NCBI GenBank assembly: GCA_020433455.1
Contig: JAGRCP010000013.1
Span: 1-64,000, forward strand
Length of the DNA stretch: 64,000 nucleotides
Direction: 5' to 3'
From: Caldilineaceae bacterium
GTDB lineage: Bacteria > Chloroflexota > Anaerolineae > Caldilineales > Caldilineaceae
Within the stretch, counting starts at the first letter, position 1. Each line of letters opens with the position of its first letter. The notes under the pieces are model-generated. The model did not search any database. It was not told the DNA's origin and was given only the letters and a program-made list of their open reading frames with translations. Of the stretch, positions 1-64,000 are shown in pieces. The translations under genes and the position numbers were made by a program.

Positions 1-2
1 CG

Positions 3-1334
3 CGCCTCTCCTTCTTCTGGGCGATTGGCATGAACTACTTTATGGAAATCGCCAAAATGCGCGCGGCCCGGCTGCTCTGGGCCAAGCTGGTCAAGCAGTT
101 CAAGCCCCAAAATGACAAGTCCATGGCCCTGCGCACCCATTCCCAAACATCGGGCTGGAGCTTGACGGAGCAGGACCCGTTTAACAACGTGGTGCGCACC
201 TGCGTGGAAGCCATGGCCGCCGCGCTGGGTCATACCCAATCGCTCCACACCAACGCACTGGATGAAGCGATTGCCCTGCCCACCGACTTCTCGGCCCGCA
301 TCGCACGCAATACCCAACTCTACCTGCAGCACGAAACGGGCATCACAAAAGTGGTGGATCCGTGGGGCGGCTCCTATTATGTGGAGACGCTTACCGACGC
401 CCTGGCCAAGCGCGCCTGGGCCCATATTCAGGAAGTGGAAGAGTTGGGCGGCATGGCCAAAGCGCTGGAGAGCGGCCTGCCCAAGATGCGCATCGAGGAG
501 GCCGCGGCCCGACGTCAGGCCCACATCGATTCGGGACGCGAGACCATCGTCGGCGTCAATCAACATCGCCTGGAGCAGGAAGACCCCATCGATATTCTGG
601 AAGTGGACAACACGGCCGTACGCGAGTCCCAGGTTGCGCGACTGGCACGCCTGCGGGCCGAGCGGGACAATGCCGCGGCGGAAGCGGCTCTGCTCGCCCT
701 CACCGAGAGCGCGGCCAATAATCACGGTAACCTCCTGGAATTGGCCGTCAACGCGGCCCGGGCCCGGGCTTCGCTGGGCGAAATTTCCGATGCCCTGGAA
801 ACAGTCTGGGGCCGCCATCAGGCGACCGTGCGCTCCATCGCCGGCGTCTACAGCAACGAGTTCGGCGATGCGAACGAAGTCGCCGTCGTACGCGCCATGG
901 CCGATGAATTTGAGTTGATGGAGGGCCGCCGCCCGCGCATCATGGTGGCCAAGATGGGCCAGGACGGCCACGATCGGGGCGCCAAGGTAATTGCCACGGC
1001 CTTTGCGGATTTGGGCTTTGATGTGGACATTGGCCCCCTCTTCCAAACGCCGGCCGAAGTGGCCCGGCAAGCCGTGGAAAACGACGTCCACGTGGTGGGC
1101 ATGAGTTCCCTGGCGGCGGGCCACAAGACGCTCCTGCCCCAACTCGTCGAGGAGCTGACCGCGCTGGGTCGGGGCGATATCATGGTGGTGGCCGGCGGCG
1201 TGATTCCCGCTCAGGATTATGCATACCTGCGCGAACACGGCGCGGCCGCGATCTTTGGTCCCGGCACGGTGATTCCCGTCGCGGCCAAACGCATCCTGGC
1301 CGAGCTGAATGAGCGTTTGGGAATTGTTGCGTGA
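3..1334 (+). CDS. Methylmalonyl-CoA mutase, C-terminal part (5' end outside window)
   Basis: Adenosylcobalamin-dependent isomerisation of methylmalonyl-CoA and succinyl-CoA, in propionate and odd-chain metabolism. The frame is open from base 3 and begins with [18 protein letters not shown], the end of the substrate-binding TIM barrel, so the real start lies upstream. The S-Q-T-S-G-W-S-L stretch and the PWGGSYYVE segment are typical of the catalytic half. A helical linker follows, then a C-terminal cobalamin domain carrying [11 protein letters not shown], whose His is the lower axial cobalt ligand, and later VVAGGVIP and FGPGT. Catalytic and cobalamin domains are on one chain, as in the large-subunit or single-chain form. 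It ends with TGA and is followed by a repeat and a terminator. Family identity is near certain; closely related acyl-CoA mutases cannot be excluded because the substrate-selecting N-terminus is missing. Confidence 0.93.
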
Positions 1335-1347
1335 CTTGCTGACTTGC

Positions 1348-1402
1348 GACGGAGTCCAGCGCGCCTCACGTGCCACGCATCAACTATTCACGTATCACGC
1401 AT
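1348..1402. repeat. Intergenic repeat copy (partner at 31625-31662, opposite strand)
   Basis: Contains two direct copies of CACGTNNCACGCAT (1367-1380 and 1389-1402). The stretch 1348-1385, read on the minus strand, matches 31625-31662 on the plus strand at about 31 of 38 positions by eye. It lies directly behind the mutase stop codon. Confidence 0.55.
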
Positions 1403-1465
1403 ACACATTAGTTCCGACTGAACCAATCAGTATCCGTCCCTTCCGTGACGGACTATTTATAAAAG

Positions 1466-1506
1466 AAAAAGCGGCCCCTCCTAACTGCGAGGGGCCGCTT
1501 TTTGTG
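1466..1506 (+). terminator. Rho-independent terminator
   Basis: A-rich 5' flank, a perfect stem AGCGGCCCCTC / GAGGGGCCGCT with loop CTAACTGC, then a T run. It can work in both directions, so it could also serve the small minus-strand genes that converge on it. Confidence 0.85.
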
Positions 1507-1533
1507 TATTTTCTGTCATTGCTCATCACATCA

Positions 1534-1743
1534 TCAGCTCAGGGAACTCTGTACTGTCCCGCGCGGGCGTTGGTCCAACAAGCGGCGATTGAGCCGCCTG
1601 AGGTAACGCTGCCAGGCATTTTCCAGTTCGGCAAAGGGCCGCGCATGGGAGCGGGCCGCATGGGTCATCGGAGCACGATGGGCAGCCTCCTCCAACCGTT
1701 GATTATGCAGATCGAGCAATAGGTGCGTATTAATAGTCAACAT
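1534..1743 (-). CDS. Small hypothetical protein (69 aa), second of a pair
   Basis: I do not recognise a family. The 69-residue product is rich in Arg, Leu and His and looks like a short helical cytoplasmic protein; it has no signal peptide or membrane span. The case for a real gene is its start: on the minus strand a strong AGGGGGAGATC Shine-Dalgarno sequence sits just before ATG. It lies 68 bp behind another small minus-strand gene with an equally good ribosome site, and both run toward the bidirectional terminator at 1466-1506, so they may form a two-gene unit. Two TTTGTGTA-type motifs lie in the gap between them. Function unknown; no conservation evidence available. Confidence 0.5.
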   Translation of the reverse strand: MLTINTHLLLDLHNQRLEEAAHRAPMTHAARSHARPFAELENAWQRYLRRLNRRLLDQRPRGTVQSSLS

Positions 1744-1811
1744 GATCTCCCCCTACAAGTCGTTTTGTGTATCAATTAGCTTTGTGTACGACCGCATGCG
1801 GAGGACGTTGC

Positions 1812-2024
1812 TTATCCAGCTCCGGAGAGCGCCCCCTCCTGCGGCTCCGTTCGGCGTTCGGTTACGGAACGGACGACGCGAGCCATACGTCCGGAAATGC
1901 GGCCGACTATGTTTGCATCAGCGGAACTGACGCGTTCGATGCGGACGCCCTGACGTCGGGCAAAGCGTCGATAATCAGCATAACGCGCCTGAGCCGCCCA
2001 AAAATCCTGGATAGATCTTTCCAT
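1812..2024 (-). CDS. Small hypothetical protein (70 aa), first of a pair
   Basis: Not recognised. The product has 70 residues, starts MERSIQDFWAAQARYADYRR, and is strongly basic with several Arg clusters, which would fit a small nucleic-acid-binding or regulatory protein, but this is inference only. A near-perfect Shine-Dalgarno sequence (GGAAAGGAGGCGACT then ATG) supports translation. It is divergent from the Rel-like/STAND gene at 2348 and shares the 323-bp regulatory gap with it. It precedes the 69-aa gene on the same strand. Confidence 0.5.
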   Translation of the reverse strand: MERSIQDFWAAQARYADYRRFARRQGVRIERVSSADANIVGRISGRMARVVRSVTERRTEPQEGALSGAG

Positions 2025-2165
2025 AGTCGCCTCCTTTCCCTTTTTTCTTCGCCCTGAGAGCGGATCCTGTAAACGTCGCGGTCCATGCTGCTGTAAACGC
2101 TGCTGTCAGGCTTGTGCATGACGCTTTTGACAGGACAACCGCGGATGGATAATTTGCGTTATTGG

Positions 2166-2194
2166 TTGCAGAACATGCGACGTTCGTGTATATT
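2166..2194 (+). promoter_or_regulatory. Sigma-70-type promoter for the Rel-like/STAND gene
   Basis: TTGCAG, a 17-bp spacer, then TATATT. A start near 2201 would leave a leader of about 147 nt before the ATG at 2348. That leader holds the TACACAAA/TTTTGTGT motifs and has no convincing Shine-Dalgarno sequence next to the ATG. Confidence 0.5.
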
Positions 2195-2229
2195 GTGCTT
2201 ATCGCTTAATTGCACAAGCAACAGGATAA

Positions 2230-2280
2230 TAATACACAAATACACTTTTGTCAATACCCAAAACACGTTTTGTGTGTATC
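2230..2280. promoter_or_regulatory. Cluster of TTTTGTGTAT-like inverted motifs (operator candidate)
   Basis: AT-rich segment with AATACACAAA (2231-2240), TACACTTTTG (2241-2250), the perfect inverted repeat CAAAACACGTTTTG (2259-2272) and TTTTGTGTGTAT (2268-2279). The same core recurs at 1762-1772 (GTTTTGTGTAT) and 1781-1788 (TTTGTGTA), in front of the 69-aa gene. This suggests one regulator controlling both sides of the gap 2025-2347. Inference from sequence symmetry only. Confidence 0.4.
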
Positions 2281-2347
2281 GCCGTCAATAGTGCCGAAGA
2301 AGAGCAGTCGATAGGTTTGCAATGAGGCGCAATTTCCAACCGAACCC

Positions 2348-5300
2348 ATGACCTCAAACAATCAGCCGATCACAACCGATAACCGGCGCAACGCTGCACC
2401 GGACGACGCCTGGGCGGAAGAGATAAGCGTAGCCGCCATTTTGCGGGAATGGGGCGCAGCGCCCGCCCTACAGGCCGCGGGCGAATGGTGTACAACCGCG
2501 GCTGGACTTACCGGGCTGGATGCGGGCAGGCTGGAAGCGGAAGCCCCGGAAACGCTTACCCTCTGTCAACGCTACCGCCGCTTCTGCCTGACCAGTCCCC
2601 TCCCCCCGGAGGAGATGGACATCCCGGTTCCCCAGCCTGCCCATAATCGGCGCGGCGCGCCGCTGGCGCTCCAGCGCATCCATGCCTACTGCGCGGCCTA
2701 TGATGCGCCGGATGCAGCATTCCTCTATGCGGCCGTTCTTTGGCAGCGCTTTCTCCGCGCCCGGGATGCCCGGGAGCCCCACCGCCGAGCCTATCAGGAC
2801 GAGGCGCGCCTGCTCCTCAGCCCTTTTTTGGAAATGTTGGGCATGCGCGAGTTAAGCGGGGAAGTGGATTGGTGGCTGGCGGAACAGGCGCCCGATGACC
2901 CGGATCCCGCGCCGCGCCTGACAAATGCACAAATTGCCCGGATGGTAGAGCCGATTCAACGCCAGTTGCCGACCGCTGAATTCAAACAGGGACGATATAC
3001 ACAAATCCACACAGCCGATGCGGGCAGCGGTGCGACGCCGCCCATCGTCATCGACGTATTGGTTCCCCGCCTGCCCGATTGCTATACAGCCCTGTACCAC
3101 ATTCACGATACCTACACAATTATCGACGGCGGACTGGCCGATCACCTGCGCGGCGGCCGCGCCAACAGCTACCGCTGCCTCACCTGCATGGTCTGGAGCG
3201 AACTGCCGGATGAAGCAGGTCCAATCGATACGGCGGAAAACGGCGGCGGGCGCAAGCCGGGGGAGCGAGCACGCGTCCAATTCCGCATCGCCACCCACGC
3301 GCTCTACGAAGTCAACAGTTGGGGCTTGGCGGCCTACTATCTGCGCCGCCGGTTAGAGGGCGAGCTGCCGCCGGGCTGGTGGACGCAACGCGAAGCCGGC
3401 AGCCGCCACATCGCATTGGACAAGCCCGGCGCGCTGCCCGGCACCCTCTATGTGTTTAGCCCCCACGGCCAGCTTTTCAAATTCAACCAGGGCGCGACAG
3501 TGGTCGATTACGCCTATCACGTCCACTCCGACCTGGCGGACCGCTGCCGGCGCTTTGTGGTCAACGGCGAAACGGCCGAACCGTTCACCGTGCTGCGCCA
3601 CCTGGATCTGGTGGAGCTGGAGCATGACGTCCACGCCCCCGGTCCGACCCAGGTCTGGCTGAATGCCGCGCGCACCAGCCGGGCCCGGGCCAAAATCCAG
3701 CGCTTCCTCAAGCGCCGCGGCTACGGCGTCTATCAGGGGCGGCGCATTTTGGAAGAGCAGCTCGAACAGCTGGCCGATTATTACGGCTTCGCCATGCCCA
3801 AACATCGGGTCGATCAGGTTGTGCGCCGCTCGCTGGCCCTCTTTGAGCTATCGGGCGAGGAAGAATTTTACAATGAGATTGCCAACGGCCGCCTGGATCC
3901 GCGCAGCGTGCTCATCCGTTATTTTTCCGAAGAGGTCGCGCAGCAGATCGAACTGCCGCCCGGCGTCTCCCGGCGCAACAATCTGCGCATCGCCCAGTGC
4001 TGTCGTCCCCGCCCGGGCGATCCCATTGTAGGCTGGGCCAAACGGCGCGGCACGGCAATTCTAGAGCTGCGGGTTCACCGGGCGGATTGTGAACGGATGA
4101 GCGACATGGCCGAAGATTCCCCCGATCGCCTGGCGCTTAGTTGGCGGCCCGGTTCCAAACTTGCAGTGCTGGCCCAACTGGAGATCATCGCGCAAAACGA
4201 CGACGGCCTGCTGGGCGATGCCATCGGCCAAGTCTACGCCGCACTGCCTCACGTCAATCTTCACCGCGCGGACGCGCTTGCACGCCGGGGCGTTGCCGTT
4301 ATCAACTTTATTGTTGAGGCAGAAAGTCATGACGTTCTGGAACAGATGGCCCAATCCCTGCGCGATCTCCCCTATCGGAACGTAGATCATGTCCGCATCA
4401 TGGACGTTCCGCCTACGGAGCGGGAAGACCTGGCCAATGTCAGCTCCCTGGCTTTTACCAATCCCTACAGCCGCATGCCCGTCCACGAGCGCGAGATGTT
4501 CTTTGGCCGCAAGGCCGAATTAGAGCGCATTGCGGGCGACCTGCAAGCCAATGCCGAGGCTATCTGGCTACGCGGCCAAAAGCGGGTCGGCAAAACATCG
4601 CTGCTGCTCCAATTGAAGCGAATCCATCTGCACTCCCAGGGCTTTGTGCCGGCTTATGTGGACTTTCAAATGCTCAGTCAGATCGATGGACCGCTCATTT
4701 TTTATGACCTGGCCGCGCACATTTACAGCGATCTGCAGCACAGCGATCTCCGGCTCGGGGAGCATCACGTCGCCGCGCGGATTGATGAGTTGGGGCCGCC
4801 CCTGCGCGATCTGTTTGAGCATGAGCCGGCCCGCCAATTTATGCAGTACCTCATGGATATCCAGCATTGCCTGGGCCAGAATCACCTGCTCCTTCTGCTG
4901 GATGAGTTCAGCCGCACAATCGATGCCAAAAAAGCGGGGCGACTTCCCATTGACTTCTTCGACCAGTGGCGCGGCATTATGCTCAACACGCCCAGAATCA
5001 ACGTCAACATGGTTCTTGTGGTGCAACAGCGCACATACGAGCGGTTGAAGGGGGAGGAGTCATTCGAGCAAGAGCCGATTGCAGAGCTGCTGGAACTGGG
5101 CGATCACCTTATCCTGCGCCCCCTGGATCATGCCGACGTGCAGCGCCTGATTGAGTGGCCGATTCAAAATGTGCTGGAATATCCGCCCACGTTGGTGGGT
5201 TACGTGGCCTCCCTCACCGGCGGCAGCCCGTTTCTGATTCAGGCTTTCTGCCACAAATTGGTGACGGGCATGCGCCGCCGCCATGCCCATCGGGTGACGC

Positions 5301-5614
5301 GCAACGATGTCGAGGCGGTCTGCCGGGAGTTCATGCACCCGGGAGAAAGCCTCTTCGCCCACCTGCTGGACCTTGTGCGGGGCGTGGGCCTGGTGACGGC
5401 CCAGCGTCTGGCTGATCTGGCCGAGGAGAGCGGTCAGGATGAAATCGCCATGACGCAACTCAGCGAGTCCATGCCCCAGATCACCCGGGAGCAATTGCAG
5501 CGCACCCTGGAAGAACTCAGCCGCCACGATATTTTAATTGCCGAACCTGAGGAGCGCTGGCGCTTTGCCAGCCTGCTCTTCCGCCGATGGCTCCATACCA
5601 ATCCGCGTGTGTAA
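2348..5614 (+). CDS. Degenerate RelA/SpoT-like protein fused to a STAND-type NTPase (1088 aa)
   Basis: Residues about 20-185 resemble the helical HD-hydrolase half of RelA/SpoT but lack the His-Asp motif. Residues about 195-345 follow the (p)ppGpp synthetase fold (LPDCYTALYHIHDTY, NSYRCLTC, RVQFRIATHALYEVNSWGLAAYY), but the G-Y-Q-S-L-H-T motif is altered and the catalytic Glu of E-x-Q-I-R-T is Arg. Residues about 364-428 form a clear TGS domain (VDYAYHVHSDLADRC), then the NAARTSRARAKIQRFLKRR helix, a Cys-containing region (RIAQCCRPRPGDPIVGWAKR ... HRADC, about 548-581) and an ACT-like domain (about 605-685). A STAND/AAA_16-type NTPase follows: FFGRKAEL, Walker A GQKRVGKTS (about 743-751), Walker B LLLLLDEFS, and a winged-helix-like end. 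Both enzyme halves look inactive, so a sensing role is likely. A second ATPase gene follows 164 bp downstream. Domain calls are firm; function is inferred. Confidence 0.8.
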   Translation: MTSNNQPITTDNRRNAAPDDAWAEEISVAAILREWGAAPALQAAGEWCTTAAGLTGLDAGRLEAEAPETLTLCQRYRRFCLTSPLPPEEMDIPVPQPAHNRRGAPLALQRIHAYCAAYDAPDAAFLYAAVLWQRFLRARDAREPHRRAYQDEARLLLSPFLEMLGMRELSGEVDWWLAEQAPDDPDPAPRLTNAQIARMVEPIQRQLPTAEFKQGRYTQIHTADAGSGATPPIVIDVLVPRLPDCYTALYHIHDTYTIIDGGLADHLRGGRANSYRCLTCMVWSELPDEAGPIDTAENGGGRKPGERARVQFRIATHALYEVNSWGLAAYYLRRRLEGELPPGWWTQREAGSRHIALDKPGALPGTLYVFSPHGQLFKFNQGATVVDYAYHVHSDLADRCRRFVVNGETAEPFTVLRHLDLVELEHDVHAPGPTQVWLNAARTSRARAKIQRFLKRRGYGVYQGRRILEEQLEQLADYYGFAMPKHRVDQVVRRSLALFELSGEEEFYNEIANGRLDPRSVLIRYFSEEVAQQIELPPGVSRRNNLRIAQCCRPRPGDPIVGWAKRRGTAILELRVHRADCERMSDMAEDSPDRLALSWRPGSKLAVLAQLEIIAQNDDGLLGDAIGQVYAALPHVNLHRADALARRGVAVINFIVEAESHDVLEQMAQSLRDLPYRNVDHVRIMDVPPTEREDLANVSSLAFTNPYSRMPVHEREMFFGRKAELERIAGDLQANAEAIWLRGQKRVGKTSLLLQLKRIHLHSQGFVPAYVDFQMLSQIDGPLIFYDLAAHIYSDLQHSDLRLGEHHVAARIDELGPPLRDLFEHEPARQFMQYLMDIQHCLGQNHLLLLLDEFSRTIDAKKAGRLPIDFFDQWRGIMLNTPRINVNMVLVVQQRTYERLKGEESFEQEPIAELLELGDHLILRPLDHADVQRLIEWPIQNVLEYPPTLVGYVASLTGGSPFLIQAFCHKLVTGMRRRHAHRVTRNDVEAVCREFMHPGESLFAHLLDLVRGVGLVTAQRLADLAEESGQDEIAMTQLSESMPQITREQLQRTLEELSRHDILIAEPEERWRFASLLFRRWLHTNPRV

Positions 5615-5674
5615 CCGAACCAAACGGCGCGCTGGTTAGGAAAGGAACCGGAACTCCCGCCATCCGCGGGCTAC

Positions 5675-5760
5675 TACAGTCCGGCGTGAATGCCACGACA
5701 GAAAGTCAACTGTTCTACCACTGGGATGAACTGCACACGGATTTCTGTCGGGATTCACCA
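5675..5760. repeat. 86-bp dispersed palindromic element, copy A
   Basis: Begins TACAGTCCGGCGTGAATG and ends TTTCTGTCGGGATTCACCA. Its ends are inverted repeats (GTGAATNCC...GACAGAAA against TTTCTGTCGGGATTCAC). It aligns without gaps to 53131-53216 at about 69 of 86 bases. It sits between two ATPase genes, just before the ribosome site of the second. Confidence 0.75.
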
Positions 5761-5778
5761 GAGAAAGGACGTCCGATC

Positions 5779-7161
5779 ATGGACCCGCTCAAGTCTCAGC
5801 TTTATGGTCGCAGCGATATTATTCGCGACATCACGGAAGGCGTGCTGGCCGATCAGCCCGGCAGCTTCTCTCTGGTCGGCACCAAGCTCATCGGCAAGAG
5901 CTTTTTGTTAGGGTATCTGGCCGCGCCCTATGGATCCCTGCGCGGTCCCGAATACGCGAATTGGCGGCCGCCCCGCTTTAAGGACGGCGGCAATGTGACG
6001 GTCGTTAAGATCGATTGCGACTGGGCCGAAGCCCAGGACGATCTGCTGACCTATCTCTATGAGCAGGCCTTTGAACAGATTAGGGAAAAAGAAAGCCTGG
6101 CGCTGGATGAAGCGCGCATCCTGGCCCAGCACAGCCCGACCCTGCGCCTATGGCAAATTGCCCGCCAACTCAATGACAGGCGCTACCGCCTGGTGATGCT
6201 GCTGGATAATTTTGACCGGGTCTTCGAGCGCCAGATCATTCACTCCGACGCCGTGGATGAGCTGCGCCCCCTGACGCTGGAGATGGCGCTGGTTGTGGCC
6301 ACGGAGCAGCCCCTCCACGATCTGGATCGGGAACTGGCGGCATCGCCTCTCTTCAACGTCATGACCCAAATTTTTGTGGGGCTCATTGATGTGGAGGCGG
6401 CCAATGAGTGGCTCGACGCCTATTGCCTGGAATTTCCCGCCCTGGAAAGCATGCGCGGAGAATTGTTGGAATTGACCGGCACGCACCCCTATCTGTTGCG
6501 TCGTATCAGTGAAATTATCCCCGAAATCCGCAAAATTCTCACGCCCAATCAGGAATTGGGGCCCGATCACAGTGCGCTGGTGCGCTTGCGCCTGGCCGAG
6601 CATGGCCGGCTCCTTTTCTCCATGCTCGAACGCAAGCTCAGGCAGCCGCCGGATCGCCTGCGCGAGGATGTCGTAGACAGCATGATCGGGCAGCTGCTGT
6701 GCGGCCCCATCCGCATTGAAGAGATGAACCGGGAGGAGCGGATTGTCCTCAACTGGATGATCAACCAGGCAATGATGCTCTGCGGCCGGCACGGTTATCG
6801 CTTCTTCTCGCCCCTCTTCACCGAATTCCTGAGCGACCGCCTGGAATTCGCCCCGACCGACGCGGCGCCCCGCCGGGCGCAAGTCGCCGACGCATCCGGT
6901 CAGGATGACGATCCCATTTACCGGCAGTTAACCAAAACCGAGTCCGCACTTCTGCGCTATTTCCGCGCCCACGCCCGGGATATCGTCACGCCCCAGCAGT
7001 TGCTGGATGACGTGTGGAATCGCCCCAACGCCACCAGCCGTCGGGTTCAGGAGGCCATCCGCCGCCTGCGTCTCCAGCTCGAAGACGCCCACCCGCCCGT
7101 CGGCATCATCGAAAATGAACGGGGCCGCGGCTATCGCTTTGTCCCGGCAGGAGAACTGTAA
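5779..7161 (+). CDS. ATPase with C-terminal OmpR/PhoB-type winged-helix DNA-binding domain (460 aa)
   Basis: N-terminal P-loop domain: LYGRSDIIRDI entry motif, Walker A GTKLIGKS (residues 34-41), Walker B LVMLLDNFD (about 138-146), and a helical region with THPYLLRRI. The last 80 residues are a Trans_reg_C winged helix (LTKTESALLRYFRAH ... VTPQQLLDDVW ... RRVQEAIRRLR ... ERGRGYRFVP). This predicts an ATP-regulated transcription factor. The ATG at 5779 was chosen because GAAAGGACG precedes it; the frame is open upstream to 5587, but that part is a dispersed repeat. It lies 164 bp behind the Rel-like/STAND gene and 3 bp before cofE. It may respond to signals from the upstream gene and bind the TTTTGTGTAT motifs at 1.76-2.28 kb; both links are inference. 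Confidence 0.8.
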   Translation: MDPLKSQLYGRSDIIRDITEGVLADQPGSFSLVGTKLIGKSFLLGYLAAPYGSLRGPEYANWRPPRFKDGGNVTVVKIDCDWAEAQDDLLTYLYEQAFEQIREKESLALDEARILAQHSPTLRLWQIARQLNDRRYRLVMLLDNFDRVFERQIIHSDAVDELRPLTLEMALVVATEQPLHDLDRELAASPLFNVMTQIFVGLIDVEAANEWLDAYCLEFPALESMRGELLELTGTHPYLLRRISEIIPEIRKILTPNQELGPDHSALVRLRLAEHGRLLFSMLERKLRQPPDRLREDVVDSMIGQLLCGPIRIEEMNREERIVLNWMINQAMMLCGRHGYRFFSPLFTEFLSDRLEFAPTDAAPRRAQVADASGQDDDPIYRQLTKTESALLRYFRAHARDIVTPQQLLDDVWNRPNATSRRVQEAIRRLRLQLEDAHPPVGIIENERGRGYRFVPAGEL

Positions 7162-7164
7162 AAT

Positions 7165-7923
7165 ATGTGCGCAATGACGCTCTTTGCCGTTGAAAATTTT
7201 CCGCTCGTCCATCCCGGCGATAACCTGGCCGCCCTCGTTGTGGATAGGCTGACGCGTATGGGCGAACAGTTGGAGCCGGGCGACATTCTCGTTATCGCCC
7301 AGAAGATCGTGAGCAAGGCCGAGGGCAGGGTGATCGATTTGGCCACGGTGACGCCCACAAGCGCAGCCCAGGAGCTGGCAACCCTAACCGGCAAGGATTC
7401 GCCCACGGTACAGGTCATTCTGGACGACAGCAACGAAGTCATCCGTGCGTTGCCCGGCCTCCTGATTACCGAGCAACGGTCGGGTTGGATCTGCGCCCAC
7501 GCGGGCGTCGATCGCTCTAACGTAGACGGCGGCTCCGCCCTGGCGCTCCTGCCGGCCGACGCCGACGCCAGCGCCGCCCAAATACGTGAGGAAATCGCCG
7601 CGCTGACGGGCGTTGCGCCCGGGGTGCTGATTAACGACAGCCACGGCCGCCCGTGGCGACAGGGCACGGTCGGCGTTTGCATCGGCTGCGCGGGGCTGCC
7701 GCCCGTCTGGAACCAGCGCGGACTCCACGATCTCTACGGCTACGAACTGACGGGCAGCGAAGAGTGTATTGCCGATGAGCTGACCGGTGCGGCCAGCTTG
7801 ATCATGGGCCAGAGCGATGAAGCCCGGCCCGTCGTCGTTATCCGCGGCTATCCCCTTCCGCCTGTGGGGCCTGCACCGGCAAAGTCAATCCAACGCCCCA
7901 AAGAGCGGGACGCATTCCGGTAG
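7165..7923 (+). CDS. cofE: Coenzyme F420:L-glutamate ligase (CofE/FbiB-N family)
   Basis: Adds L-glutamate residues to F420-0 using GTP, giving the tail of coenzyme F420; cytoplasmic. The 252-residue chain is the size of stand-alone archaeal CofE. It has the family motifs: [17 protein letters not shown] near the N-terminus, an [12 protein letters not shown] segment (NAGVDxSN in the family), and [21 protein letters not shown]. No nitroreductase domain as in actinobacterial FbiB is attached. An AGGAG lies 11 bases before the ATG at 7165; another ATG follows at 7174. It starts 3 bp after the ATPase-winged-helix gene and may be read through from it. The last 25 residues are low in family similarity. 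A DhaK/enzyme-I relic follows. No other F420 genes are in the window. Confidence 0.85.
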
Positions 7924-7936
7924 CGCCCAATCCCGG

Positions 7937-8236
7937 GGCGATGCGCCCGTGGCGGGCAAAGTCGCACTGATCTCGGGCGAGGGCAGCGGTCATGAACCCA
8001 TGCACGGCGGCTTCGTGGGCATGGGAATGCCGGACGGCGACGGCCGCGCCGGTTGACGCGCGACAACCAAGGCCGCCCGCGACGCAGGCATTCCGGTAAG
8101 CGTCTGCGGCGAGTTAGCAAGCGGTCCTGCTGGTTCGGCCTGGGCGTCAGCGAGTTGAGCGTAGGCGTCCAGGCCGTCGGCCCGGTGAAGGCGCGGCTGC
8201 GCAACCTTTCTGCAGAGGAAGCGCAGGGGCTGCCCA
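7937..8236 (+). pseudogene. Relic joining a DhaK N-terminal piece to a PTS enzyme I C-terminal piece
   Basis: From 7937, [15 protein letters not shown] followed by GGFVGMGM matches the N-terminal substrate-binding motif of dihydroxyacetone kinase subunit DhaK, then hits a stop at 8054. From 8066, in the same frame class, AARDAGIPVSVCGELASG matches the C-terminal barrel of PEP:protein phosphotransferase (enzyme I, also found in DhaM). Near 8135 the match shifts frame to LGVSELSVGVQAVGPVKARL. At least one deletion and one frameshift are needed, so this is non-coding debris. It suggests an older dhaK...dhaM/ptsI arrangement here, before the intact dhaK/dhaL pair at 10.1 kb. Confidence 0.65.
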
Positions 8237-8335
8237 GCGCGTGCCGGCTGCCGAATCTGCAAACGCAGTACGGAGATTGCCGGCGCAGGAATAAACGGAT
8301 ATCGGTTCTTTTGTGCGCGAAGGCGGCAGTCCGAA

Positions 8336-8414
8336 CTATGATTTTTGTGATTGCATGATGGACTGTGATTGCGTTATCGACAGATCAGACCGCGTGCACA
8401 ACAAAAAATCATAG
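8336..8414. repeat. Inverted repeat in the leader of the RuBisCO-like gene
   Basis: CTATGATTTTT (8336-8346) and AAAAATCATAG (8404-8414) are perfect 11-bp inverted arms 57 bp apart, 39 bp before the GTG start of the downstream gene. It could be an operator or a leader stem. The rest of the gap 8237-8453 holds nothing else I recognise. Confidence 0.35.
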
Positions 8415-8453
8415 AACGACTTAACCGTTCACAAAAATTGGGGAGATTGATCT

Positions 8454-9557
8454 GTGGAAACATTTGGCGTTACCTACCGGGTTGAATCCAGCACAACGGA
8501 GATTGAGGCCCGCGCGCAAGGCATAGCGGTCGAGCAGAGCGTGGAAGTGCCGCTACAGGCCATTCATCGGGCCGATATTTTGTCGGACGTGGTGAGCAAA
8601 GTCGCGGATATTACTGAGGTCGAGCCGGGCAAGTTCCTCGTTACCATTGCCCACAACGTCGAGAATACGGGACACGACGCGGCCCAGTTTCTCAACGTTC
8701 TCTTTGGCAACACATCTCTCCAATCTGATGTGCAGTTGATGGACGTAACACTCACCGACTCGCTGCTGGATACGTTCGGCGGTCCCAGGGTCGGCATGAC
8801 AGGCCTGCGCAAGCAGCTCGCCGCGCCCGTTCGCCCCCTCACCGCCACGGCGCTCAAGCCCATGGGCCTCTCGCCCGCGGAGTTGGGCGATCTCTGCCGC
8901 GCCTTCGCCCTGGGCGGGCTGGACGTCATCAAGGACGACCACGGCCTGGCCGACCAGCGCTATGCGCCTTTCGACGCGCGGGTGCGCGCGTGCCAGGCGG
9001 CGGTGGATGAGGTCTATGCCGAGACCGGCCACCGCGCGATCTACACGCCCAACCTGTCGGGCACGCCCAGCGACCTCTACCGCCGGGTTGATCAGGTGCA
9101 TGAACTAGGCGTAGGCGCGGTGATGATTTCGCCTATGTTGGTAGGTATTCCCGTCTTCTACGAATTGGTGCGGGACCGGCTGCGCGTGCCCGTGCTGGCC
9201 CATCCCGCCTTTGCCGGCGCGCTGCGCATCAACCCCGAGCTGTTGCTGGGCAAACTCTACCGCCTCCTGGGCGCGGACGTCTCCATCTTTCCCAACTACG
9301 GCGGCCGCTTCAGCTACAGCAAGACCGGCTGCCTGCGTCTGGCTAACAACTTGCGCCAACCCTGGGGCAGCCTAAAAGGGGCCTTTCCCGCGCCCGCCGG
9401 CGGCATGACGACGGAACGGGTGGATGAGATGATCGACTTTTACGGCCGGGACGTCATGCTCCTCATCGGCGGCGGTCTCCTCACGGCCCCGAACATTACC
9501 GCTTACAGCCGGGCCTTTGTGGACAAAGTGCATGCGGCCGGGGAGGGAGGCGCATGA
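8454..9557 (+). CDS. RuBisCO-like protein (form IV family)
   Basis: 367 residues with the RuBisCO large-subunit fold. The N-terminal domain is short; the barrel carries TALKPMGLSPAELG (catalytic Lys175 region), GLDVIKDDHGLADQ (Lys201 equivalent at residue 160; the metal-binding Glu204 is His), LAHPAFAGA, FPNYGGRFSY in place of the loop-6 lysine region, and LLIGGGLLTA at the phosphate site. Several carboxylase residues are replaced, so it is a RuBisCO-like protein. Known members are enolases, isomerases, decarboxylases or transcarboxylases, some in apiose/isoapionate breakdown. Start is GTG at 8454 after GGGGAG. It overlaps the cupin gene by ATGA and heads a row with DhaK, DhaL, an isomerase-like protein and an E1 enzyme, which fits a sugar-acid pathway. 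The exact reaction is unknown. Confidence 0.87.
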   Translation: METFGVTYRVESSTTEIEARAQGIAVEQSVEVPLQAIHRADILSDVVSKVADITEVEPGKFLVTIAHNVENTGHDAAQFLNVLFGNTSLQSDVQLMDVTLTDSLLDTFGGPRVGMTGLRKQLAAPVRPLTATALKPMGLSPAELGDLCRAFALGGLDVIKDDHGLADQRYAPFDARVRACQAAVDEVYAETGHRAIYTPNLSGTPSDLYRRVDQVHELGVGAVMISPMLVGIPVFYELVRDRLRVPVLAHPAFAGALRINPELLLGKLYRLLGADVSIFPNYGGRFSYSKTGCLRLANNLRQPWGSLKGAFPAPAGGMTTERVDEMIDFYGRDVMLLIGGGLLTAPNITAYSRAFVDKVHAAGEGGA

Positions 9558-10012
9558 GCGACCAACAGACGGCGCCCCCGGTTCGTGCTTACGGCGGAGA
9601 CGGCACGTGGGCGTCAACCGAAGTACGACCTTACAAGGAAGACGGCACAATCTTCAAAGCGGTAACGCGCCAGAATCTCTTCGATACGCCGGAGCTAGCC
9701 TGCCAGTGGCGCTACTTTGAAGTGGGGCCGGGCGGCCACTCTACGCTGGAGCGACATGAGCACGTTCACGCCGTCATGGTGGTACGGGGAGAGGGGCGGG
9801 TTCTGGTGGGAGACGCTATCTATCCACTCGAGCTGCACGATTTGGTTTACATCCCTTCCCTTACCTGGCACCAGTTTCGCGCGGGCGACGATGAGCCCCT
9901 GGGCTTTCTCTGCCTGGTCAATCATGAGCGTGACCGGCCTCAATTACCCGATGCGGAGGCGTTGACCCACCTGCGGGAGGATGAGGAAATCGGGGCGTTT
10001 ATTCGGTGCTAA
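9554..10012 (+). CDS. Cupin-domain protein
   Basis: 152 residues with one cupin barrel. The metal-binding motif is seen as GGHSTLERHEHVHAVMVVRGEG, and the second motif as HDLVYIPSLTWHQFRAG, so the His ligands are largely kept. Cupins of this size are often sugar or sugar-acid isomerases, dioxygenases, or small ligand sensors; nothing here decides between these. The start overlaps the stop of the RuBisCO-like gene (ATGA), showing translational coupling and a shared job. It is followed by a 128-bp gap with a hairpin repeat, then dhaK. Confidence 0.8.
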   Translation: MSDQQTAPPVRAYGGDGTWASTEVRPYKEDGTIFKAVTRQNLFDTPELACQWRYFEVGPGGHSTLERHEHVHAVMVVRGEGRVLVGDAIYPLELHDLVYIPSLTWHQFRAGDDEPLGFLCLVNHERDRPQLPDAEALTHLREDEEIGAFIRC

Positions 10013-10015
10013 AAA

Positions 10016-10126
10016 AATGATGAGGAATGAGGAATAAGAAATTGGTCTCGTCGTAACGTACGACGCGGGACGCCCTGAACATTTCTCATTTCTTGTTTCT
10101 TGTTTCTCCTTCCTCATTTCGCAGCA
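10016..10126. repeat. Short-unit hairpin array between cupin and dhaK
   Basis: Left arm ATGAGGAATGAGGAATAAG (from 10020), core palindrome GTCGTAACGTACGAC (10049-10063) and a right arm of reiterated CATTTCTTGTTTCTTGTTTC units (from about 10081) complementary to the left arm. Same architecture as the arrays at 11.8, 12.9, 15.1 and 34.4 kb, with another unit sequence. Confidence 0.5.
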
Positions 10127-10140
10127 GAACGGAGTCTCTT

Positions 10141-11145
10141 ATGACCAAACTCTGGAATGATCCGGCCGACTTCCGAGCGGAGCTAATCGACGGCTTTGTT
10201 GCGGCGTACGGCCGCTACGTGAGGCGCATTCCCGATGCGTCGGGCGTCATGGCGGTTGATGGGCCCCGCTCGGGCAAGGTCGCAGTCATCATCGGCGGTG
10301 GTTCGGGCCACTATCCGGCCTTCTGCGGCTACGTGGGGCCAGGCCTGGCCGATGCGGCCGTCATGGGCAACGTCTTTGCCGCGCCGTCAAGCGAGCAGGT
10401 CTATCGCTGCACCCAGGCCGTCATCGGCAATGCAGGCGCGCTCTACTGTTACGGCAATTACAGCGGCGACGTGTTAAACTTTGATATGGCGGCAATGCGC
10501 TGTCAGATGGAAGGGCAGGATGTGCGCACCGTGCGCGTGACCGATGATGTGGCCTCTGCGCCGCCCGACCAGCAGGAGAAGCGACGGGGCATCTCCGGCG
10601 ATTTCTTCGTCTTCAAGATTGCAGGTGCGAGCGCTGCCCGGGGCGATACCCTGGATGAAGTCGAGCGCCTGACGCGCCATGCCAATGCCCGTACCCGCTC
10701 ATTCGGCGTGGCTTTCGGCGGCTGCACCCTGCCCGGCCAGACAGAGCCGCTCTTTACGGTGGAGCCGGGGCGCATGGAACTGGGCCTGGGCGTCCACGGC
10801 GAGCCGGGCGTCAGCTCCAGCGAAATGCGCACGGCCGCGGAGATAGCCGATCTTCTGCTGGACACGCTTCTGGCCGAGCGGCCCGACGGAGGAGAAGCGC
10901 GGGCGGCGCTGCTCCTCAACGGATTGGGCAACACCAAATACGAAGAGTTATTCGTGCTCTACAAAGATATCGATCGACGGTTGGCGCAGGAAGGCGTTCG
11001 CATACATCGCCCGGTGGTGGACGAGCAGGTTACGTCCCTGAACATGGCCGGCTGCTCCCTGAGCCTCCTCTGGCTGGATGACGAACTGGAAGCGCTGCTG
11101 GATGCGCCCTGCGCGTCGGCAGGCTATGTGCAGAGCGCATTATGA
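10141..11145 (+). CDS. dhaK: Dihydroxyacetone-kinase-type subunit DhaK
   Basis: Substrate-binding subunit of the two-part dihydroxyacetone-type kinase: it holds a small ketose and receives phosphate from the nucleotide on DhaL. The 334 residues show GKVAVIIGGGSGHYPAFCGY, the YCYGNYSGDVLNF loop, GGCTLPGQ, and LGLGVHGEPGV, whose His is the covalent substrate-binding residue in the family. Family members more often have SGHEP where this one has SGHYP, hinting at another substrate. The ATG at 10141 follows GGAG at spacing 6; the frame is open upstream but lies in a repeat. It overlaps dhaL by ATGA. Because it sits with a RuBisCO-like protein and an isomerase-like protein, a tetrulose or oxo-sugar acid may be the substrate. 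Confidence 0.88.
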   Translation: MTKLWNDPADFRAELIDGFVAAYGRYVRRIPDASGVMAVDGPRSGKVAVIIGGGSGHYPAFCGYVGPGLADAAVMGNVFAAPSSEQVYRCTQAVIGNAGALYCYGNYSGDVLNFDMAAMRCQMEGQDVRTVRVTDDVASAPPDQQEKRRGISGDFFVFKIAGASAARGDTLDEVERLTRHANARTRSFGVAFGGCTLPGQTEPLFTVEPGRMELGLGVHGEPGVSSSEMRTAAEIADLLLDTLLAERPDGGEARAALLLNGLGNTKYEELFVLYKDIDRRLAQEGVRIHRPVVDEQVTSLNMAGCSLSLLWLDDELEALLDAPCASAGYVQSAL

Positions 11146-11783
11146 GTGAAGCAACGTCAGTCGAGACCATGCGCCGCATTATCCGCCAGGCGCTGGCGTC
11201 AATGGAAGAGCATGCAGATGAACTGGGCAGGCTGGACGCGGCAGCGGGCGACGGAGATCACGGCATCACCATGGTGCGGGGCATGAAGGCTGCGGTCGCC
11301 GTGCTGGATGCAAATGCGCCCGACGCCGGCGCGCTGCTCAGCCGCGGGGCTTTGGCCTTCAGCGACGCCGCGGGCGGCGCATCGGGCGCTCTCTACGGCA
11401 TGCTGTTTGCCACGGCAGGCCGGCAATTAGGCGCAGGACCCTATGCGACCGCGGACGTCGCCGCGGCCATGCGGGCCGGGTGCGATGTGGTCATGCGGTT
11501 GGGGAAGGCCCAACCCGGCGACAAAACGCTGCTGGACGCGCTGGAGCCGTTTCTCGTCGCGCTGGACGCGGCCGCGGACCGGCCGCTTCCCGTAGCCTGG
11601 CGCACGGCCCTGCCCGCCGCGCAGGCCGGAACCGCGGCAACAGCCGGGATGGTAGCCAGCTGCGGCCGCTCCGCCACGCTCGGCGAACGCAGCCTGGGCC
11701 ACAGAGACCCGGGCGCCGTGTCACTCACCTATTTATTGGAAGCAGTCGATAAAGTAATAGGGGAGGCGGAAAGCGACAGATGA
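11142..11783 (+). CDS. dhaL: Dihydroxyacetone-kinase-type subunit DhaL
   Basis: ADP/ATP-binding subunit of the DhaK-DhaL kinase. The 213-residue all-helical protein carries the Mg-binding Asp motif AAAGDGDHGITMVRG, the DAAGGASGALYG glycine segment, PGDKTLLDALEP, and a C-terminal SLGHRDPGAVS. It overlaps dhaK by four bases, so the two are made in equal amounts. No DhaM phosphocarrier gene is intact nearby, only the enzyme-I-like relic at 8.1 kb. The kinase may therefore use ATP directly or a general PTS protein coded elsewhere. Confidence 0.88.
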   Translation: MSEATSVETMRRIIRQALASMEEHADELGRLDAAAGDGDHGITMVRGMKAAVAVLDANAPDAGALLSRGALAFSDAAGGASGALYGMLFATAGRQLGAGPYATADVAAAMRAGCDVVMRLGKAQPGDKTLLDALEPFLVALDAAADRPLPVAWRTALPAAQAGTAATAGMVASCGRSATLGERSLGHRDPGAVSLTYLLEAVDKVIGEAESDR

Positions 11784-11804
11784 GGATCCAAGAGGGAAAG
11801 ATTC

Positions 11805-11865
11805 AAGAAAGAAAACAATCTCCCAATCCCCAATCTCTTAATCGTCCTTAATCGCTCTCCTTCAC
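11805..11865. repeat. CAATCTCC-type octamer array
   Basis: Purine-rich left part (AAGAGGGAAAGATTCAAG) followed by CAATCTCCCAATCCCCAATC and degenerate TAATCGTCC/TAATCGCTC units. It is the same unit family found inside carB (25.4 kb), inside the xanthine dehydrogenase gene (40.1 kb) and upstream of carA (34.4 kb). Confidence 0.55.
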
Positions 11866-11892
11866 TACCCTCCACACAAAAGGAGATTCACG

Positions 11893-12894
11893 ATGGCACG
11901 ACCTGTTACATTATTTACCGGCCAATGGGCGGACCTGCCGCTGGCAACCCTGGCCCCAAAAGTGAGCGAGTGGGGCTTTGACGGACTGGAACTGGCTTGC
12001 TGGGGCGACCATTTTGAGGTGGACAAGGCCCTGGAGTCAGACGGCTACATACGGGCAAAACGCGATCTCTTGGAGCAATACAATCTCCAGTGTTTTGCCG
12101 TCGGCAACCATCTGGTAGGCCAGTGCGTTTGCGATCCCATCGACCAGCGCCATCAGTCGATTCTGCCCGGCTACATCTGGGGCGACGGGGAGCCGGAAGG
12201 CGTACGTCAACGCGCGGCCGAAGAGATGAAGAAGACCGCCCAGGCCGCGCGCCTCTTTGGCGTGGATGTGGTCACCGGCTTTACGGGCAGCAGCGTCTGG
12301 GCCAAGCTCTACTTCTTCCCGCCGACGGGGCAGGATGAGATCGACGCGGGCTATGCGGATTTTGCCGCCCGCTGGACGTCTATTCTCGACGCGTTTCAGG
12401 CGGAAGGCGTACGCTTTGGCCTGGAAGTGCATCCCACGGAGATCGCCTACGACATCATCACCTTCGGCCGGGCGCTGGATGCAGTTGACGGTCATCCCGC
12501 CTTCGGCATCAACTTCGACCCCAGCCACCTCATCCACCAGTTTGTCGATCCGGTGGAACTGATTGACGCCTTTCCGGATCGCATCTTTCACGTCCACGTC
12601 AAAGATTCCCGCGTGCAGCTCAACGGCCGCAACAGTATCCTCGCTTCCCATCTGGAATTCGGCGATCACCGTCGGGGCTGGAATTTCGTCTCGCCCGGTC
12701 GGGGCGACGTCGAGTGGGATCCCATCATTCGGGCGCTGAACCGCATCAGCTATGACGGGCCGCTGAGCATCGAGTGGGAAGATACGGTAATGGATCGGGA
12801 CTTTGGTGCGCCCGAAGCGTTGGCCTTCATCCGCGGTCAGGAATTTGACCCGTCGGATGTAGTCTTTGACGCTGCCTTTAGCAGCAATGAATAA
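11893..12894 (+). CDS. Xylose-isomerase-like TIM-barrel protein (sugar phosphate isomerase/epimerase family)
   Basis: 333-residue AP-endonuclease-2/xylose-isomerase-like barrel. Visible metal-site and family motifs are [35 protein letters not shown] and [11 protein letters not shown], giving the Glu-Asp-His-Glu ligands expected of a divalent-metal isomerase, epimerase or decarboxylase. AGGAGATTCACG precedes the ATG. It follows dhaL after a repeat-filled 109-bp gap and precedes the E1-type gene. Members of this superfamily in tetrulose and apionate pathways isomerise or decarboxylate C4-C5 sugar derivatives. Together with the RuBisCO-like protein and DhaKL this makes a carbohydrate-acid pathway plausible; the specific step is not shown. 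Confidence 0.8.
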
Positions 12895-12896
12895 TG

Positions 12897-12998
12897 AAGT
12901 AATGCGTACTGCGTAATTTCGTTGTTGTGAGTCGTTTAGCAAGCCATAATCGACTCGCAACGGCGTCCCTTACGCAGTACGTATTACGCAGTACGAAG
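12897..12998. repeat. Nested hairpin with reiterated TACGCAGTACG units
   Basis: The gap between the isomerase-like gene and the E1 gene is nearly one long imperfect hairpin. Outer arms are TGCGTACTGCGTAATTTCGT and TTACGCAGTACGTATTACGC; inner arms are GAGTCG and CGACTC. The 3' arm holds two direct copies of TTACGCAGTACG. Same design as neighbouring arrays, unrelated unit sequence. Confidence 0.55.
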
Positions 12999-13008
12999 GA
13001 ATTCTCTT

Positions 13009-15105
13009 ATGGCGACCAGCCAGGAAATTGTCCACACCGATGCCGCACTGGATGAGCGTGCAGTCGGCGATTTCAGTAATGAGCAGTTACGTGCGCTCTA
13101 TCGACAGATGGTCCTCATCCGCCTCTTTGAGGAGAATGCGTTTGAGCAATATTCCATGGGCAACGTCCACGGAACCATGCACCTCTGCATCGGCCAGGAA
13201 GCGACAGCCGTCGGCTCCATTGCAACCTTGCGCCCGGACGACCAGATTACCTCCACCCACCGGGGTCACGGGCACGCCATTGCCAAGGGCCAGGACATCA
13301 ACACCATGATGGCCGAGCTGCTGGGCAAGGAAGCCGGCGTCTGTCTGGGCCAGGGGGGCTCCATGCACATGGCGGACCTGAGCCTGGGCAGCTTGGGGGC
13401 CAATGGCATTGTGGCAGGCGGCATTCCCCTCTCCGTCGGTGCGGGGCTGTCGACCAAACTCCAGGCAAACGACAAAGTCGTGCTGTCTTACTTCGGCGAC
13501 GGTGCGGTCAACAACGGCAACTTCCACGAAAGCCTCAATATGGCAGCCATCTGGCAGCTGCCCGTGGTCTTTATCTGCGAGAACAATCAATACGCCATGT
13601 CCATGTCCATGACCCGCTCCCATGCTGTACAACGCGTGGCGGATCGGGCAGCGGCCTACGGCATCCCCGGCGAAGCAGTAGACGGCATGGACGTGCTGGC
13701 CGTTTACGCCGCAACCAAACGGGCCGTACAGCGGGCGCGCAGCGGGGAAGGTCCGACGCTGCTGGAACTGGTCACCTACCGCTATCGGGGCCATTCCAAG
13801 AGCGACAAGCAACTTTATCGCACGCGGGAAGAAGTGCAGGAGTGGATGGAGCGGGACGGGATTGCCCGCTTCCGCGCCTGGCTGCTGGAGCGCGATCACG
13901 CCACGGAAGCCGAGCTGGATGAAATTGATCGCGCGGCCGAAAGCGAGCTGGAAGCGGCCATAGAGTGGGCCCATGCCCAGGCCGAGCCGCCGCTGAGCAA
14001 TCTGACCAAGACTGTCTACGCCGAGGATGCGGAGCACGCAGCCGCGCCCGCACGCGTGCCGCCGGCGTGGATCAAGCGCACATTCGGCCCCGAAACGCCC
14101 ATCAACCCGCCGCCGGGCGAGCGGGAAATCACCTACGCCGAGGCTCTGCGCGAGGCCATGGACCTGGCGTTGGCCCATGATGAGAAGGTCTATTTATTGG
14201 GCGAGGACATCGGCCTCTACGGCGGTGCGTTCGGCGTGACGACGGGCCTCTTTGAAAAGTTCGGCGGCGAGCGGGTGCGGGATACGCCTATCTCCGAAAA
14301 CAACATTGCCGGCGTGGCCATCGGCTCCAGCATGACGGGGATGCGTGCGGTGGCGGAGATGCAGTTTATGGATTTTGTGACCCTGGCCATGGAGCAGATC
14401 GTCCTGCAGGGCGCCAAAATCCGCTACATGTTCGGCGGCAAGGCGAGCGTGCCCATGGTGCTGCGCCTGCCCGCCGGGTCAGGAACGGGTGCGGCCGCGC
14501 AACATTCCCAAAGCCTGGAAGCGTGGCTTGTCAATGTCCCCGGCCTCAAGGTGGTCATGCCCAGCACGCCCTACGACGCCAAGGGGCTGCTGCTGGCCGC
14601 CATTGCCGACGATAATCCCGTCATGTTTGTGGAGAACAAGCTCCTCTACAAGCAGAAGGGACCGGTTCCCGAAGGAGCCTATGTCGTGCCCCTGGGATTG
14701 GCGGACGTCAAGCGCACGGGCCGCGATGTGACCATTGTGGGAACGGGCATCCTCGTCTCCCGCGCGCTGGAAGCCGCGGCCGAGTTGGCGGAGCAGGGCA
14801 TTGAGGCGGAAGTCGTCGATCCCCGCACCCTCAAGCCGTATGACGCAGAGCCCATCATTACGTCGGTCAAGAAGACGGGGCGGCTCATCGTCGCGCACGA
14901 AGCGCCGCTGGTAGGGGGATACGGCGGGGAGTTGGTCGCGGCCATTGCACAGAGCGACGCCTTCGCCTATCTCGATGCGCCTATCGTGCGCCTGGGCGGG
15001 GCCGATGTCCCGCCGCCCTACAATCGTAACCTGGAGCGGGCCATGGTCCCCCAGACGCCGGATATTGTGGCAGCGGTGCAGGGGATCGTGAATTATCGGA
15101 TTTAG
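13009..15105 (+). CDS. Thiamine-dependent 2-oxoacid dehydrogenase E1, alpha and beta fused
   Basis: 698 residues. About 1-350 are the E1 alpha half ([27 protein letters not shown], thiamine diphosphate motif [19 protein letters not shown] ... [18 protein letters not shown]). About 375-698 are the beta half ([70 protein letters not shown]). The order matches fused pyruvate/acetoin/branched-chain type E1 enzymes, which decarboxylate a 2-oxo acid and pass the acyl group to a lipoyl E2. No E2 or E3 gene follows; the next gene is on the other strand. The substrate cannot be read from the sequence. As the last gene of the DhaKL/RuBisCO-like row it may oxidise a pathway end product such as pyruvate. 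Confidence 0.85.
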
Positions 15106-15247
15106 GGCAGGTGGGGCAGGTGGCAAGTAGGCAAGTTGCATGTTGCGAGGTGGCGAGGTGGCGAATTTGCGCAGTGGTTGGCGGTCGGAGACACTCTTCC
15201 CTGCCACCTGCCACCTGCCACCTGCCACCTGCCACCTGCCTACTTGC
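15106..15247. repeat. Heptamer array (TGCCACC)n inside a long hairpin
   Basis: The gap between the E1 gene and rnz begins with GGCAGGTGGGGCAGGTGGC and AGTAGGCAAGT, then AGGTGGCGAGGTGGCGAA, and ends with five tandem TGCCACC units (15202-15236) and CTACTTGCCC. Left and right parts are complementary. The last bases overlap the end of rnz. The heptamer has no stop codon in any frame. Confidence 0.7.
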
Positions 15248-16202
15248 CCAGACTCCGCCACTGCACCGACTTGTTCTTGGTCACCTGGAAGCTGTCCAGG
15301 TCCGCGGCAACAGCCGTGTCGGGAAAAATGGCCTGGGCCTCGGCCAGGATGTCCCGCGTACGGTAGCGGCGGCTGACGTGGTGGAGGACAAGCTGCTTGA
15401 CGCCGGCGTTGCGGGCCAGGCGCGCGGCCGCGCCCGCGGTAATATGCCCGTGGGCTTTAGCCAAATCCTTATCTTCATCCAGATAAGTGGCCTCAATCGC
15501 CAGGAGATCGGCCCCGGCGACGGGTTCGTGGAGAGGGCCAGTATGGCTCACATCGCCGATAAAGCAAAGCTTGGCCCCGCGCTGGGGATCGCCCAGCACA
15601 TCCTCCGGACGGATGGCCCGACCATCCGGTAGGATCACGGCCTCGCCCTGGGCCAAATCTCGCCGAATGGGGCCCTGGGGAATGCCCAGGGCCTCGGCCT
15701 TTTGAGAGTTGAACGGGCGCTTGGTTTGCTCCTCAAAAACAAAACCAAAACAGCCATCGCCCCGATGGCGTACAGGAACGGCTGAAAGAAAGAAGTGGCG
15801 ATCTTCGAAAAGCAGGCCCGGGGTGATGGGCGTAAGGGAGATGCTGGAGCCGGCCGCGGCTTCCGCATCCAGCGATCCGGGGCCAAAGACCACCTCCATG
15901 AGCATGCCTACCCGCTCCAGCGCCCGCTCTCCGCCGTAAACGTGCAGTTCCTCCAGGGTTTCCCAACGCCCCAACGTGCTGGCCAGTCCGCCTAATCCCA
16001 AAATGTGATCCAAATGGCCGTGGGTAAGGAGCACGCGGTCCAGCCGCCGAAAACCTAATCCGCTCCGCAGGAGCTGGCGCTGGGTCCCTTCTCCGCAGTC
16101 GATCATAAAGCGATATTCATTGCACATGACCAACGCCGAAGAGAGCCCGCGCTGAATAGAGGGAGCCGAGGCGGAAGTGCCGAGAAAAACCAGTTCAAAC
16201 AA
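15240..16202 (-). CDS. rnz: Ribonuclease Z
   Basis: Zinc-dependent endonuclease that trims tRNA 3' ends; metallo-beta-lactamase fold, cytoplasmic. Motifs: [17 protein letters not shown] at the N-terminus, [12 protein letters not shown], the metal site [23 protein letters not shown], the family IEATY with its Asp-rich follow-up, [13 protein letters not shown], and LHHVSRRY near the C-terminus, all in canonical order. The start was set at TTG 16202, which gives 320 residues, because GGAG lies 8 bases upstream and homologues begin right at this point; an upstream ATG at 16238 lacks a ribosome site. It is convergent with the E1 gene, and its last codons run into the heptamer hairpin. Confidence 0.9.
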
Positions 16203-16371
16203 AAGAGAACTCCGAGATGATAGAAAAAGAACCGGCAAGCGGCGGATGCGTCTCCGTCGATCACCGGTCCGGCCGTTGGTGCGTTAGTCTGGAGATGGAG
16301 AAATGGGCTGAGTTTCTTTGGGAAACCCAGCCTCTGCAAAGCGATTTTAAATCCCGAAAAATTCCCGACGT

Positions 16372-16719
16372 TTATGCTTCGGTGGAAGAGTTAGCGGTCG
16401 AAGAAGATGAAGGTTCAGACTTGGCGCTCTTCGGCTTGCTTTCAGCCGGGCTCTCGCTCTTACCCTCGCCAGTACTCTCGCTTTTGGCGCTGTCGGACCC
16501 TGCGCCATTGGCGGAATCCTTGGCCGGTTTCTTGCCGTTGCTCTTGCTGTCGGTAATGTACCAGCCGCTGCCTTTGAAATGAATGGCCGGTCGGGAAACC
16601 TGGCGCTCAACGTGCTGCTCGCCGCACTGGGGGCAGACGGGCGTTGCGGTATCGGAAAAAGAGACGATCTTTTCAAATTCACAGCCGCAGTTCGGGCAAA
16701 CAAACTCATATATAGGCAT
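16372..16719 (-). CDS. FmdB-family zinc-ribbon protein with Ser/Lys/Glu-rich tail
   Basis: 115 residues. The first 50 are a typical FmdB/CxxC_CxxC_SSSS zinc ribbon: MPIYEFVCPNCGCEFEKIV then CPQCGEQHVERQVSRPA and HFKGSGWYITD. The rest is a low-complexity, probably disordered tail of Ser, Lys, Glu and Ala. The start at 16719 has CAGGAG at good spacing; an upstream ATG at 16812 has none. Such proteins are small zinc-binding factors of unclear role. It is transcribed away from the M23 gene at 16875, so the 155-bp gap should hold divergent promoters. Confidence 0.82.
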   Translation of the reverse strand: MPIYEFVCPNCGCEFEKIVSFSDTATPVCPQCGEQHVERQVSRPAIHFKGSGWYITDSKSNGKKPAKDSANGAGSDSAKSESTGEGKSESPAESKPKSAKSEPSSSSTANSSTEA

Positions 16720-16874
16720 GATACGTACTCCTGAAAACAACGTCTCCTGCCTGTGGCTGCAATCCGCGCGGCAGGGACAAGATCCATAATCGATGTTACA
16801 ATCAACAAGCAAGTATACCGAGAGGGCCTTGCCCTGTCGAATTTTTCTTCGCTTTGATCGGGTGAACTTGCTCT

Positions 16875-17450
16875 ATGACTTATCGCTTCCTCAACCAGCC
16901 GCTGGAAAACGGCCTCTATGAACCGGAAGGCATCTACCTGGCGCCGCCGTTTCGCCGGCCCGCGCCGCTCTTACAGGCCTGGGGTGCGCACCCTCGCTTC
17001 CATGGGGACTTTCGCTATAACGGCACGGCGCTCAAGGGCCATCCGGGCGTTGATTTTGGCTTGACGCCCGGTACGCCGCTCTTGGCCGTTGATGACGGCC
17101 GGGTGGTGGAGATCAGCCGGGAGCCCGGCGGCTTCGAGCGCTATCTCAAGGTCGAGCACCGGTGGGGAGAATCCTTCTACGCTTACCTTGACGACATGAT
17201 GGTCGAATCCGGCCAGACAATTGCCCGCGGCGAGGAGATTGCAACTTCCGGGATTATGACCGCGGCTTATGCGCCTCATCTCCATTTCGCCATACGCATT
17301 GCACCATATAACCGCTTTGACGGATGGGGCGGCTTTGCCGATCCGCTGCCCTATCTTGCGGCGGCGTCCTTTATTATCCCCGATCAGGAAGAGCCGGAAT
17401 TTCTTCCCCCGCCGTTACTCAATGAAGAACGCGGCATGCGCCGACCGTAA
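16875..17450 (+). CDS. M23-family (LytM-like) peptidase-domain protein
   Basis: 191 residues with the M23/LytM beta-fold: GHPGVDFGLTPGTPLLAVDDG gives the His56 and Asp60 metal ligands, and APHLHFAIR gives His135/His137 (HxH motif). Middle segments (YLKVEHRWGESFYAYL, VESGQTIARGEEIATSG) match the domain consensus. Members cleave peptidoglycan cross-links. Unlike secreted relatives it has no signal peptide or transmembrane segment, so it may act inside the cell, be released another way, or not act on cell wall. The start ATG lacks a strong Shine-Dalgarno sequence. A terminator-like hairpin follows at 17624. Confidence 0.78.
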   Translation: MTYRFLNQPLENGLYEPEGIYLAPPFRRPAPLLQAWGAHPRFHGDFRYNGTALKGHPGVDFGLTPGTPLLAVDDGRVVEISREPGGFERYLKVEHRWGESFYAYLDDMMVESGQTIARGEEIATSGIMTAAYAPHLHFAIRIAPYNRFDGWGGFADPLPYLAAASFIIPDQEEPEFLPPPLLNEERGMRRP

Positions 17451-17623
17451 TCAGGTCAGGCGTCGGTGGTTTAAACATTCACTGTAGCTTGATCAGAATA
17501 TATTTATTCATCATCATAGATATGGGGGATTATGGGGATAAAATTGCTGCTTCAATGTACCGCTTGAAGCAGGCGTAAGCTATATTGTACTTTTGGCGGA
17601 AAGCATCGCTTATTTAGTAGACG

Positions 17624-17657
17624 GGCCGGCGCATACATGCATGCGCCGGCGTTTTTA
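17624..17657 (+). terminator. Rho-independent terminator
   Basis: Perfect stem GCCGGCGCAT / ATGCGCCGGC with loop ACATGC, followed by GTTTTTATTTT. It lies 174 bp after the M23 gene. Confidence 0.8.
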
Positions 17658-17866
17658 TTTTGGGGATGACGCCGGCAAAGCATCGGGATGAAAAAAACGA
17701 CTTATCCAATCGTAATTGTCGTGATGCTACATCTAGTGATTAGGCGTTCCGACGCCACAACGACTGGGACAAGAAGTACGCGCAATCCCCTTGCGTTCCC
17801 CTGGTCGTCAACAGCATTCCCCAGGGTTATCCACAAGAAAAACGGCGCTTATCCCCGGAGTTATCC
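17658..17866. other. Non-coding stretch with four TTATCC motifs, one a perfect DnaA-box consensus
   Basis: TTATCCACA at 17827-17835, plus TTATCC at 17702, 17849 and 17861. A 65-codon ORF at 17688 has no ribosome site or family signal and was not called. No dnaA/dnaN gene or AT-rich unwinding region is near, so this is not a convincing origin. Confidence 0.25.
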
Positions 17867-18352
17867 TCAATTGCCGGTTGTATAAAGCTCGGTTATTTCC
17901 GCCATCCGCTTCCGATTGACGCCCATATCCGAATAGCCCAGGCGCGAAGCAGAGCGAAAATCAATCCTCGCCGCTGCCTCATCAAAGTAAAACTCCACAT
18001 CGTCCACGAAGCGAAAGACGCGTGAGCGAAACTCAACCCGCAGATAGTCAGCGTCATTTTGGGTGACGGTTGTACGCGGCATCCGGTTGATAATCGTCAG
18101 GATGCGCGTCTTGGCCGTTGCCGCATCGTCGCCCATGGGAATTGGCTCCATGTAGTGCTGCGCATCATCCGCCGGGGCTTGAGTGGAAACGCAGTTGGGG
18201 CTGGCGGGGCAGGGGGTAAAGCGGCCTGCCCCGCGGTCGGGCGTTATGCGCCCGTCGCCTTCTTCGGCTCCGGCGCAGGCCGGCAGCGCCAACAGAATCG
18301 TAACGCCGATCCCCATAACAAGCGCTACGCGCCAAGTACTGAACTGCTGCAT
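17867..18352 (-). CDS. DUF1499-family lipoprotein
   Basis: 161 residues. The N-terminus MQQFSTWRVALVMGIGVTI then LLALPACAG is a lipoprotein signal: hydrophobic core and lipobox L-P-A-C. The mature part matches DUF1499: FTPCPASPNCVSTQA, a MPRTTV segment, YLRVEFRSRVFRFVDDVEFY, and RSASRLGYSDMGVNRKRM. Function of the family is unknown; members are envelope-associated. The start at 18352 has AAAGGAG at good spacing; 19 extra upstream codons are open but lack a ribosome site. Transcribed divergently from the subtilisin gene. Confidence 0.85.
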   Translation of the reverse strand: MQQFSTWRVALVMGIGVTILLALPACAGAEEGDGRITPDRGAGRFTPCPASPNCVSTQAPADDAQHYMEPIPMGDDAATAKTRILTIINRMPRTTVTQNDADYLRVEFRSRVFRFVDDVEFYFDEAAARIDFRSASRLGYSDMGVNRKRMAEITELYTTGN

Positions 18353-18451
18353 ACGGTATGCTCCTTTATCATTGCTCGAAATCATTGCTCGAATCGGTGA
18401 GAACGCCATGATAACATGGTCCGCGTTGTCAATCCGGTAATTTTACTTCTT

Positions 18452-18479
18452 TTGATTTACGTAAATTTGATGATATGAT
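18452..18479 (+). promoter_or_regulatory. Promoter candidate for the subtilisin gene
   Basis: TTGATT, 16-bp spacer, TATGAT, within an AT-rich patch. The ATG is 113 bases downstream and follows CACGGAGAATAGAAT, a good ribosome site. Confidence 0.4.
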
Positions 18480-18592
18480 GCGGGCCACGCTGGGACCGAT
18501 GGCTGTACGCTATCGGTCTTTGATCCGTTCGATGTATCCTCATTCCTACCATTGTTTCACCCAATCATAATTTTTTACACGGAGAATAGAAT

Positions 18593-21500
18593 ATGATCTA
18601 TCGTAGATTTGCAGGAGTCATGGCATTTGTCTTGCTCCTGGGCTCGGCGTTATCTCCGGCGGCGGCTTTTGCTGCCGTGGACAGTCGCCCCGCCCCAGCC
18701 CCGATAACGGTCCAGCTTCAGCCCACCCTGCCGGAACCTGCCGGCCGCATGGACGCGAAGCCCATGGTCGCAGCGGAAACGGATCCCAATGGGACCGCCC
18801 TGGCCGTTTACAGCGTCATGTTGAATGATGCGCCTGTTGCCCTCTATCGCGGCGGGATAACGGGCCTGACGGCCACCAACCCCGGTTTGACCGGCCAGGC
18901 CAATCTGGATGTCCAGAGCGCAGATGCCCAGGCGTATATGGGGTATCTGGCGGCACAGCAAACCGCTGCCCTGAGTAAAATCAGCGGAGTAATCGGTCGC
19001 TCCCCCGAGGTCGTCTTTACTTACCAGGTTGTGCTCAACGGTTTTGCCTTGCGTCTTTCTCCTCAGGAGGCGGCGCAGATTGTCAAGCAGACCGGCGTAA
19101 AAAGCGTCACCCGCGACTTCATGCTGCAACTGGATACGGATTACGGGCCTGGGTGGATCGGCGCGCCCAGCCTCTGGGACGGCAGCGGAACGATGGATGA
19201 CGTCGGCACGCAGGGTGAGGGCATCGTTGTCGGTATTCTGGACAGCGGCATCAATATGAATCATCCGTCTTTCGCCGATATCGGCGGCGACGGTTATGAC
19301 CACACCAACCCCCGCGGCAAGTTCTACGGCGTCTGTGACCCTGACAGCGATCTGTACGATGACGCGTTTACCTGTAACGATAAGCTCATCGGCGCGTATG
19401 ACTTTTCCGATTCAGAGGGCGGGGAGCAGGACGGCCCCGAAGACGCCGACGGACACGGCAGCCATACGGCCAGCACGACCGCGGGCAACGTCTATGTGGA
19501 TGCAACCCTGACGACCGATGTTTTTGAGTACGTCGGCTCCATCTCCGGCGTTGCGCCCCATGCGAACATCATTGCTTATGACGTCTGTGAGGCGGACGGC
19601 TGCCTCAATTCGGCGACGAATGCCGGGATTGAGCAGGCCACGATCGATGGCGTGGATGTAATCAACTACTCCATCGGCGGCGGCCCCTTTAACCCGTGGG
19701 ATGCCGTGGCGCTGGGCGGAAACGAAGCCGCCTTCCTGGCCGCGGCTGAAGCGGGCGTGACGGTGGCCACTTCGGCCGGTAACAGCGGCCCCGGTCCCTT
19801 TACGGTCGGCTCGCCCGGCAACGCCCCGTGGATGATCACGGTGGCCGCCAGCACCCATGACCGCGATGCGTCCAAGATGCTCATGGACCTGACCGGCGGC
19901 GACACGGAACCGCCCGCGGATATGACGGGTAAGGGCCTCTCCATCGGCTACGGTCCCGCCCCCATCGTCTATGCCGGCGATTACGGCGACGCGCTCTGTC
20001 TGGGCTCGTTTGCCGCAGGCACGTTTGACGGCGAGATCGTCGTCTGTGATCGCGGTGTCAACGCGCGCGTTGACAAAGGTCTGAACGTCATGGAAGGCGG
20101 CGCCGGAGCGATGATCCTGGGCAATACGGAAGAAGGCCAGGGTCTCATGAATGACGTCCATTATCTGCCCGCTATCCATGTGGATGTGGATGTGGCCAAT
20201 CCCCTGCGCGAGTGGCTGGCCGGCGGCGACAGCCATATGGGAACCATTACCGGAGCCGTGCTTGACGTGGCGGACGTCCATGGTGATATTATGGCGGCCT
20301 TCAGCTCCCGCGGCCCCAATGCCGGGGCTCTGGATATCATTAAGCCTGATGTCTCCGCTCCTGGCCTGGATATCTTTGCCGCCTACCGCGATCCGGAACA
20401 GCTGGCCATTATCAGCGGTACCTCCATGGCCAGCCCCCATGTTGCCGGCGCTGCGGCGCTGATGACGGCCCTCTTCCCCGACTGGTCGCCGCATGAAATC
20501 AAGTCAGCGCTTATGACGACGGCGGTTATTGACACCATGCGCAAGGAAGACGGCAGCACGCCGGCCGATGCCTTTGACATGGGCGCCGGTCGCGTCGATC
20601 TGACCAGGGCTGCCAGAGCAGGCTTTGTGCTGGATGAGACGACGGAGAACTTCCTGGCTGTTGATCCCTACTACGGCGGTGATCCCACTATGTTGAATCT
20701 GGCCAGCCTGGGCAGCGCAAGCTGCCTGGCCAACTGCTCGTGGACGCGTACGCTTACGAGCGTCATGGATAGCGACGTCACTTGGAGTGCTTCCACTATG
20801 GCCGACGCCGGCGTCACGCTCACCGTAGAGCCGGCGGAATTTACTCTGGCTGCCGGCGGAACCCAGGACGTAACCATTACGGCTGACGTTCTGAACGCGC
20901 CAATCGACGCCTGGTCATTTGGTCAGATTATGTTCTCACCCGACAGCGATGCCACGGTAGACGCCCACTTCCCTGTGGCGGTCTATACGTCTGCCGCACA
21001 GGTCGATGACATCAATATCGAGACGCGTCGTAACATGGGCGTGATTTCGGTGGATGCGGTCTCGGTCGCCATCGAGAATCCTATCGTGAACATCTACTCG
21101 GCCGAGCCGAGTATTACACAAGAGGAGATCGTTCAGGATCCGACCAATGATACGCCGTACGATCTGGACCAGGGCGGCGTAGTCTATAAGTTGATCGACG
21201 TTCCTGCAACAACCAAGGTTCTTGCCGTGACGACTTCCCAGTCAACTGCTCCTGACTTGGATCTCTTTGTGGGCATGGATGCCAATGGCAACGGTATGCC
21301 GGATGAGGCTGAAGAGCTGTGCGCCAGCACTTCGGGTACGGCCAACGAGTCCTGCTCGTTTACGGCTCCGTTGGATGCCGGCTCCTACTGGATTCTGGTG
21401 CAGAGCTGGAGCGCTTCGGCTGAGGATGCTACGGATACGTTTGACCTGGGCGTCAGCCTCATCGATGAGTCGGATACAGGCGCTATCTCCGCCTCTGCTC

Positions 21501-22786
21501 CGGCCTCAGTTGACACGAATGTCCCCTACCAACTGCAAATATCCTGGGACATTCCCGAGCTGATGGCGGGCGATGTTCGCTTTGGGCTGCTGGAATTAGC
21601 CGCCCCCGGCGGTGATGCGCTCACCTCGACGGCTGCGCCGGCTGCAACCGACGCTGAAGGCGTTCTCACAACCGCGGCGGTGGTTCTAAATCGCCTTGAC
21701 GACGATGTCACCGTCTCGGGTCCCAACGAGGCTGTAAAACCGGGCGATACGGTGGAATACGCCATCAACGTCCAGCCTGAAACAACGCTGAGCGGCGATG
21801 CCGTCGTCTATACCTTCGAGGCGACCCTGCCTGACGGTTTCTCCTACGTTGATGGCTCAGCGGCGATTGCGCCGACTTCCGTTGATGGCAACACCCTCCG
21901 CTGGGAGAATGTTCCCATCAGCGTGCTGCGTGATTACGTACAGTCGAACAGCAACAGCAATCCGCTGTGCGATACGGGCTTCGGCGGTTACGTGGATCTC
22001 GAAGCCTTTGGCCTGGGCGCACGTGATGCCATCAGCGGCGACAGCTTCGTGCTGAGCATTGATGACTTCTACGGCGGTACGGACTTCTTCAACTTCTATG
22101 GACAGAGCTATCCCGCGGTCTACGTGACGGCCGACGGCTTCCTGACTGTAGATGAGACTGTGGGCGATACGCCGGGGGCCAACACCGATCTGCCTGACGC
22201 GGCCGCGCCCAATGGCCTCATGGCTCCCTTCTGGCGCGACTTCGTCGTGACCTATGACGCGGATGCCAATACCGGCGTCTCTATCGCAGGAGCCGGCGGC
22301 GGTGAACTCATGATTGTCGAGTGGGATGACGTCACGCCTGCTGACGGATCTGACGGCAGCTACGATTTTGAAGCGGTCTTCACCCGGAGTGTGGATGACA
22401 CGCCGGGCTTCTACGAAATCGTCTTCGCCTACGACAACCTGAACGGCGACCTCACGCCTGCTACCATCGGCGTGGAAAATGCCGACGGTACGAGCGCCCA
22501 GAAGTATGCATATAATGACGCCGAGTTGGAAGACGGCTTCCAGGTCTGCTACGACTGGACAGTGCCTTCGACGGCCATTTCCTTCATGGTTCAGGTAGCC
22601 GAAGACATTGCCGCCCCGTCCACCGCGACGATTACGCTGACGCATACGGTGGTTGCCGACGGATACGGCGCCGACACGGCGGTACGCGCGACGGATATCG
22701 CCACGCCTACCGCGATTGATGACGATGTCCCGGATTTTGTGCCGGCCGAAAACGGACGCATTTTCCTGCCGGTGATTGTGCGTTAA
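18593..22786 (+). CDS. Secreted subtilisin-like serine protease, multidomain (1397 aa)
   Basis: Signal peptide about 1-28 ending PAAAFA. An I9-like propeptide follows, then the S8 catalytic domain: Asp217 in VVGILDSGINMNHPSF, His288 in DGHGSHTASTTAGN, Ser611 in ISGTSMASPHVAGAAAL. A PA-type insertion (about 440-560) lies between His and Ser. After the protease come an Fn3-like region, a pre-peptidase C-terminal domain (about 850-960, DLDLFVGMDANGNG ... GSYWILVQSWS), a DUF11-like repeat domain (GDTVEYAINVQPETTLSGD) and a further beta domain. It ends NGRIFLPVIVR. The protein at 53.1 kb ends LYLPLVTSR, so both may carry a shared C-terminal surface signal. Expected to degrade extracellular protein. 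It stands alone, followed by a REP palindrome and a terminator. Confidence 0.9.
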   Translation: MIYRRFAGVMAFVLLLGSALSPAAAFAAVDSRPAPAPITVQLQPTLPEPAGRMDAKPMVAAETDPNGTALAVYSVMLNDAPVALYRGGITGLTATNPGLTGQANLDVQSADAQAYMGYLAAQQTAALSKISGVIGRSPEVVFTYQVVLNGFALRLSPQEAAQIVKQTGVKSVTRDFMLQLDTDYGPGWIGAPSLWDGSGTMDDVGTQGEGIVVGILDSGINMNHPSFADIGGDGYDHTNPRGKFYGVCDPDSDLYDDAFTCNDKLIGAYDFSDSEGGEQDGPEDADGHGSHTASTTAGNVYVDATLTTDVFEYVGSISGVAPHANIIAYDVCEADGCLNSATNAGIEQATIDGVDVINYSIGGGPFNPWDAVALGGNEAAFLAAAEAGVTVATSAGNSGPGPFTVGSPGNAPWMITVAASTHDRDASKMLMDLTGGDTEPPADMTGKGLSIGYGPAPIVYAGDYGDALCLGSFAAGTFDGEIVVCDRGVNARVDKGLNVMEGGAGAMILGNTEEGQGLMNDVHYLPAIHVDVDVANPLREWLAGGDSHMGTITGAVLDVADVHGDIMAAFSSRGPNAGALDIIKPDVSAPGLDIFAAYRDPEQLAIISGTSMASPHVAGAAALMTALFPDWSPHEIKSALMTTAVIDTMRKEDGSTPADAFDMGAGRVDLTRAARAGFVLDETTENFLAVDPYYGGDPTMLNLASLGSASCLANCSWTRTLTSVMDSDVTWSASTMADAGVTLTVEPAEFTLAAGGTQDVTITADVLNAPIDAWSFGQIMFSPDSDATVDAHFPVAVYTSAAQVDDINIETRRNMGVISVDAVSVAIENPIVNIYSAEPSITQEEIVQDPTNDTPYDLDQGGVVYKLIDVPATTKVLAVTTSQSTAPDLDLFVGMDANGNGMPDEAEELCASTSGTANESCSFTAPLDAGSYWILVQSWSASAEDATDTFDLGVSLIDESDTGAISASAPASVDTNVPYQLQISWDIPELMAGDVRFGLLELAAPGGDALTSTAAPAATDAEGVLTTAAVVLNRLDDDVTVSGPNEAVKPGDTVEYAINVQPETTLSGDAVVYTFEATLPDGFSYVDGSAAIAPTSVDGNTLRWENVPISVLRDYVQSNSNSNPLCDTGFGGYVDLEAFGLGARDAISGDSFVLSIDDFYGGTDFFNFYGQSYPAVYVTADGFLTVDETVGDTPGANTDLPDAAAPNGLMAPFWRDFVVTYDADANTGVSIAGAGGGELMIVEWDDVTPADGSDGSYDFEAVFTRSVDDTPGFYEIVFAYDNLNGDLTPATIGVENADGTSAQKYAYNDAELEDGFQVCYDWTVPSTAISFMVQVAEDIAAPSTATITLTHTVVADGYGADTAVRATDIATPTAIDDDVPDFVPAENGRIFLPVIVR

Positions 22787-22798
22787 TCACCCTGGACA

Positions 22799-22827
22799 GT
22801 AGAGACGTAGCATTGCTACGTCTCTAC
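22799..22827. repeat. REP palindrome 1 (29 bp)
   Basis: Perfect hairpin with arms GTAGAGACGTAGC / GCTACGTCTCTAC around ATT. It shares the GTAGAGACGT...ACGTCTCTAC ends with 23161-23189 and 23624-23652, which flank and interrupt the transposase gene. Confidence 0.85.
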
Positions 22828-22848
22828 CGCATTGTCATTGAACGGAAA

Positions 22849-22891
22849 CAAAAAAGGGGCGGGTTTCATTGCGAAACCCGCCCCTTTTTTG
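22849..22891. terminator. Bidirectional terminator between convergent genes
   Basis: AAAAAAGGGGCGGGTTTC, loop ATTGC, then GAAACCCGCCCCTTTTTT. A/T tracts on both sides let it end both the subtilisin gene and the minus-strand transposase gene; it abuts the stop codon of the latter. Confidence 0.9.
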
Positions 22892-22892
22892 T

Positions 22893-23510
22893 TCACATCC
22901 ACAGCCCCATTGCCTTATCCCTGTCTTTATCCCAGCGGGCTGGATTCGCCTGAATATAGGCCCGGACCCGCTGTAACGATCGTTCATGGCGGATAATCGA
23001 ATCATAGAAGCGCGCCTGCCAGCCGAAATCCGTAAATCCCAGCCGGCGCACCGTACGTGTGACCGCCGATTTGTAAGACCGGACTATCGCACTGACTGAC
23101 CCTGCCCTGGGGGAAATTTGGGACATTTTTGCCGCAAATTCGTCCTGATCCATTGTGGATGTAGAAACGTTGCACTGCAACGTCTCTACATGATCCTGGC
23201 TGTCCTGGTTGATACCCAAAATGTTCTGATCTGCCGGCGTGCGTTCCAAGACGATGATGCCGTGTAAATGATTGGGCATTACCATAAATTCATCCACGCG
23301 CACGCCGATAGAAAACAGGGGAATATCCGCCCAATTGCGCGCGGCAACGTCCCCGATCTTGGATAAGCGCATCGTTGCGCCTTCGATCCGGCCAAAGAAA
23401 TGGCGTCGATTCTGTGTGCAGATGGTGATGAAATACCAGGCGTTGGCGCTATAGTCCCAATTGGGCAGACGCGCCGATTCAATGCGGTAACGGTTGCGGA
23501 AAAGGGTCAT
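22893..23510 (-). CDS. REP-associated tyrosine transposase (RAYT, Y1/HUH family)
   Basis: 205 residues. Family landmarks: WYFITICTQNRRHFFGRI, the HUH metal motif in VMPNHLHGIIV (His81, His83), Y146 in VRSYKSAVTR as candidate catalytic Tyr, and the C-terminal FGWQARFYDSIIRHERSL ... YIQANPARW. Single-copy RAYTs move or maintain REP palindromes rather than themselves. Such palindromes lie on both sides (22799-22827, 23624-23652) and a third is inside this gene, encoding VETLQCNVST (residues 108-117) in frame. That segment sits in the variable loop between the HUH motif and the C-terminal helices, so activity could survive. Start ATG 23510 has an AAAGG upstream. Confidence 0.88.
   Translation of the reverse strand: MTLFRNRYRIESARLPNWDYSANAWYFITICTQNRRHFFGRIEGATMRLSKIGDVAARNWADIPLFSIGVRVDEFMVMPNHLHGIIVLERTPADQNILGINQDSQDHVETLQCNVSTSTMDQDEFAAKMSQISPRAGSVSAIVRSYKSAVTRTVRRLGFTDFGWQARFYDSIIRHERSLQRVRAYIQANPARWDKDRDKAMGLWM
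23161..23189. repeat. REP palindrome 2, in frame inside the RAYT gene
   Basis: Starts GTAGAAACGTTGC, ends GCAACGTCTCTAC; one arm mismatch. It lies fully within the transposase reading frame and adds no stop codon. Confidence 0.85.
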
Positions 23511-23586
23511 CGGGGGATCGACCTTTCATTGTGGTAACAGATATTATCCGGTTGTCCTGCCGATCCCCATCATACCCGTAAAAATT

Positions 23587-23620
23587 GGCATTGCAATATT
23601 CGTAAAAATGTCGCAATGCC
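23587..23620. repeat. Small inverted repeat beside REP 3
   Basis: GGCATTGC (23587-23594) and GCAATGCC (23613-23620) are perfect inverted arms just before REP 3 in the gap between the RAYT gene and carB. Confidence 0.4.
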
Positions 23621-23623
23621 GTG

Positions 23624-23648
23624 GTAGAGACGTTGCATTGCAACATAT

Positions 23649-23652
<4 letters not shown>
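23624..23652. repeat. REP palindrome 3, overlapping the end of carB
   Basis: Starts GTAGAGACGTTGCATTGCAA and ends CATATCTAC. The right arm has decayed slightly. Its last bases provide the TAG stop codon of carB (23649-23651 on the minus strand). Confidence 0.85.
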
Positions 23653-26969
<3,317 letters not shown>

Positions 26970-27053
26970 GGAATGGCTCTCCGCTACAATGGCTGCTTGC
27001 TTTTAGTCCGGCGGTCGTGGCACCCGCCTCAACAAAACACAGGAGTATTCTTT

Positions 27054-27728
27054 ATGAGTGTGAAGTCCGCAAGCGAGGCGCGCCGCCCGGCGGCGCTCTC
27101 ACCCGAATCGGTCGGCCTGTTGCGCGTGGCCGTCATCGTTGTTTCCCTCTACATCGGCGCACAGATGGTTGCCGATATCGCCAGCCTGAAGATCGGCCTG
27201 GTCTTCACCCTGGCTGTGGATATGGGGACGTTCATCTACCCCATTACCTTTACCCTGCGCGATGTCGCCCACAAGGTTATGGGCAAGCGCAACACCCGCG
27301 TGCTGATCGTCATGGCGGCTGTGGTCAACCTCCTCATGGCGCTCTACCTTTCATGGAGCGCGACGGTCCCCTCTGACCCGGCGTGGGGTCTGGGCGAGGC
27401 CTATCGCTCTGTATTGGTCCCGGTCTGGCGCATCGTTATCGCCTCCATCGTGGCCGAAGTGGTCAGCGAACTTATCGACACCGAAGTCTATCACTGGTTT
27501 GTCACCCGGATAACCACCCGCCGCCAGTGGCTGCGGGTGCTGGTGAGCAACTCGGCCGGCATCCCCGTAGACAACGCGCTCTTCGCCGTGGGCGCCTTCG
27601 GCTGGACCCTGCCCTGGCCCGTCGTCTGGCAGATATTTGTCTTCAACCTCGTCATCAAGTACGCGGTTACGCTCATCAGCATGCCCCTGATCTACGTGAC
27701 GCCCGATCGTGAACACTGGGACGAATAG
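27054..27728 (+). CDS. VUT/YhhQ-family membrane protein, probable queuosine-precursor transporter
   Basis: 224 residues with about six hydrophobic spans. The family features are the FTLRDVAHKVMGKRNTRVLI loop (T/L-x-D-x-x-x-x-x-G-x-x), the helix VAEVVSELIDTEVYHW, and SNSAGIPVDNALFAVGAFG, which matches the Ser-Asn...Asp-Asn signature of YhhQ-type importers of preQ0/preQ1. Start 27054 follows ACAGGAG. It is divergent from carB and stands alone. I found no preQ1 riboswitch in the short leader. Substrate is inferred from family membership only. Confidence 0.72.
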   Translation: MSVKSASEARRPAALSPESVGLLRVAVIVVSLYIGAQMVADIASLKIGLVFTLAVDMGTFIYPITFTLRDVAHKVMGKRNTRVLIVMAAVVNLLMALYLSWSATVPSDPAWGLGEAYRSVLVPVWRIVIASIVAEVVSELIDTEVYHWFVTRITTRRQWLRVLVSNSAGIPVDNALFAVGAFGWTLPWPVVWQIFVFNLVIKYAVTLISMPLIYVTPDREHWDE

Positions 27729-27756
27729 ATCCAGCCGCTGGATCACAGCCCATGAA

Positions 27757-27790
27757 AAACGCCCGGTAGGCAGGCGCCTCCGGGCGTATC
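27757..27790. terminator. Terminator-like hairpin between convergent genes
   Basis: ACGCCCGG and CCGGGCGT arms around TAGGCAGGCGCCT, with an AAAAA flank on the left; the right T tract is weak. It could end the minus-strand zinc-ribbon gene. Confidence 0.5.
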
Positions 27791-27828
27791 GTTGCTGACG
27801 GAAAAGGGATGCAGTTGGTCGGTGAAGA

Positions 27829-28389
27829 TTAGCGGTTGCTCTCCATGGGGCGATAAACGCTTTCATCGATCTGCTCCGGCGCGCTGTCGGGTTGGGCGAT
27901 TCCCATGCTCCTCCTCTGCTGCGTATGCTGGGGTGACGCGGGCAGGGGCGGGCGCTGCTTGGTCCCACAGAAAACGCAGATTTCCCATTCGTTGCGTACC
28001 AGGTTGCCGCACGTGGGGCAGGCGTGCTGGAGCTGGCTGTGACAATTGGGGCAAAAGACCCATTTGTCCTGGACGGGAATGCCGCAAGTATGGCAGGCCA
28101 GCGTCTCTTCCAGCTCGCGTAGAAGCGCCTCTTCTTCCAGCGCGCGATCATAGGTATCGGCAAGCGTACTTTTGGGGCGGATCATCAGATAGAGCACCCA
28201 GCCGATAATTGGAAAGACCAACGTCAGGACGACGGCCAGGGCAATGGCCAGCCAATCCCGCGTGCGTGAGCGAATATCGTTAAAGGTCCAGATGCCCATG
28301 GCCACCCAGAAGGCAAATAAAAACGCCCCCAGAACGGCGACGATGACTCCGGCTATCGTTGCAATTGTATTAACTAACTCAGGTGACAT
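27829..28389 (-). CDS. Membrane protein with C-terminal double zinc ribbon
   Basis: 186 residues: a first transmembrane helix about 8-32, a second about 46-68 (LAIALAVVLTLVFPIIGWVL), then a short helical linker (YDRALEEEALLRELEET) and a cytosolic double zinc ribbon with four CxxC pairs: CHTCG, CPNCH, CPTCG, CVFCG. The tail is Pro/Gln-rich and probably disordered. Similar PLDc_N-like plus DZANK-type ribbons are common in Chloroflexota, with unknown role. ATG 28389 heads a minus-strand unit; the 270-bp gap upstream holds the candidate small RNA on the other strand. Confidence 0.72.
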   Translation of the reverse strand: MSPELVNTIATIAGVIVAVLGAFLFAFWVAMGIWTFNDIRSRTRDWLAIALAVVLTLVFPIIGWVLYLMIRPKSTLADTYDRALEEEALLRELEETLACHTCGIPVQDKWVFCPNCHSQLQHACPTCGNLVRNEWEICVFCGTKQRPPLPASPQHTQQRRSMGIAQPDSAPEQIDESVYRPMESNR

Positions 28390-28547
28390 GCTTCTTCTCC
28401 CCTATACGGGCAAATTTGCCCGATTATAGCCCATTGCAGTCTGAAAACCCAAAACCCCGGAGATAAACGGGTTGGTTTCCATAAGTAATTCGATAAACAT
28501 TTCGCTGCATCCGAAACATTGTTAATAATATTTAAATAATTTGGTGC

Positions 28548-28575
28548 TTGCAATCTCAAAAAAACGTGCTATACT
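28548..28575 (+). promoter_or_regulatory. Sigma-70-type promoter of the candidate small RNA
   Basis: TTGCAA, 16-bp spacer, TATACT. The predicted start (about 28582) coincides with the beginning of the structured RNA. Confidence 0.6.
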
Positions 28576-28580
28576 GGGCT

Positions 28581-28648
28581 CTACCGCTTGGTATTGCGTA
28601 GTGGTCCACAACCACTTTCGGGGGAACGCAATGCCGGGCGGTTTTTTT
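28581..28648 (+). ncRNA. Candidate structured small RNA, about 68 nt
   Basis: Predicted fold: outer stem ACCGC/GCGGT, a longer stem GGTATTGCGT/ACGCAATGCC (one G-U pair), and an inner hairpin AGTGGT-CCACA-ACCACT followed by a TTTCGGGGGA single strand. Seven Ts follow the outer stem, as in a terminator. A promoter lies at the right distance upstream. No plus-strand gene follows for 1.9 kb, so this is not a leader. It is not a tRNA, and I do not recognise it as 6S RNA or another known class. An alternative is a terminator for the minus-strand EamA gene, but the T tract is on the wrong side for that. Confidence 0.5.
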
Positions 28649-28660
28649 ATTCCCGCATTT

Positions 28661-29617
28661 TCACCCCAAATTTTCCTGCTCGCGACTATCCTTGCGGCGT
28701 TGCCACAGATACCAACTGATTGCCCCCAGAACCAATACCGCGCCCAGCGCCTGCCAGATTGATTCCAGCCGCTCATTCAACAACAGGTTGCCGATAATCA
28801 ATGCGCTGATCAGCCGCCACGGCATGAGCGTGCTGACCGTGGGCGCGCCCAAATGACGCAGCGCGGTGATCTGGAGACCATTGGCGCCGAAGATCACGCA
28901 GACGATATACGCGCCCACTACCGTCCAGCCTGTCCGATCCAGCGTCGCCCAGCGCGACCAATCTTCGCCCAGGAGCAGGCTCAGGAGCAGGGCTGTCAGC
29001 ATAATGACCACCGTCTGAAAGATGAGCACTACATCGCCGGGAATGTGGCTGGAAGCCGTCCGGCGGATGATGAGCATGTAGACGGCCAGGCCAATGCTGC
29101 TGGCCGCGGCCATGCTGATGCCCAGCCAGTCCGACGGCGTGAGGGCAATGCGCAGGCCCGCCGCGCCAGGGCTGCTGCTCATGACGAGGAGCGAGCCGAT
29201 AACGGACAGGGTGATGGCCGGAAGCGTATAGGACGGAACTTTCTCTTTGAGAAAGACGCGGCTCAGCAGGACCACGATAAACGGCGTGAGTAATGCGATG
29301 AGCTGCACGTAAATTGAGAGCGTAAAGCGCGCTGATACCAGGTTTGTGATGGAGCGAAAGGCCACCACCAGCGCGAACGCCCACATGAGGTGATTGCGAC
29401 GAAAGGGGGCTATGCCGTAACGGGGCAACACGTAGACCAACATGAGTACGAGCATGGGCAGGCCGCCGATGACCAGAATCGACATGCTCGGCAGCCCGGC
29501 CACGGTCTGCATGTAGCGGCCCAGCGCCGGATAGATGCCCCAGCCCGTGTGGGCGGCCAGGGCCGCGGCATACCAGATCCAGTCGTTGCTGCGGCTGTCC
29601 GTTGCGCTAGCGCTCAT
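28661..29617 (-). CDS. EamA-family (DMT superfamily) transporter
   Basis: 318 residues, about ten hydrophobic spans in two EamA repeats: first half from DWIWYAAALAAHTGWGIYPA, second from TPSDWLGISMAAASSIGLAV, ending with LLLNERLESIWQALGAVLVL, which carries the usual N-E-x-x-x-x-x-x-x-G-A/G pattern. Members export or import small metabolites; the substrate is unknown. The start at 29617 (MSASATDSRSND) overlaps the phosphatase gene by 11 bases, so the two are co-translated. A longer reading frame upstream is only a shadow of that gene. Confidence 0.8.
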   Translation of the reverse strand: MSASATDSRSNDWIWYAAALAAHTGWGIYPALGRYMQTVAGLPSMSILVIGGLPMLVLMLVYVLPRYGIAPFRRNHLMWAFALVVAFRSITNLVSARFTLSIYVQLIALLTPFIVVLLSRVFLKEKVPSYTLPAITLSVIGSLLVMSSSPGAAGLRIALTPSDWLGISMAAASSIGLAVYMLIIRRTASSHIPGDVVLIFQTVVIMLTALLLSLLLGEDWSRWATLDRTGWTVVGAYIVCVIFGANGLQITALRHLGAPTVSTLMPWRLISALIIGNLLLNERLESIWQALGAVLVLGAISWYLWQRRKDSREQENLG

Positions 29618-30293
29618 GGTCCGTGCCGTCGTTCTGCTCGTCCAGTTCGTAAAGCGATGCGTCCTCCTGGTTACGCGCAGCGGGCGGCAGGTGTTGGATA
29701 TCGTTGACCAACACGCTCCGCCAGCCGCTGCCGTCTTGCTCAATGACGGTGATGGCGCAGTTGTGGGACTCCCAGTTGCGCCAATCCTGGGGGCCCACGC
29801 CCAGACGCCGGGCCAGAAGATTGGAGATGACCCCGCCGTGGGTGACGACGAGAATGGTTGCCTGGGGATGCTCGGCGGCCAGGTCGGCGAAGGCTTGCTC
29901 GATGCGCTCGGCGAATGTGGCGGGCGATTCGCCGCTGGGGGGCGCAAAGGTCGGGTCCGCGGCCCAGCGGTTCCACAGGTCTTCCGTCTCCTTCAGATCG
30001 ACGAAGGTGCGCCCTTCCCAGTCGCCCAGGTCAAACTCGCTCACGCCGGCATAGATCTCCGGCTCCATGCCGATGGCCGCGGCAATGGCGGCTGCGGTGC
30101 TTTGCGCACGGGGCAGGGGCGAGACGTAAAAGTGATCAACGGGGTGTTCCCGGTTCAGTTCGGCCATGCGCCGGCCGGTTGCTTGCGCTTGAATCTCACC
30201 CCGGCGGGTGAGCGGAGCATCCAGCGAACCTTGCCAGACTTGCCGTACGTTGGCCTCGGTTTCACCATGGCGTACGATAATGAGCTTGGTCAT
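29607..30293 (-). CDS. Histidine-phosphatase-family protein (phosphoglycerate-mutase-like)
   Basis: 228 residues. The catalytic His is in LIIVRHGETEANVRQVWQG, the Arg and second site in SPLPRAQSTAAAI, the Glu in FDLGDWEGRTF, and the second His in VVTHGGVISNLLARRLG. This is the cofactor-dependent phosphoglycerate-mutase / CobC / broad-specificity phosphatase group; its size fits a phosphatase. The last 30 residues are a charged tail. ATG at 30293 follows AAAGGAAG. It overlaps the EamA transporter gene. The true substrate is not evident. Confidence 0.85.
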   Translation of the reverse strand: MTKLIIVRHGETEANVRQVWQGSLDAPLTRRGEIQAQATGRRMAELNREHPVDHFYVSPLPRAQSTAAAIAAAIGMEPEIYAGVSEFDLGDWEGRTFVDLKETEDLWNRWAADPTFAPPSGESPATFAERIEQAFADLAAEHPQATILVVTHGGVISNLLARRLGVGPQDWRNWESHNCAITVIEQDGSGWRSVLVNDIQHLPPAARNQEDASLYELDEQNDGTDHER

Positions 30294-30338
30294 GAATTGC
30301 TTCCTTTGAGTGAATTTTAGAAATTCTGCACGCGTCTG

Positions 30339-30367
30339 TTGACACGCGTAAGCCACCATGCTACACT
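30339..30367 (+). promoter_or_regulatory. Strong promoter of the arginine gene cluster
   Basis: Consensus TTGACA, 17-bp spacer, TACACT. A start near 30374 gives a 168-nt leader before argC. Confidence 0.7.
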
Positions 30368-30375
30368 CTGCCATC

Positions 30376-30456
30376 ATGATTCATCAAACTTTGTCCGCAG
30401 CAAGCTTCATCATCAGGCCTCGCCCTACGGAACCGGATACTTTCTGGACTCTTTGA
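30376..30456 (+). CDS. Putative arginine leader peptide (26 aa)
   Basis: ORF ATG 30376 to TGA 30456, beginning within a few bases of the predicted transcript start, so it would be leaderless. It has Arg codons AGG (30415) and CGC (30421) in an I-I-R-P-R-P run. Its last codons (30444-30454, CTGGACTCTTT) can pair with AAAGCTCTCCAG at 30487-30498, the 5' arm of the terminator that follows. A ribosome stalled at the Arg codons would leave this antiterminator free; one that finishes would cover it. That is the logic of classical attenuation. It is supported only by sequence reading. Confidence 0.4.
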   Translation: MIHQTLSAASFIIRPRPTEPDTFWTL

Positions 30457-30486
30457 CGCGGCCGCGGTACATTTGACTCAATGCGC

Positions 30487-30514
30487 AAAGCTCTCCAGAC
30501 GGAGGGCTTTTTTT
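30487..30514 (+). terminator. Attenuator-type terminator in the argC leader
   Basis: Stem AGCTCTCC / GGAGGGCT (one G-U-type mismatch), loop AGAC, then a run of seven Ts. It lies after the strong promoter and 27 bases before argC, so it would stop transcripts before the operon unless antiterminated. Confidence 0.65.
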
Positions 30515-30541
30515 GTTTCACCCTTTGGATAGGACATTGTC

Positions 30542-31588
30542 ATGGACGACGTAGTGTATAAAGCCGGTATCGCCGGAGCAACCGGCTATACGGGGTACGA
30601 GCTGATCAAGCTCATCCATCGCCATCCCGCATTGGAAGTAGGCTGGATCACCAGCGAGAGCAGCGCGGGCAAGACCATGGCCGACGTCCATGCCTGCGCC
30701 TGGGACTACCCCCTCATCTCCCTGGACGAAGCTATGCGTCGTGCGGACGAGGTCGATGTCGTCTTTCTTTGCCTGCCCCATGCCGCGTCGATTGAACCGG
30801 TGCGCGCCTTTGATAAGACGGGCGTGCGGGTTATCGACCTGAGCGCGGATTACCGCCTGCGGGACCCGGCCGTCTATACTCGTTGGTATGGCGTCGAGCA
30901 TACTGCGCCCGATCTCATTGACGATTTTGTCTACGGATTGTGCGAAGTCTATCGCGATGAAATCCGGGGTGCGCGCAAGATCGCTGCCCCCGGCTGCTAT
31001 CCCACCAGCGTGAATCTGGCGCTCTACCCCTTGGCAAAGGCCGGCTGTCTGGGCGAGCGCGTCATCGCCGACAGCAAGAGCGGCGTCAGCGGAGCCGGGC
31101 GCAAAGCCGCGCTGGCCTATAATTTTGTGGAAGTGCACGATAATCTCGTGCCGTATAACGTGGGCTATCGCCATCGCCACATCGCCGAGATGGAGCAGGT
31201 GCTTAACGGCGCGACGCCCGGCGGAGGAGCCTATCGTTTTACCTTCTCGCCCCATCTGCTGCCCGTAAACCGGGGCATCCTCAGCACCATTTACGTGACC
31301 GTCACCGGCGGTCTGAGCCAGGCGGATGTGCGCGATCTCTATGCCGTGGCCTATGCGGATGAACCATTCGTCAGCGTCCTGCCCGCGGGACAGGCTGCCA
31401 CCCTGCGCCATACGACCCACACCAATCTCTGCGTCATCGGCATCACGCCCGCGCAGCCGGATCAGCCCGACGGCGACGAGTACATTATCACTGCGTCCAT
31501 CGATAATCTGCTCAAGGGCGCCAGCGGCCAGGCGGTGCAGTGCTTTAACCTGGCCATGGGGCTGGAGGAGACGACGGGGTTGTTGTGA
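30542..31588 (+). CDS. argC: N-acetyl-gamma-glutamyl-phosphate reductase
   Basis: NADPH-dependent third step of arginine synthesis. 348 residues: AGATGYTGYELIKLIHRHP nucleotide-binding start, VDVVFLCLPHAAS, VIDLSADYRL, the active Cys in IAAPGCYPTSVNLALYPL, KSGVSGAGRKAA, and the His-rich NVGYRHRHIAEMEQ. The start ATG 30542 follows GGATAGGACATTGTC. It heads the argC-argB-argD-GNAT-carA cluster and sits behind a leader with attenuator features. The related LysY of LysW-type pathways is less likely because a GNAT acetylglutamate synthase lies in the same cluster and no lysW is present. Confidence 0.92.
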   Translation: MDDVVYKAGIAGATGYTGYELIKLIHRHPALEVGWITSESSAGKTMADVHACAWDYPLISLDEAMRRADEVDVVFLCLPHAASIEPVRAFDKTGVRVIDLSADYRLRDPAVYTRWYGVEHTAPDLIDDFVYGLCEVYRDEIRGARKIAAPGCYPTSVNLALYPLAKAGCLGERVIADSKSGVSGAGRKAALAYNFVEVHDNLVPYNVGYRHRHIAEMEQVLNGATPGGGAYRFTFSPHLLPVNRGILSTIYVTVTGGLSQADVRDLYAVAYADEPFVSVLPAGQAATLRHTTHTNLCVIGITPAQPDQPDGDEYIITASIDNLLKGASGQAVQCFNLAMGLEETTGLL

Positions 31589-31624
31589 GGGACGATAGAG
31601 CAGACCTCTGACGGAAATTCAGGC

Positions 31625-31662
31625 AGTTGATGCGTGACACGTGAAGCGCATTAGACTCCATC
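31625..31662. repeat. Intergenic repeat copy (partner at 1348-1385)
   Basis: AGTTGATGCGTGACACGTGA followed by AGCGC and GACTCC. It matches the reverse strand of 1348-1385 with about seven differences in 38 bases. It fills most of the argC-argB gap. Confidence 0.55.
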
Positions 31663-31701
31663 ACCAGTAAACCAGTCACGAGCAGAAGGAATCTGAAAAC
31701 G

Positions 31702-32520
31702 ATGCACAATTACACCGATCCGCAGGACGAAGAGGCGACCGCCGTTCCGCCTGATCCCTACGTGACCGTGCTCAAGGTGGGGGGCAATGAGCTGGACGAT
31801 CCGTCTTTCCTGACGGGGCTGGCGTTGGCCGTCGAGGCCGTGCGCGGCCAGGGCCGCAAGCCGGTTATCGTCCACGGCGGCGGTAAGACCATTGCCGACT
31901 ATCAAACGCGCCTGGGGCTGGAGGCGCGTTTCCTGGACGGCCTGCGCATCACGGATGAAGCCAGTCTGGATGTGGCGGAAATGGTCCTCAGCGGCCTCAT
32001 GAACAAGCGCATCGTGCGCGCGCTGGTTCAGGCCGACCTGCGGGCTGCGGGCTTCAGCGGCGTGGATGACGGCACCATCTACGTGGAGCCCATGTGGCAT
32101 CCCGAAGGCGATATGGGACGCGTAGGCGAAATCCAGGATGTGGATCCCCACCTGCTCCATACGCTTCTGGCCGCGGGAATTACGCCCGTGGTCAGCCCCA
32201 TCAGCTTCGGCGCGCACGACGGCCTTAGCTATAACGTCAATGCGGACCATGCCGCGGCCGCCATTGCCGCGGCCCTGGGCGCGACCCAACTCATCTTCAT
32301 CAGCAACGTGCCCGGCATTTTGGTTGCCACGCGGGTCGTCCGCGCGATTACCGCCACCCAGGCCGAAGGCTGGATCGAAGAGGGCATCATTTTCGGCGGC
32401 ATGATCCCCAAAGTGCGCAGCGCGGTAGGCGCCGTGCGCCGGGGCGTGGCTCAGGCCGTCATCACCAATCTGGCCGGCGTGCAGGAAGGCGGCGGAACGG
32501 CAATTCTGGGGGACGGGTAG
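31702..32520 (+). CDS. argB: Acetylglutamate kinase
   Basis: Phosphorylates N-acetylglutamate in arginine synthesis. 272 residues of the amino-acid-kinase fold: TVLKVGGNELDD, VIVHGGGKTIADYQ, GLRITDEASLDVAEMVLSG, a variant GFSGVDDG where family members have GxSGxDG, YNVNADHAAAAIAAAL, FISNVPGIL and the IPKVRSAVGAV end segment. It begins with an acidic 15-residue extension. It is 113 bp behind argC, with a dispersed repeat between, and 110 bp before argD. Confidence 0.9.
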   Translation: MHNYTDPQDEEATAVPPDPYVTVLKVGGNELDDPSFLTGLALAVEAVRGQGRKPVIVHGGGKTIADYQTRLGLEARFLDGLRITDEASLDVAEMVLSGLMNKRIVRALVQADLRAAGFSGVDDGTIYVEPMWHPEGDMGRVGEIQDVDPHLLHTLLAAGITPVVSPISFGAHDGLSYNVNADHAAAAIAAALGATQLIFISNVPGILVATRVVRAITATQAEGWIEEGIIFGGMIPKVRSAVGAVRRGVAQAVITNLAGVQEGGGTAILGDG

Positions 32521-32600
32521 CAGGCGGCAAGTGGCAGGTAGCAAGTCTGCCTGGCCGCTCCGTAACTCCGCCGCATCGCTACTCCGCCCCGTTCCTTATT
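32521..32600. repeat. GGCAAGTGGCAGG-type array between argB and argD
   Basis: CAGGCGGCAAGTGGCAGGTA and GCAAGT, then GCTCCGTAACTCCGCCGC-type reiteration. The unit is close to that of the heptamer hairpin at 15.1 kb. Confidence 0.4.
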
Positions 32601-32630
32601 CCTATTTTCCAACTTTTTACCGAGGCGCTC

Positions 32631-33836
32631 ATGACAAGCAATGACATTATTCAACTGGAGCAGCAGTACGTTCTCGGCGTTTATAGCCGGCCCTCTTTTG
32701 TGATCGAGCGGGGCGAGGGCAGCACGCTCTACGACACGGAGGGCAACGCCTATCTGGATTGCGTGGCAGGCATTGCGGTCAACGCATTGGGCTATAACGA
32801 TGCCGGCGTCAACCAGGCGCTGAGTGAGGCTGCTGCCACGGGCGTTTTCCACGTGAGCAATCTTTACCATACCGCGCCCCATGCCCGGCTGGCCCAACTC
32901 CTGTGCGAGGAGAGCTTTGCCGACAAGGTTCATTACTGCAACAGCGGGGCGGAGGCGAATGAGGGCGCGTTCAAGTTTGCCCGGCGCTATGCCCGGGAGC
33001 AGGGTCATGCTGACAAGAATGATATTCTTGCCTTTACGGGCGCGTTTCATGGCCGCACCATGGGCTCCCTGGCCGCCACGCCCCGACCCAAGTATCAGGA
33101 CCCGTTTGCGCCGCTCATGCCGGGCGTGCGCTTTGCCGAATTTAACAACCTGACCGATGCCCGGGCGCAAATGGACGACGGCGTTTGCGCCATCATCGTG
33201 GAGCCCGTTCAGGGCGAAGGTGGCATCTACCCGGCTACGCCCGAGTTTTTGCGCGGCCTGCGAGAACTGGCGGATGAACATGACGCGCTTCTGATTTACG
33301 ATGAGGTCCAGTGCGGCGTAGGGCGTACGGGTAAGCTTTGGGGCTATGAGACCATCGGCGGCGACGTCGGCGCGACCATGACGCCCGACATCCTCACCGC
33401 GGCCAAGCCCCTGGCCGGGGGGCTGCCCATGGGCGCCATCCTCATGACGCAACGGGTGGCCGACGCCATGCACAAGGGCGATCACGGCAGCACGTTTGCC
33501 GGCGGGCCCCTGGTCGCACACGTGGCCCATCACGTGGTGGGACGTATTGCCGATCCCGCCTTTTTGGCTACCGTACGCGCCAAGGGCGTCCGCCTGAAAG
33601 AGATGCTGGAAGAAATCAACAGCCCCCATATCCTGGCCGTGCGGGGAGAGGGGCTGCTGGTAGGCGTGGAGTTGGATATAGAGGCCGCGCCCATTATCAA
33701 CCGCGCCTATGGTGAGGGGTTAATTCTGGTCAACGCCGGCGCGAACGTGTTGCGCTTCGTCCCGCCCCTGGTCATCACCGACGATGAGCTGGCCCACGCT
33801 GTCCAGATTGTTGCAAAAATATTGTCAAGCTCATGA
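32631..33836 (+). CDS. argD: Acetylornithine aminotransferase
   Basis: PLP-dependent class-III aminotransferase acting on N-acetylglutamate semialdehyde. 401 residues: YDTEGNAYLDCVAGIAVNAL, HVSNLYHTAPHARLAQLL, the phosphate-binding NSGAEANEGAFKFAR, FTGAFHGRTMGSLAAT, EPVQGEGGIYPAT, DEVQCGVGRTGKLW, and the Lys in ILTAAKPLAGGLPMGA. Related ornithine or N-succinyl-type enzymes are possible in isolation, but its place between argB and the acetylglutamate synthase gene decides the call. It overlaps the next gene by ATGA. Confidence 0.92.
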   Translation: MTSNDIIQLEQQYVLGVYSRPSFVIERGEGSTLYDTEGNAYLDCVAGIAVNALGYNDAGVNQALSEAAATGVFHVSNLYHTAPHARLAQLLCEESFADKVHYCNSGAEANEGAFKFARRYAREQGHADKNDILAFTGAFHGRTMGSLAATPRPKYQDPFAPLMPGVRFAEFNNLTDARAQMDDGVCAIIVEPVQGEGGIYPATPEFLRGLRELADEHDALLIYDEVQCGVGRTGKLWGYETIGGDVGATMTPDILTAAKPLAGGLPMGAILMTQRVADAMHKGDHGSTFAGGPLVAHVAHHVVGRIADPAFLATVRAKGVRLKEMLEEINSPHILAVRGEGLLVGVELDIEAAPIINRAYGEGLILVNAGANVLRFVPPLVITDDELAHAVQIVAKILSSS

Positions 33837-34426
33837 TCGATCAAATCCGCCCGGCCGCAGCCCAGCATGTGCCCAGCCTGCTGGCATTGGTTAATCGCTT
33901 CGCCGCACAAAATATTATGTTGCCGCGTACCGAGGAGGGCATCCGCCGCTCTCTCCCCGATTGGCTGGTGGTGGCGGACGAAACCCAGGGAGATGCCGTG
34001 GTCGGCTGCGGTTGCCTGGTCGCGCTGACGCCTACGCTGGTGGAGGTGCGGTCATTGGCCGTGGCTGAAAGCCGCCAGGGAACGGGGCTGGGCGGTCGCC
34101 TGGTAACGGCGCTGGTGGATGAGGCCCGGATTCGGGGATATGAGCAGGTCTGCGCATTGACGCTGCGGCCCGCTTTTTTTGAGCGCCTGGGATTTGCCGT
34201 CGTCGATCGCTGGAGCATCAGCCCCAAAGTGTGGCAGGCGTGCATCTACTGCCCCAAGTTCCACCGCTGTGACGAGGTCGCCATGCTCATGGATTTGACG
34301 GAGGTCCATGGGGCGGGGGAGGATGACGACCGGGGCAGCGCGGGCTGGAACAGGCTGCTCAAATACGGCGCCTGGCAGCCCCTCAAGCTGGCGTATCAAA
34401 AGAAACCGGAGAAAAGGGATGGATAA
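33833..34426 (+). CDS. argA: GNAT-type N-acetylglutamate synthase (short ArgA)
   Basis: Acetylates glutamate with acetyl-CoA, the first step of arginine synthesis. 197 residues with one GNAT domain: IRPAAAQHVPSLLALVNRFA, VGCGCLVALTPTLVEVRSLAV, the acetyl-CoA loop SRQGTGLGGRLVTALVDEA, CALTLRPAFFERLGFAVVDR, and KVWQACIYCPKFHRCDEVAM. The two Cys-containing motifs near the end are seen in short-form ArgA proteins. It lacks the kinase-like domain of the E. coli enzyme. It is translationally coupled to argD (ATGA overlap). The stop codon abuts an octamer hairpin. Confidence 0.82.
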   Translation: MIDQIRPAAAQHVPSLLALVNRFAAQNIMLPRTEEGIRRSLPDWLVVADETQGDAVVGCGCLVALTPTLVEVRSLAVAESRQGTGLGGRLVTALVDEARIRGYEQVCALTLRPAFFERLGFAVVDRWSISPKVWQACIYCPKFHRCDEVAMLMDLTEVHGAGEDDDRGSAGWNRLLKYGAWQPLKLAYQKKPEKRDG

Positions 34427-34492
34427 TCTCGCAATCGCCTAATCGCCAATCGAAACGGGAGATTCGGCGATTGGGGAGATTGGGAGATTGTT
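34424..34492. repeat. Octamer hairpin upstream of carA
   Basis: Left arm of TAATCGCC/CAATCG units, loop AAAC, right arm GGGAGATTCGGCGATTGGGG then AGATTGGGAGATTG. Same unit family as the insertions in carB and the xanthine dehydrogenase gene, here non-coding; the first base is the first base of the argA stop codon. Confidence 0.8.
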
Positions 34493-34532
34493 CCGCCCGG
34501 GGAATTCAGTGTTGACGCGTAAGGAGCGCTTA

Positions 34533-35699
34533 GTGAATGCACGATTGGTTTTGGAAGATGGAACGGTTTTAACCGGCGCGGCTTTCGGCGCGCGGACGAC
34601 GGTGGTGGGCGAGGCGGTCTTTAACACCAGCCTCACGGGCTACCAGGAGATCATCACCGACCCGTCCTATCGGGGGCAGATGGTCTGCATGACTGTGCCC
34701 CACGTGGGCAATACGGGCGTGAATACCGAAGACGTGGAGAGCGACCGTCCGCAGATTACCGCCTTCATTGTGCGCGAAGTCAGCCCGGTCGTCTCCAACT
34801 GGCGGGCGAATGAGACGCTGGATGCATACCTGGTGCGCCACAGTATTCCCGGTATCAGCGAAATCGATACCCGCGGTTTGACCCGTAAATTACGCGAAGA
34901 GGGCGTCCTGCGCGCGGCTCTCTCCACTGATGGAATGCACGATGAGGCCGCCCTCTTACGCATGGCGCGGGAGTGGGAAGGATTAGACGGCCGGGATTTG
35001 GTGCGGGAGGTGACCAGCCGGGAAGCCTATCGCTGGGTGGAAGGCACCCGAGCTGCGTGGACGCCGGCGCCGGCGAGCGGGGGGCAGGCGGGGATAAATG
35101 AGTCCGTTATGGACGACGGGCCATTGGTGGTGGCCTATGACTTTGGCATCAAGCGCAACATTTTGCGCCGCCTCACCAGCCACGGGCTGCGTCTCACCGT
35201 GGTGCCGGCCGACACGCCGGCGGCCGACGTCCTGGCTATGCAGCCTGACGGCGTCTTTCTGAGCAACGGCCCGGGCGATCCGGCCGGCGTGCCCTATGCC
35301 GCGGCCGCGGTGGCTGAGCTGCTGGAGAGCGGCGTGCCCATGTTCGGCATCTGCCTGGGGCATCAGATCATCGGCCGCGCGCTGGGCGCGGAAACCTACA
35401 AGCTCAAGTTCGGTCATCACGGCGGCAACCAGCCGGTGAGCGATTCGGATTCCGCCAACGTCCAGATTACGGCCCAGAATCATAATTACGCCGTTGCGGA
35501 AGAGGGGCTGCCCCCCAATGTCCAGGTGACCCATCGCAACCTGAACGACGGTACGGTGGAAGGATTGCGCCTCACCGACCGGCCCGTCTTCTGCGTCCAG
35601 TATCACCCCGAAGCCAGTCCCGGCCCGCATGATGCGGATCTTCTGTTCGCCCGCTTTGCTGCGATGGTAAAGGAGAAGCGGGGGCGTTTCATCGATTAG
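34533..35699 (+). CDS. carA: Carbamoyl-phosphate synthase small subunit
   Basis: Hydrolyses glutamine and feeds ammonia to CarB. 388 residues: N-terminal CPSase_sm_chain domain ([49 protein letters not shown]) and class-I glutamine amidotransferase with Cys in [25 protein letters not shown], and His/Glu in [13 protein letters not shown]. The start is GTG at 34533 because AAGGAGCGCTTA precedes it; an upstream ATG at 34488 lies in the repeat. It follows the arg genes, so carbamoyl phosphate for arginine may be co-regulated with them, while carB lies apart on the other strand. Confidence 0.93.
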
Positions 35700-35723
35700 A
35701 GATTTGGGAGAAATGAACTCGTT

Positions 35724-36755
35724 ATGCAAGTTCGTGAAGTTCGTCTTGCCCTCATCGGCCTGGGAAACGTGGGCCGAAATTTTTTGAAAATCCTGGAAAT
35801 CAAGGAAGAACGTCTGCGTGAGCAGTACGGTTTGACCTTTTCCGTCGTCTGCGTAGCTGACAGCAGCGGCGTGGCCGTGGATGCCGCCGGCTTTGACCCG
35901 GCGACAGTGCGCGCCTGCAAGGAGCGGGGCGGCCGGGTCGCGGATTTGCCCGGATTTCGTCCGGGCGTCACGGCGGGCGCAATTGCCGCGACGCTGGCGT
36001 GCGATTTGGTGCTGGAGGCGTCGCCCGTCAATCTGGCGCACGGCGATCCGGGGCTGAGCGTCGCCCGCCATGCTCTGGGTCGCGGGATTCCCGTGGTGCT
36101 GGCCAACAAGGGGCCGCTCGTTTTGGCCTTCCGCGAGCTGCACGATCTGGCGGCGGCCCATGGCGCAGGTCTCGCCTTCAGCGCAACAGTCTGCGGCGCG
36201 CTGCCCGTCATCAACATTGGTCGCCGGGACCTCATCGCCGCGGACGTAACGCTGCTGCAGGGCATCTTCAACAGCACGACCAACTTTATCCTGGCGGAAA
36301 TGGCGGCGGGACGCCCCTACGCCGCAGCCCTGGCCGAAGCCCAGGTCCGGGGCATCGCCGAAGCCGATCCCGCGCTGGATGTGGAAGGCTGGGACACGGC
36401 CAACAAGCTGGTCATCATCGCCAATAGCTTTTTGGGCGTCGAGATCACCCTGAGTGACGTGGCGGTCCAGGGCATTACCGACCTGACGCCGGCGCAGATC
36501 GAGGAGGCGGCGTCCAGGGGCAGCGTGGTTAAGCTGCTGGCTACGGCCCAAGCCACCGCGGAAGGCTACCGGTTTAGCATTGCGCCCGCCGCGGTAGAGC
36601 AGGATTCGTTTTTGGGGCGTTGCAGCGGCTGGGAAATGGGCGTGGAGATCCACAGCGATCTCTACGGCAAAATGTATCATAAAATCTGGGAGCGGGAGCC
36701 CCTGCCCACGGCCGCGGCCATGCTGCGTGACGCGGTCAATTTATTGGCGAAATAG
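35724..36755 (+). CDS. Homoserine-dehydrogenase-like protein
   Basis: 343 residues: Rossmann start VRLALIGLGNVGRNFLKILE, ANKGPLVLAFRELHDLA, GALPVINIGRRDLIAAD, the catalytic-domain motif LQGIFNSTTNFILAEMAAG, and EADPALDVEGWDTANKLVIIAN. This is the homoserine dehydrogenase family (aspartate semialdehyde to homoserine, in threonine/methionine synthesis). It lacks a C-terminal ACT domain, so is shorter than regulated forms and probably not feedback-inhibited by threonine. Divergent short members of the family may act on other substrates. It follows carA by 24 bp and is probably on the same transcript. Confidence 0.8.
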   Translation: MQVREVRLALIGLGNVGRNFLKILEIKEERLREQYGLTFSVVCVADSSGVAVDAAGFDPATVRACKERGGRVADLPGFRPGVTAGAIAATLACDLVLEASPVNLAHGDPGLSVARHALGRGIPVVLANKGPLVLAFRELHDLAAAHGAGLAFSATVCGALPVINIGRRDLIAADVTLLQGIFNSTTNFILAEMAAGRPYAAALAEAQVRGIAEADPALDVEGWDTANKLVIIANSFLGVEITLSDVAVQGITDLTPAQIEEAASRGSVVKLLATAQATAEGYRFSIAPAAVEQDSFLGRCSGWEMGVEIHSDLYGKMYHKIWEREPLPTAAAMLRDAVNLLAK

Positions 36756-36788
36756 CCCGTTTATTCCCTCAAAGAGGAGATATTTACC

Positions 36789-37367
36789 ATGCGCATTATT
36801 GCCGGTTCCGCCAAGGGACATAAGTTGCAAATGGTTCCAGGCGACAGCACGCGTCCCATTACCGATCGGGCCAAGGAGGCGCTTTTCAGCATCCTGGGCG
36901 ACTGGATTGAGGGAAGCCGGGTCCTGGATCTCTTTGGCGGTACGGGGGGCGTGGGGCTGGAAGCTCTGAGCCGTGGCGCTGAATTCGTTTACTTTGTGGA
37001 GTTGAATCGCCGGGCAGTGAAGACCCTCAAAAACAATGCAGAGAATTGCGGCTTTGCCGAGCAGGTCCTCATCGAGCGCGGCGACAGCTTCGCTTTCCTG
37101 AACCGCTATACGGGCCCGGCCTTTGATCTTATTTATGTGGCTCCGCCCCAATATGAGGGCCTGTGGCGGAAGGCCCTCATGCAGATCGATGAACGGCCTG
37201 AATTGTTGGTCGAGGACGGCGACATCATCGTCCAGATTCATCCCAAGGAAGAGGAACCCCTGGCGCTGACGTATCTGGCTGAATATGACCGGCGGCAATA
37301 TGGTTCGGTGTTGCTGCTCTTTTACACCGCGGCCGAGCATTTGACCGAGCCGGATGATGAGGAGTAG
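36789..37367 (+). CDS. rsmD: RsmD-like 16S rRNA guanine-N2 methyltransferase
   Basis: 192 residues. N-terminal MRIIAGSAKGHKLQMVPG and RPITDRAKEALFSIL are the RsmD signature; the SAM-binding motif is VLDLFGGTGGVGLEALSRGA; the acidic end of strand 2 is FVELNRRAVKTLKNNAE. The catalytic motif, normally D/N-P-P-Y/F, reads IYVAPPQY here, so the first residue is Ala. Family methylates G966 of 16S rRNA. Start ATG 36789 follows AGAGGAG. It lies 33 bp after the homoserine-dehydrogenase-like gene and is closed by a strong terminator. Confidence 0.85.
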   Translation: MRIIAGSAKGHKLQMVPGDSTRPITDRAKEALFSILGDWIEGSRVLDLFGGTGGVGLEALSRGAEFVYFVELNRRAVKTLKNNAENCGFAEQVLIERGDSFAFLNRYTGPAFDLIYVAPPQYEGLWRKALMQIDERPELLVEDGDIIVQIHPKEEEPLALTYLAEYDRRQYGSVLLLFYTAAEHLTEPDDEE

Positions 37368-37370
37368 ACG

Positions 37371-37415
37371 CAAAAAGAGACGCTCTGCCTGTTGCGCAGA
37401 GCGTCTCTTTTTTTA
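37371..37415. terminator. Rho-independent terminator after rsmD
   Basis: CAAAAAGAGACGCTCTGC, loop CTGTT, GCAGAGCGTCTCTTTTTTT region; long near-perfect stem with A and T tracts on both sides, so it may also serve the convergent minus-strand gene. Confidence 0.9.
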
Positions 37416-37455
37416 TGCAGGATTAACGAGAGCCGCGTTGTACTGCCGAGAAAAC

Positions 37456-37926
37456 CTATTCGCCTGCGCCATCCATGCTGGACAACGCATCGGTAAGGGC
37501 GCCCACAAACGTATCGAACTGGGCCTTGGTCTGGTTCAATTCGGTGATGGCGTCGCCCATTTCGCTGACTTCGCCGTTCAGGGTGTTTTCAAACTCATCC
37601 AGCTGCGCCTGCATGACCCGCGCCTGCTCAGCGACGATGTCGATATTGGCGCTGACGGATCCCACATTTTCGTTGATGCGGCCCAGATTCGCCTCAAAGA
37701 CGGACAGGCGCTCGCCCCCGGTGAAGCTCAGGGTGCCGCCGTTGATGATGGCCAGAATGAGCAGCGTTAACAGCATGCCCAGAATGGCCCCGCCGATGGC
37801 GGACGCGAACATGCTCAACGAGTCGGTGCGGGCCGTGCGGTATTCCAACTCGGGGGCGTCGGACTGCTCACGCATATCGGCCCCGCCTTTGGTCATATGG
37901 TCTAGGGATTCCTGATGGACGCTCAT
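37456..37926 (-). CDS. Single-span membrane protein with C-terminal coiled coil
   Basis: 156 residues. An N-terminal charged stretch of about 50, one transmembrane helix ([20 protein letters not shown], about 56-75), then about 75 residues with heptad spacing ([39 protein letters not shown]) indicating a coiled coil on one side of the membrane. No enzymatic motif and no family recognised. The start at 37926 follows AAAGGAGAGCC; the frame is open much further upstream but has no ribosome site. Possibly a scaffold or stator-like protein; this is a guess. Confidence 0.7.
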
Positions 37927-38255
37927 GGCTCTCCTTTCAGATTCAAGCAAATGGAGTACAGTAAATTCACTGATTGACATTCCGTTCCAACCATTATACA
38001 CCAATCTAAAGATAGAGCTAACGACGAGCCCTGTACGAAGCGAAAATTTAAGCTTAACCAGGGGCAAAACGGCCGGAGCCGTCGTTTCCGGATTGGCGTC
38101 ATCCCCCGCCGCGCGGGCCGCAGCGTACAGCGTGATGCAGCCGCTCGTTGTATCCTGAGCTGCCTGCAACTTTATGCCCCATAGCCATTTTCTCCGCCAG
38201 CGTATATTATAATAAGCATATCCATCGTTCTGACTCTATCTGCGAGGAAATAACC
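37927..38255. promoter_or_regulatory. Divergent intergenic region with a -10 candidate for the dehydrogenase gene
   Basis: TATAAT at 38208-38213, 43 bases before the ATG, inside TATATTATAATAAG. No clear -35 match lies 16-18 bases upstream. Nothing else recognised in this 329-bp gap. Confidence 0.35.
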
Positions 38256-41200
38256 ATGCCACATCTTACGCTGACCGTCAACGGTACGATCCATCATCTG
38301 GACATTCCGGCCGGCCGCTTTTTGGCCGAGGTGTTACGTTACGATCTGGGCTTGACCGGCACGAAGATCGGCTGCGATGAGGCCGAGTGCGGCGCATGCA
38401 CCGTCATCGTCAACGGCCAAAGCGTAGACTCCTGCATCTATCCCGCGCTCAAGGCCAACGGCGCGGACCTCCTCACCATTGAGGGCGTAGCCCAGAGCTG
38501 GCAAAGCCGGTCCCTTGACGGCTCTGGCGGACTATCTCTGGCCGGAGATACCGGTCCTCAGAGTCTGGAAGACCTGCATCCCCTTCAGGAGGCCTTCGTT
38601 CGTCACGGCGCGACCCAATGCGGCTTCTGTACGCCGGGGATGATTCTCCAGGTGAAGACGCTTTTGGACGTAAATCCCCAGGCCACGGATGAAGAGATCA
38701 AGCATTGCCTGAAGGACACCGTCTGCCGCTGTACCGGCTACACGTCTGTGATCAGCGCGGCCCGGGCCGCGGCGGAAAAAATGCAGGGCCGCGCGATGCC
38801 CGCGCCGACGCTGCCTTCCACCGTTGACGCATTGGAAAATGTGGGTAAGCCCCTCCATCGTCCCGACGCGGTGGAGAAGGTGACGGGCGTAACCCGTTAC
38901 GCCGATGATTATCAATTTGAGGGCATGCTTTTCGGCGCGACGCTGCGCAGCGCCCATCCCCATGCCCGTATCCAGGCGCTTGACGCGCGTAAAGCCCAGG
39001 CATTGCCCGGCGTCCACGCGGTGTTAACTTACAAAGACGTGCCCGGCGATCCCCGCCACGGCCTGGTGGAGAATGACTGGCCGGTCTTTGCCGGCGGCGA
39101 TTATCCGGCCCGCTATGTGGGCGATCCTATTGCCGTGGTCGTGGCCGATACGGAAGAGATTGCGCGTGAAGCGCTCAAGCTCATCGACGTGACTTATGAG
39201 GTGCTGCCTGCCGTGACCGACCCCGTGGCCGCACGGCGGGCGGACGCGCCGGTGCTCCATCCCGATCGGCCTACGGGCAACCTGCTCAAGCACATCAAGG
39301 TGCGTCAGGGCGATGTCGAGGCGGGCTTTGCCCGGGCCGACGTCATCATCGAGCGCACCTATCGCACGCCCATGACCGAGCACGCGTTCATGGAGCCGGA
39401 ATGCTCCATCGGCGTGCCCGCGGGGTTCGTAGACCCGGTCCACGGCGCGCACGACAAGCTGACCATCTACGTGGGCAGCCAGATTCCCTACAGCGACCGG
39501 CAGCAGACGGCTAAAAGCCTGGGCCTGGATCCGGAAGAAGTGCGGGTGAAGGGCGCGGTCATGGGCGGCGGCTTCGGCGGCAAGGAGGACATCGCCGGGC
39601 AGATCCACGCGGCGTTGGCCGCCCAGCGCACGGGACGGCCGGTCAAGTTTCTTTACAGCCGGGAGGAGAGCCTGCGCTTTCATCCCAAGCGCCACGCGAC
39701 CATCATCCGCGTCAAAACGGGCGCGACCCGGGACGGCCTCCTCACCGCGGTGGAGGCGGAACTCTACGGCGACAGCGGCGCCTATGCCAGCCTGGGCGAG
39801 AAGGTCATGACCCGGGCCACGACCCACGCCACCGGCCCCTACGTGGTGGGCAGCGCCAAGATTGACTGCTACGCCATGTACACCAACAACGCCCCCTGCG
39901 GCGCGTTCCGGGGCTTTGGCGTCACCCAATCCGCCTTTGCCGTGGAGAGCAACATGGACCTCCTGGCCCAGGCGTTGGAGATGGATCCCGTTGAGCTGCG
40001 GCGCAAGAACGCCATGCGCGTCGGGACCATGACCGCCACCGGCCAGACCCTGCGGGAGAGCGTGGGGTTGCTGGATTGTTTGGAGAAGGTGGAGGGGTCA
40101 ATGAATGATTGGAGATTGGGAACTGGAGATTGGGGGATTGGAGATTCGGAGATTGGAGACTCCGTAAAAGACAATCTCCCAATCTCCCAATCTCCCGATC
40201 CCTTTTCCCCCCTCACCATCGGCCGCAAGCGCTACGCCTGGGGCCTGGCCGCGGGATACAAGAATACGGGCCTGGGCGGGGGCGCGCCCGATAAGGCGGA
40301 AGCGGAGGTGGAGGTCTTCCCCACGGGGCGGGCCGAGGTCCGCACCAGCAGCGCGGAGATGGGGCAGAATCTCATCGGCGTGCTGGCCGCGTGTACGGCC
40401 GAAGAGTTGGGCCTGCCCTTCGATCAGGTGAGCGTTCTGGTCATGGATACGGATAGAACGCCTGACGGCGGTCCCACCACGGCCAGCCGTCAGACCTACG
40501 TGAGCGGCAATGCCGCGCGTCTGGCCGCGCGCACCATGCGCGAACGCATGCAGGGGGTGCTGGCGGAGAAGTTCGACGTTCCGCCCGAGGTGATCGCCTT
40601 CCACGAGGGCCTGGCGTATGTGGATGAGGCGCGTTTGGCGAACGTGAAGAATGCAGAGCAAGAAGCAAAGATTGAAGATTCAGGCTTGAAGATTGGGGGT
40701 GAGAACGGATTGGGCGAGTCCAATGGGGCCGGGAGGACCAACGGTCACGCGTCCCCATCTCCTTCCCGCAGCATCTCCTTTGCCGATGCGGTCCGCGCCC
40801 TGATTGCCGAGGGACGGGAACCCAGGCTGCGTTACGAGTACTGGGCCCCCAAGACTCAGCCTCTGGGGACGGGCGGCGATATGCACTTTGCCTTTTCTTA
40901 TGCCGTCCATGCCGCGCTGGTGAGCGTAGACCTGGACACGGGCGAAGTGGCGGTGGAGCAGGTCGTCACTGCCCATGATGTAGGACGGGCTATCAACCCC
41001 CTGAGCCTGAGCGGTCAGATTGAGGGCGGCATCGTCATGGGCATGGGCAACGCCCTAACCGAACACTACATTACCGAAAACGGCGTTCCCTGGACCCGGC
41101 ATTTGGGTCACTACAAGATGCCCGGCATCAAGATGACGCCCCGGATGGTGAATCACATTGTCGAACATGAGACGGCCGACGGGCCCTATGGGGCCAAGGG

Positions 41201-41372
41201 CGTGGGTGAAATCAGCTCCATTCCCATTAGTCCGGCCATTGCCAATGCCATCTACCATGCGGTAGGCGTGCGCTGCCTGGCCCTGCCCATCGATCAGGAC
41301 GCCCTGCTCCTGGCCATGCGCGACGGCCAGGAGGAAATCGACCGGCGTTGGGGCGATCCGCCCGCAGCGTGA
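38256..41372 (+). CDS. Xanthine-dehydrogenase/aldehyde-oxidase-type molybdoenzyme, iron-sulfur and Mo parts fused (1038 aa)
   Basis: Molybdenum hydroxylase. Residues about 1-175 are the two-[2Fe-2S] domain (Cys40, Cys45, Cys48 in IGCDEAECGACTVIVNG; then CGFCTPGM and CRCTGYTS). The rest is the molybdopterin large subunit: VGKPLHRPDAVEKVTG, MGGGFGGKEDIAGQ, APCGAFRGFGVTQ, and the catalytic Glu in AKGVGEISSIP. No FAD domain is fused and no FAD-subunit gene is adjacent, so the electron acceptor is unknown. Two low-complexity insertions interrupt the large subunit: an octamer-repeat peptide (NDWRLGTGDWGIG ... DNLPISQSP) at 40106-40202, and a Lys/Glu/Gly-rich one near 40660-40760. Start ATG 38256 follows GAGGAAATAACC. 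Substrate not predictable. Confidence 0.9.
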   Translation: MPHLTLTVNGTIHHLDIPAGRFLAEVLRYDLGLTGTKIGCDEAECGACTVIVNGQSVDSCIYPALKANGADLLTIEGVAQSWQSRSLDGSGGLSLAGDTGPQSLEDLHPLQEAFVRHGATQCGFCTPGMILQVKTLLDVNPQATDEEIKHCLKDTVCRCTGYTSVISAARAAAEKMQGRAMPAPTLPSTVDALENVGKPLHRPDAVEKVTGVTRYADDYQFEGMLFGATLRSAHPHARIQALDARKAQALPGVHAVLTYKDVPGDPRHGLVENDWPVFAGGDYPARYVGDPIAVVVADTEEIAREALKLIDVTYEVLPAVTDPVAARRADAPVLHPDRPTGNLLKHIKVRQGDVEAGFARADVIIERTYRTPMTEHAFMEPECSIGVPAGFVDPVHGAHDKLTIYVGSQIPYSDRQQTAKSLGLDPEEVRVKGAVMGGGFGGKEDIAGQIHAALAAQRTGRPVKFLYSREESLRFHPKRHATIIRVKTGATRDGLLTAVEAELYGDSGAYASLGEKVMTRATTHATGPYVVGSAKIDCYAMYTNNAPCGAFRGFGVTQSAFAVESNMDLLAQALEMDPVELRRKNAMRVGTMTATGQTLRESVGLLDCLEKVEGSMNDWRLGTGDWGIGDSEIGDSVKDNLPISQSPDPFSPLTIGRKRYAWGLAAGYKNTGLGGGAPDKAEAEVEVFPTGRAEVRTSSAEMGQNLIGVLAACTAEELGLPFDQVSVLVMDTDRTPDGGPTTASRQTYVSGNAARLAARTMRERMQGVLAEKFDVPPEVIAFHEGLAYVDEARLANVKNAEQEAKIEDSGLKIGGENGLGESNGAGRTNGHASPSPSRSISFADAVRALIAEGREPRLRYEYWAPKTQPLGTGGDMHFAFSYAVHAALVSVDLDTGEVAVEQVVTAHDVGRAINPLSLSGQIEGGIVMGMGNALTEHYITENGVPWTRHLGHYKMPGIKMTPRMVNHIVEHETADGPYGAKGVGEISSIPISPAIANAIYHAVGVRCLALPIDQDALLLAMRDGQEEIDRRWGDPPAA
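40106..40202. repeat. GGAGATTG octamer hairpin inserted in frame in the dehydrogenase gene
   Basis: Arm 40108-40158 (ATTGGAGATTGGGAACTGG and on), loop about 12 bases, arm 40171-40200 made of CAATCTCC units. The encoded peptide repeats the RLG-GDWGIG ... NLPISQS pattern seen in carB, although the two proteins are unrelated. Confidence 0.88.
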
Positions 41373-41373
41373 T

Positions 41374-41399
41374 CCGCCTGCCGGACGCCCGGCAGGCGG
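41374..41399. terminator. GC-rich hairpin after the dehydrogenase gene
   Basis: CGCCTGCCGG / CCGGCAGGCG around ACGC, two bases after the stop codon. No T tract, so intrinsic termination would be weak. Confidence 0.4.
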
Positions 41400-41527
41400 C
41401 CGTCCAGGAGAACAAGGCCAGTCGGCTAGGCCAACCCGTGGAAAACCCCATCTTCCCCGACGGCGTCTATCTGGAGAAGGGCGAAAAGAGTGCGTCCCGG
41501 ATCGGCGCCTATCGGAATCTGTGCTGA

Positions 41528-42060
41528 TCCCGCTTTAAGAACCAGGATCCCTGGGGCGAATACCAGACCATCACCGAGGCGGTCTTCCCCTTTGTCAAGG
41601 AACTCGGCGGCGAGGGGAGCGCCTGTGCCGTCTACATGAAGGATGCCCGCTTCACCCTGCCGCCGGAAAAGGCCGGGCTGCTGGCCCGGGTGGTGGATAT
41701 GATCGATAACATCCCCATGGATGATCGGGACACCAAGGGCGGTCTCCAGAAGTATGTGCTGAGACGGCTATTCGCTGGATGACAAGCGCACCGAGCTGGG
41801 TAACGGCAACGCAGGTCACGAGCAGAACAACATCGCCGACATCATCGAGCGTTGGCGCCATCGGGATTCAGAGGCGGAACGGGCGCGGACGGAGCAGTCC
41901 TTCCTCGTGCCCAAGGCTGAGATCGCCGAAAACGGCTATGACCTCAGCATCAACCACTACAAGGAGATCGTCTACGAGGAGGTCGAATATGGCCCGCCCC
42001 AACTGATCCTGGACGAGCTGGGCGCGCTGGAAGCGGGGCCTGGCCGAATTGCGGGCGATG
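41528..42060 (+). pseudogene. Relic of a type I restriction-modification HsdM methylase
   Basis: 41528-41779 reads FPFVKELGGEGSACAVYMKD, then VVDMIDNIPMDDRDTKGGLQ, the N-terminal part of HsdM. From 41769, in another frame, YSLDDKRTELGN, NIADIIERWRHRD, FLVPKAEIAENGYDLSIN and YKEIVYEEVEY give the HsdM C-terminus. The methyltransferase core between them, with the SAM-binding and NPPF motifs, is gone, and stops interrupt both pieces. No hsdS or hsdR remnant is recognised. The bases 41400-41527 hold a short open stretch I cannot place. Confidence 0.75.
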
Positions 42061-42070
42061 CTGGCGTAGG

Positions 42071-42190
42071 GCGCCGCCGAATCAATTCGGCGTCTGGCAC
42101 GGGAAACGTGTTAAAAGACGTTGGACGCCCGGCCGACCCAACCGGCTTCAGCCTGTTTCCCATAACAGACGGCGGTTTCAACCGCTGCTA
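42071..42190. repeat. Dispersed 120-bp repeat, copy R1
   Basis: Starts GCGCCGCCGAATCAATTCGG, contains ACCGGCTTCAGCCTGTTTCC and ends GGCGGTTTCAACCGCTGCTA. It includes small palindromes (CCGAATCAATTCGG, GCGGTTTCAACCGC). Homologous to 55342-55460 (R2); its end is homologous to 62601-62640 (R3, reversed). Confidence 0.85.
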
Positions 42191-42223
42191 CACACCCAGG
42201 AAAGTAAAAGAGGTATGGCGCAC

Positions 42224-43393
42224 ATGACAGCCGAGCCGGTTTACGACGAAACGTTGGTTCCCGCCCACACTCTGCCGGACCCTTTGGCTCCATTCCCCGA
42301 CGGGAGCATAATCACAGCCGCGGGATGGCGTAACGTTCGGCGCAGGGAAATCCGCAACCTTTTCGCCGAGCACGTCTACGGCCGCACGCCCGGGGAAGGC
42401 CCTGCCGTCGCGTTCCGCATCATCGAGTCGAGCCGCGATGCTCTGGGCGGGAAGGCGGTTCGCAAGCAGGTCCAGGCGGTCCTGCGCGGGAATGGGCAAA
42501 CGCGCACGCTGAACCTCCTCGTTTACATTCCCGCGCAGAGGGATGGGCCCGTCCCCTCCTTTACCGGTCTCAATTTTCAGGGCAATCAGACGATCCATCC
42601 GGACCCGGCCATCCGCGTTCCCGGCGCCCAGGTCGACGCCGCGCCCCGCGGCAGCAAAGCCGACCGCTGGCCGCTTGAGGCGATTGTCGATCGGGGCTTT
42701 GCGCTGGTCACGCTCCACTGCAACGATCTCTTTCCCGACCATCCCCAGGGCCGCGCGGCGGGCATTGCGCCCCTCTTCCCGCAGGATGATGTCCAGACGC
42801 CCGACGCATGGGGCGCCATCGGCATGTGGGCGTGGGGGCTTAGCCGGGTTCTCGACTATTGCGCTGCGGATCCGGATCTGGACGCGACCCGGGTCGCGGT
42901 CGTCGGTCATTCCCGCTTAGGCAAGGCCGCGCTCTGGGCGGGCGCCCAGGATCAGCGCTTTGCTCTGGTTATCTCCAATAATTCGGGCTGCGGCGGCGCG
43001 GCCATCTCCCGCCGTCGCTTCGGCGAAACGGTCGCGGCCATCAACCAGGGCTTTCCCCACTGGTTCTGTCCCCGCTTTCATACGTATAACGACCGCGAAG
43101 ATGCGCTGCCGATAGATCAACATATGCTGTTGGCCCTGGTTGCGCCGCGCCCGCTTTACGTGGCCAGCGCGCAGGATGACTTGTGGGCGGACCCCCGAGG
43201 CGAGTACCTGAGCGCATTCCACGCAACGCCGGTTTATGAATTGTTGGGGCATACGGGGCTGACGAGTGAAGCGATGCCGCCCGTCAACCAACCCGTGGGT
43301 AGCCGTATAGGCTATCATATCCGCTCCGGCCCCCATGAAATCACCGCGTATGATTGGGCCCAATACCTCCGCTTTGCGGCTAAGCATCGCTAA
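42224..43393 (+). CDS. CE15-like glucuronoyl esterase family hydrolase
   Basis: 389 residues, alpha/beta hydrolase fold. The nucleophile is in VAVVGHSRLGKAALWAGA, followed by the conserved NNSGCGGAAISRRRFGETVA and INQGFPHWFCPRFH; LPIDQHMLLALVAPRPLYVA and the catalytic His in RSGPHEITAYDW complete the family pattern. CE15 enzymes cleave ester bonds between lignin and glucuronic acid in plant cell walls. Most are secreted, but no signal peptide is seen here, so the true substrate may be an intracellular ester. The start at 42224 is preferred over 42215 because the GAGGT ribosome site touches the first ATG. A dispersed repeat lies directly upstream. Confidence 0.82.
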   Translation: MTAEPVYDETLVPAHTLPDPLAPFPDGSIITAAGWRNVRRREIRNLFAEHVYGRTPGEGPAVAFRIIESSRDALGGKAVRKQVQAVLRGNGQTRTLNLLVYIPAQRDGPVPSFTGLNFQGNQTIHPDPAIRVPGAQVDAAPRGSKADRWPLEAIVDRGFALVTLHCNDLFPDHPQGRAAGIAPLFPQDDVQTPDAWGAIGMWAWGLSRVLDYCAADPDLDATRVAVVGHSRLGKAALWAGAQDQRFALVISNNSGCGGAAISRRRFGETVAAINQGFPHWFCPRFHTYNDREDALPIDQHMLLALVAPRPLYVASAQDDLWADPRGEYLSAFHATPVYELLGHTGLTSEAMPPVNQPVGSRIGYHIRSGPHEITAYDWAQYLRFAAKHR

Positions 43394-43441
43394 TTTCCGC
43401 CCAGGCGGATCTTATCATTCCTCATCGAGCAGGATACGCCC

Positions 43442-44230
43442 CTACTCCTTCTCCCCGGTCGGCTGAAGTACGAGCTGATGCGTCTTGGTGAAAAAGGCCT
43501 GGGCCGTGAGATAGGCTGCCACCAGACTGGTGAAGGCCGTCGCCCCTACGAGCATGTACATCACGATGATCTGAAGCTGCACGGCCTCCAGCGGCGATGC
43601 GCCGGCCAGAATCATGCCCGTCATCGCGCCGGGGAGCTTGATCAGGCCCACGGTTTTGGTGGTGTCAATCACGGGCATCATGGCGCTGCGGATGGAGCGG
43701 CGCACAATGGGCGTGGCGGCCTGACGACCGGTTGCGCCTAATGCCAGGGCCGCCTCAATGCGGTTGCGCTGATCGCGGATGTCGTCCCGCAGCCGGGTCA
43801 TGACCAGCGAACAGGTGGTCATCGCGTTGCCGATGACCATGCCGGCAATCGGAATGATGAACTGGGGCGTGAAGCGAAAGACGCCCAACGCCACCAGCAG
43901 GCCGATAGTCAGTACCGCGCCCGTGCCGATGCCGGCGGTTGCAATGACCAGCGAGCCGGCAATGCCCCGCGCCCGCTGGGCCGAGGTATAGGCCGCCACG
44001 CCCAGCATGACCGCGATAATGAAGAGCGTCCATGAAATGCTCTCCCGGGCGAAGATCAGCTCAAGCGCATAGCCGATGGCGATGAGCTGAAAAAATGAGC
44101 GTACCGTGGCCATGACCAGATCACGGGTTAACCCTGCTCGCTGCCACCAGCCCAACAGCCCTGCCGCCAGCACCAGCGCCATGCTCGCGCCGATCCGCGC
44201 AAAATCTAACGACTCGAAGAATGCAGCCAT
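43442..44230 (-). CDS. fetB: FetB-like (YbbM/UPF0014) ABC transporter permease
   Basis: 262 residues with seven or so hydrophobic spans, starting SLDFARIGASMALVLAAGLL. Family motifs are FQLIAIGYALELIF, the cytoplasmic GMVIGNAMTTCSLVMTRL, GATGRQAATPIVRRSIRSAM and the KTVGLIKLPGAMTGMILAG segment typical of YbbM. In E. coli FetAB exports iron and helps under oxidative stress. It follows its ATPase gene by 33 bp on the minus strand. Confidence 0.87.
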   Translation of the reverse strand: MAAFFESLDFARIGASMALVLAAGLLGWWQRAGLTRDLVMATVRSFFQLIAIGYALELIFARESISWTLFIIAVMLGVAAYTSAQRARGIAGSLVIATAGIGTGAVLTIGLLVALGVFRFTPQFIIPIAGMVIGNAMTTCSLVMTRLRDDIRDQRNRIEAALALGATGRQAATPIVRRSIRSAMMPVIDTTKTVGLIKLPGAMTGMILAGASPLEAVQLQIIVMYMLVGATAFTSLVAAYLTAQAFFTKTHQLVLQPTGEKE

Positions 44231-44263
44231 ATTGTCTCCTGATCCGTCCTGGTTCAGACTGTA

Positions 44264-45007
44264 TTAGCCTTCCAACTCGCCCGCCGCGAACTGTTGCAGC
44301 AAGTGCGTGTGATCGCTCGCCGCGTTGAGTACGTGGCTGGGCGCCCCCTGATCGACTATGCGACCTTCTACCAGGAGGTAGAGATAATCTGTGAGGGTGC
44401 GGGCCTGCTCCACGTCGTGGGTGACCCAGAGCACGGTCAGCTCCTGCTCAGCCGCGGCCCGGCTTACGCTTTCCTCTACATGACGGCGGGATGCAGGATC
44501 CAGCGCACTGGTCGGTTCATCCATGAGGAGCACATCCGGTTGATTGGCCAGGGTGCGGGCCAGCGCCACCCGCTGTGCCTGCCCGCCGGACAGATCCGTG
44601 GCCGGACGCTCAAGGAGCGTCGGCTCCAGATGGGCCATCTCCAGGAGCCGCGTTATTTCGGTCCTATCCACCTTTTTCTTTTGCAAATCGGGACCGAAGC
44701 GCAGATTGTCGGCCACGCTGCCGGGAAAGAGCGCGGGCTGCTGGAAGACCATGCCCACCCGCCGCCGCAGAGCAAGAACGTCCGTGGCGGTTACGTCCTC
44801 ATCATAGACGAAGACCGTGCCCGGCGGCGGCTCCAGCAGGCGGTTGATGCAGCGGAGAAGCGTGCTTTTGCCGCTGCCGCTGGGACCGAGCAGGCCGATA
44901 ATTTGCCCCGGCGCCGCGGTCAAATCCACATGGTGAAGAACGGGGAGATCGCCTCGGCTGAGGCTCAGATTGCGAATGGCGACGGCGGATCTGGTCATGA
45001 GGAGCAT
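44264..45007 (-). CDS. fetA: FetA-like ABC transporter ATPase
   Basis: 247 residues with a full ABC set: Walker A LLGPSGSGKSTLLR, Q-loop VFQQPALFPGSV, signature LSGGQAQRVALAR, Walker B DVLLMDEPTSALD, and H-loop VLWVTHDVEQA. It partners the FetB-like permease. ATG 45007 has GGAG at short spacing; the ATG at 44998 is also possible. The pair is the first unit on the minus strand before a 682-bp non-coding region. Confidence 0.88.
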   Translation of the reverse strand: MLLMTRSAVAIRNLSLSRGDLPVLHHVDLTAAPGQIIGLLGPSGSGKSTLLRCINRLLEPPPGTVFVYDEDVTATDVLALRRRVGMVFQQPALFPGSVADNLRFGPDLQKKKVDRTEITRLLEMAHLEPTLLERPATDLSGGQAQRVALARTLANQPDVLLMDEPTSALDPASRRHVEESVSRAAAEQELTVLWVTHDVEQARTLTDYLYLLVEGRIVDQGAPSHVLNAASDHTHLLQQFAAGELEG

Positions 45008-45689
45008 TTTCTCCGTTGCGTTCGCGCTGGGTCGCTATAAATCCTGTCCGGGCGCATGCGGTTGCTTGGCGGATACTATGGATGGATCGGGGCGTGTATG
45101 AGTTGGGGGAGCAGGCAGGCGCGCCTGCCTGCCGTTCCTATCCCGCTAACCGGGTTTGCTTGTGCAGCAGGCGCTTTGCGCCAATATCCCGAATATTTCC
45201 CCTAATTGTTTCAGCCTCTTTGCGCCTTGCCAGATCTGACGGATATCCGATCCCGCTCAAGCATGTAGGGTATGGATGAAAAATAAGTGGATAACAACCG
45301 CCCGTTTTCCTGTTTTCCCCCTCTTACCCGGATTTTATAATAGTCTTTTGGCTCTTACTAAATTCATGTAGGGATCCGCCTAACATGTGATGCGCACTAG
45401 CAAGCAGTGCGCATCACATGTCGCGTATGCGTTCATGCAGCAGGCAATCGTCTGGTGCCTGGGTAAATCAAATTTCTGAAATTTAGAGCATGACTCTGTT
45501 GCAAATTACCGGGATAAGGTCTCGTTGAGGTTTGAGCAGGAGGGATTCGGTTCCCTCTCTTAACAGTGAGGAGGATTGACATGAAGTAGAAATACGCGGA
45601 AATCCGGCATGCAGAATGCTGGGTGATGTTTCCAATTCGAAATTTAGCGTGTTCTTATTCAAGGTATTATTGATTGGGAGATGGTTAAG
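45008..45689. other. Long non-coding region with two perfect palindromes
   Basis: Between fetA and the large surface-protein gene. It holds a 22-bp palindrome at 45111-45132 (core GCAGGCGCGCCTGC), a 15-bp inverted repeat CATGTGATGCGCACT / AGTGCGCATCACATG with a 7-base loop at 45384-45420, and the hairpin GAGGGATTCGGTTCCCTC near 45540. A strong ribosome site GAGGAGGATTGAC precedes a two-codon ORF (ATG AAG TAG, 45581-45589). No gene found. Confidence 0.5.
45384..45420. promoter_or_regulatory. Perfect 15-bp inverted repeat
   Basis: CATGTGATGCGCACT, loop AGCAAGC, AGTGCGCATCACATG. No T tract follows, so an operator or protected RNA stem is more likely than a terminator. Confidence 0.5.
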
Positions 45690-48600
45690 ATGAAAAAGCT
45701 GTATAAAAAGGACGGCGGGCGGCGGTTAAGGTTGCGAATACTCAACCTTTCTCTGTTGCTCCTGTCTTTTCTGATTGGGGGGATCGCTTTTGCGCCCGCC
45801 TCACCGGCTTTAGCGCAGGGGGGGACGGTCACGCCGCCCATGGATTTATACAATCCCACGGCCAACACAGGCGTTTATTCAACCCAGCCTGAGTTTGAGG
45901 GGATTAACGTAACAGATGGCGCAGGTGCGCCAGACGATATCGCCGGCTCTGTTGCCGTCAATGATGACGGCATCATCGGCGTGCATTTCGCGAATCAGGT
46001 GGATTCGTATAACGGGAACACGGCGCTGGACGGCACGAATGTCGTCTTCCTCAACCCGGATTTTACGCCCGCCGCTTCCTGGAAGATGAGCAATTCGGGC
46101 GACCCCGGTAATGCTCCGGGTACTAAGTCTGAAGGCATTGACGTGATGGCGGATAACACCTTTATCTACCTGGGATCCCATTACAACGTCTATCAAGCCT
46201 TGTCTGACGGCACCCGGACGTATGTCTACAACAGTGGTCCGGCCTCCAGCAGCGCCAGCTCTAGCTGGGCCATTGTCGCTCACCCGACGGATCCCAAGGT
46301 CTTTTACATCGGCGGCAATTATGGGGTTCGCAAGGTCAATATCGACACAGGCATCGTTACCGCTTTTAGTTACACGAACATCACCACTACGGTCAAGCCG
46401 TCGATCATGAAGTTCACTCCGGACGGCAATCTGATTGTTGGTGGCGACGGCTACGGTTTGCGCAAGCTTGATCCCAACTCCGGCGGTGTTCTGCTTGACT
46501 ATCCTGGCGTCCCTAATACTGTGAACCCTGCTGATCTTGCCTTCCAAAGTAACGGCGATATTATTATCGTCGGCGCACTAAGCCTGAACAGCGGCGTCTA
46601 CAATTATATGGCGCGTCTTGACGGCGTTACCGGCACTGTGGATAGTAGCTTCGCACCTCAGAAGTCACTGTATTGGCAGCACGGCGCTTCGTACGTCGGC
46701 AGCTCATTAGCGGTTGAGGTGAACGACCGGGATGAGATCTTTATGGGCGGCTCTTTTACGAACATCGACCCGAATGGTCTCGGCGGCAGCAGCAACCAGC
46801 ACCCCATCGGCGGTATTGCCAAGTTTAGCGCGGACGGCGTGCTTGACGAGGCATTTATTGAGGCTACCCATGGCTTTGGCGCTCAGGCCGCTTCAGTCAA
46901 TGGTCAGATGGCCGGGATTGCCAATGATCTGCAATTTCAGCCTGACGGTAAGCTGCTTGTTGCGGGCGGTTATGAAGGACTGCAGAATCTGCCACAGCAC
47001 GCCATTATCCGTATGCACCAGACCGGCCTGCCGGATACTCCTATCAATAACACGGTCGAGAACTTAACCGCCGATCTCGGCGTAGCCTCGACCGATCCGC
47101 TTGTAACCGGCGCCGCGACTGCTATGCCCGGATACGGCAAAGGTGCTCCTGGTCTTAACTCGCTGGTCACGGGTGATAAGGCTTATATCTGGCGTCAGGG
47201 CGAGGAATCTCTCTACAATGAGCCGGGATATCACCCCGATTACTACGGTCGCGCAAACGATGGAGACGTGTGGCCGCAGCCGCTAACTCAATATTCGCCT
47301 ATGGGCGATAAGTGGTTGACCGGCGTCACTGCCGGTATCGCCCAAAACCGGCGGATTGCTGTTTTCAATACAGACGGTACGTTGGCCTGGGATCTTTCCG
47401 GCGCCGGCGTGGGTACTGTATATGACCTGGACGGCCATGGCGGTGTTGGTCTGGTGGCGGGTCTCTTTGGGGATATAAGCACGGCTACCGATATCAAGTT
47501 ATATGACAAGGATACCGGAACACTGATCCGTTCCATTCCTCTGGATGCCGGCGCGCGGGCCAGCGTGTTTGACGTTCAGTTTTCTCCCAGTGGTCAATAC
47601 CTTTATACGCTTTCATGGCAGGACAATAACCAGCTGCATCGTTACGATGTCGCAACAGGCGCCTATCTGGGTGAGGTCGTTATACCCAACATTGATCTGA
47701 GCCAGGGCGCGGGTACCGCACCTGGATTGCGCTTCTTCTCAAACACCGGCTTCTACATTCTTCAAGAGAATGCCCACGGCTTGTTTAAGTTGGAAATGCC
47801 GACATCTGGCGCTGCCTATGCGACTCTGGACACGGCTTTTGGCCCTTTGGGTCAGGGGTACTATGACCGAGTGAACGATGATGACGGCTTTGATTACTCC
47901 AATACCAACCGTGGCGGACCTGGCGATGACTGGACTGTTGATGCTGACGGCAATGTCTATATCTACGGCTACCGAGGCAACTATTCGATTGCAGGCGGGG
48001 GCGGCGCGCTGGTCGACGGTGGCTACCATATCTCCCGCTACGGTCCGGTGGGCGTGGATTTTGATCCGGATTACATCAGTGTTAACAGCGTAGGCGGCAC
48101 CGGCGCGGGAACCAGCATTATTACGGCCAATCCTGATTCGATTGCCTGGGGGACCGGCGGTGACACGGACGGGGACGGCATTCCCGATGAATTTGACTGG
48201 GATATCGATAATGACGGTATTCCCAACATCATGGAATGCGCCTCCAGCCCCTCGCCGGATTGTGATACGGACGGCGACGGCATCCCTGATGACTATGATC
48301 TGGACAGTGACAACGACAGCATCCTGGATGTGGTGGAGGCTGGTCACGGTGGGACCGATGCTAACGGCGACGGCCGCGTGGACGGCCCTGTCGGTGATGA
48401 CGGCATTCCCGACGAGGTACAGACCGGCTTGGATCCCAATGGTCAGGATAGCAACAACGACGGCGTGCCGGATGTGGACTACACGCCTGCGGATACAGAT
48501 GGTGACGGAGCGCCTGACTTCCAGGATCTGGACAGCGACAACGACGGCATCAACGATGTCATCGAGTCGGGCGGAACGGATGCCAATGGCGACGGCATGG

Positions 48601-51383
48601 CCGACGATCCGGTGGATGGGAACGGTATTCCCGGCAGTGTGCCGGACGGCGGAGCAACGCCTCCGGACACGGACGGCGACGGCGTGCCGGACTATCGCGA
48701 TCTGGATTCGGACAACGACGGCATCAACGATGTGTCAGAGGGTCCTCATCCCGGCGCCGATACCAATGGTGACGGCATGGTGGACGGTCCGGATACGGAC
48801 GGCGACGGCATCATGGACCCGGCGGACGGAGCGCCGACCAACTTCGGTGACCTGAATGATCCTGTGACGCCTGACACGGACGGCGACGGCGTGCCGGACT
48901 ATAACGATCTGGACAGTGACAACGACGGTATCAACGACGTGGAGGAAGGCCCGAATTCCGGTGACGACGCCAATGGCGACGGCATGGTGGACGGTCCGGA
49001 CACGGACGGTGACGGCATCCAGGACCCGGCGGACGGAGCGCCGGCGACCTTTGGCGACGCTAACGATCCGGGCGCGCCTAACACGGACAGCGACGGTACG
49101 CCTGACTATCAGGACCTGGACAGCAACAATGACGGAACGACCGACCTTGAAGAGGGCGGTTTGGACCCGGCTGTGCTGGATCCGGACGGCGACGGCGTGG
49201 TCAACTGCACGACGAATTGCGATCCTGACGGCGACGGCATTCTGGCGCCGGTAGACGGCGACCCGGCCAACTACGGTGATGCGATCGACACCGACGGTGA
49301 TGGTATTCCGGATGTGGACGATCTGGACGACGACAACGATGGTATTCCGGACCTGGTAGAGTGCTCCACCAGCCCGGATGCAGGTTGTGACACAGACGGT
49401 GACGGAATTATCGACCCGTTGGACCTGGACAGCGACAATGACGGCATTCTGGATGTTGTGGAAGCCGGTCACAATGAACTCGACGCCAACGGCGACGGAC
49501 GGCTGGACGGCCCTGTGGGTACTGACGGTATTCCGGACTCGGTGCAGACCGGCCTGGATCCGAACGGCGGCCAGATTGACTATACGCCGGCGGATACGGA
49601 TGGTGACGGAGCGCCTGACTTCCAGGATCTGGACAGCGACAACGACGGCATCAACGATGTCATCGAGTCCGGCGGAACGGACGCCAATGGCGACGGCATG
49701 GCCGACGATCCGGTGGATGGGAACGGTATTCCCGGCAGTGTGCCGGACGGCGGCGCGACGCCTCCGGACACGGACGGCGACGGCGTGCCGGACTATCGCG
49801 ATCTGGATTCGGACAACGACGGCATCAACGATGTGTCAGAGGGTCCTCACCCCGGCGCCGATACCAATGGTGACGGCATGGTGGACGGTCCGGACACGGA
49901 CGGCGACGGCATCATGGATCCGGCGGACGGAGCGCCGACGACCTTTGGCGACCTGAACGATCCGGCGACGCCCGATACGGACGGCGACGGTGTGCCGGAC
50001 TATAACGATCTGGACAGTGACAACGACGGTATCAACGACGTGGAAGAAGGCCCTCATCCCGGCGCCGATACCAATGGTGACGGCATGGTGGACGGTCCGG
50101 ACACGGACGGCGACGGCATCATGGATCCGGCGGACGGAGCGCCGACGACCTTTGGCGACCTGAACGATCCGGCGACGCCCGACACGGACGGCGACGGTGT
50201 GCCGGACTATAATGATCTGGACAGCGACAACGACGGAACGACCGACCTGGAAGAGAGTGGTCTGGATCCGGTGGTGCTGGACACGGACGGCAACGGCGTG
50301 GTGGACTGTGCGGCGGATTGCGATCCGGACGGCGACGGTATTCTCACGCCGGTGGACGGTTTGCCGGTGATATGGGGCGATGCGCTGGATACGGACGGTG
50401 ACGGCGTTCCGGATTCAGTAGACCTGGACGACGACAATGACGGGATTCCGGATGTCGTGGAAGATGCCGCGACGTGTGCGGCGATGACGGGCGCTCCGTT
50501 TGCGAGTGACGACTGCGACGGTGACGGCGTGCCGAACCGGCTGGACCTGGATTCGGACAACGACGGCATCAATGATGTCGAGGAGGCCGGCGGAAACGAT
50601 CCAGACGGGGACGGCGTCATCGGCACGGGGCCGATAATGGATGTTGACGGCGACGGGCTGCATGATCCGGTTGACGATATCGACAGCGGAAGCGGAGCGG
50701 GTGAAGTAACGAACGGAACGCCGCTGCCCATGCCCGATCCGGACGGTGACGGTGCGCCGAATCCGTATGATCTGGACAGCAACAACAACGGAGTGACCGA
50801 TCTGGAAGAGAGCGGTCTGGATCCGGCGGTGCTGGACACGGACGGCAACGGCGTGGTCAACTGCACGGCGGATTGCGATCCGGACGGCGACGGTATTCTC
50901 ACGCCGGTGGACGGTTTGCCGGTGATATGGAGCGATGCGGCTATCGTAGCTGATGGCCCGGATCTGAGTCCGGATATCTCGATTACGCCCAATATCATGC
51001 ACGGCCTTCAGGGTTTCTCCGTTACGGTGAGAGTCTATGAGAAGCAAGGTTTTGACACCAACGGAACGATCACGGTGAAAATCCCGAAAGCCAGCCTCTG
51101 GCAGTTGGATGGCGCGTACGATCCCGGTTTGACTGAATTGGGGCCAATAGCGTTGGACAACGGGAACTGGAGTTATTCGTCAGACGCCGCTTCTCATATC
51201 TTCCATAGTAACGCAATGATCTCAGGCAGCGGCTTTTCGACTTTCGGCTTCAATGCAAGCTGGGATCCCCATGGAACTCAGGGATCATTGAACATCTCAG
51301 CGGTGATTGAAGCGGGAAGCGGTGCGGAAATTTTCTTCGATGATAACGGGGATGCAGATGCTGTTGACTATTTCCTGAATTAA
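45690..51383 (+). CDS. Secreted surface protein: beta-propeller-like head, long calcium-binding TSP3 stalk (1897 aa)
   Basis: Signal peptide: basic [15 protein letters not shown], hydrophobic [15 protein letters not shown], cleavage near ASPALA. Residues about 40-820 form a beta-rich head with repeats of the [11 protein letters not shown] / [12 protein letters not shown] type, as in delta-60/NHL-like propellers. Residues about 825-1750 are dozens of D-x-D-x-D-G-x-x-D thrombospondin type-3 repeats, each able to bind calcium. A C-terminal beta domain of about 140 residues follows. Parts of the stalk are duplicated almost exactly. No LPxV end motif is present, unlike its neighbour. The ATG at 45690 has GGGAG at good spacing; 45681 is also possible. 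Probably an adhesin or matrix protein. Co-located with the GEVED protein at 51634. Confidence 0.85.
48166..50950 (+). repeat. TSP3-repeat-coding DNA with recent internal duplications
   Basis: GC-rich tandem coding repeats. A block from about 48490 recurs about 1,101 bp later (from about 49591), nearly identical over more than 300 bp. 49845-50051 is followed by a near-identical 207-bp copy at 50052-50258 (69 codons). All keep the frame. Confidence 0.85.
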
Positions 51384-51633
51384 GACGATAGCGGCTTTAC
51401 TGCAAAAAAGGTATGCCAAGGCAGAAAGTCCGGTTTCCGATACGCCAAGATCCCTGTTGTCGGAAACCGGATCCTTGCAGCAGAGCCGGTGATGACATGT
51501 AGTGTGGCTTGGCGACTCGTCCCAACGAGCCGCCGGGCCCTACTGCATAGCAGGGTCATGTTGTAGAAGATCAGTTCCAGAATTTATTCGCTCGGTATCA
51601 TCATATACGAGCAATTCATAGGAGTACAGAGAG
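51384..51633. other. Structured leader region between the two surface-protein genes
   Basis: A perfect 12-bp inverted repeat TCCGGTTTCCGA / TCGGAAACCGGA (51429-51440, 51460-51471) may act as a weak terminator of the upstream gene. It is followed by the branched RNA candidate at 51492-51559. Confidence 0.5.
51492..51559 (+). ncRNA. Candidate structured RNA element upstream of the GEVED gene
   Basis: Closing stem ATGAC/GTCAT encloses two hairpins. One is extended: GGC/GCC, then GGCG/CGCC, then CTCGT/ACGAG with loop CCCA. The other is CTGC-ATA-GCAG. It is 75 nt before the ATG of the downstream gene. It does not match the c-di-GMP class I riboswitch pattern I know. Could be a cis-regulatory element or chance folding in GC-rich DNA. 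Confidence 0.3.
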
Positions 51634-53130
51634 ATGAAAAAAATGACGTGGTTGGGCGTGCTATTCCTCTATTTGGCGACATATGTTTTGTCGCCGGCAG
51701 TGGTTCATGCACAACAACCGGATGCTGTGTTAGCTGCTCAGGATCCGTATGTATATGATCCCGTTATTACGCCAACACCGTTGTTGCCGGTTGAGTTTGG
51801 CGGCGCTGGAGATATTTCTTTCAAAATTGGAAATTTACTCTCCGAACCGTTGACGCTCTACTCGGATCCGGCTGGACGGATGACCGTAAAAGTCACTTTG
51901 TCATATGGCGAGCCCGATGGTGATCCGCTGGCAGCCATATCGGGAGTTGGAGCCGGCTGGTTTGATTGGTCATATGCTGCAACCAATAAGACCTATACGG
52001 GCGTTCAGAATCAAGACATCGGCGGGTCAGTTTTAGAACCGGTCGTTATTGCTTATAAGGTAACCCAAAATTCATACTCGACTGGTACGCCGGCGAACGG
52101 ATTCAATGTGAATATCCAACCCGGAAATCATGATAACCAGGTAACAGATAACGATAAGGTATCTGCCTATACCTATGTTGCAGCCTCTGATTTTGGCGAT
52201 GCGCCGGAAAGCTATGGCATTGCAGAGCATAAGATTACGGTAGATAACCCGGCGACGTTTATGTATCTGGGAACAACCGTCGATCCTGAATTTGCCAACC
52301 AGGCTTCGCTGGATGCCACGGGCGATGATGCCAATGACTCCAACACGCTGAACCCGACAAATGATGAGAACGGCGTGACGTTCCCGGTCATGGGTCAGGG
52401 TCATTCGGTTGTGATACCCGTTGTGTTGGGCTTTGGACAGACGGGCGCTTTTCTGGGCGGATATCTGAACGCCTGGATCGATTGGAATGCAGATGGAGAT
52501 TTCGCCGATGCCGGTGAACAGATTGCCGATAGTGTGACTATCAATGCGGATGTAGTCTCAAAGATTTACAATGTAAACGTCACGATTCCGGCTGACGCCA
52601 AAATCGGAAAGACAATTGCGCGCTTCCGGTTCGGCGCTGACGTTGCCACTCCGAGCGATGCGGTCGCTGCAGCCGGTACAGACGGCATGGTGACGGCGGC
52701 CGCGGCCGATGCCGCCGCCTATGGCGAGGTGGAAGATTACCAAATAGAGGTCATTAGCCCCGCCCTGTCTGCCCCTCTTTCCTATGAGTATGCCGAGCGG
52801 GATGGTGACACGGTTTACTTCATTTGGGAGACGGCGACGGAGACGAGTAACGTCGGCTTCAATCTGTATATGGAGTTCGCCGACGGTTCGGTGCAATTGG
52901 TCAATAGTGAGATGGAGCCGTCACACGTTATTGATTCGGTAACGCCGACCCATTACACTTACCAGGCAAACGTAGTTGGTGACAGCTATGACATTGAGTT
53001 TGTGCATATAGATAGCTCGATCGAGCGCTACGGGCCCTTCAAGATCGGCGAAGAGTATGGTGAGCCGGTGGCTGTGGACGAAAGCGCCCTGATCGACTCG
53101 CTTTACCTGCCTCTGGTTACGAGCCGCTAA
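51634..53130 (+). CDS. Secreted GEVED-domain protein with LPLV C-terminus (498 aa)
   Basis: Signal peptide MKKMTWLGVLFLYLATYVLS to about residue 26 (VVHA). An N-terminal beta domain of about 150 residues is followed by DFGDAPESYG and a GEVED-type domain: YLNAWIDWNADGDFADAGEQ, RFRFGADVATPSD and the name-giving AYGEVEDYQIEV. A Fn3-like domain follows (YFIWETATETSNVGFNLY). It ends DSLYLPLVTSR, like the end of the subtilisin at 22.8 kb. GGAGTACAGAG precedes the ATG. Adjacent to the TSP3 protein, so both may form part of a surface layer or matrix. Confidence 0.82.
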   Translation: MKKMTWLGVLFLYLATYVLSPAVVHAQQPDAVLAAQDPYVYDPVITPTPLLPVEFGGAGDISFKIGNLLSEPLTLYSDPAGRMTVKVTLSYGEPDGDPLAAISGVGAGWFDWSYAATNKTYTGVQNQDIGGSVLEPVVIAYKVTQNSYSTGTPANGFNVNIQPGNHDNQVTDNDKVSAYTYVAASDFGDAPESYGIAEHKITVDNPATFMYLGTTVDPEFANQASLDATGDDANDSNTLNPTNDENGVTFPVMGQGHSVVIPVVLGFGQTGAFLGGYLNAWIDWNADGDFADAGEQIADSVTINADVVSKIYNVNVTIPADAKIGKTIARFRFGADVATPSDAVAAAGTDGMVTAAAADAAAYGEVEDYQIEVISPALSAPLSYEYAERDGDTVYFIWETATETSNVGFNLYMEFADGSVQLVNSEMEPSHVIDSVTPTHYTYQANVVGDSYDIEFVHIDSSIERYGPFKIGEEYGEPVAVDESALIDSLYLPLVTSR

Positions 53131-53216
53131 TACAGTTCGGCGTGAATCCCATGACAGAAATTCAATTGTTCTGCTGTTGGAAGAAACTGGATAAGGATTT
53201 CTGCCGGGATTCACTA
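53131..53216. repeat. 86-bp dispersed palindromic element, copy B
   Basis: Aligns without gaps to 5675-5760. Ends are inverted: GTGAATCCCATGACAGAAAT against ATTTCTGCCGGGATTCAC. It begins directly after the TAA of the GEVED gene; TACAG / CTGTA may extend the arms to 53226. Confidence 0.8.
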
Positions 53217-53615
53217 ATACGCTGTATGCAACGTGCGTTTGGTCAGGCCGGATACGTCCGACCCTGGTTGCGCCGGCTTTGGCGTTTAGCCGATCTCTAG
53301 CGAGTGCAGAGACGGATTGACCGTCAACAACAAAAAAAGCGGGGCCCGCGGGCCCCGCTTTTTTTTGTTGTGCGCTTGTGCTGAATATACTTCCCATAGC
53401 GGAGAGGCGCTTCGCTCTTCCCCTTCTCAATTGAAATATACCCCTGCCGGAAGCGGATACCGTTGTCGTTGCCCGCGAAATAGGGTATCCTGCCTTTCCG
53501 ACGGTTATCGGTCCGGCAACTGCTGCATTCAGCATAAGTACCCCTTGCCGGCCCCCCTCAGCCGTATGCCGAACAACCATTTAATCAACGGTAACAAAAA
53601 AAGGTGCATATTCTT
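53217..53615. other. Non-coding region with a strong terminator
   Basis: Apart from the terminator at 53326-53375, the region holds small GC-rich inverted segments only; no gene is supported. Confidence 0.5.
53326..53375. terminator. Bidirectional rho-independent terminator
   Basis: CAACAAAAAAAGCGGGGCCC meets GGGCCCCGCTTTTTTTTGTTG; the stem is extended by A/T pairing and a CAACA/TGTTG pair at the base. Confidence 0.92.
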
Positions 53616-54113
53616 TTGGACATTCGGATTATTCGCAGTCAGCGACGCAAGCGTACCGTCCAGGCCAAAGAGGTAAATGGCGTTATCGAGGTGCGCGTCC
53701 CGGCAGACATGAGCGATGAGGAACTCGCGCCCATCGTAGAGAAATTGACCGGGCGGCTGCAAAAGCGCAAAGCGCGTAATGCACTGGATGACGACGCACT
53801 CCAGGCGCGGGCGGAATTGCTCAACCGGCGTTATTTTGACGGCCGTCTGCGGTGGCGTTCCATCCAATGGGTGACCAATCAGACGCAACGCTTCGGCAGC
53901 TGCACGCCCAGCCGGGGCACGATTCGCCTTTCCCATCGGCTGGGAACCATGCCCCGCTTTGTGCAGGATTACGTCATCGTTCACGAACTGGCCCACCTGG
54001 AAGAGGCCAACCACGGCCCTGACTTTTGGGCGTTGGTCAACCGCTATCCGCTTACCGAGCGGGCCCGCGGCTATCTCATGGCGGTGGGCCTGGAAGAGTC
54101 GGAGGAGGAGTGA
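53616..54113 (+). CDS. YgjP/DUF45-type metallopeptidase
   Basis: 165 residues. An N-terminal basic beta region (IRSQRRKRTVQAK, IEVRVPADMSDEEL) is followed by a zinc-protease core: FGSCTPSRGTIRLSHRLGTM, then HELAHLEEANHGPDFW with the HExxH motif and third His. This is the YgjP (M48-like, DUF45) group, often found with restriction or stress genes; substrates are unknown. The start was set at TTG 53616, with AAAGGTG 9 bases upstream; GTG at 53604 is part of that ribosome site. It lies 9 bp before the WYL regulator and is probably co-transcribed with it. Confidence 0.82.
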   Translation: MDIRIIRSQRRKRTVQAKEVNGVIEVRVPADMSDEELAPIVEKLTGRLQKRKARNALDDDALQARAELLNRRYFDGRLRWRSIQWVTNQTQRFGSCTPSRGTIRLSHRLGTMPRFVQDYVIVHELAHLEEANHGPDFWALVNRYPLTERARGYLMAVGLEESEEE

Positions 54114-54122
54114 GGGGCCATC

Positions 54123-55154
54123 ATGCATGGACAAAATGTGACGCTGCCGCGCATCCTTAGCTTGTTGCGCTGTCTGCAGATTGCACCCGGCAGCCGGGAC
54201 AACCTCATGGACCGGGTGGGCGTCGATTTCGATCCTGACGCCTATTGGGGGAAAGACGGCACGGTTGACCGCAAGCGCTTTGAAAACGACATCAAGCGCC
54301 TGCGCGATCTGGATGTGGATATCCTTTATGCCGACGGCGAGTACCATTTGCGCGGCTACGGCGACTTTTCGCCGGTCACGCTGGGGGATAATGAGCTGGA
54401 CACGCTGGCCTTTCTGGCCGAAACTTTTTCACCTGAAGCGCCCCACCATCGGCAGGTGGACGCGCTGCTGCGCCGAATCTACGACTGGCTGCCCGAGAGT
54501 CGGCGCGACTCCATTCCCCTGCGGCGACGGCGTCTGCAGATCGATCTCAACCGCCGTGACAGCGATGAGATCGCGCCGAGGGTGCAACAGATTCTCGATC
54601 AGGCCGTGGGGAAGCGCCTGATCCGCTTTGCCTATCGGTCACCCGGCCAGGCTGACGGCGAGCTGCGTTTCCACACCGTCGAGCCGTGGTCCACCTATTT
54701 CGACACCACCCGCCGCCATTTCTATCTCGACGCCTTTCGCCGTGAGGTGGACGGCCCTTATGGGCGCTGGCGCGAGACGGCCTGGGTCCAGTATCGGCCG
54801 GCGCGCATCGTGCCCGAGAGTCTGGAAACCCTGCCGAACCGCCTGCCGCCTGAACCGCCGCGCCGCCCCCGTATCCGCCTGGAATACCTGCTCGCGCCGG
54901 ACATTGCCCGGCTGGGCGAGATCACCCGTCACTTTGCCGAAACCGAAATCCACGGGGAAGAGGCGGATGGCTGGGTGCGGGTCACCGCGCAGACGGATAA
55001 CCTCTTCAGTGCCGTGCGCCTGCTGCTGAGCTACGGCCCCAATTGCCGCGTCATCGGCGGTCCCGAAGCGCGCCGGGAGATGGCACGGCTGACGCAGAAA
55101 ATGGCAGAGTTGTATGCCGATTCGGAAGAAAGCGGAAACTCCCCAATTATTTAG
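54123..55154 (+). CDS. WYL-domain transcriptional regulator
   Basis: 343 residues. The N-terminal region (LPRILSLLRCLQIAPGSRDN ... KRFENDIKRLRDLDVDILYA) is a winged-helix DNA-binding part. A linker follows, then a WYL domain (LIRFAYRSPGQADGELRFHT, VEPWSTYFDTTRRHFYLDAF) and a WCX extension (YLLAPDIARLGEITRHFAET, LLLSYGPNCRVIGGPEARRE). WYL proteins sense nucleotides or nucleic-acid ligands. One of them represses a type I-D CRISPR locus in Synechocystis, and this gene lies just upstream of a type I-D operon, so it is the likely cas regulator. The 9-bp inverted repeat at 55260-55288 is a possible binding site. Confidence 0.85.
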   Translation: MHGQNVTLPRILSLLRCLQIAPGSRDNLMDRVGVDFDPDAYWGKDGTVDRKRFENDIKRLRDLDVDILYADGEYHLRGYGDFSPVTLGDNELDTLAFLAETFSPEAPHHRQVDALLRRIYDWLPESRRDSIPLRRRRLQIDLNRRDSDEIAPRVQQILDQAVGKRLIRFAYRSPGQADGELRFHTVEPWSTYFDTTRRHFYLDAFRREVDGPYGRWRETAWVQYRPARIVPESLETLPNRLPPEPPRRPRIRLEYLLAPDIARLGEITRHFAETEIHGEEADGWVRVTAQTDNLFSAVRLLLSYGPNCRVIGGPEARREMARLTQKMAELYADSEESGNSPII

Positions 55155-55521
55155 GGAGACCGTGTGGGAAGATGGGGAAAGTGAAGGAGAGAAAAGGTCG
55201 ATTGTGCCGGAGGAATAATCGGAACAATTGATGGGTAATGTTTTTGAATTCAGAGATTTATCGGAGGTTTCTTGGGTGGACCTCCGATGAATCCTGTAAT
55301 AGCCCCTGATTAGCTTATGGAGTGAACGATGGTCCGGCCCGGCGCCGCCGAATCAATTCGGCGGCTGCTACGGAAAACGTGTTGAAACACGTTGCGCATT
55401 CGGACGCCCGAACAGGCTTCAGCCTGTTTCCCGTAGCAGGCAACGGTTTCAACCGCTGCCGCTGAGCCAAGCCCGGCGATGATCGTACGAGGCCCAAAGG
55501 CCCCAACAAGCCCATACAGAC
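55155..55521. promoter_or_regulatory. Gap between WYL regulator and cas operon with a 9-bp inverted repeat
   Basis: ATCGGAGGT (55260-55268) and ACCTCCGAT (55280-55288) form a perfect inverted repeat about 230 bp before cas10d; no T tract, so an operator is plausible. Dispersed repeat R2 (55342-55460) occupies the rest. No convincing promoter could be picked. Confidence 0.4.
55342..55460. repeat. Dispersed 120-bp repeat, copy R2
   Basis: Starts GCGCCGCCGAATCAATTCGG, contains ACAGGCTTCAGCCTGTTTCC and ends ACGGTTTCAACCGCTGCC. Homologous to R1 (42071-42190) and, reversed, to R3 (62601-62640). It directly precedes cas10d. Confidence 0.85.
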
Positions 55522-58425
55522 ATGGTGAAAGCGAGGAACAACTTGGGAAATATTGATCTGCAGCACATTGAATTCCTGATCGGAAAGTCCGAGCCGTCCC
55601 TCTTCCAGGAATACATGGATACGGTGGCGAACCGAAAATTGCTTGTTTACCGCACCTATCTGCAATGGGGCGCGAAGCAAGGCGAGAGTCTTTACACCCA
55701 TGTGCTGAATGGCATTCAGGTGCTTGAAACCCTGTGCAAGCCGCTTTCTCTCTCGGACGAGGAGGCGCGTCTTCTCTTTACGGCCTTTACCATCCACGAT
55801 TTGAACAAGGTGGTCGAGGCAAAACTCTCCTTCAGCAATTTGGTGACCCATGAGAACATCGCGGCCGAAATCGAGCGATTAGGGCTGGATGACTTTTTCC
55901 CCGGGTGGCAAACCTACGGCGAAGATCTCATGAGCCTGATCCGCGGCCATGGCGCGTCATATCACGCCGGCGGTGAACGTCTGTTTGTTCGGCGGAATCC
56001 CGAATACAGGCTTGGCCTGGATCGAATCAACGCGCTTGTGAAGCTTATGAAGGCGGCCGATCGGATTGACCTGTCTCATACGCTGGAAGAGCAAGCCCAT
56101 AAAGATAAGTTTTTGAGTGAGCTTAACGCGTTTCTGGCTGATACGGGGCAGCCGGTCCAATATGAATTTTTTACCCACCGGTTAACCGAGCAGCGAGGTA
56201 TTCTGACAAACGTATTTCACAACGCGATTGTCGCCTATCTGCAAGAAGAATTCGACCTGCTGCCGCTGCTTTTTTATCCGGATGGCGTTGCCTATCTGGT
56301 CGCAAGGGGGAAGTCGCCTCAGGTGGGGGAAGGTGATCTGCCCCAAATTGCGCGCCGGATCAATAAAGCGGTTGCAGAGATGACCATGCAGAATTTTGAG
56401 CAGTTTATTGAACCGCGTCCGGCAGGCATCAAAGTGGACGCGAAATGCCTTGAGTTGGGGCTCACCTTCGATCAGATTTTGGACCAAATCTACAACATTG
56501 TCGCCAAGCGTGATCCTGTACCGGCGGATTTTGACGCAAAGGCCCGGGAGTATGCGCAACGCAATTTTGAAAAGAATCAGTCCGCTTTGCCGCTAGCGGC
56601 TAATGAAGTTATCGCGGCGCTTGACGACAGCGAGCTTTTGGTCAGTCCCGACCCCGATCGCTTGCGTCAGGCCGAGTTCGTGCGCACCTATTACATCTTT
56701 CTGGACGAGCACTTTTCCGCGGCTGTGGAGGACGCCTGGCAACACATCTATCAGCTCCTGGATCTTCCGGAAGAGAAATGGGACTACTACGCGTATTTTG
56801 ATGCGCGCTGGGCGCGAGCCTACGTTCTCTCGCGTGACTTTCACTTGAGCGAGGAAGAGCTGTATCAGCGCATCAATGCGGACGGTGCAGCATTGATGGC
56901 GGAACAGGAGGAGGCGGATTCGCCCAACATTGCGCTATTTACCCAATATCTGAAACTCTATGGCATCTTTGGCCATAGTTCCGGTTTTGTTGACGGGCGT
57001 CAGAGTCATCTTGCCCAATATGTGACCCACCAGCACCGACAGTGCGTTTATTGCAGCGGTCCATTCCCGACCGATAAATGGATGGCTGCCGATGTCCGGT
57101 CCGACATCACTGTTCAGACCTTTTCCAACCGTTTGCGCGGCGGGGGCGGCGAGCCCAAAAAGTATATTTGCGCCGTTTGCCAGTTACAATTTCTTCTGGA
57201 GAAGCTGAACTATCCGGAAATCCGCGGCGAAAAGGCCCTTTATCTGCATCTCTTTCCCTACTCATTCCTCACGGAGCCGTTTATTCAGGGATTGCAGGGA
57301 TCGATTCAGCGCATCGCGATGGAGGACGGCGCGCTCCAGGCGCTTAACATGAACTCAACGGCTGCGGTTGAAGAATACATTCAAGGCCGGACGTTGATGC
57401 CGACCTTCCGCAGCCGCACCAATAAGGATCGCCCCCAGCCCTACGGTCTGTATTTACCTCAATTTGCCAACACGGTTGGGAACTTGATCATTTTCCCCAT
57501 CAATCCTGCCGGAGACAACGATACCGAGCGCTTTCTCTATGCGCTGTGGAATGCGCTGGTCTTGCAGCGATATTTCGGCGTGAAAGTGCTGCTGAGCGAT
57601 ATGGCTGTTACACCGTTCGCCAAAGAGGATATTCCGGATCTCTATGTGGATAATATCCCGCTCGGCTCTCAGGGCTTGCTGCCGCGCAACGATTTCGCCC
57701 AGTTTGTCGGGGACGGCTCGAACCCGGGGCCGTTAGCCACGCTTTGGGACGATGTGAGTCATCTTTTTGCGCTGAGAAAGCTGACGTTTGTCAGTGATGA
57801 TAATACGCCAAGAATTGTGCGGGCTATGGTCGGCAATCCCTTGGGGATTTTTTACACCGTTGAAAAGCTTTTAGAGGCGAAGGTTCGCGGGCCGGATCAG
57901 ACCGGCGCGCTTTTGACTTGGCTCATGCAGGAGGCTCATCCACACGTTCTTTCACTCACCCAATCCAGAGGAGGCGCATTGATGGCACAACTAAGCGAAC
58001 AGTTGAACAGACTGGCCGAAATGGCCTGGCAGAACAGATTGTTGGGCAGGACGCTCAAAAAGAGCAGCCTGCTTTTCCCCGTCGCTGAAGTTTTTCAGCG
58101 GCTCGGCTATTCAGGCGAGGCCGATCTGGAGACCCTGCGCGCGGCTACGACGCAAGAGATATTCGACCATCTTGAACGGATTGCCGATGATCGCTATAAG
58201 CCCGGCCGGACAAAGCTGGACGCAACCAAGGCCTATGTGGATGTCTGGTTCGATGATGTGCTGGGCCGCGTCTATCACGGCAATCGCCGCAAATTCCTGA
58301 GCGATGAAAAGCTGATCCGTTCCGCTTATCATTTCTATATTCGACAACAAATCCCGCGCAAAACGGATAATAACGAGGATGTGGATGTGGAAGAATCGGA
58401 CCTGATCGTTGAAGAAAGCCTTTAA
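55522..58425 (+). CDS. cas10d: Type I-D CRISPR large subunit Cas10d (Csc3) with HD nuclease
   Basis: 967 residues. Large subunit of the type I-D effector; in I-D it carries the DNA-cutting HD nuclease that other type I systems have on Cas3. The HD motif is His92-Asp93 in FTAFTIHDLNK, with further His residues in RGHGASYHAGG. A four-Cys zinc site lies at about 508-553 (CVYCSGPFP ... CAVCQ). A degenerate palm region and a helical C-terminal domain follow; no GGDD cyclase motif was seen. The ATG at 55522 lacks a ribosome site, while TTG at 55543 follows GAGGAACAAC and may be the real start. First gene of the cas operon, 42 bp before csc2. Confidence 0.9.
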   Translation: MVKARNNLGNIDLQHIEFLIGKSEPSLFQEYMDTVANRKLLVYRTYLQWGAKQGESLYTHVLNGIQVLETLCKPLSLSDEEARLLFTAFTIHDLNKVVEAKLSFSNLVTHENIAAEIERLGLDDFFPGWQTYGEDLMSLIRGHGASYHAGGERLFVRRNPEYRLGLDRINALVKLMKAADRIDLSHTLEEQAHKDKFLSELNAFLADTGQPVQYEFFTHRLTEQRGILTNVFHNAIVAYLQEEFDLLPLLFYPDGVAYLVARGKSPQVGEGDLPQIARRINKAVAEMTMQNFEQFIEPRPAGIKVDAKCLELGLTFDQILDQIYNIVAKRDPVPADFDAKAREYAQRNFEKNQSALPLAANEVIAALDDSELLVSPDPDRLRQAEFVRTYYIFLDEHFSAAVEDAWQHIYQLLDLPEEKWDYYAYFDARWARAYVLSRDFHLSEEELYQRINADGAALMAEQEEADSPNIALFTQYLKLYGIFGHSSGFVDGRQSHLAQYVTHQHRQCVYCSGPFPTDKWMAADVRSDITVQTFSNRLRGGGGEPKKYICAVCQLQFLLEKLNYPEIRGEKALYLHLFPYSFLTEPFIQGLQGSIQRIAMEDGALQALNMNSTAAVEEYIQGRTLMPTFRSRTNKDRPQPYGLYLPQFANTVGNLIIFPINPAGDNDTERFLYALWNALVLQRYFGVKVLLSDMAVTPFAKEDIPDLYVDNIPLGSQGLLPRNDFAQFVGDGSNPGPLATLWDDVSHLFALRKLTFVSDDNTPRIVRAMVGNPLGIFYTVEKLLEAKVRGPDQTGALLTWLMQEAHPHVLSLTQSRGGALMAQLSEQLNRLAEMAWQNRLLGRTLKKSSLLFPVAEVFQRLGYSGEADLETLRAATTQEIFDHLERIADDRYKPGRTKLDATKAYVDVWFDDVLGRVYHGNRRKFLSDEKLIRSAYHFYIRQQIPRKTDNNEDVDVEESDLIVEESL

Positions 58426-58467
58426 CCCGCCCAACCGTGTTTGAATTCAAGAAAGGATACAGTTTTC

Positions 58468-59442
58468 ATGTCTGTTATGAATCAGTACGAAGATCATTTT
58501 CTGCCCGCCTACAGCAACTATCCCCAGGGGCGTTATGTGAGCATCCTGTTGGTTCGACGCGTTGAGTCGGAAGCGATCTTCCGAACCGAGGGCAGCGGAG
58601 AGCCGCTCAGCAAGGAATTTGTCCATGCCGGATTAGCGGATGATACGGTTATTCAGCGTGTGGTTATCAGCAAGCGCAAACAGACGGCCGTGGAGCGGCG
58701 CACGGGGCGACAACTGCTGCGCGCCAATGACTTGCTCTTCAAGAAAGACGCGAAATCCGAAGTCTGTTCATTGAATCGCAACAACCCGTGCGAAAAATGC
58801 ATGGATTGCATGATCTACGGCTACGCGGCCGGTGGTGGCGGCGCCCAAAAATCCCGGGTCGTGACCGATGACGCTTTCAGCCTGCATGGAGCCGGCGCCG
58901 TGACCGATCTCAAGCAATTTAACGCTCTGTTCGACAACAGCACCATGCGTGATCCGGAAACGGGCAAGGCATCAACCAGCATCGGGACGGATGAATACGT
59001 CAAACCTGAGAGCATCTTTTTGGATATCGAAACTTTGCGCGATGTCACGGCTGATGAATTTCGCTACATTCTGGGCAACATTTTGCGCTCCACCCGTTAT
59101 GGGGCGATCTCTTCCCGCATCGGTAAGGTAAAAAATATCGTGGCCGGGATTGTCTTTAGCGATTGCGAACTTTTCAGCAACCTCGAATTGACCCAGTCCG
59201 TCTATGACCTGCTGCGGGAGGGTGAACCGGAGCCGGATTTCCCCCTCGCTGCAGACACTGTGGTTACGGCTGTCAATGCCGCAACTGAAACATTGGCGGA
59301 GCAGGTCGTCGGCCAACTCACAATCGTGCCGTCCGCTGATCTTCACGCCCTGATCAGCGAAATTGGGGCGTTCTATCGCGATGGCGTCGCCGTCACGGAA
59401 ATGTTGGAGAACACGAGCAAAATTTACGGCGCACAGGGATAG
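58468..59442 (+). CDS. csc2: Type I-D backbone protein Csc2 (Cas7)
   Basis: 324 residues. Forms the helical backbone that holds the crRNA. RAMP fold features are YVSILLVRRVESEAIFRTEG near the start and GAGAVTDLKQFNALFD, FLDIETLRDVT, RYGAISSRIGKVKNIVAGIV later. A Cys cluster (CSLNRNNPCEKCMDCMIYG) is the zinc site known in Csc2. ATG 58468 follows GAAAGGATAC at slightly long spacing. It is 42 bp after cas10d and 6 bp before csc1. Confidence 0.92.
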   Translation: MSVMNQYEDHFLPAYSNYPQGRYVSILLVRRVESEAIFRTEGSGEPLSKEFVHAGLADDTVIQRVVISKRKQTAVERRTGRQLLRANDLLFKKDAKSEVCSLNRNNPCEKCMDCMIYGYAAGGGGAQKSRVVTDDAFSLHGAGAVTDLKQFNALFDNSTMRDPETGKASTSIGTDEYVKPESIFLDIETLRDVTADEFRYILGNILRSTRYGAISSRIGKVKNIVAGIVFSDCELFSNLELTQSVYDLLREGEPEPDFPLAADTVVTAVNAATETLAEQVVGQLTIVPSADLHALISEIGAFYRDGVAVTEMLENTSKIYGAQG

Positions 59443-59448
59443 TGGCCC

Positions 59449-60207
59449 ATGCACATTTATCGCTGTACCTTGACGCTGATGGAGGCGACTTTCTTTAGCA
59501 GCCGCGAGGTAAGCGCCACCTACTTCACTGAACCCCTGATTGGTCATATCGCGCTGAGCTATGCCTTCGGGTTCTGCCGTTCACCTTATTACAACGACGG
59601 CACGATTCATTACAAGGAGCATCTGACCGCCTTAAATGAACAGGGGCTCTATGTGACCCCGGCGACGCTCGTCAACAAACCGCGCTTTACCCTGGGGCAA
59701 TTCAATGCACAGCCCGACGCGTATTGGTCGGCAATGGGGGCCGGAGCCCTTGTGACCGTGCCGGAAGGCGGCCGGGCGGAGAGCAAAGGAAAATCCTGGT
59801 GGGTGTATGACGCGCAGGGGAAGCGGCGCAAGATCGGCGCCGAAACGCGTCCCCAATTCGGACGTATCCGGTCCCTGGCAATTGGGAATCAGGCCGTCGC
59901 CTATGTGTTGAGTCGGGATGCGCTGACCATTCCAAGCTACATCCGGTTGGGAAAGTTCATGAGCAAGGCGAAGGTTCAATCGCAGGAAGTGACATTCTCT
60001 GAAATTAAAGACGGCAACGTCACTTTGCCTTCTCTCCTTTCCCTGGGCGATCTGCCTTCGGAGATGGCACCGCTCGTCTTCGATTTGATCAACGTGCCGC
60101 CGACGCCGCTTGTCCGCAACGCCCGCATGAGCGGCCGTTTCTATCGCATCAGCAAGACGGAATTGTTGCCAATCGGAATGCGTTATGACCTCTCGGGGTT
60201 GCCATGA
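59449..60207 (+). CDS. csc1: Type I-D protein Csc1 (Cas5)
   Basis: 252 residues. Caps the 5' end of the crRNA in the effector. It starts MHIYRCTLTLMEATFFSSRE and FTEPLIGHIALSYAFGFCRS, matching Csc1; a glycine-rich RAMP element may be GAGALVTVPEGGRAESKG. It lies 6 bp after csc2 and overlaps cas3 by ATGA, so the three effector genes and the helicase are tightly coupled. Confidence 0.9.
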   Translation: MHIYRCTLTLMEATFFSSREVSATYFTEPLIGHIALSYAFGFCRSPYYNDGTIHYKEHLTALNEQGLYVTPATLVNKPRFTLGQFNAQPDAYWSAMGAGALVTVPEGGRAESKGKSWWVYDAQGKRRKIGAETRPQFGRIRSLAIGNQAVAYVLSRDALTIPSYIRLGKFMSKAKVQSQEVTFSEIKDGNVTLPSLLSLGDLPSEMAPLVFDLINVPPTPLVRNARMSGRFYRISKTELLPIGMRYDLSGLP

Positions 60208-62591
60208 CCAAAATCCAGCTGCTTCCCCAGACGGAAAAGGTCTCCGGAAGCAACCCGTATCGTCTGGATCCGTGGCCGCTCTATCATCAGATGCGAACCG
60301 TCGAGGCGTTGCGTGGCCATGACTTGGTCATGAATACCTATAACACCGGAACCGGAAAAACAATAGCCAGCTTGCTGCATCTTTTTACCTTGCAGGAAGA
60401 AAATCAGCAGGTCGGTGCGGTCAGGAAAAACGCACTTTTTATCGCACCGACCAACGCGCTGCTTGCTCAGCATGCGGACGATATTGAGACGTTTGTCGCT
60501 GAAAACGGGCTGGATTTCGCGGTCAAACGCGTGACCGCAGCCGAGATCCGCAATATGGAGCGGGAGCAACGGCTTGACCAGGCCAGGCTTCGGCCCGGAG
60601 AGACGCTGCAGCGATTGATTCAAAACTATCTGGAGTTTGAGCCGGACGAAGTGATGCGCAAGCCGCTGATTCTGGTGGTGAACCCGGATATTTTCTACTA
60701 CGCTCTCTATTTCCGCTACGGAGCGCACGATCAGCGCAATCTGTTCGAACGCTTTGTGGAGTCATTCGACTATATCGTTGTAGATGAGTTCCACTACTAT
60801 GACTACAAGCAACTGGCCAATTTTCTCTTTGCCTTTACGCTTTTCGATCAGCTCGGCTATTTCGCTGTCCGCGGCCGGAAGGTTTGTCTCCTTTCGGCCA
60901 CGCCTGCCGCGGCTGTGATCAGCTATCTGGACCGGATCTTTGGGGCGCGCTGGACGCGTGTCGGCCCCGACAACGAGCCGCCGGAAAGCGCGGCCTGTCA
61001 AACCACGCCTGCTCTTTCGCCCATGACGCTGGAAATTATGAGTGAAGAAAGTCTCCGTGACTGGGCGGTTGACCATGGTCAATCGCTTGTGGACTGGATT
61101 CTGCGTGATCAGCTTGACGGGGCGATCATCAGCAGTTCCCTGGCCCAGGTCAACAGCGTCTATGCAACCCTGCGGCCGCTGCTGGCGGAATCACGTATGG
61201 GGCGCATCACCGGTCCGGAACCCGAGGCGGCGCGTATTGAATCTACTGCCCGGGATCTGATTCTGGCAACGCCTACGGTGGACATCGGCTACAACTTTGT
61301 TAAACAGGGGAAAGCCCGTCAGAATGTAGATTTTATCGTCTGTGATGCTCGTTTTGGGGACGAGTTATTGCAGCGGATCGGCCGCGCCGGTCGTGTGTTG
61401 GGAAAAGAAGAAACGACCGCGCCCAGCCGTGCGATTGCTTTGCTGCCGGCTGAAGCGATTGCAGCATTAAATCAGTACGACGGGCAGACGCTCAGTCGCC
61501 CGGCGTTTGCCCAACTGATTCGCGACTGCGCCGAATTGCCGCCGAAACATACGCTTACCAGCTATATCCGCAGCCATGCGATCACCGAATGTTTCTGGCC
61601 GATTTACAGTCTCGGCAAAATGTTGCCGCCCCATCTGAATGATGAACTTCAGGCGCTCTACGATCGGATGCTTTCCGTCTTCGCGCCCAACAGCCGCCGC
61701 TCCATGGGCGGGCTACAAGGTTTCTTTCGCACCTATGAGAAGCGGGAACGATGGCTTTCCGCCGCGCGGAAAGGAATTCTGCCGTATGACAAAATGACTG
61801 CGGAGAACGTCGCCGATTGGCTGGCGTTCCTGGACCCGGAGAACAATAACGTCCGCAATGAGAAGATTGACGCCGCTCACCTGCAACCTCATCTTACGCG
61901 CTTGTTATCAGGCGAAACGCAGCGACGCGACCTGATTCAGTTTGTCCATAGCCAAGTCACTGTGACGCGTTCGCTCTTCTCTTTTCGCGACTCCTTTCAG
62001 GGGCCGACGGCCGTGATTTACGATGCAGAGGGACGCTTTTCCAGCCGGACTGTCAACCAGTATGACCTCTTTCATCTGGTCCGCAACTATCATCTCTCCT
62101 CACCCCTGACGCGCAATCAATTTCAGGAACAGTGTGAACGCACCGAACTGGTTGGGAATTTTTACTTTGAGCTGCGGGCGCAACGAGAGATTCCGCTCGT
62201 GTTGGAATTCGTCTACGAGAGTGACTATGAGGCTGAAAGCTTTGAGCAGAAATGGTGCTCTTGTCCGGTGGGGTTGTCCGGCATCCGGCTGCAGGTGCGC
62301 GACCGCGGCGGGGATCCGATTGTGGGAGGATTGGACCATGCAATCGTGACGGCATTGGTGGAACAGACGTTGCTTATACTGATCGTTCCGCCGAAGAGCG
62401 TTGGTCCCATGATTCACAAATTGCGGGGTACGAATCTTTGGGCGCAGAAAATGACGGTGCGTTTTCCCGATGGCTCACAGGATGATGGCTATCGCGTGTT
62501 GACGGGCGCATCCGCTTTTCATGCCCATGCCGAACTGTTGGGCCATTTCCGGTTGAAGGACCGTTTGCGTGAAGAAGCGCTGATTTTATGA
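60204..62591 (+). CDS. cas3: Type I-D Cas3 helicase (Cas3', no HD domain)
   Basis: 795 residues, superfamily-2 helicase that unwinds target DNA. Walker A NTGTGKT at 47-53, DEFH box in YIVVDEFHYYD near residue 194, motif III LLSATPAAAV, and motif VI in LLQRIGRAGRVLG. No HD domain is present, as expected in type I-D where Cas10d carries the nuclease. The C-terminal half (about 420-795) is helical with an accessory domain. It overlaps csc1 by four bases; a 92-bp gap with repeat R3 separates it from cas6. Confidence 0.92.
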   Translation: MTKIQLLPQTEKVSGSNPYRLDPWPLYHQMRTVEALRGHDLVMNTYNTGTGKTIASLLHLFTLQEENQQVGAVRKNALFIAPTNALLAQHADDIETFVAENGLDFAVKRVTAAEIRNMEREQRLDQARLRPGETLQRLIQNYLEFEPDEVMRKPLILVVNPDIFYYALYFRYGAHDQRNLFERFVESFDYIVVDEFHYYDYKQLANFLFAFTLFDQLGYFAVRGRKVCLLSATPAAAVISYLDRIFGARWTRVGPDNEPPESAACQTTPALSPMTLEIMSEESLRDWAVDHGQSLVDWILRDQLDGAIISSSLAQVNSVYATLRPLLAESRMGRITGPEPEAARIESTARDLILATPTVDIGYNFVKQGKARQNVDFIVCDARFGDELLQRIGRAGRVLGKEETTAPSRAIALLPAEAIAALNQYDGQTLSRPAFAQLIRDCAELPPKHTLTSYIRSHAITECFWPIYSLGKMLPPHLNDELQALYDRMLSVFAPNSRRSMGGLQGFFRTYEKRERWLSAARKGILPYDKMTAENVADWLAFLDPENNNVRNEKIDAAHLQPHLTRLLSGETQRRDLIQFVHSQVTVTRSLFSFRDSFQGPTAVIYDAEGRFSSRTVNQYDLFHLVRNYHLSSPLTRNQFQEQCERTELVGNFYFELRAQREIPLVLEFVYESDYEAESFEQKWCSCPVGLSGIRLQVRDRGGDPIVGGLDHAIVTALVEQTLLILIVPPKSVGPMIHKLRGTNLWAQKMTVRFPDGSQDDGYRVLTGASAFHAHAELLGHFRLKDRLREEALIL

Positions 62592-62600
62592 TCAGAGACC

Positions 62601-62640
62601 GACAGCGGTTGAAACCGCCGCCTGCTACGGGAAACCGGCC
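62601..62640. repeat. Partial dispersed repeat, copy R3 (reverse orientation)
   Basis: ACAGCGGTTGAAACCGCCGC and CTGCTACGGGAAACC are the reverse complement of the right end of R1/R2. It lies in the cas3-cas6 gap. Confidence 0.75.
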
Positions 62641-62683
62641 CTAACCAAAGCCCAGAGAACCATATACTCAAGGAGTCAATCCC

Positions 62684-63577
62684 ATGACGACGTCTGCCGA
62701 TCCATCAGTTCCCGCTACGGATCAACATACTCTCTGGCAGGAAACCGTCCTGCGTGCCGTCATCCTCAAGCTCACAGCGCTGGACGGCGGCGAACTCAAC
62801 AGCACGGTGGGCGAGCTGGGCCTGGGCGCGTTTTACGCGGCCATCGACGCGGCGGACCCGTCCCTGGCGACGCAGATCCACGACGCGCAGAACCGCAAGG
62901 CCTTTAGCCTCTCGCCCCTCTACGGCATTACGCCGGGCCGGGGCGGGCGCATCACCATCCGCACGGGCGATGAGGCGCGCCTGCGCCTGGGGCTGCTGGA
63001 TGACCGGCTCTTCGCCGCGTTTATCCGGCAGTTGCTCGCCCAGCGCCTGCCCGCCATCCGCCTGGGCGCGGTCCGTTTCGCGGTCACCGAAGTGCTGGGC
63101 GCGCCGGAGAGCGATCCCTGGGCGGGCTATACGACCATGGGCGATCTGGCCCGCCTGGGCTATCCGCCCGACCGCTGGACCCTGGAGTTCGCCAGCCCCA
63201 CGGCTATCCGCTGGGGCAAGGCGGATGACGGAACCCGCCGGGCGGAGCTCTTCCCCCTGCCGCGCATGGCTGTGGCCGGGCTGCGCAGCCGCTGGGACGC
63301 GCTGACCGGCGATACGTGGGGACGGGATTTTGAAGAGTGGGTGGAGCGCAATGTGATCGTGAGCCGGGTGGAACGCTGGCGTACCCAGCCCTTTCCCTAC
63401 CGCCGCCAGACCTATTTGGGCGGCCTGGGCTCGCTGGAATATCGCCTGCTGGATGCCCGGGACCAGGCCGCGGCCGCCCATCTGCACCGCCTCTTGCATC
63501 TGGCTTTCTACACCGGCATCGGCTACAAGACGACCCACGGGCTGGGCCAGGTGCGCCTGCGCTTCGGGATGGAATGA
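62684..63577 (+). CDS. cas6: CRISPR RNA-processing endonuclease Cas6
   Basis: 297 residues with two RAMP-type ferredoxin folds. The first half has AVILKLTALDGGELN, LGLGAFYAAID and FSLSPLYGITPGRGGRITIR; the C-terminal part has SPTAIRWGK and the glycine-rich loop GIGYKTTHGLGQVRLRF that defines the family. It cuts the pre-crRNA at repeat stems. Possible catalytic His residues are in the first half, but I cannot assign them. ATG follows CAAGGAG. It overlaps cas4 by ATGA. The base composition looks richer in GC than cas10d-cas3. Confidence 0.9.
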   Translation: MTTSADPSVPATDQHTLWQETVLRAVILKLTALDGGELNSTVGELGLGAFYAAIDAADPSLATQIHDAQNRKAFSLSPLYGITPGRGGRITIRTGDEARLRLGLLDDRLFAAFIRQLLAQRLPAIRLGAVRFAVTEVLGAPESDPWAGYTTMGDLARLGYPPDRWTLEFASPTAIRWGKADDGTRRAELFPLPRMAVAGLRSRWDALTGDTWGRDFEEWVERNVIVSRVERWRTQPFPYRRQTYLGGLGSLEYRLLDARDQAAAAHLHRLLHLAFYTGIGYKTTHGLGQVRLRFGME

Positions 63578-64000
63578 TGATGGACGATTACCTGCCCCTC
63601 TCCTACGTCAATCAGTTCGCCTATTGTCCCCGCCGCTTCTGGTATATGTGCGTCCAGAGCGAGATGGCGGAGAACGCGCACGTGCTGCGCGGCGTGCAAA
63701 ATCATCGTCACGTGGACGCGGCCGGCTACGCCACGGACGCGACCGGGACGCGCGCCCATCGACGCCTCTACGTCATCAGCCATGAGCTGCGCCTGCGGGG
63801 CATCTGCGATCTGGTGGAAGAGGCCGAAGACGGGACGCTTATGCCGGTGGAGTACAAGCAGGGCCGGCGGGGCAAGTGGAACAACGACCAGGCCCAACTC
63901 TGCGCCCAGGCTCTTTGTCTGGAAGAGATGAGCGGACGGCCCGTGCCCCAGGGACAGATCTTCTACTTCGGCAGCCGTCGCCGTCAGGAAGTGACCTTTG
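63574..64000 (+). CDS. cas4: Cas4 RecB-like nuclease (3' end outside window)
   Basis: The visible 142 residues begin MMMDDYLPLSYVNQFAYCPR; the Cys of FAYCPRRFWYMC is the first iron-sulfur ligand. RGICDLVEEAEDGTLMPVEY then KQGRRGKWNNDQAQLCAQAL gives the RecB-type Asp, Glu-x-Lys and Gln motifs. Cas4 trims prespacers and helps choose PAM-bearing spacers. Three ATGs in a row (63574, 63577, 63580) are all possible starts. It overlaps cas6; cas1, cas2 and the array are expected beyond the edge. Confidence 0.92.
   Translation, partial: MMMDDYLPLSYVNQFAYCPRRFWYMCVQSEMAENAHVLRGVQNHRHVDAAGYATDATGTRAHRRLYVISHELRLRGICDLVEEAEDGTLMPVEYKQGRRGKWNNDQAQLCAQALCLEEMSGRPVPQGQIFYFGSRRRQEVTF

Follow-up and report, generated by a model that had tools for sequence, protein, structure and literature searches.

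A degenerate Rel-like protein continuous with a STAND NTPase, and its STAND-winged-helix partner, in a Caldilineaceae bacterium

RSH proteins are known as the makers and breakers of (p)ppGpp. In RelA, the tRNA CCA end is contacted by H432, which intercalates between its C74 and C75 (PMC4974054), and the H432E substitution abolishes activation by deacyl-tRNA (PMC7058999). A survey of RSH proteins lists Rel, pbcSpo2 and Mesh1-L in the Chloroflexi, and a search of its text for fusion terms returned no Rel-STAND protein (PMC3153485). Nor did we find, in the open-licence literature searched, any description of a Rel-STAND fusion or of a STAND pair such as the one reported here, which agrees with a preliminary description of this DNA that knew of no such fusion. 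The two genes concerned, A and B, lie in a 64,000-nucleotide stretch of DNA from a Caldilineaceae bacterium, referred to below as the window.

Architecture of genes A and B

The product of gene A (P0001) is an entire Rel-like protein continuous with a STAND NTPase, and its reading frame is unbroken across 2348-5614. Its features are listed here, with residues in E. coli RelA numbering where so marked:

2348..5614, plus strand: gene A, pseudo-Rel fused to a STAND NTPase, 1088 aa (single ORF; orthologs at 34 other loci)
2396..2887, plus strand: pseudo-hydrolase (HD) domain, aa ~17-180, HD motif lost (AF2/VIA-align match to the Rel N-terminal region; residue tables; HD_4 in 21/28 orthologs)
2909..3343, plus strand: pseudo-synthetase (SYN) domain, aa ~188-332; G-loop, D275, E335, Q337 and R339 lost, E. 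coli RelA numbering (residue tables; fold match; RelA_SpoT in 22/28 orthologs)
3443..3622, plus strand: TGS domain, aa ~366-425; P372 and H393 kept, equal to RelA P411 and H432 (Pfam TGS E 3.7e-10; invariant in 28 orthologs)
3623..3952, plus strand: alpha-helical (AH) linker region, aa ~426-535 (NCBIfam spoT_relA and PDB RelA alignment; model helices)
3980..4147, plus strand: RIS/zinc-finger-like domain, aa ~545-600; C551, C552, H577 and C581 kept (residue tables)
4166..4417, plus strand: ACT domain, aa ~607-690 (ACT_4 at 609-675, weak in P0001; found in 17/28 orthologs)
4463..5611, plus strand: STAND NTPase, aa ~706-1088; Walker A GQKRVGKTS, Walker B LLLLDE, GGSPF motif (ORC2, CED-4 and NLR structure matches, Z 16-22)

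The domain order is that of a long RSH (HD-SYN-TGS-AH-RIS-ACT), as judged from sequence, Pfam and fold matches. P0001 matches Pfam TGS at aa 368-424 and NCBIfam spoT_relA at aa 365-673 (E 3.3e-32), and PDB Rel chains align by sequence search to its residues 235-675; searched alone, its ACT_4 and AAA_16/nSTAND1 (from ~713) matches are sub-threshold, and AAA_16, like TGS, is found in 28 of 28 gene A orthologs. Structure models were built from the sequences of the window and of related loci. The full-length AF2 model of gene A is weak (pLDDT 69, pTM 0.37), with TGS poorly modelled, and its separate parts find matches: aa 17-332 resemble the Rel catalytic domains (7oiw, Z 19.7, 3.2 A over 263 residues) and aa 706-1088 resemble ORC, CED-4 and NLR NTPases. 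The C-terminal part thus combines the Walker A and B motifs, a GxP-type motif (GGSPF) and the NLR/CED-4-like fold of STAND NTPases. The preliminary description had recognised TGS, helical, Cys-containing and ACT regions followed by a P-loop NTPase with clear Walker motifs, and both parts were recovered by Pfam, NCBIfam, PDB alignment and the STAND fold match. Its account of the Rel part as a retained regulatory half has to be widened; because the N-terminal half keeps both catalytic-domain folds, gene A carries a whole pseudo-Rel.

Downstream, and likewise anticipated as an NTPase with a winged helix, lies gene B:

5779..7161, plus strand: gene B, STAND NTPase carrying an OmpR-type winged helix, 460 aa when counted from the start that homologs share (Pfam, homolog starts, AF2 model)
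5797..6828, plus strand: STAND/AAA NTPase of gene B; Walker A GTKLIGKS, Walker B MLLDN (AAA_16/AAA_22; AF2 model matches 2qen, CED-4 and MalT)
6925..7140, plus strand: OmpR/PhoB-type winged helix of gene B (Trans_reg_C E 3.9e-15; in 28/28 partners)

The ATG at 5779 is a more likely start of gene B than position 5587, because homologs begin there. TGTHPY is its GxP-type motif, and the AF2 model (pLDDT 84) resembles archaeal STAND-like ATPases and CED-4 and, ranking lower, MalT (8bob). Gene B shares the Trans_reg_C winged helix with OmpR/PhoB-type response regulators but not their receiver domain, which was found neither by Pfam nor in the AF2 model, the N-terminal part being the NTPase.

Catalytic and putative sensing residues of the Rel half

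In the window protein the HD motif, the synthetase G-loop, the Mg-binding Asp (D275) and the catalytic Glu (E335) are all absent according to the residue tables, as the preliminary description had proposed for the HD motif and the synthetase Glu. When the alignment was inspected for intact residues, a complete synthetase site (E. coli RelA numbering) was seen in 0 of 32 fusions: K254 does not appear among the listed residues of these proteins, D275 is gone in nearly all of them, and E335 is present in a single fusion (G397), which is without the other synthetase residues and has also lost the RIS Cys and His. In members of two families (f36 and f34) the hydrolase motif still has its HD and N, with K in place of E81. 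Intact catalysis in gene A is ruled out by these tables, and we read its product as a catalytically dead long RSH, or pseudo-Rel. The same genome (5.25 Mb, 99% complete) encodes a separate canonical Rel with all catalytic residues, so (p)ppGpp synthesis would not be the job of gene A. Decay of gene A as a pseudogene is likewise ruled out, since the dN/dS of the Rel half, at 0.09-0.21, indicates purifying selection.

The columns conserved in canonical Rels are unevenly retained in the fusions, with means of 0.36 for HD, 0.42 for SYN, 0.62 for TGS, 0.42 for AH, 0.63 for RIS and 0.60 for ACT. Within TGS, both P411 and H432 are kept in 30 of 30 fusions, and the RIS residues C613, H634 and C638 are kept in 30/32, 30/31 and 31/32, respectively. 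Six functional C-terminal sites are retained above other conserved C-terminal columns (permutation p ~1e-4, relatedness uncorrected). The His of the VGHRC motif was considered as the CCA-contacting residue, which would then have been lost, and was rejected; E. coli RelA numbering places H432 in HIH, which is kept in all. Other positions are eroded: K412, R629 and R670 are not kept, R670 is often acidic, and T465 is lost in most members. Among the ribosome contacts of RIS and ACT this leaves the C612/C613 pair kept and D675 mostly kept, with R629 and R670 lost. A His equivalent to H432 is present in YchF too, with Gly at that place in ThrRS, and could therefore be a feature of the TGS fold, just as the RIS Cys and His may be structural. 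We infer from the retained sites that the Rel half may sense the ribosome or tRNA, and go no further, given the loss of K412, R629 and R670 and the equivalent His in YchF.

The ligand could instead be a small molecule that the Rel half senses directly, namely (p)ppGpp, GDP or GTP bound in the remains of the synthetase pocket, or an amino acid bound by ACT, with the output through STAND and gene B unchanged. N317 and Y319, which lie on the guanine side in Rel, are kept in 24 of the 30 fusions that cover these positions, and in 24/30 the K315 position has K or R, while K254, D275 and E335 are gone; this gives a weak hint of direct alarmone sensing in most members. The hydrolase remnant of the f36 and f34 families points the same way, as do the retained ACT fold and the eroded rRNA contacts. 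However, the binding pockets are otherwise heavily altered, the HD motif is wholly lost in the window protein, and the best-retained Rel domains are TGS, RIS and ACT, a pattern that fits contacts with RNA or protein better than a pocket in the catalytic domains. We consider direct small-molecule sensing unlikely, although it is the strongest competitor, and sensing of the ribosome or tRNA is kept as the working assumption below.

Conservation, upstream motif and related pairs

Single-protein and profile searches gave 35 Rel-STAND fusions in 34 genomes and 12 families. Of these, 33 belong to the class of the window, 11 of them to its family, and the remaining 2 to other classes of the phylum. 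A survey of the class found a fusion in 29 of 396 genomes. When genome contigs were scanned, an alignment query recovered 10 fusions; a single-protein query of the same contigs found none. Fusions and canonical Rels do not overlap in profile score, the former reaching at least 391 bits over the whole profile and the latter at most 360 bits, ending near position 680. An assembly join at 4450-4500 is ruled out by the 34 other co-linear fusions, which also show that the arrangement is not confined to the genome of the window. The genome-neighbourhood comparison and segment-wise HMM searches suggested in the preliminary description were run, and they bear out the pairing: a homolog of gene B lies directly downstream on the same strand in 33 of 33 loci whose contig runs past gene A, at a spacing of -64 to +122 nt in 24 measured pairs, bar one with an over-extended ORF start, and Trans_reg_C was detected in 28/28 sufficiently complete B proteins. 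Homologs of gene B without gene A occur in three genomes (G026, G010 and G004).

In a maximum-likelihood tree of the Rel half, 30 fusions are separated from 14 canonical Rels, including E. coli RelA and SpoT, by a branch supported at 100/100, and the STAND tree agrees weakly (SH-aLRT 74). Together these trees make a single origin of the fusions possible, within the limits that long branches set on such an inference.

Upstream of gene A two further features were noted:

2186..2199, plus strand: motif GTGTATATTGTG(T/C), shared between upstream regions and a candidate for an operator or a part of the promoter (Gibbs motif, 13 upstream regions; near-exact copies in several genomes)
2235..2280, no strand assigned: further TTTGTGTA/TACACAAA repeats (motif comparison)

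A motif near GGTGTATATTGTGTG is common to the upstream regions of the family's A genes and B-only genes (Gibbs information content 16.0, versus 11.9-12.7 in shuffles), and ATACACAA occurs in 10 of 13 upstream regions against a shuffled maximum of 4. Family-wide, copies with at most one mismatch lie at the promoter of gene A in three genomes (G005, G016 and G013), at the B-only gene in G026, and on that contig of G012 in which gene A begins; other matches are scattered, many inside ORFs. The window copy has two mismatches. A search of its own genome gave 10 matches, compared with 3 for the reversed control, among which the gene A site alone is convincing and no clear wider regulon was seen. The motif could serve B as its operator, or it could belong to the core promoter. 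A divergent 70-aa ORF at 2024-1812 (minus strand) was discarded as a part of the system, as no homolog stands beside the pair elsewhere.

The STAND domain of gene A is also found, in the same class, behind GAF, FG-GAP propeller, NACHT with HEAT repeats, and TPR with a cold-shock domain, and in the window's own genome behind a two-component-regulator propeller (Reg_prop). These sister pairs resemble A/B in the C-terminal STAND and, in most sampled cases, in an adjoining STAND partner of 430-530 aa, usually with Trans_reg_C, and differ in their sensor halves; the exceptions are a partner with a kinase tail (L065) and one without a winged helix (L083). This suggests that the N-terminal half of A is a swappable sensor and places the A/B pair, on domain content, as one plug-in of a larger modular system. 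Because the same STAND bears other sensor halves beside STAND-winged-helix partners, the Rel half is most naturally read as a sensor and B as the output.

Two further readings have to be weighed against this background. First, the Rel half could be a passive scaffold, serving dimerisation through TGS and ACT or intramolecular inhibition of STAND, while the signal reaches the pair by another route, such as B or a third protein. TGS and ACT dimerise in isolated RSH structures (PMC4974054), and catalytic and several ribosome residues are lost; a mere scaffold would nevertheless have kept the full series of Rel domains across 12 families under purifying selection, in the position that typical sensor domains (GAF, propellers) hold in sister pairs, and we find it improbable. 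Second, the pair could be an anti-phage or abortive-infection system in which the pseudo-Rel detects a phage-induced state of translation or tRNA and the NTPase pair triggers defence. STANDs are common in bacterial immunity, the structures match NLR, CED-4 and Avs3, and RelA and TGS domains are named among the conflict systems of multicellular bacteria (PMC7159879). PADLOC models, however, gave one weak match (E 0.088) and no system, the family's neighbouring genes are metabolic (cofE-like), and a search of viral contigs found no relatives. The effectors of canonical immunity STANDs are nucleases, TIR domains or proteases, whereas A and B have none of these and no other toxic effector domain, the partner being a winged-helix protein in 28 of 28 cases; a role in defence seems likewise improbable.

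A possible two-protein switch and its relation to known systems

We propose, with about even confidence for and against, that A and B work together as a two-protein switch or relay with a transcriptional output, for which a starved ribosome or deacyl-tRNA would be the likely input to the Rel half. The preliminary description had likewise thought of an alarmone or ribosome-state sensor wired to an NTPase switch and a transcription output, a reading that the conserved fusion, the lost catalytic residues and the adjacent partner gene support in part. At rest, the STAND domain of A would be kept closed by the Rel half. On binding of the ligand, this STAND could exchange its nucleotide and open, and the opened A might then contact the homologous STAND of B through heterotypic NTPase contacts. 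Such contact would either drive or release DNA binding by the OmpR-type winged helix of B, whose targets may include, as a minimum, the promoter of the pair itself, recognised by its GGTGTATATTGTGTG-like element. A wider reading, which we hold more tentatively and think somewhat doubtful, is that the pair constitutes a branch of the stringent response that works without (p)ppGpp, with a pseudo-RSH reading starved ribosomes and a two-STAND relay leading to a transcription factor, as a plug-in of a general Chloroflexota sensor-STAND/STAND-winged-helix signalling that would be a counterpart of two-component systems.

If this is correct, the starvation sensor of Rel can be rewired to a different output, in a family that dropped both activities and kept the sensing half, and the pair would be a clean natural tool for separating ribosome sensing from alarmone synthesis. 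The sensor-STAND/STAND-winged-helix pairs as a group suggest an unstudied bacterial signalling architecture made from immune-type NTPases.

Compared with the described systems, the pair puts known parts together in a new and conserved way, and its function has probably changed. With the long RSH proteins (Rel, RelA and SpoT), gene A shares the order and folds of the domains and key residues of TGS and RIS; it differs in its damaged hydrolase motif and lost synthetase residues, its added C-terminal STAND and winged-helix partner gene, and its coexistence with an intact Rel, the canonical Rels lying across a fully supported branch. The STAND/iSTAND conflict systems of multicellular bacteria are, in the parts of two accounts that treat them, modular NTPases with swappable domains in Chloroflexi and others, as in A/B, with the RelA NTase and TGS among their effectors and RelA as a nucleotide-generating effector in vWA-MoxR ternary systems (PMC7159879, PMC8195603). 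In the A/B pair, by contrast, the RelA part appears dead and stands in the sensor position, the partner resembles a transcription factor, and vWA and MoxR are absent. Finally, STAND transcription factors of the MalT type, whose structure (8bob) matches B, likewise join a sensor, a STAND switch and a DNA-binding output; A/B would split the sensor and the output over two STAND proteins, with an OmpR-type rather than a LuxR-type HTH and a sensor derived from Rel.

Flanks of the pair

Three features flank the pair formed by gene A (the pseudo-Rel-STAND fusion) and gene B (the STAND NTPase with an OmpR-type winged helix):

1756-1788, upstream intergenic region: two further copies of the TTTGTGTA direct repeats
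1812-2024, minus strand: divergent ORF of 70 aa with a strong ribosome-binding site
7165-7923, directly after gene B: cofE-like gene

The spacing of the two repeats is 17 nt. The 70-aa ORF is located between the pair and the gene upstream, and no homolog of it was found next to the pair at other loci. The cofE-like gene, whose product appears from its sequence to be of the F420-0:glutamate ligase type, is kept beside the A-B pair or beside B-only genes at 9 loci, and a YqeB-like (GAGDLASG) gene often sits between it and the pair or B-only gene.

Gene B without gene A, a split fusion and another Rel paralog

In three genomes, G026, G010 and G004, gene B has homologs of 35-51% identity that are not accompanied by gene A, and related motifs lie upstream of these B-only genes (L056, L058, L059). 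Therefore, in these genomes, either gene B can function alone or gene A was lost. In G276, the Rel half of the fusion (L130, 4215-7472) is split by an in-frame TAG; either the sequence contains an error here or the reading frame was broken recently.

Another Rel paralog, encoded in G080 (L030, 4700-7015), has an intact HD motif and a degenerate synthetase in which KVRLRT replaces ExQIRT, and is possibly a hydrolase-only enzyme.

Related sensor-STAND pairs

A second sensor-STAND pair is present in the window's own genome on contig C128 (L083, 3219-8119), where a Reg_prop propeller-STAND protein of 1193 aa is accompanied by a 441-aa STAND partner without a winged helix. At L065 (2941-4893), the same kind of partner STAND carries a Ser/Thr protein kinase domain in place of the winged helix and adjoins a sensor-STAND of 1182 aa.
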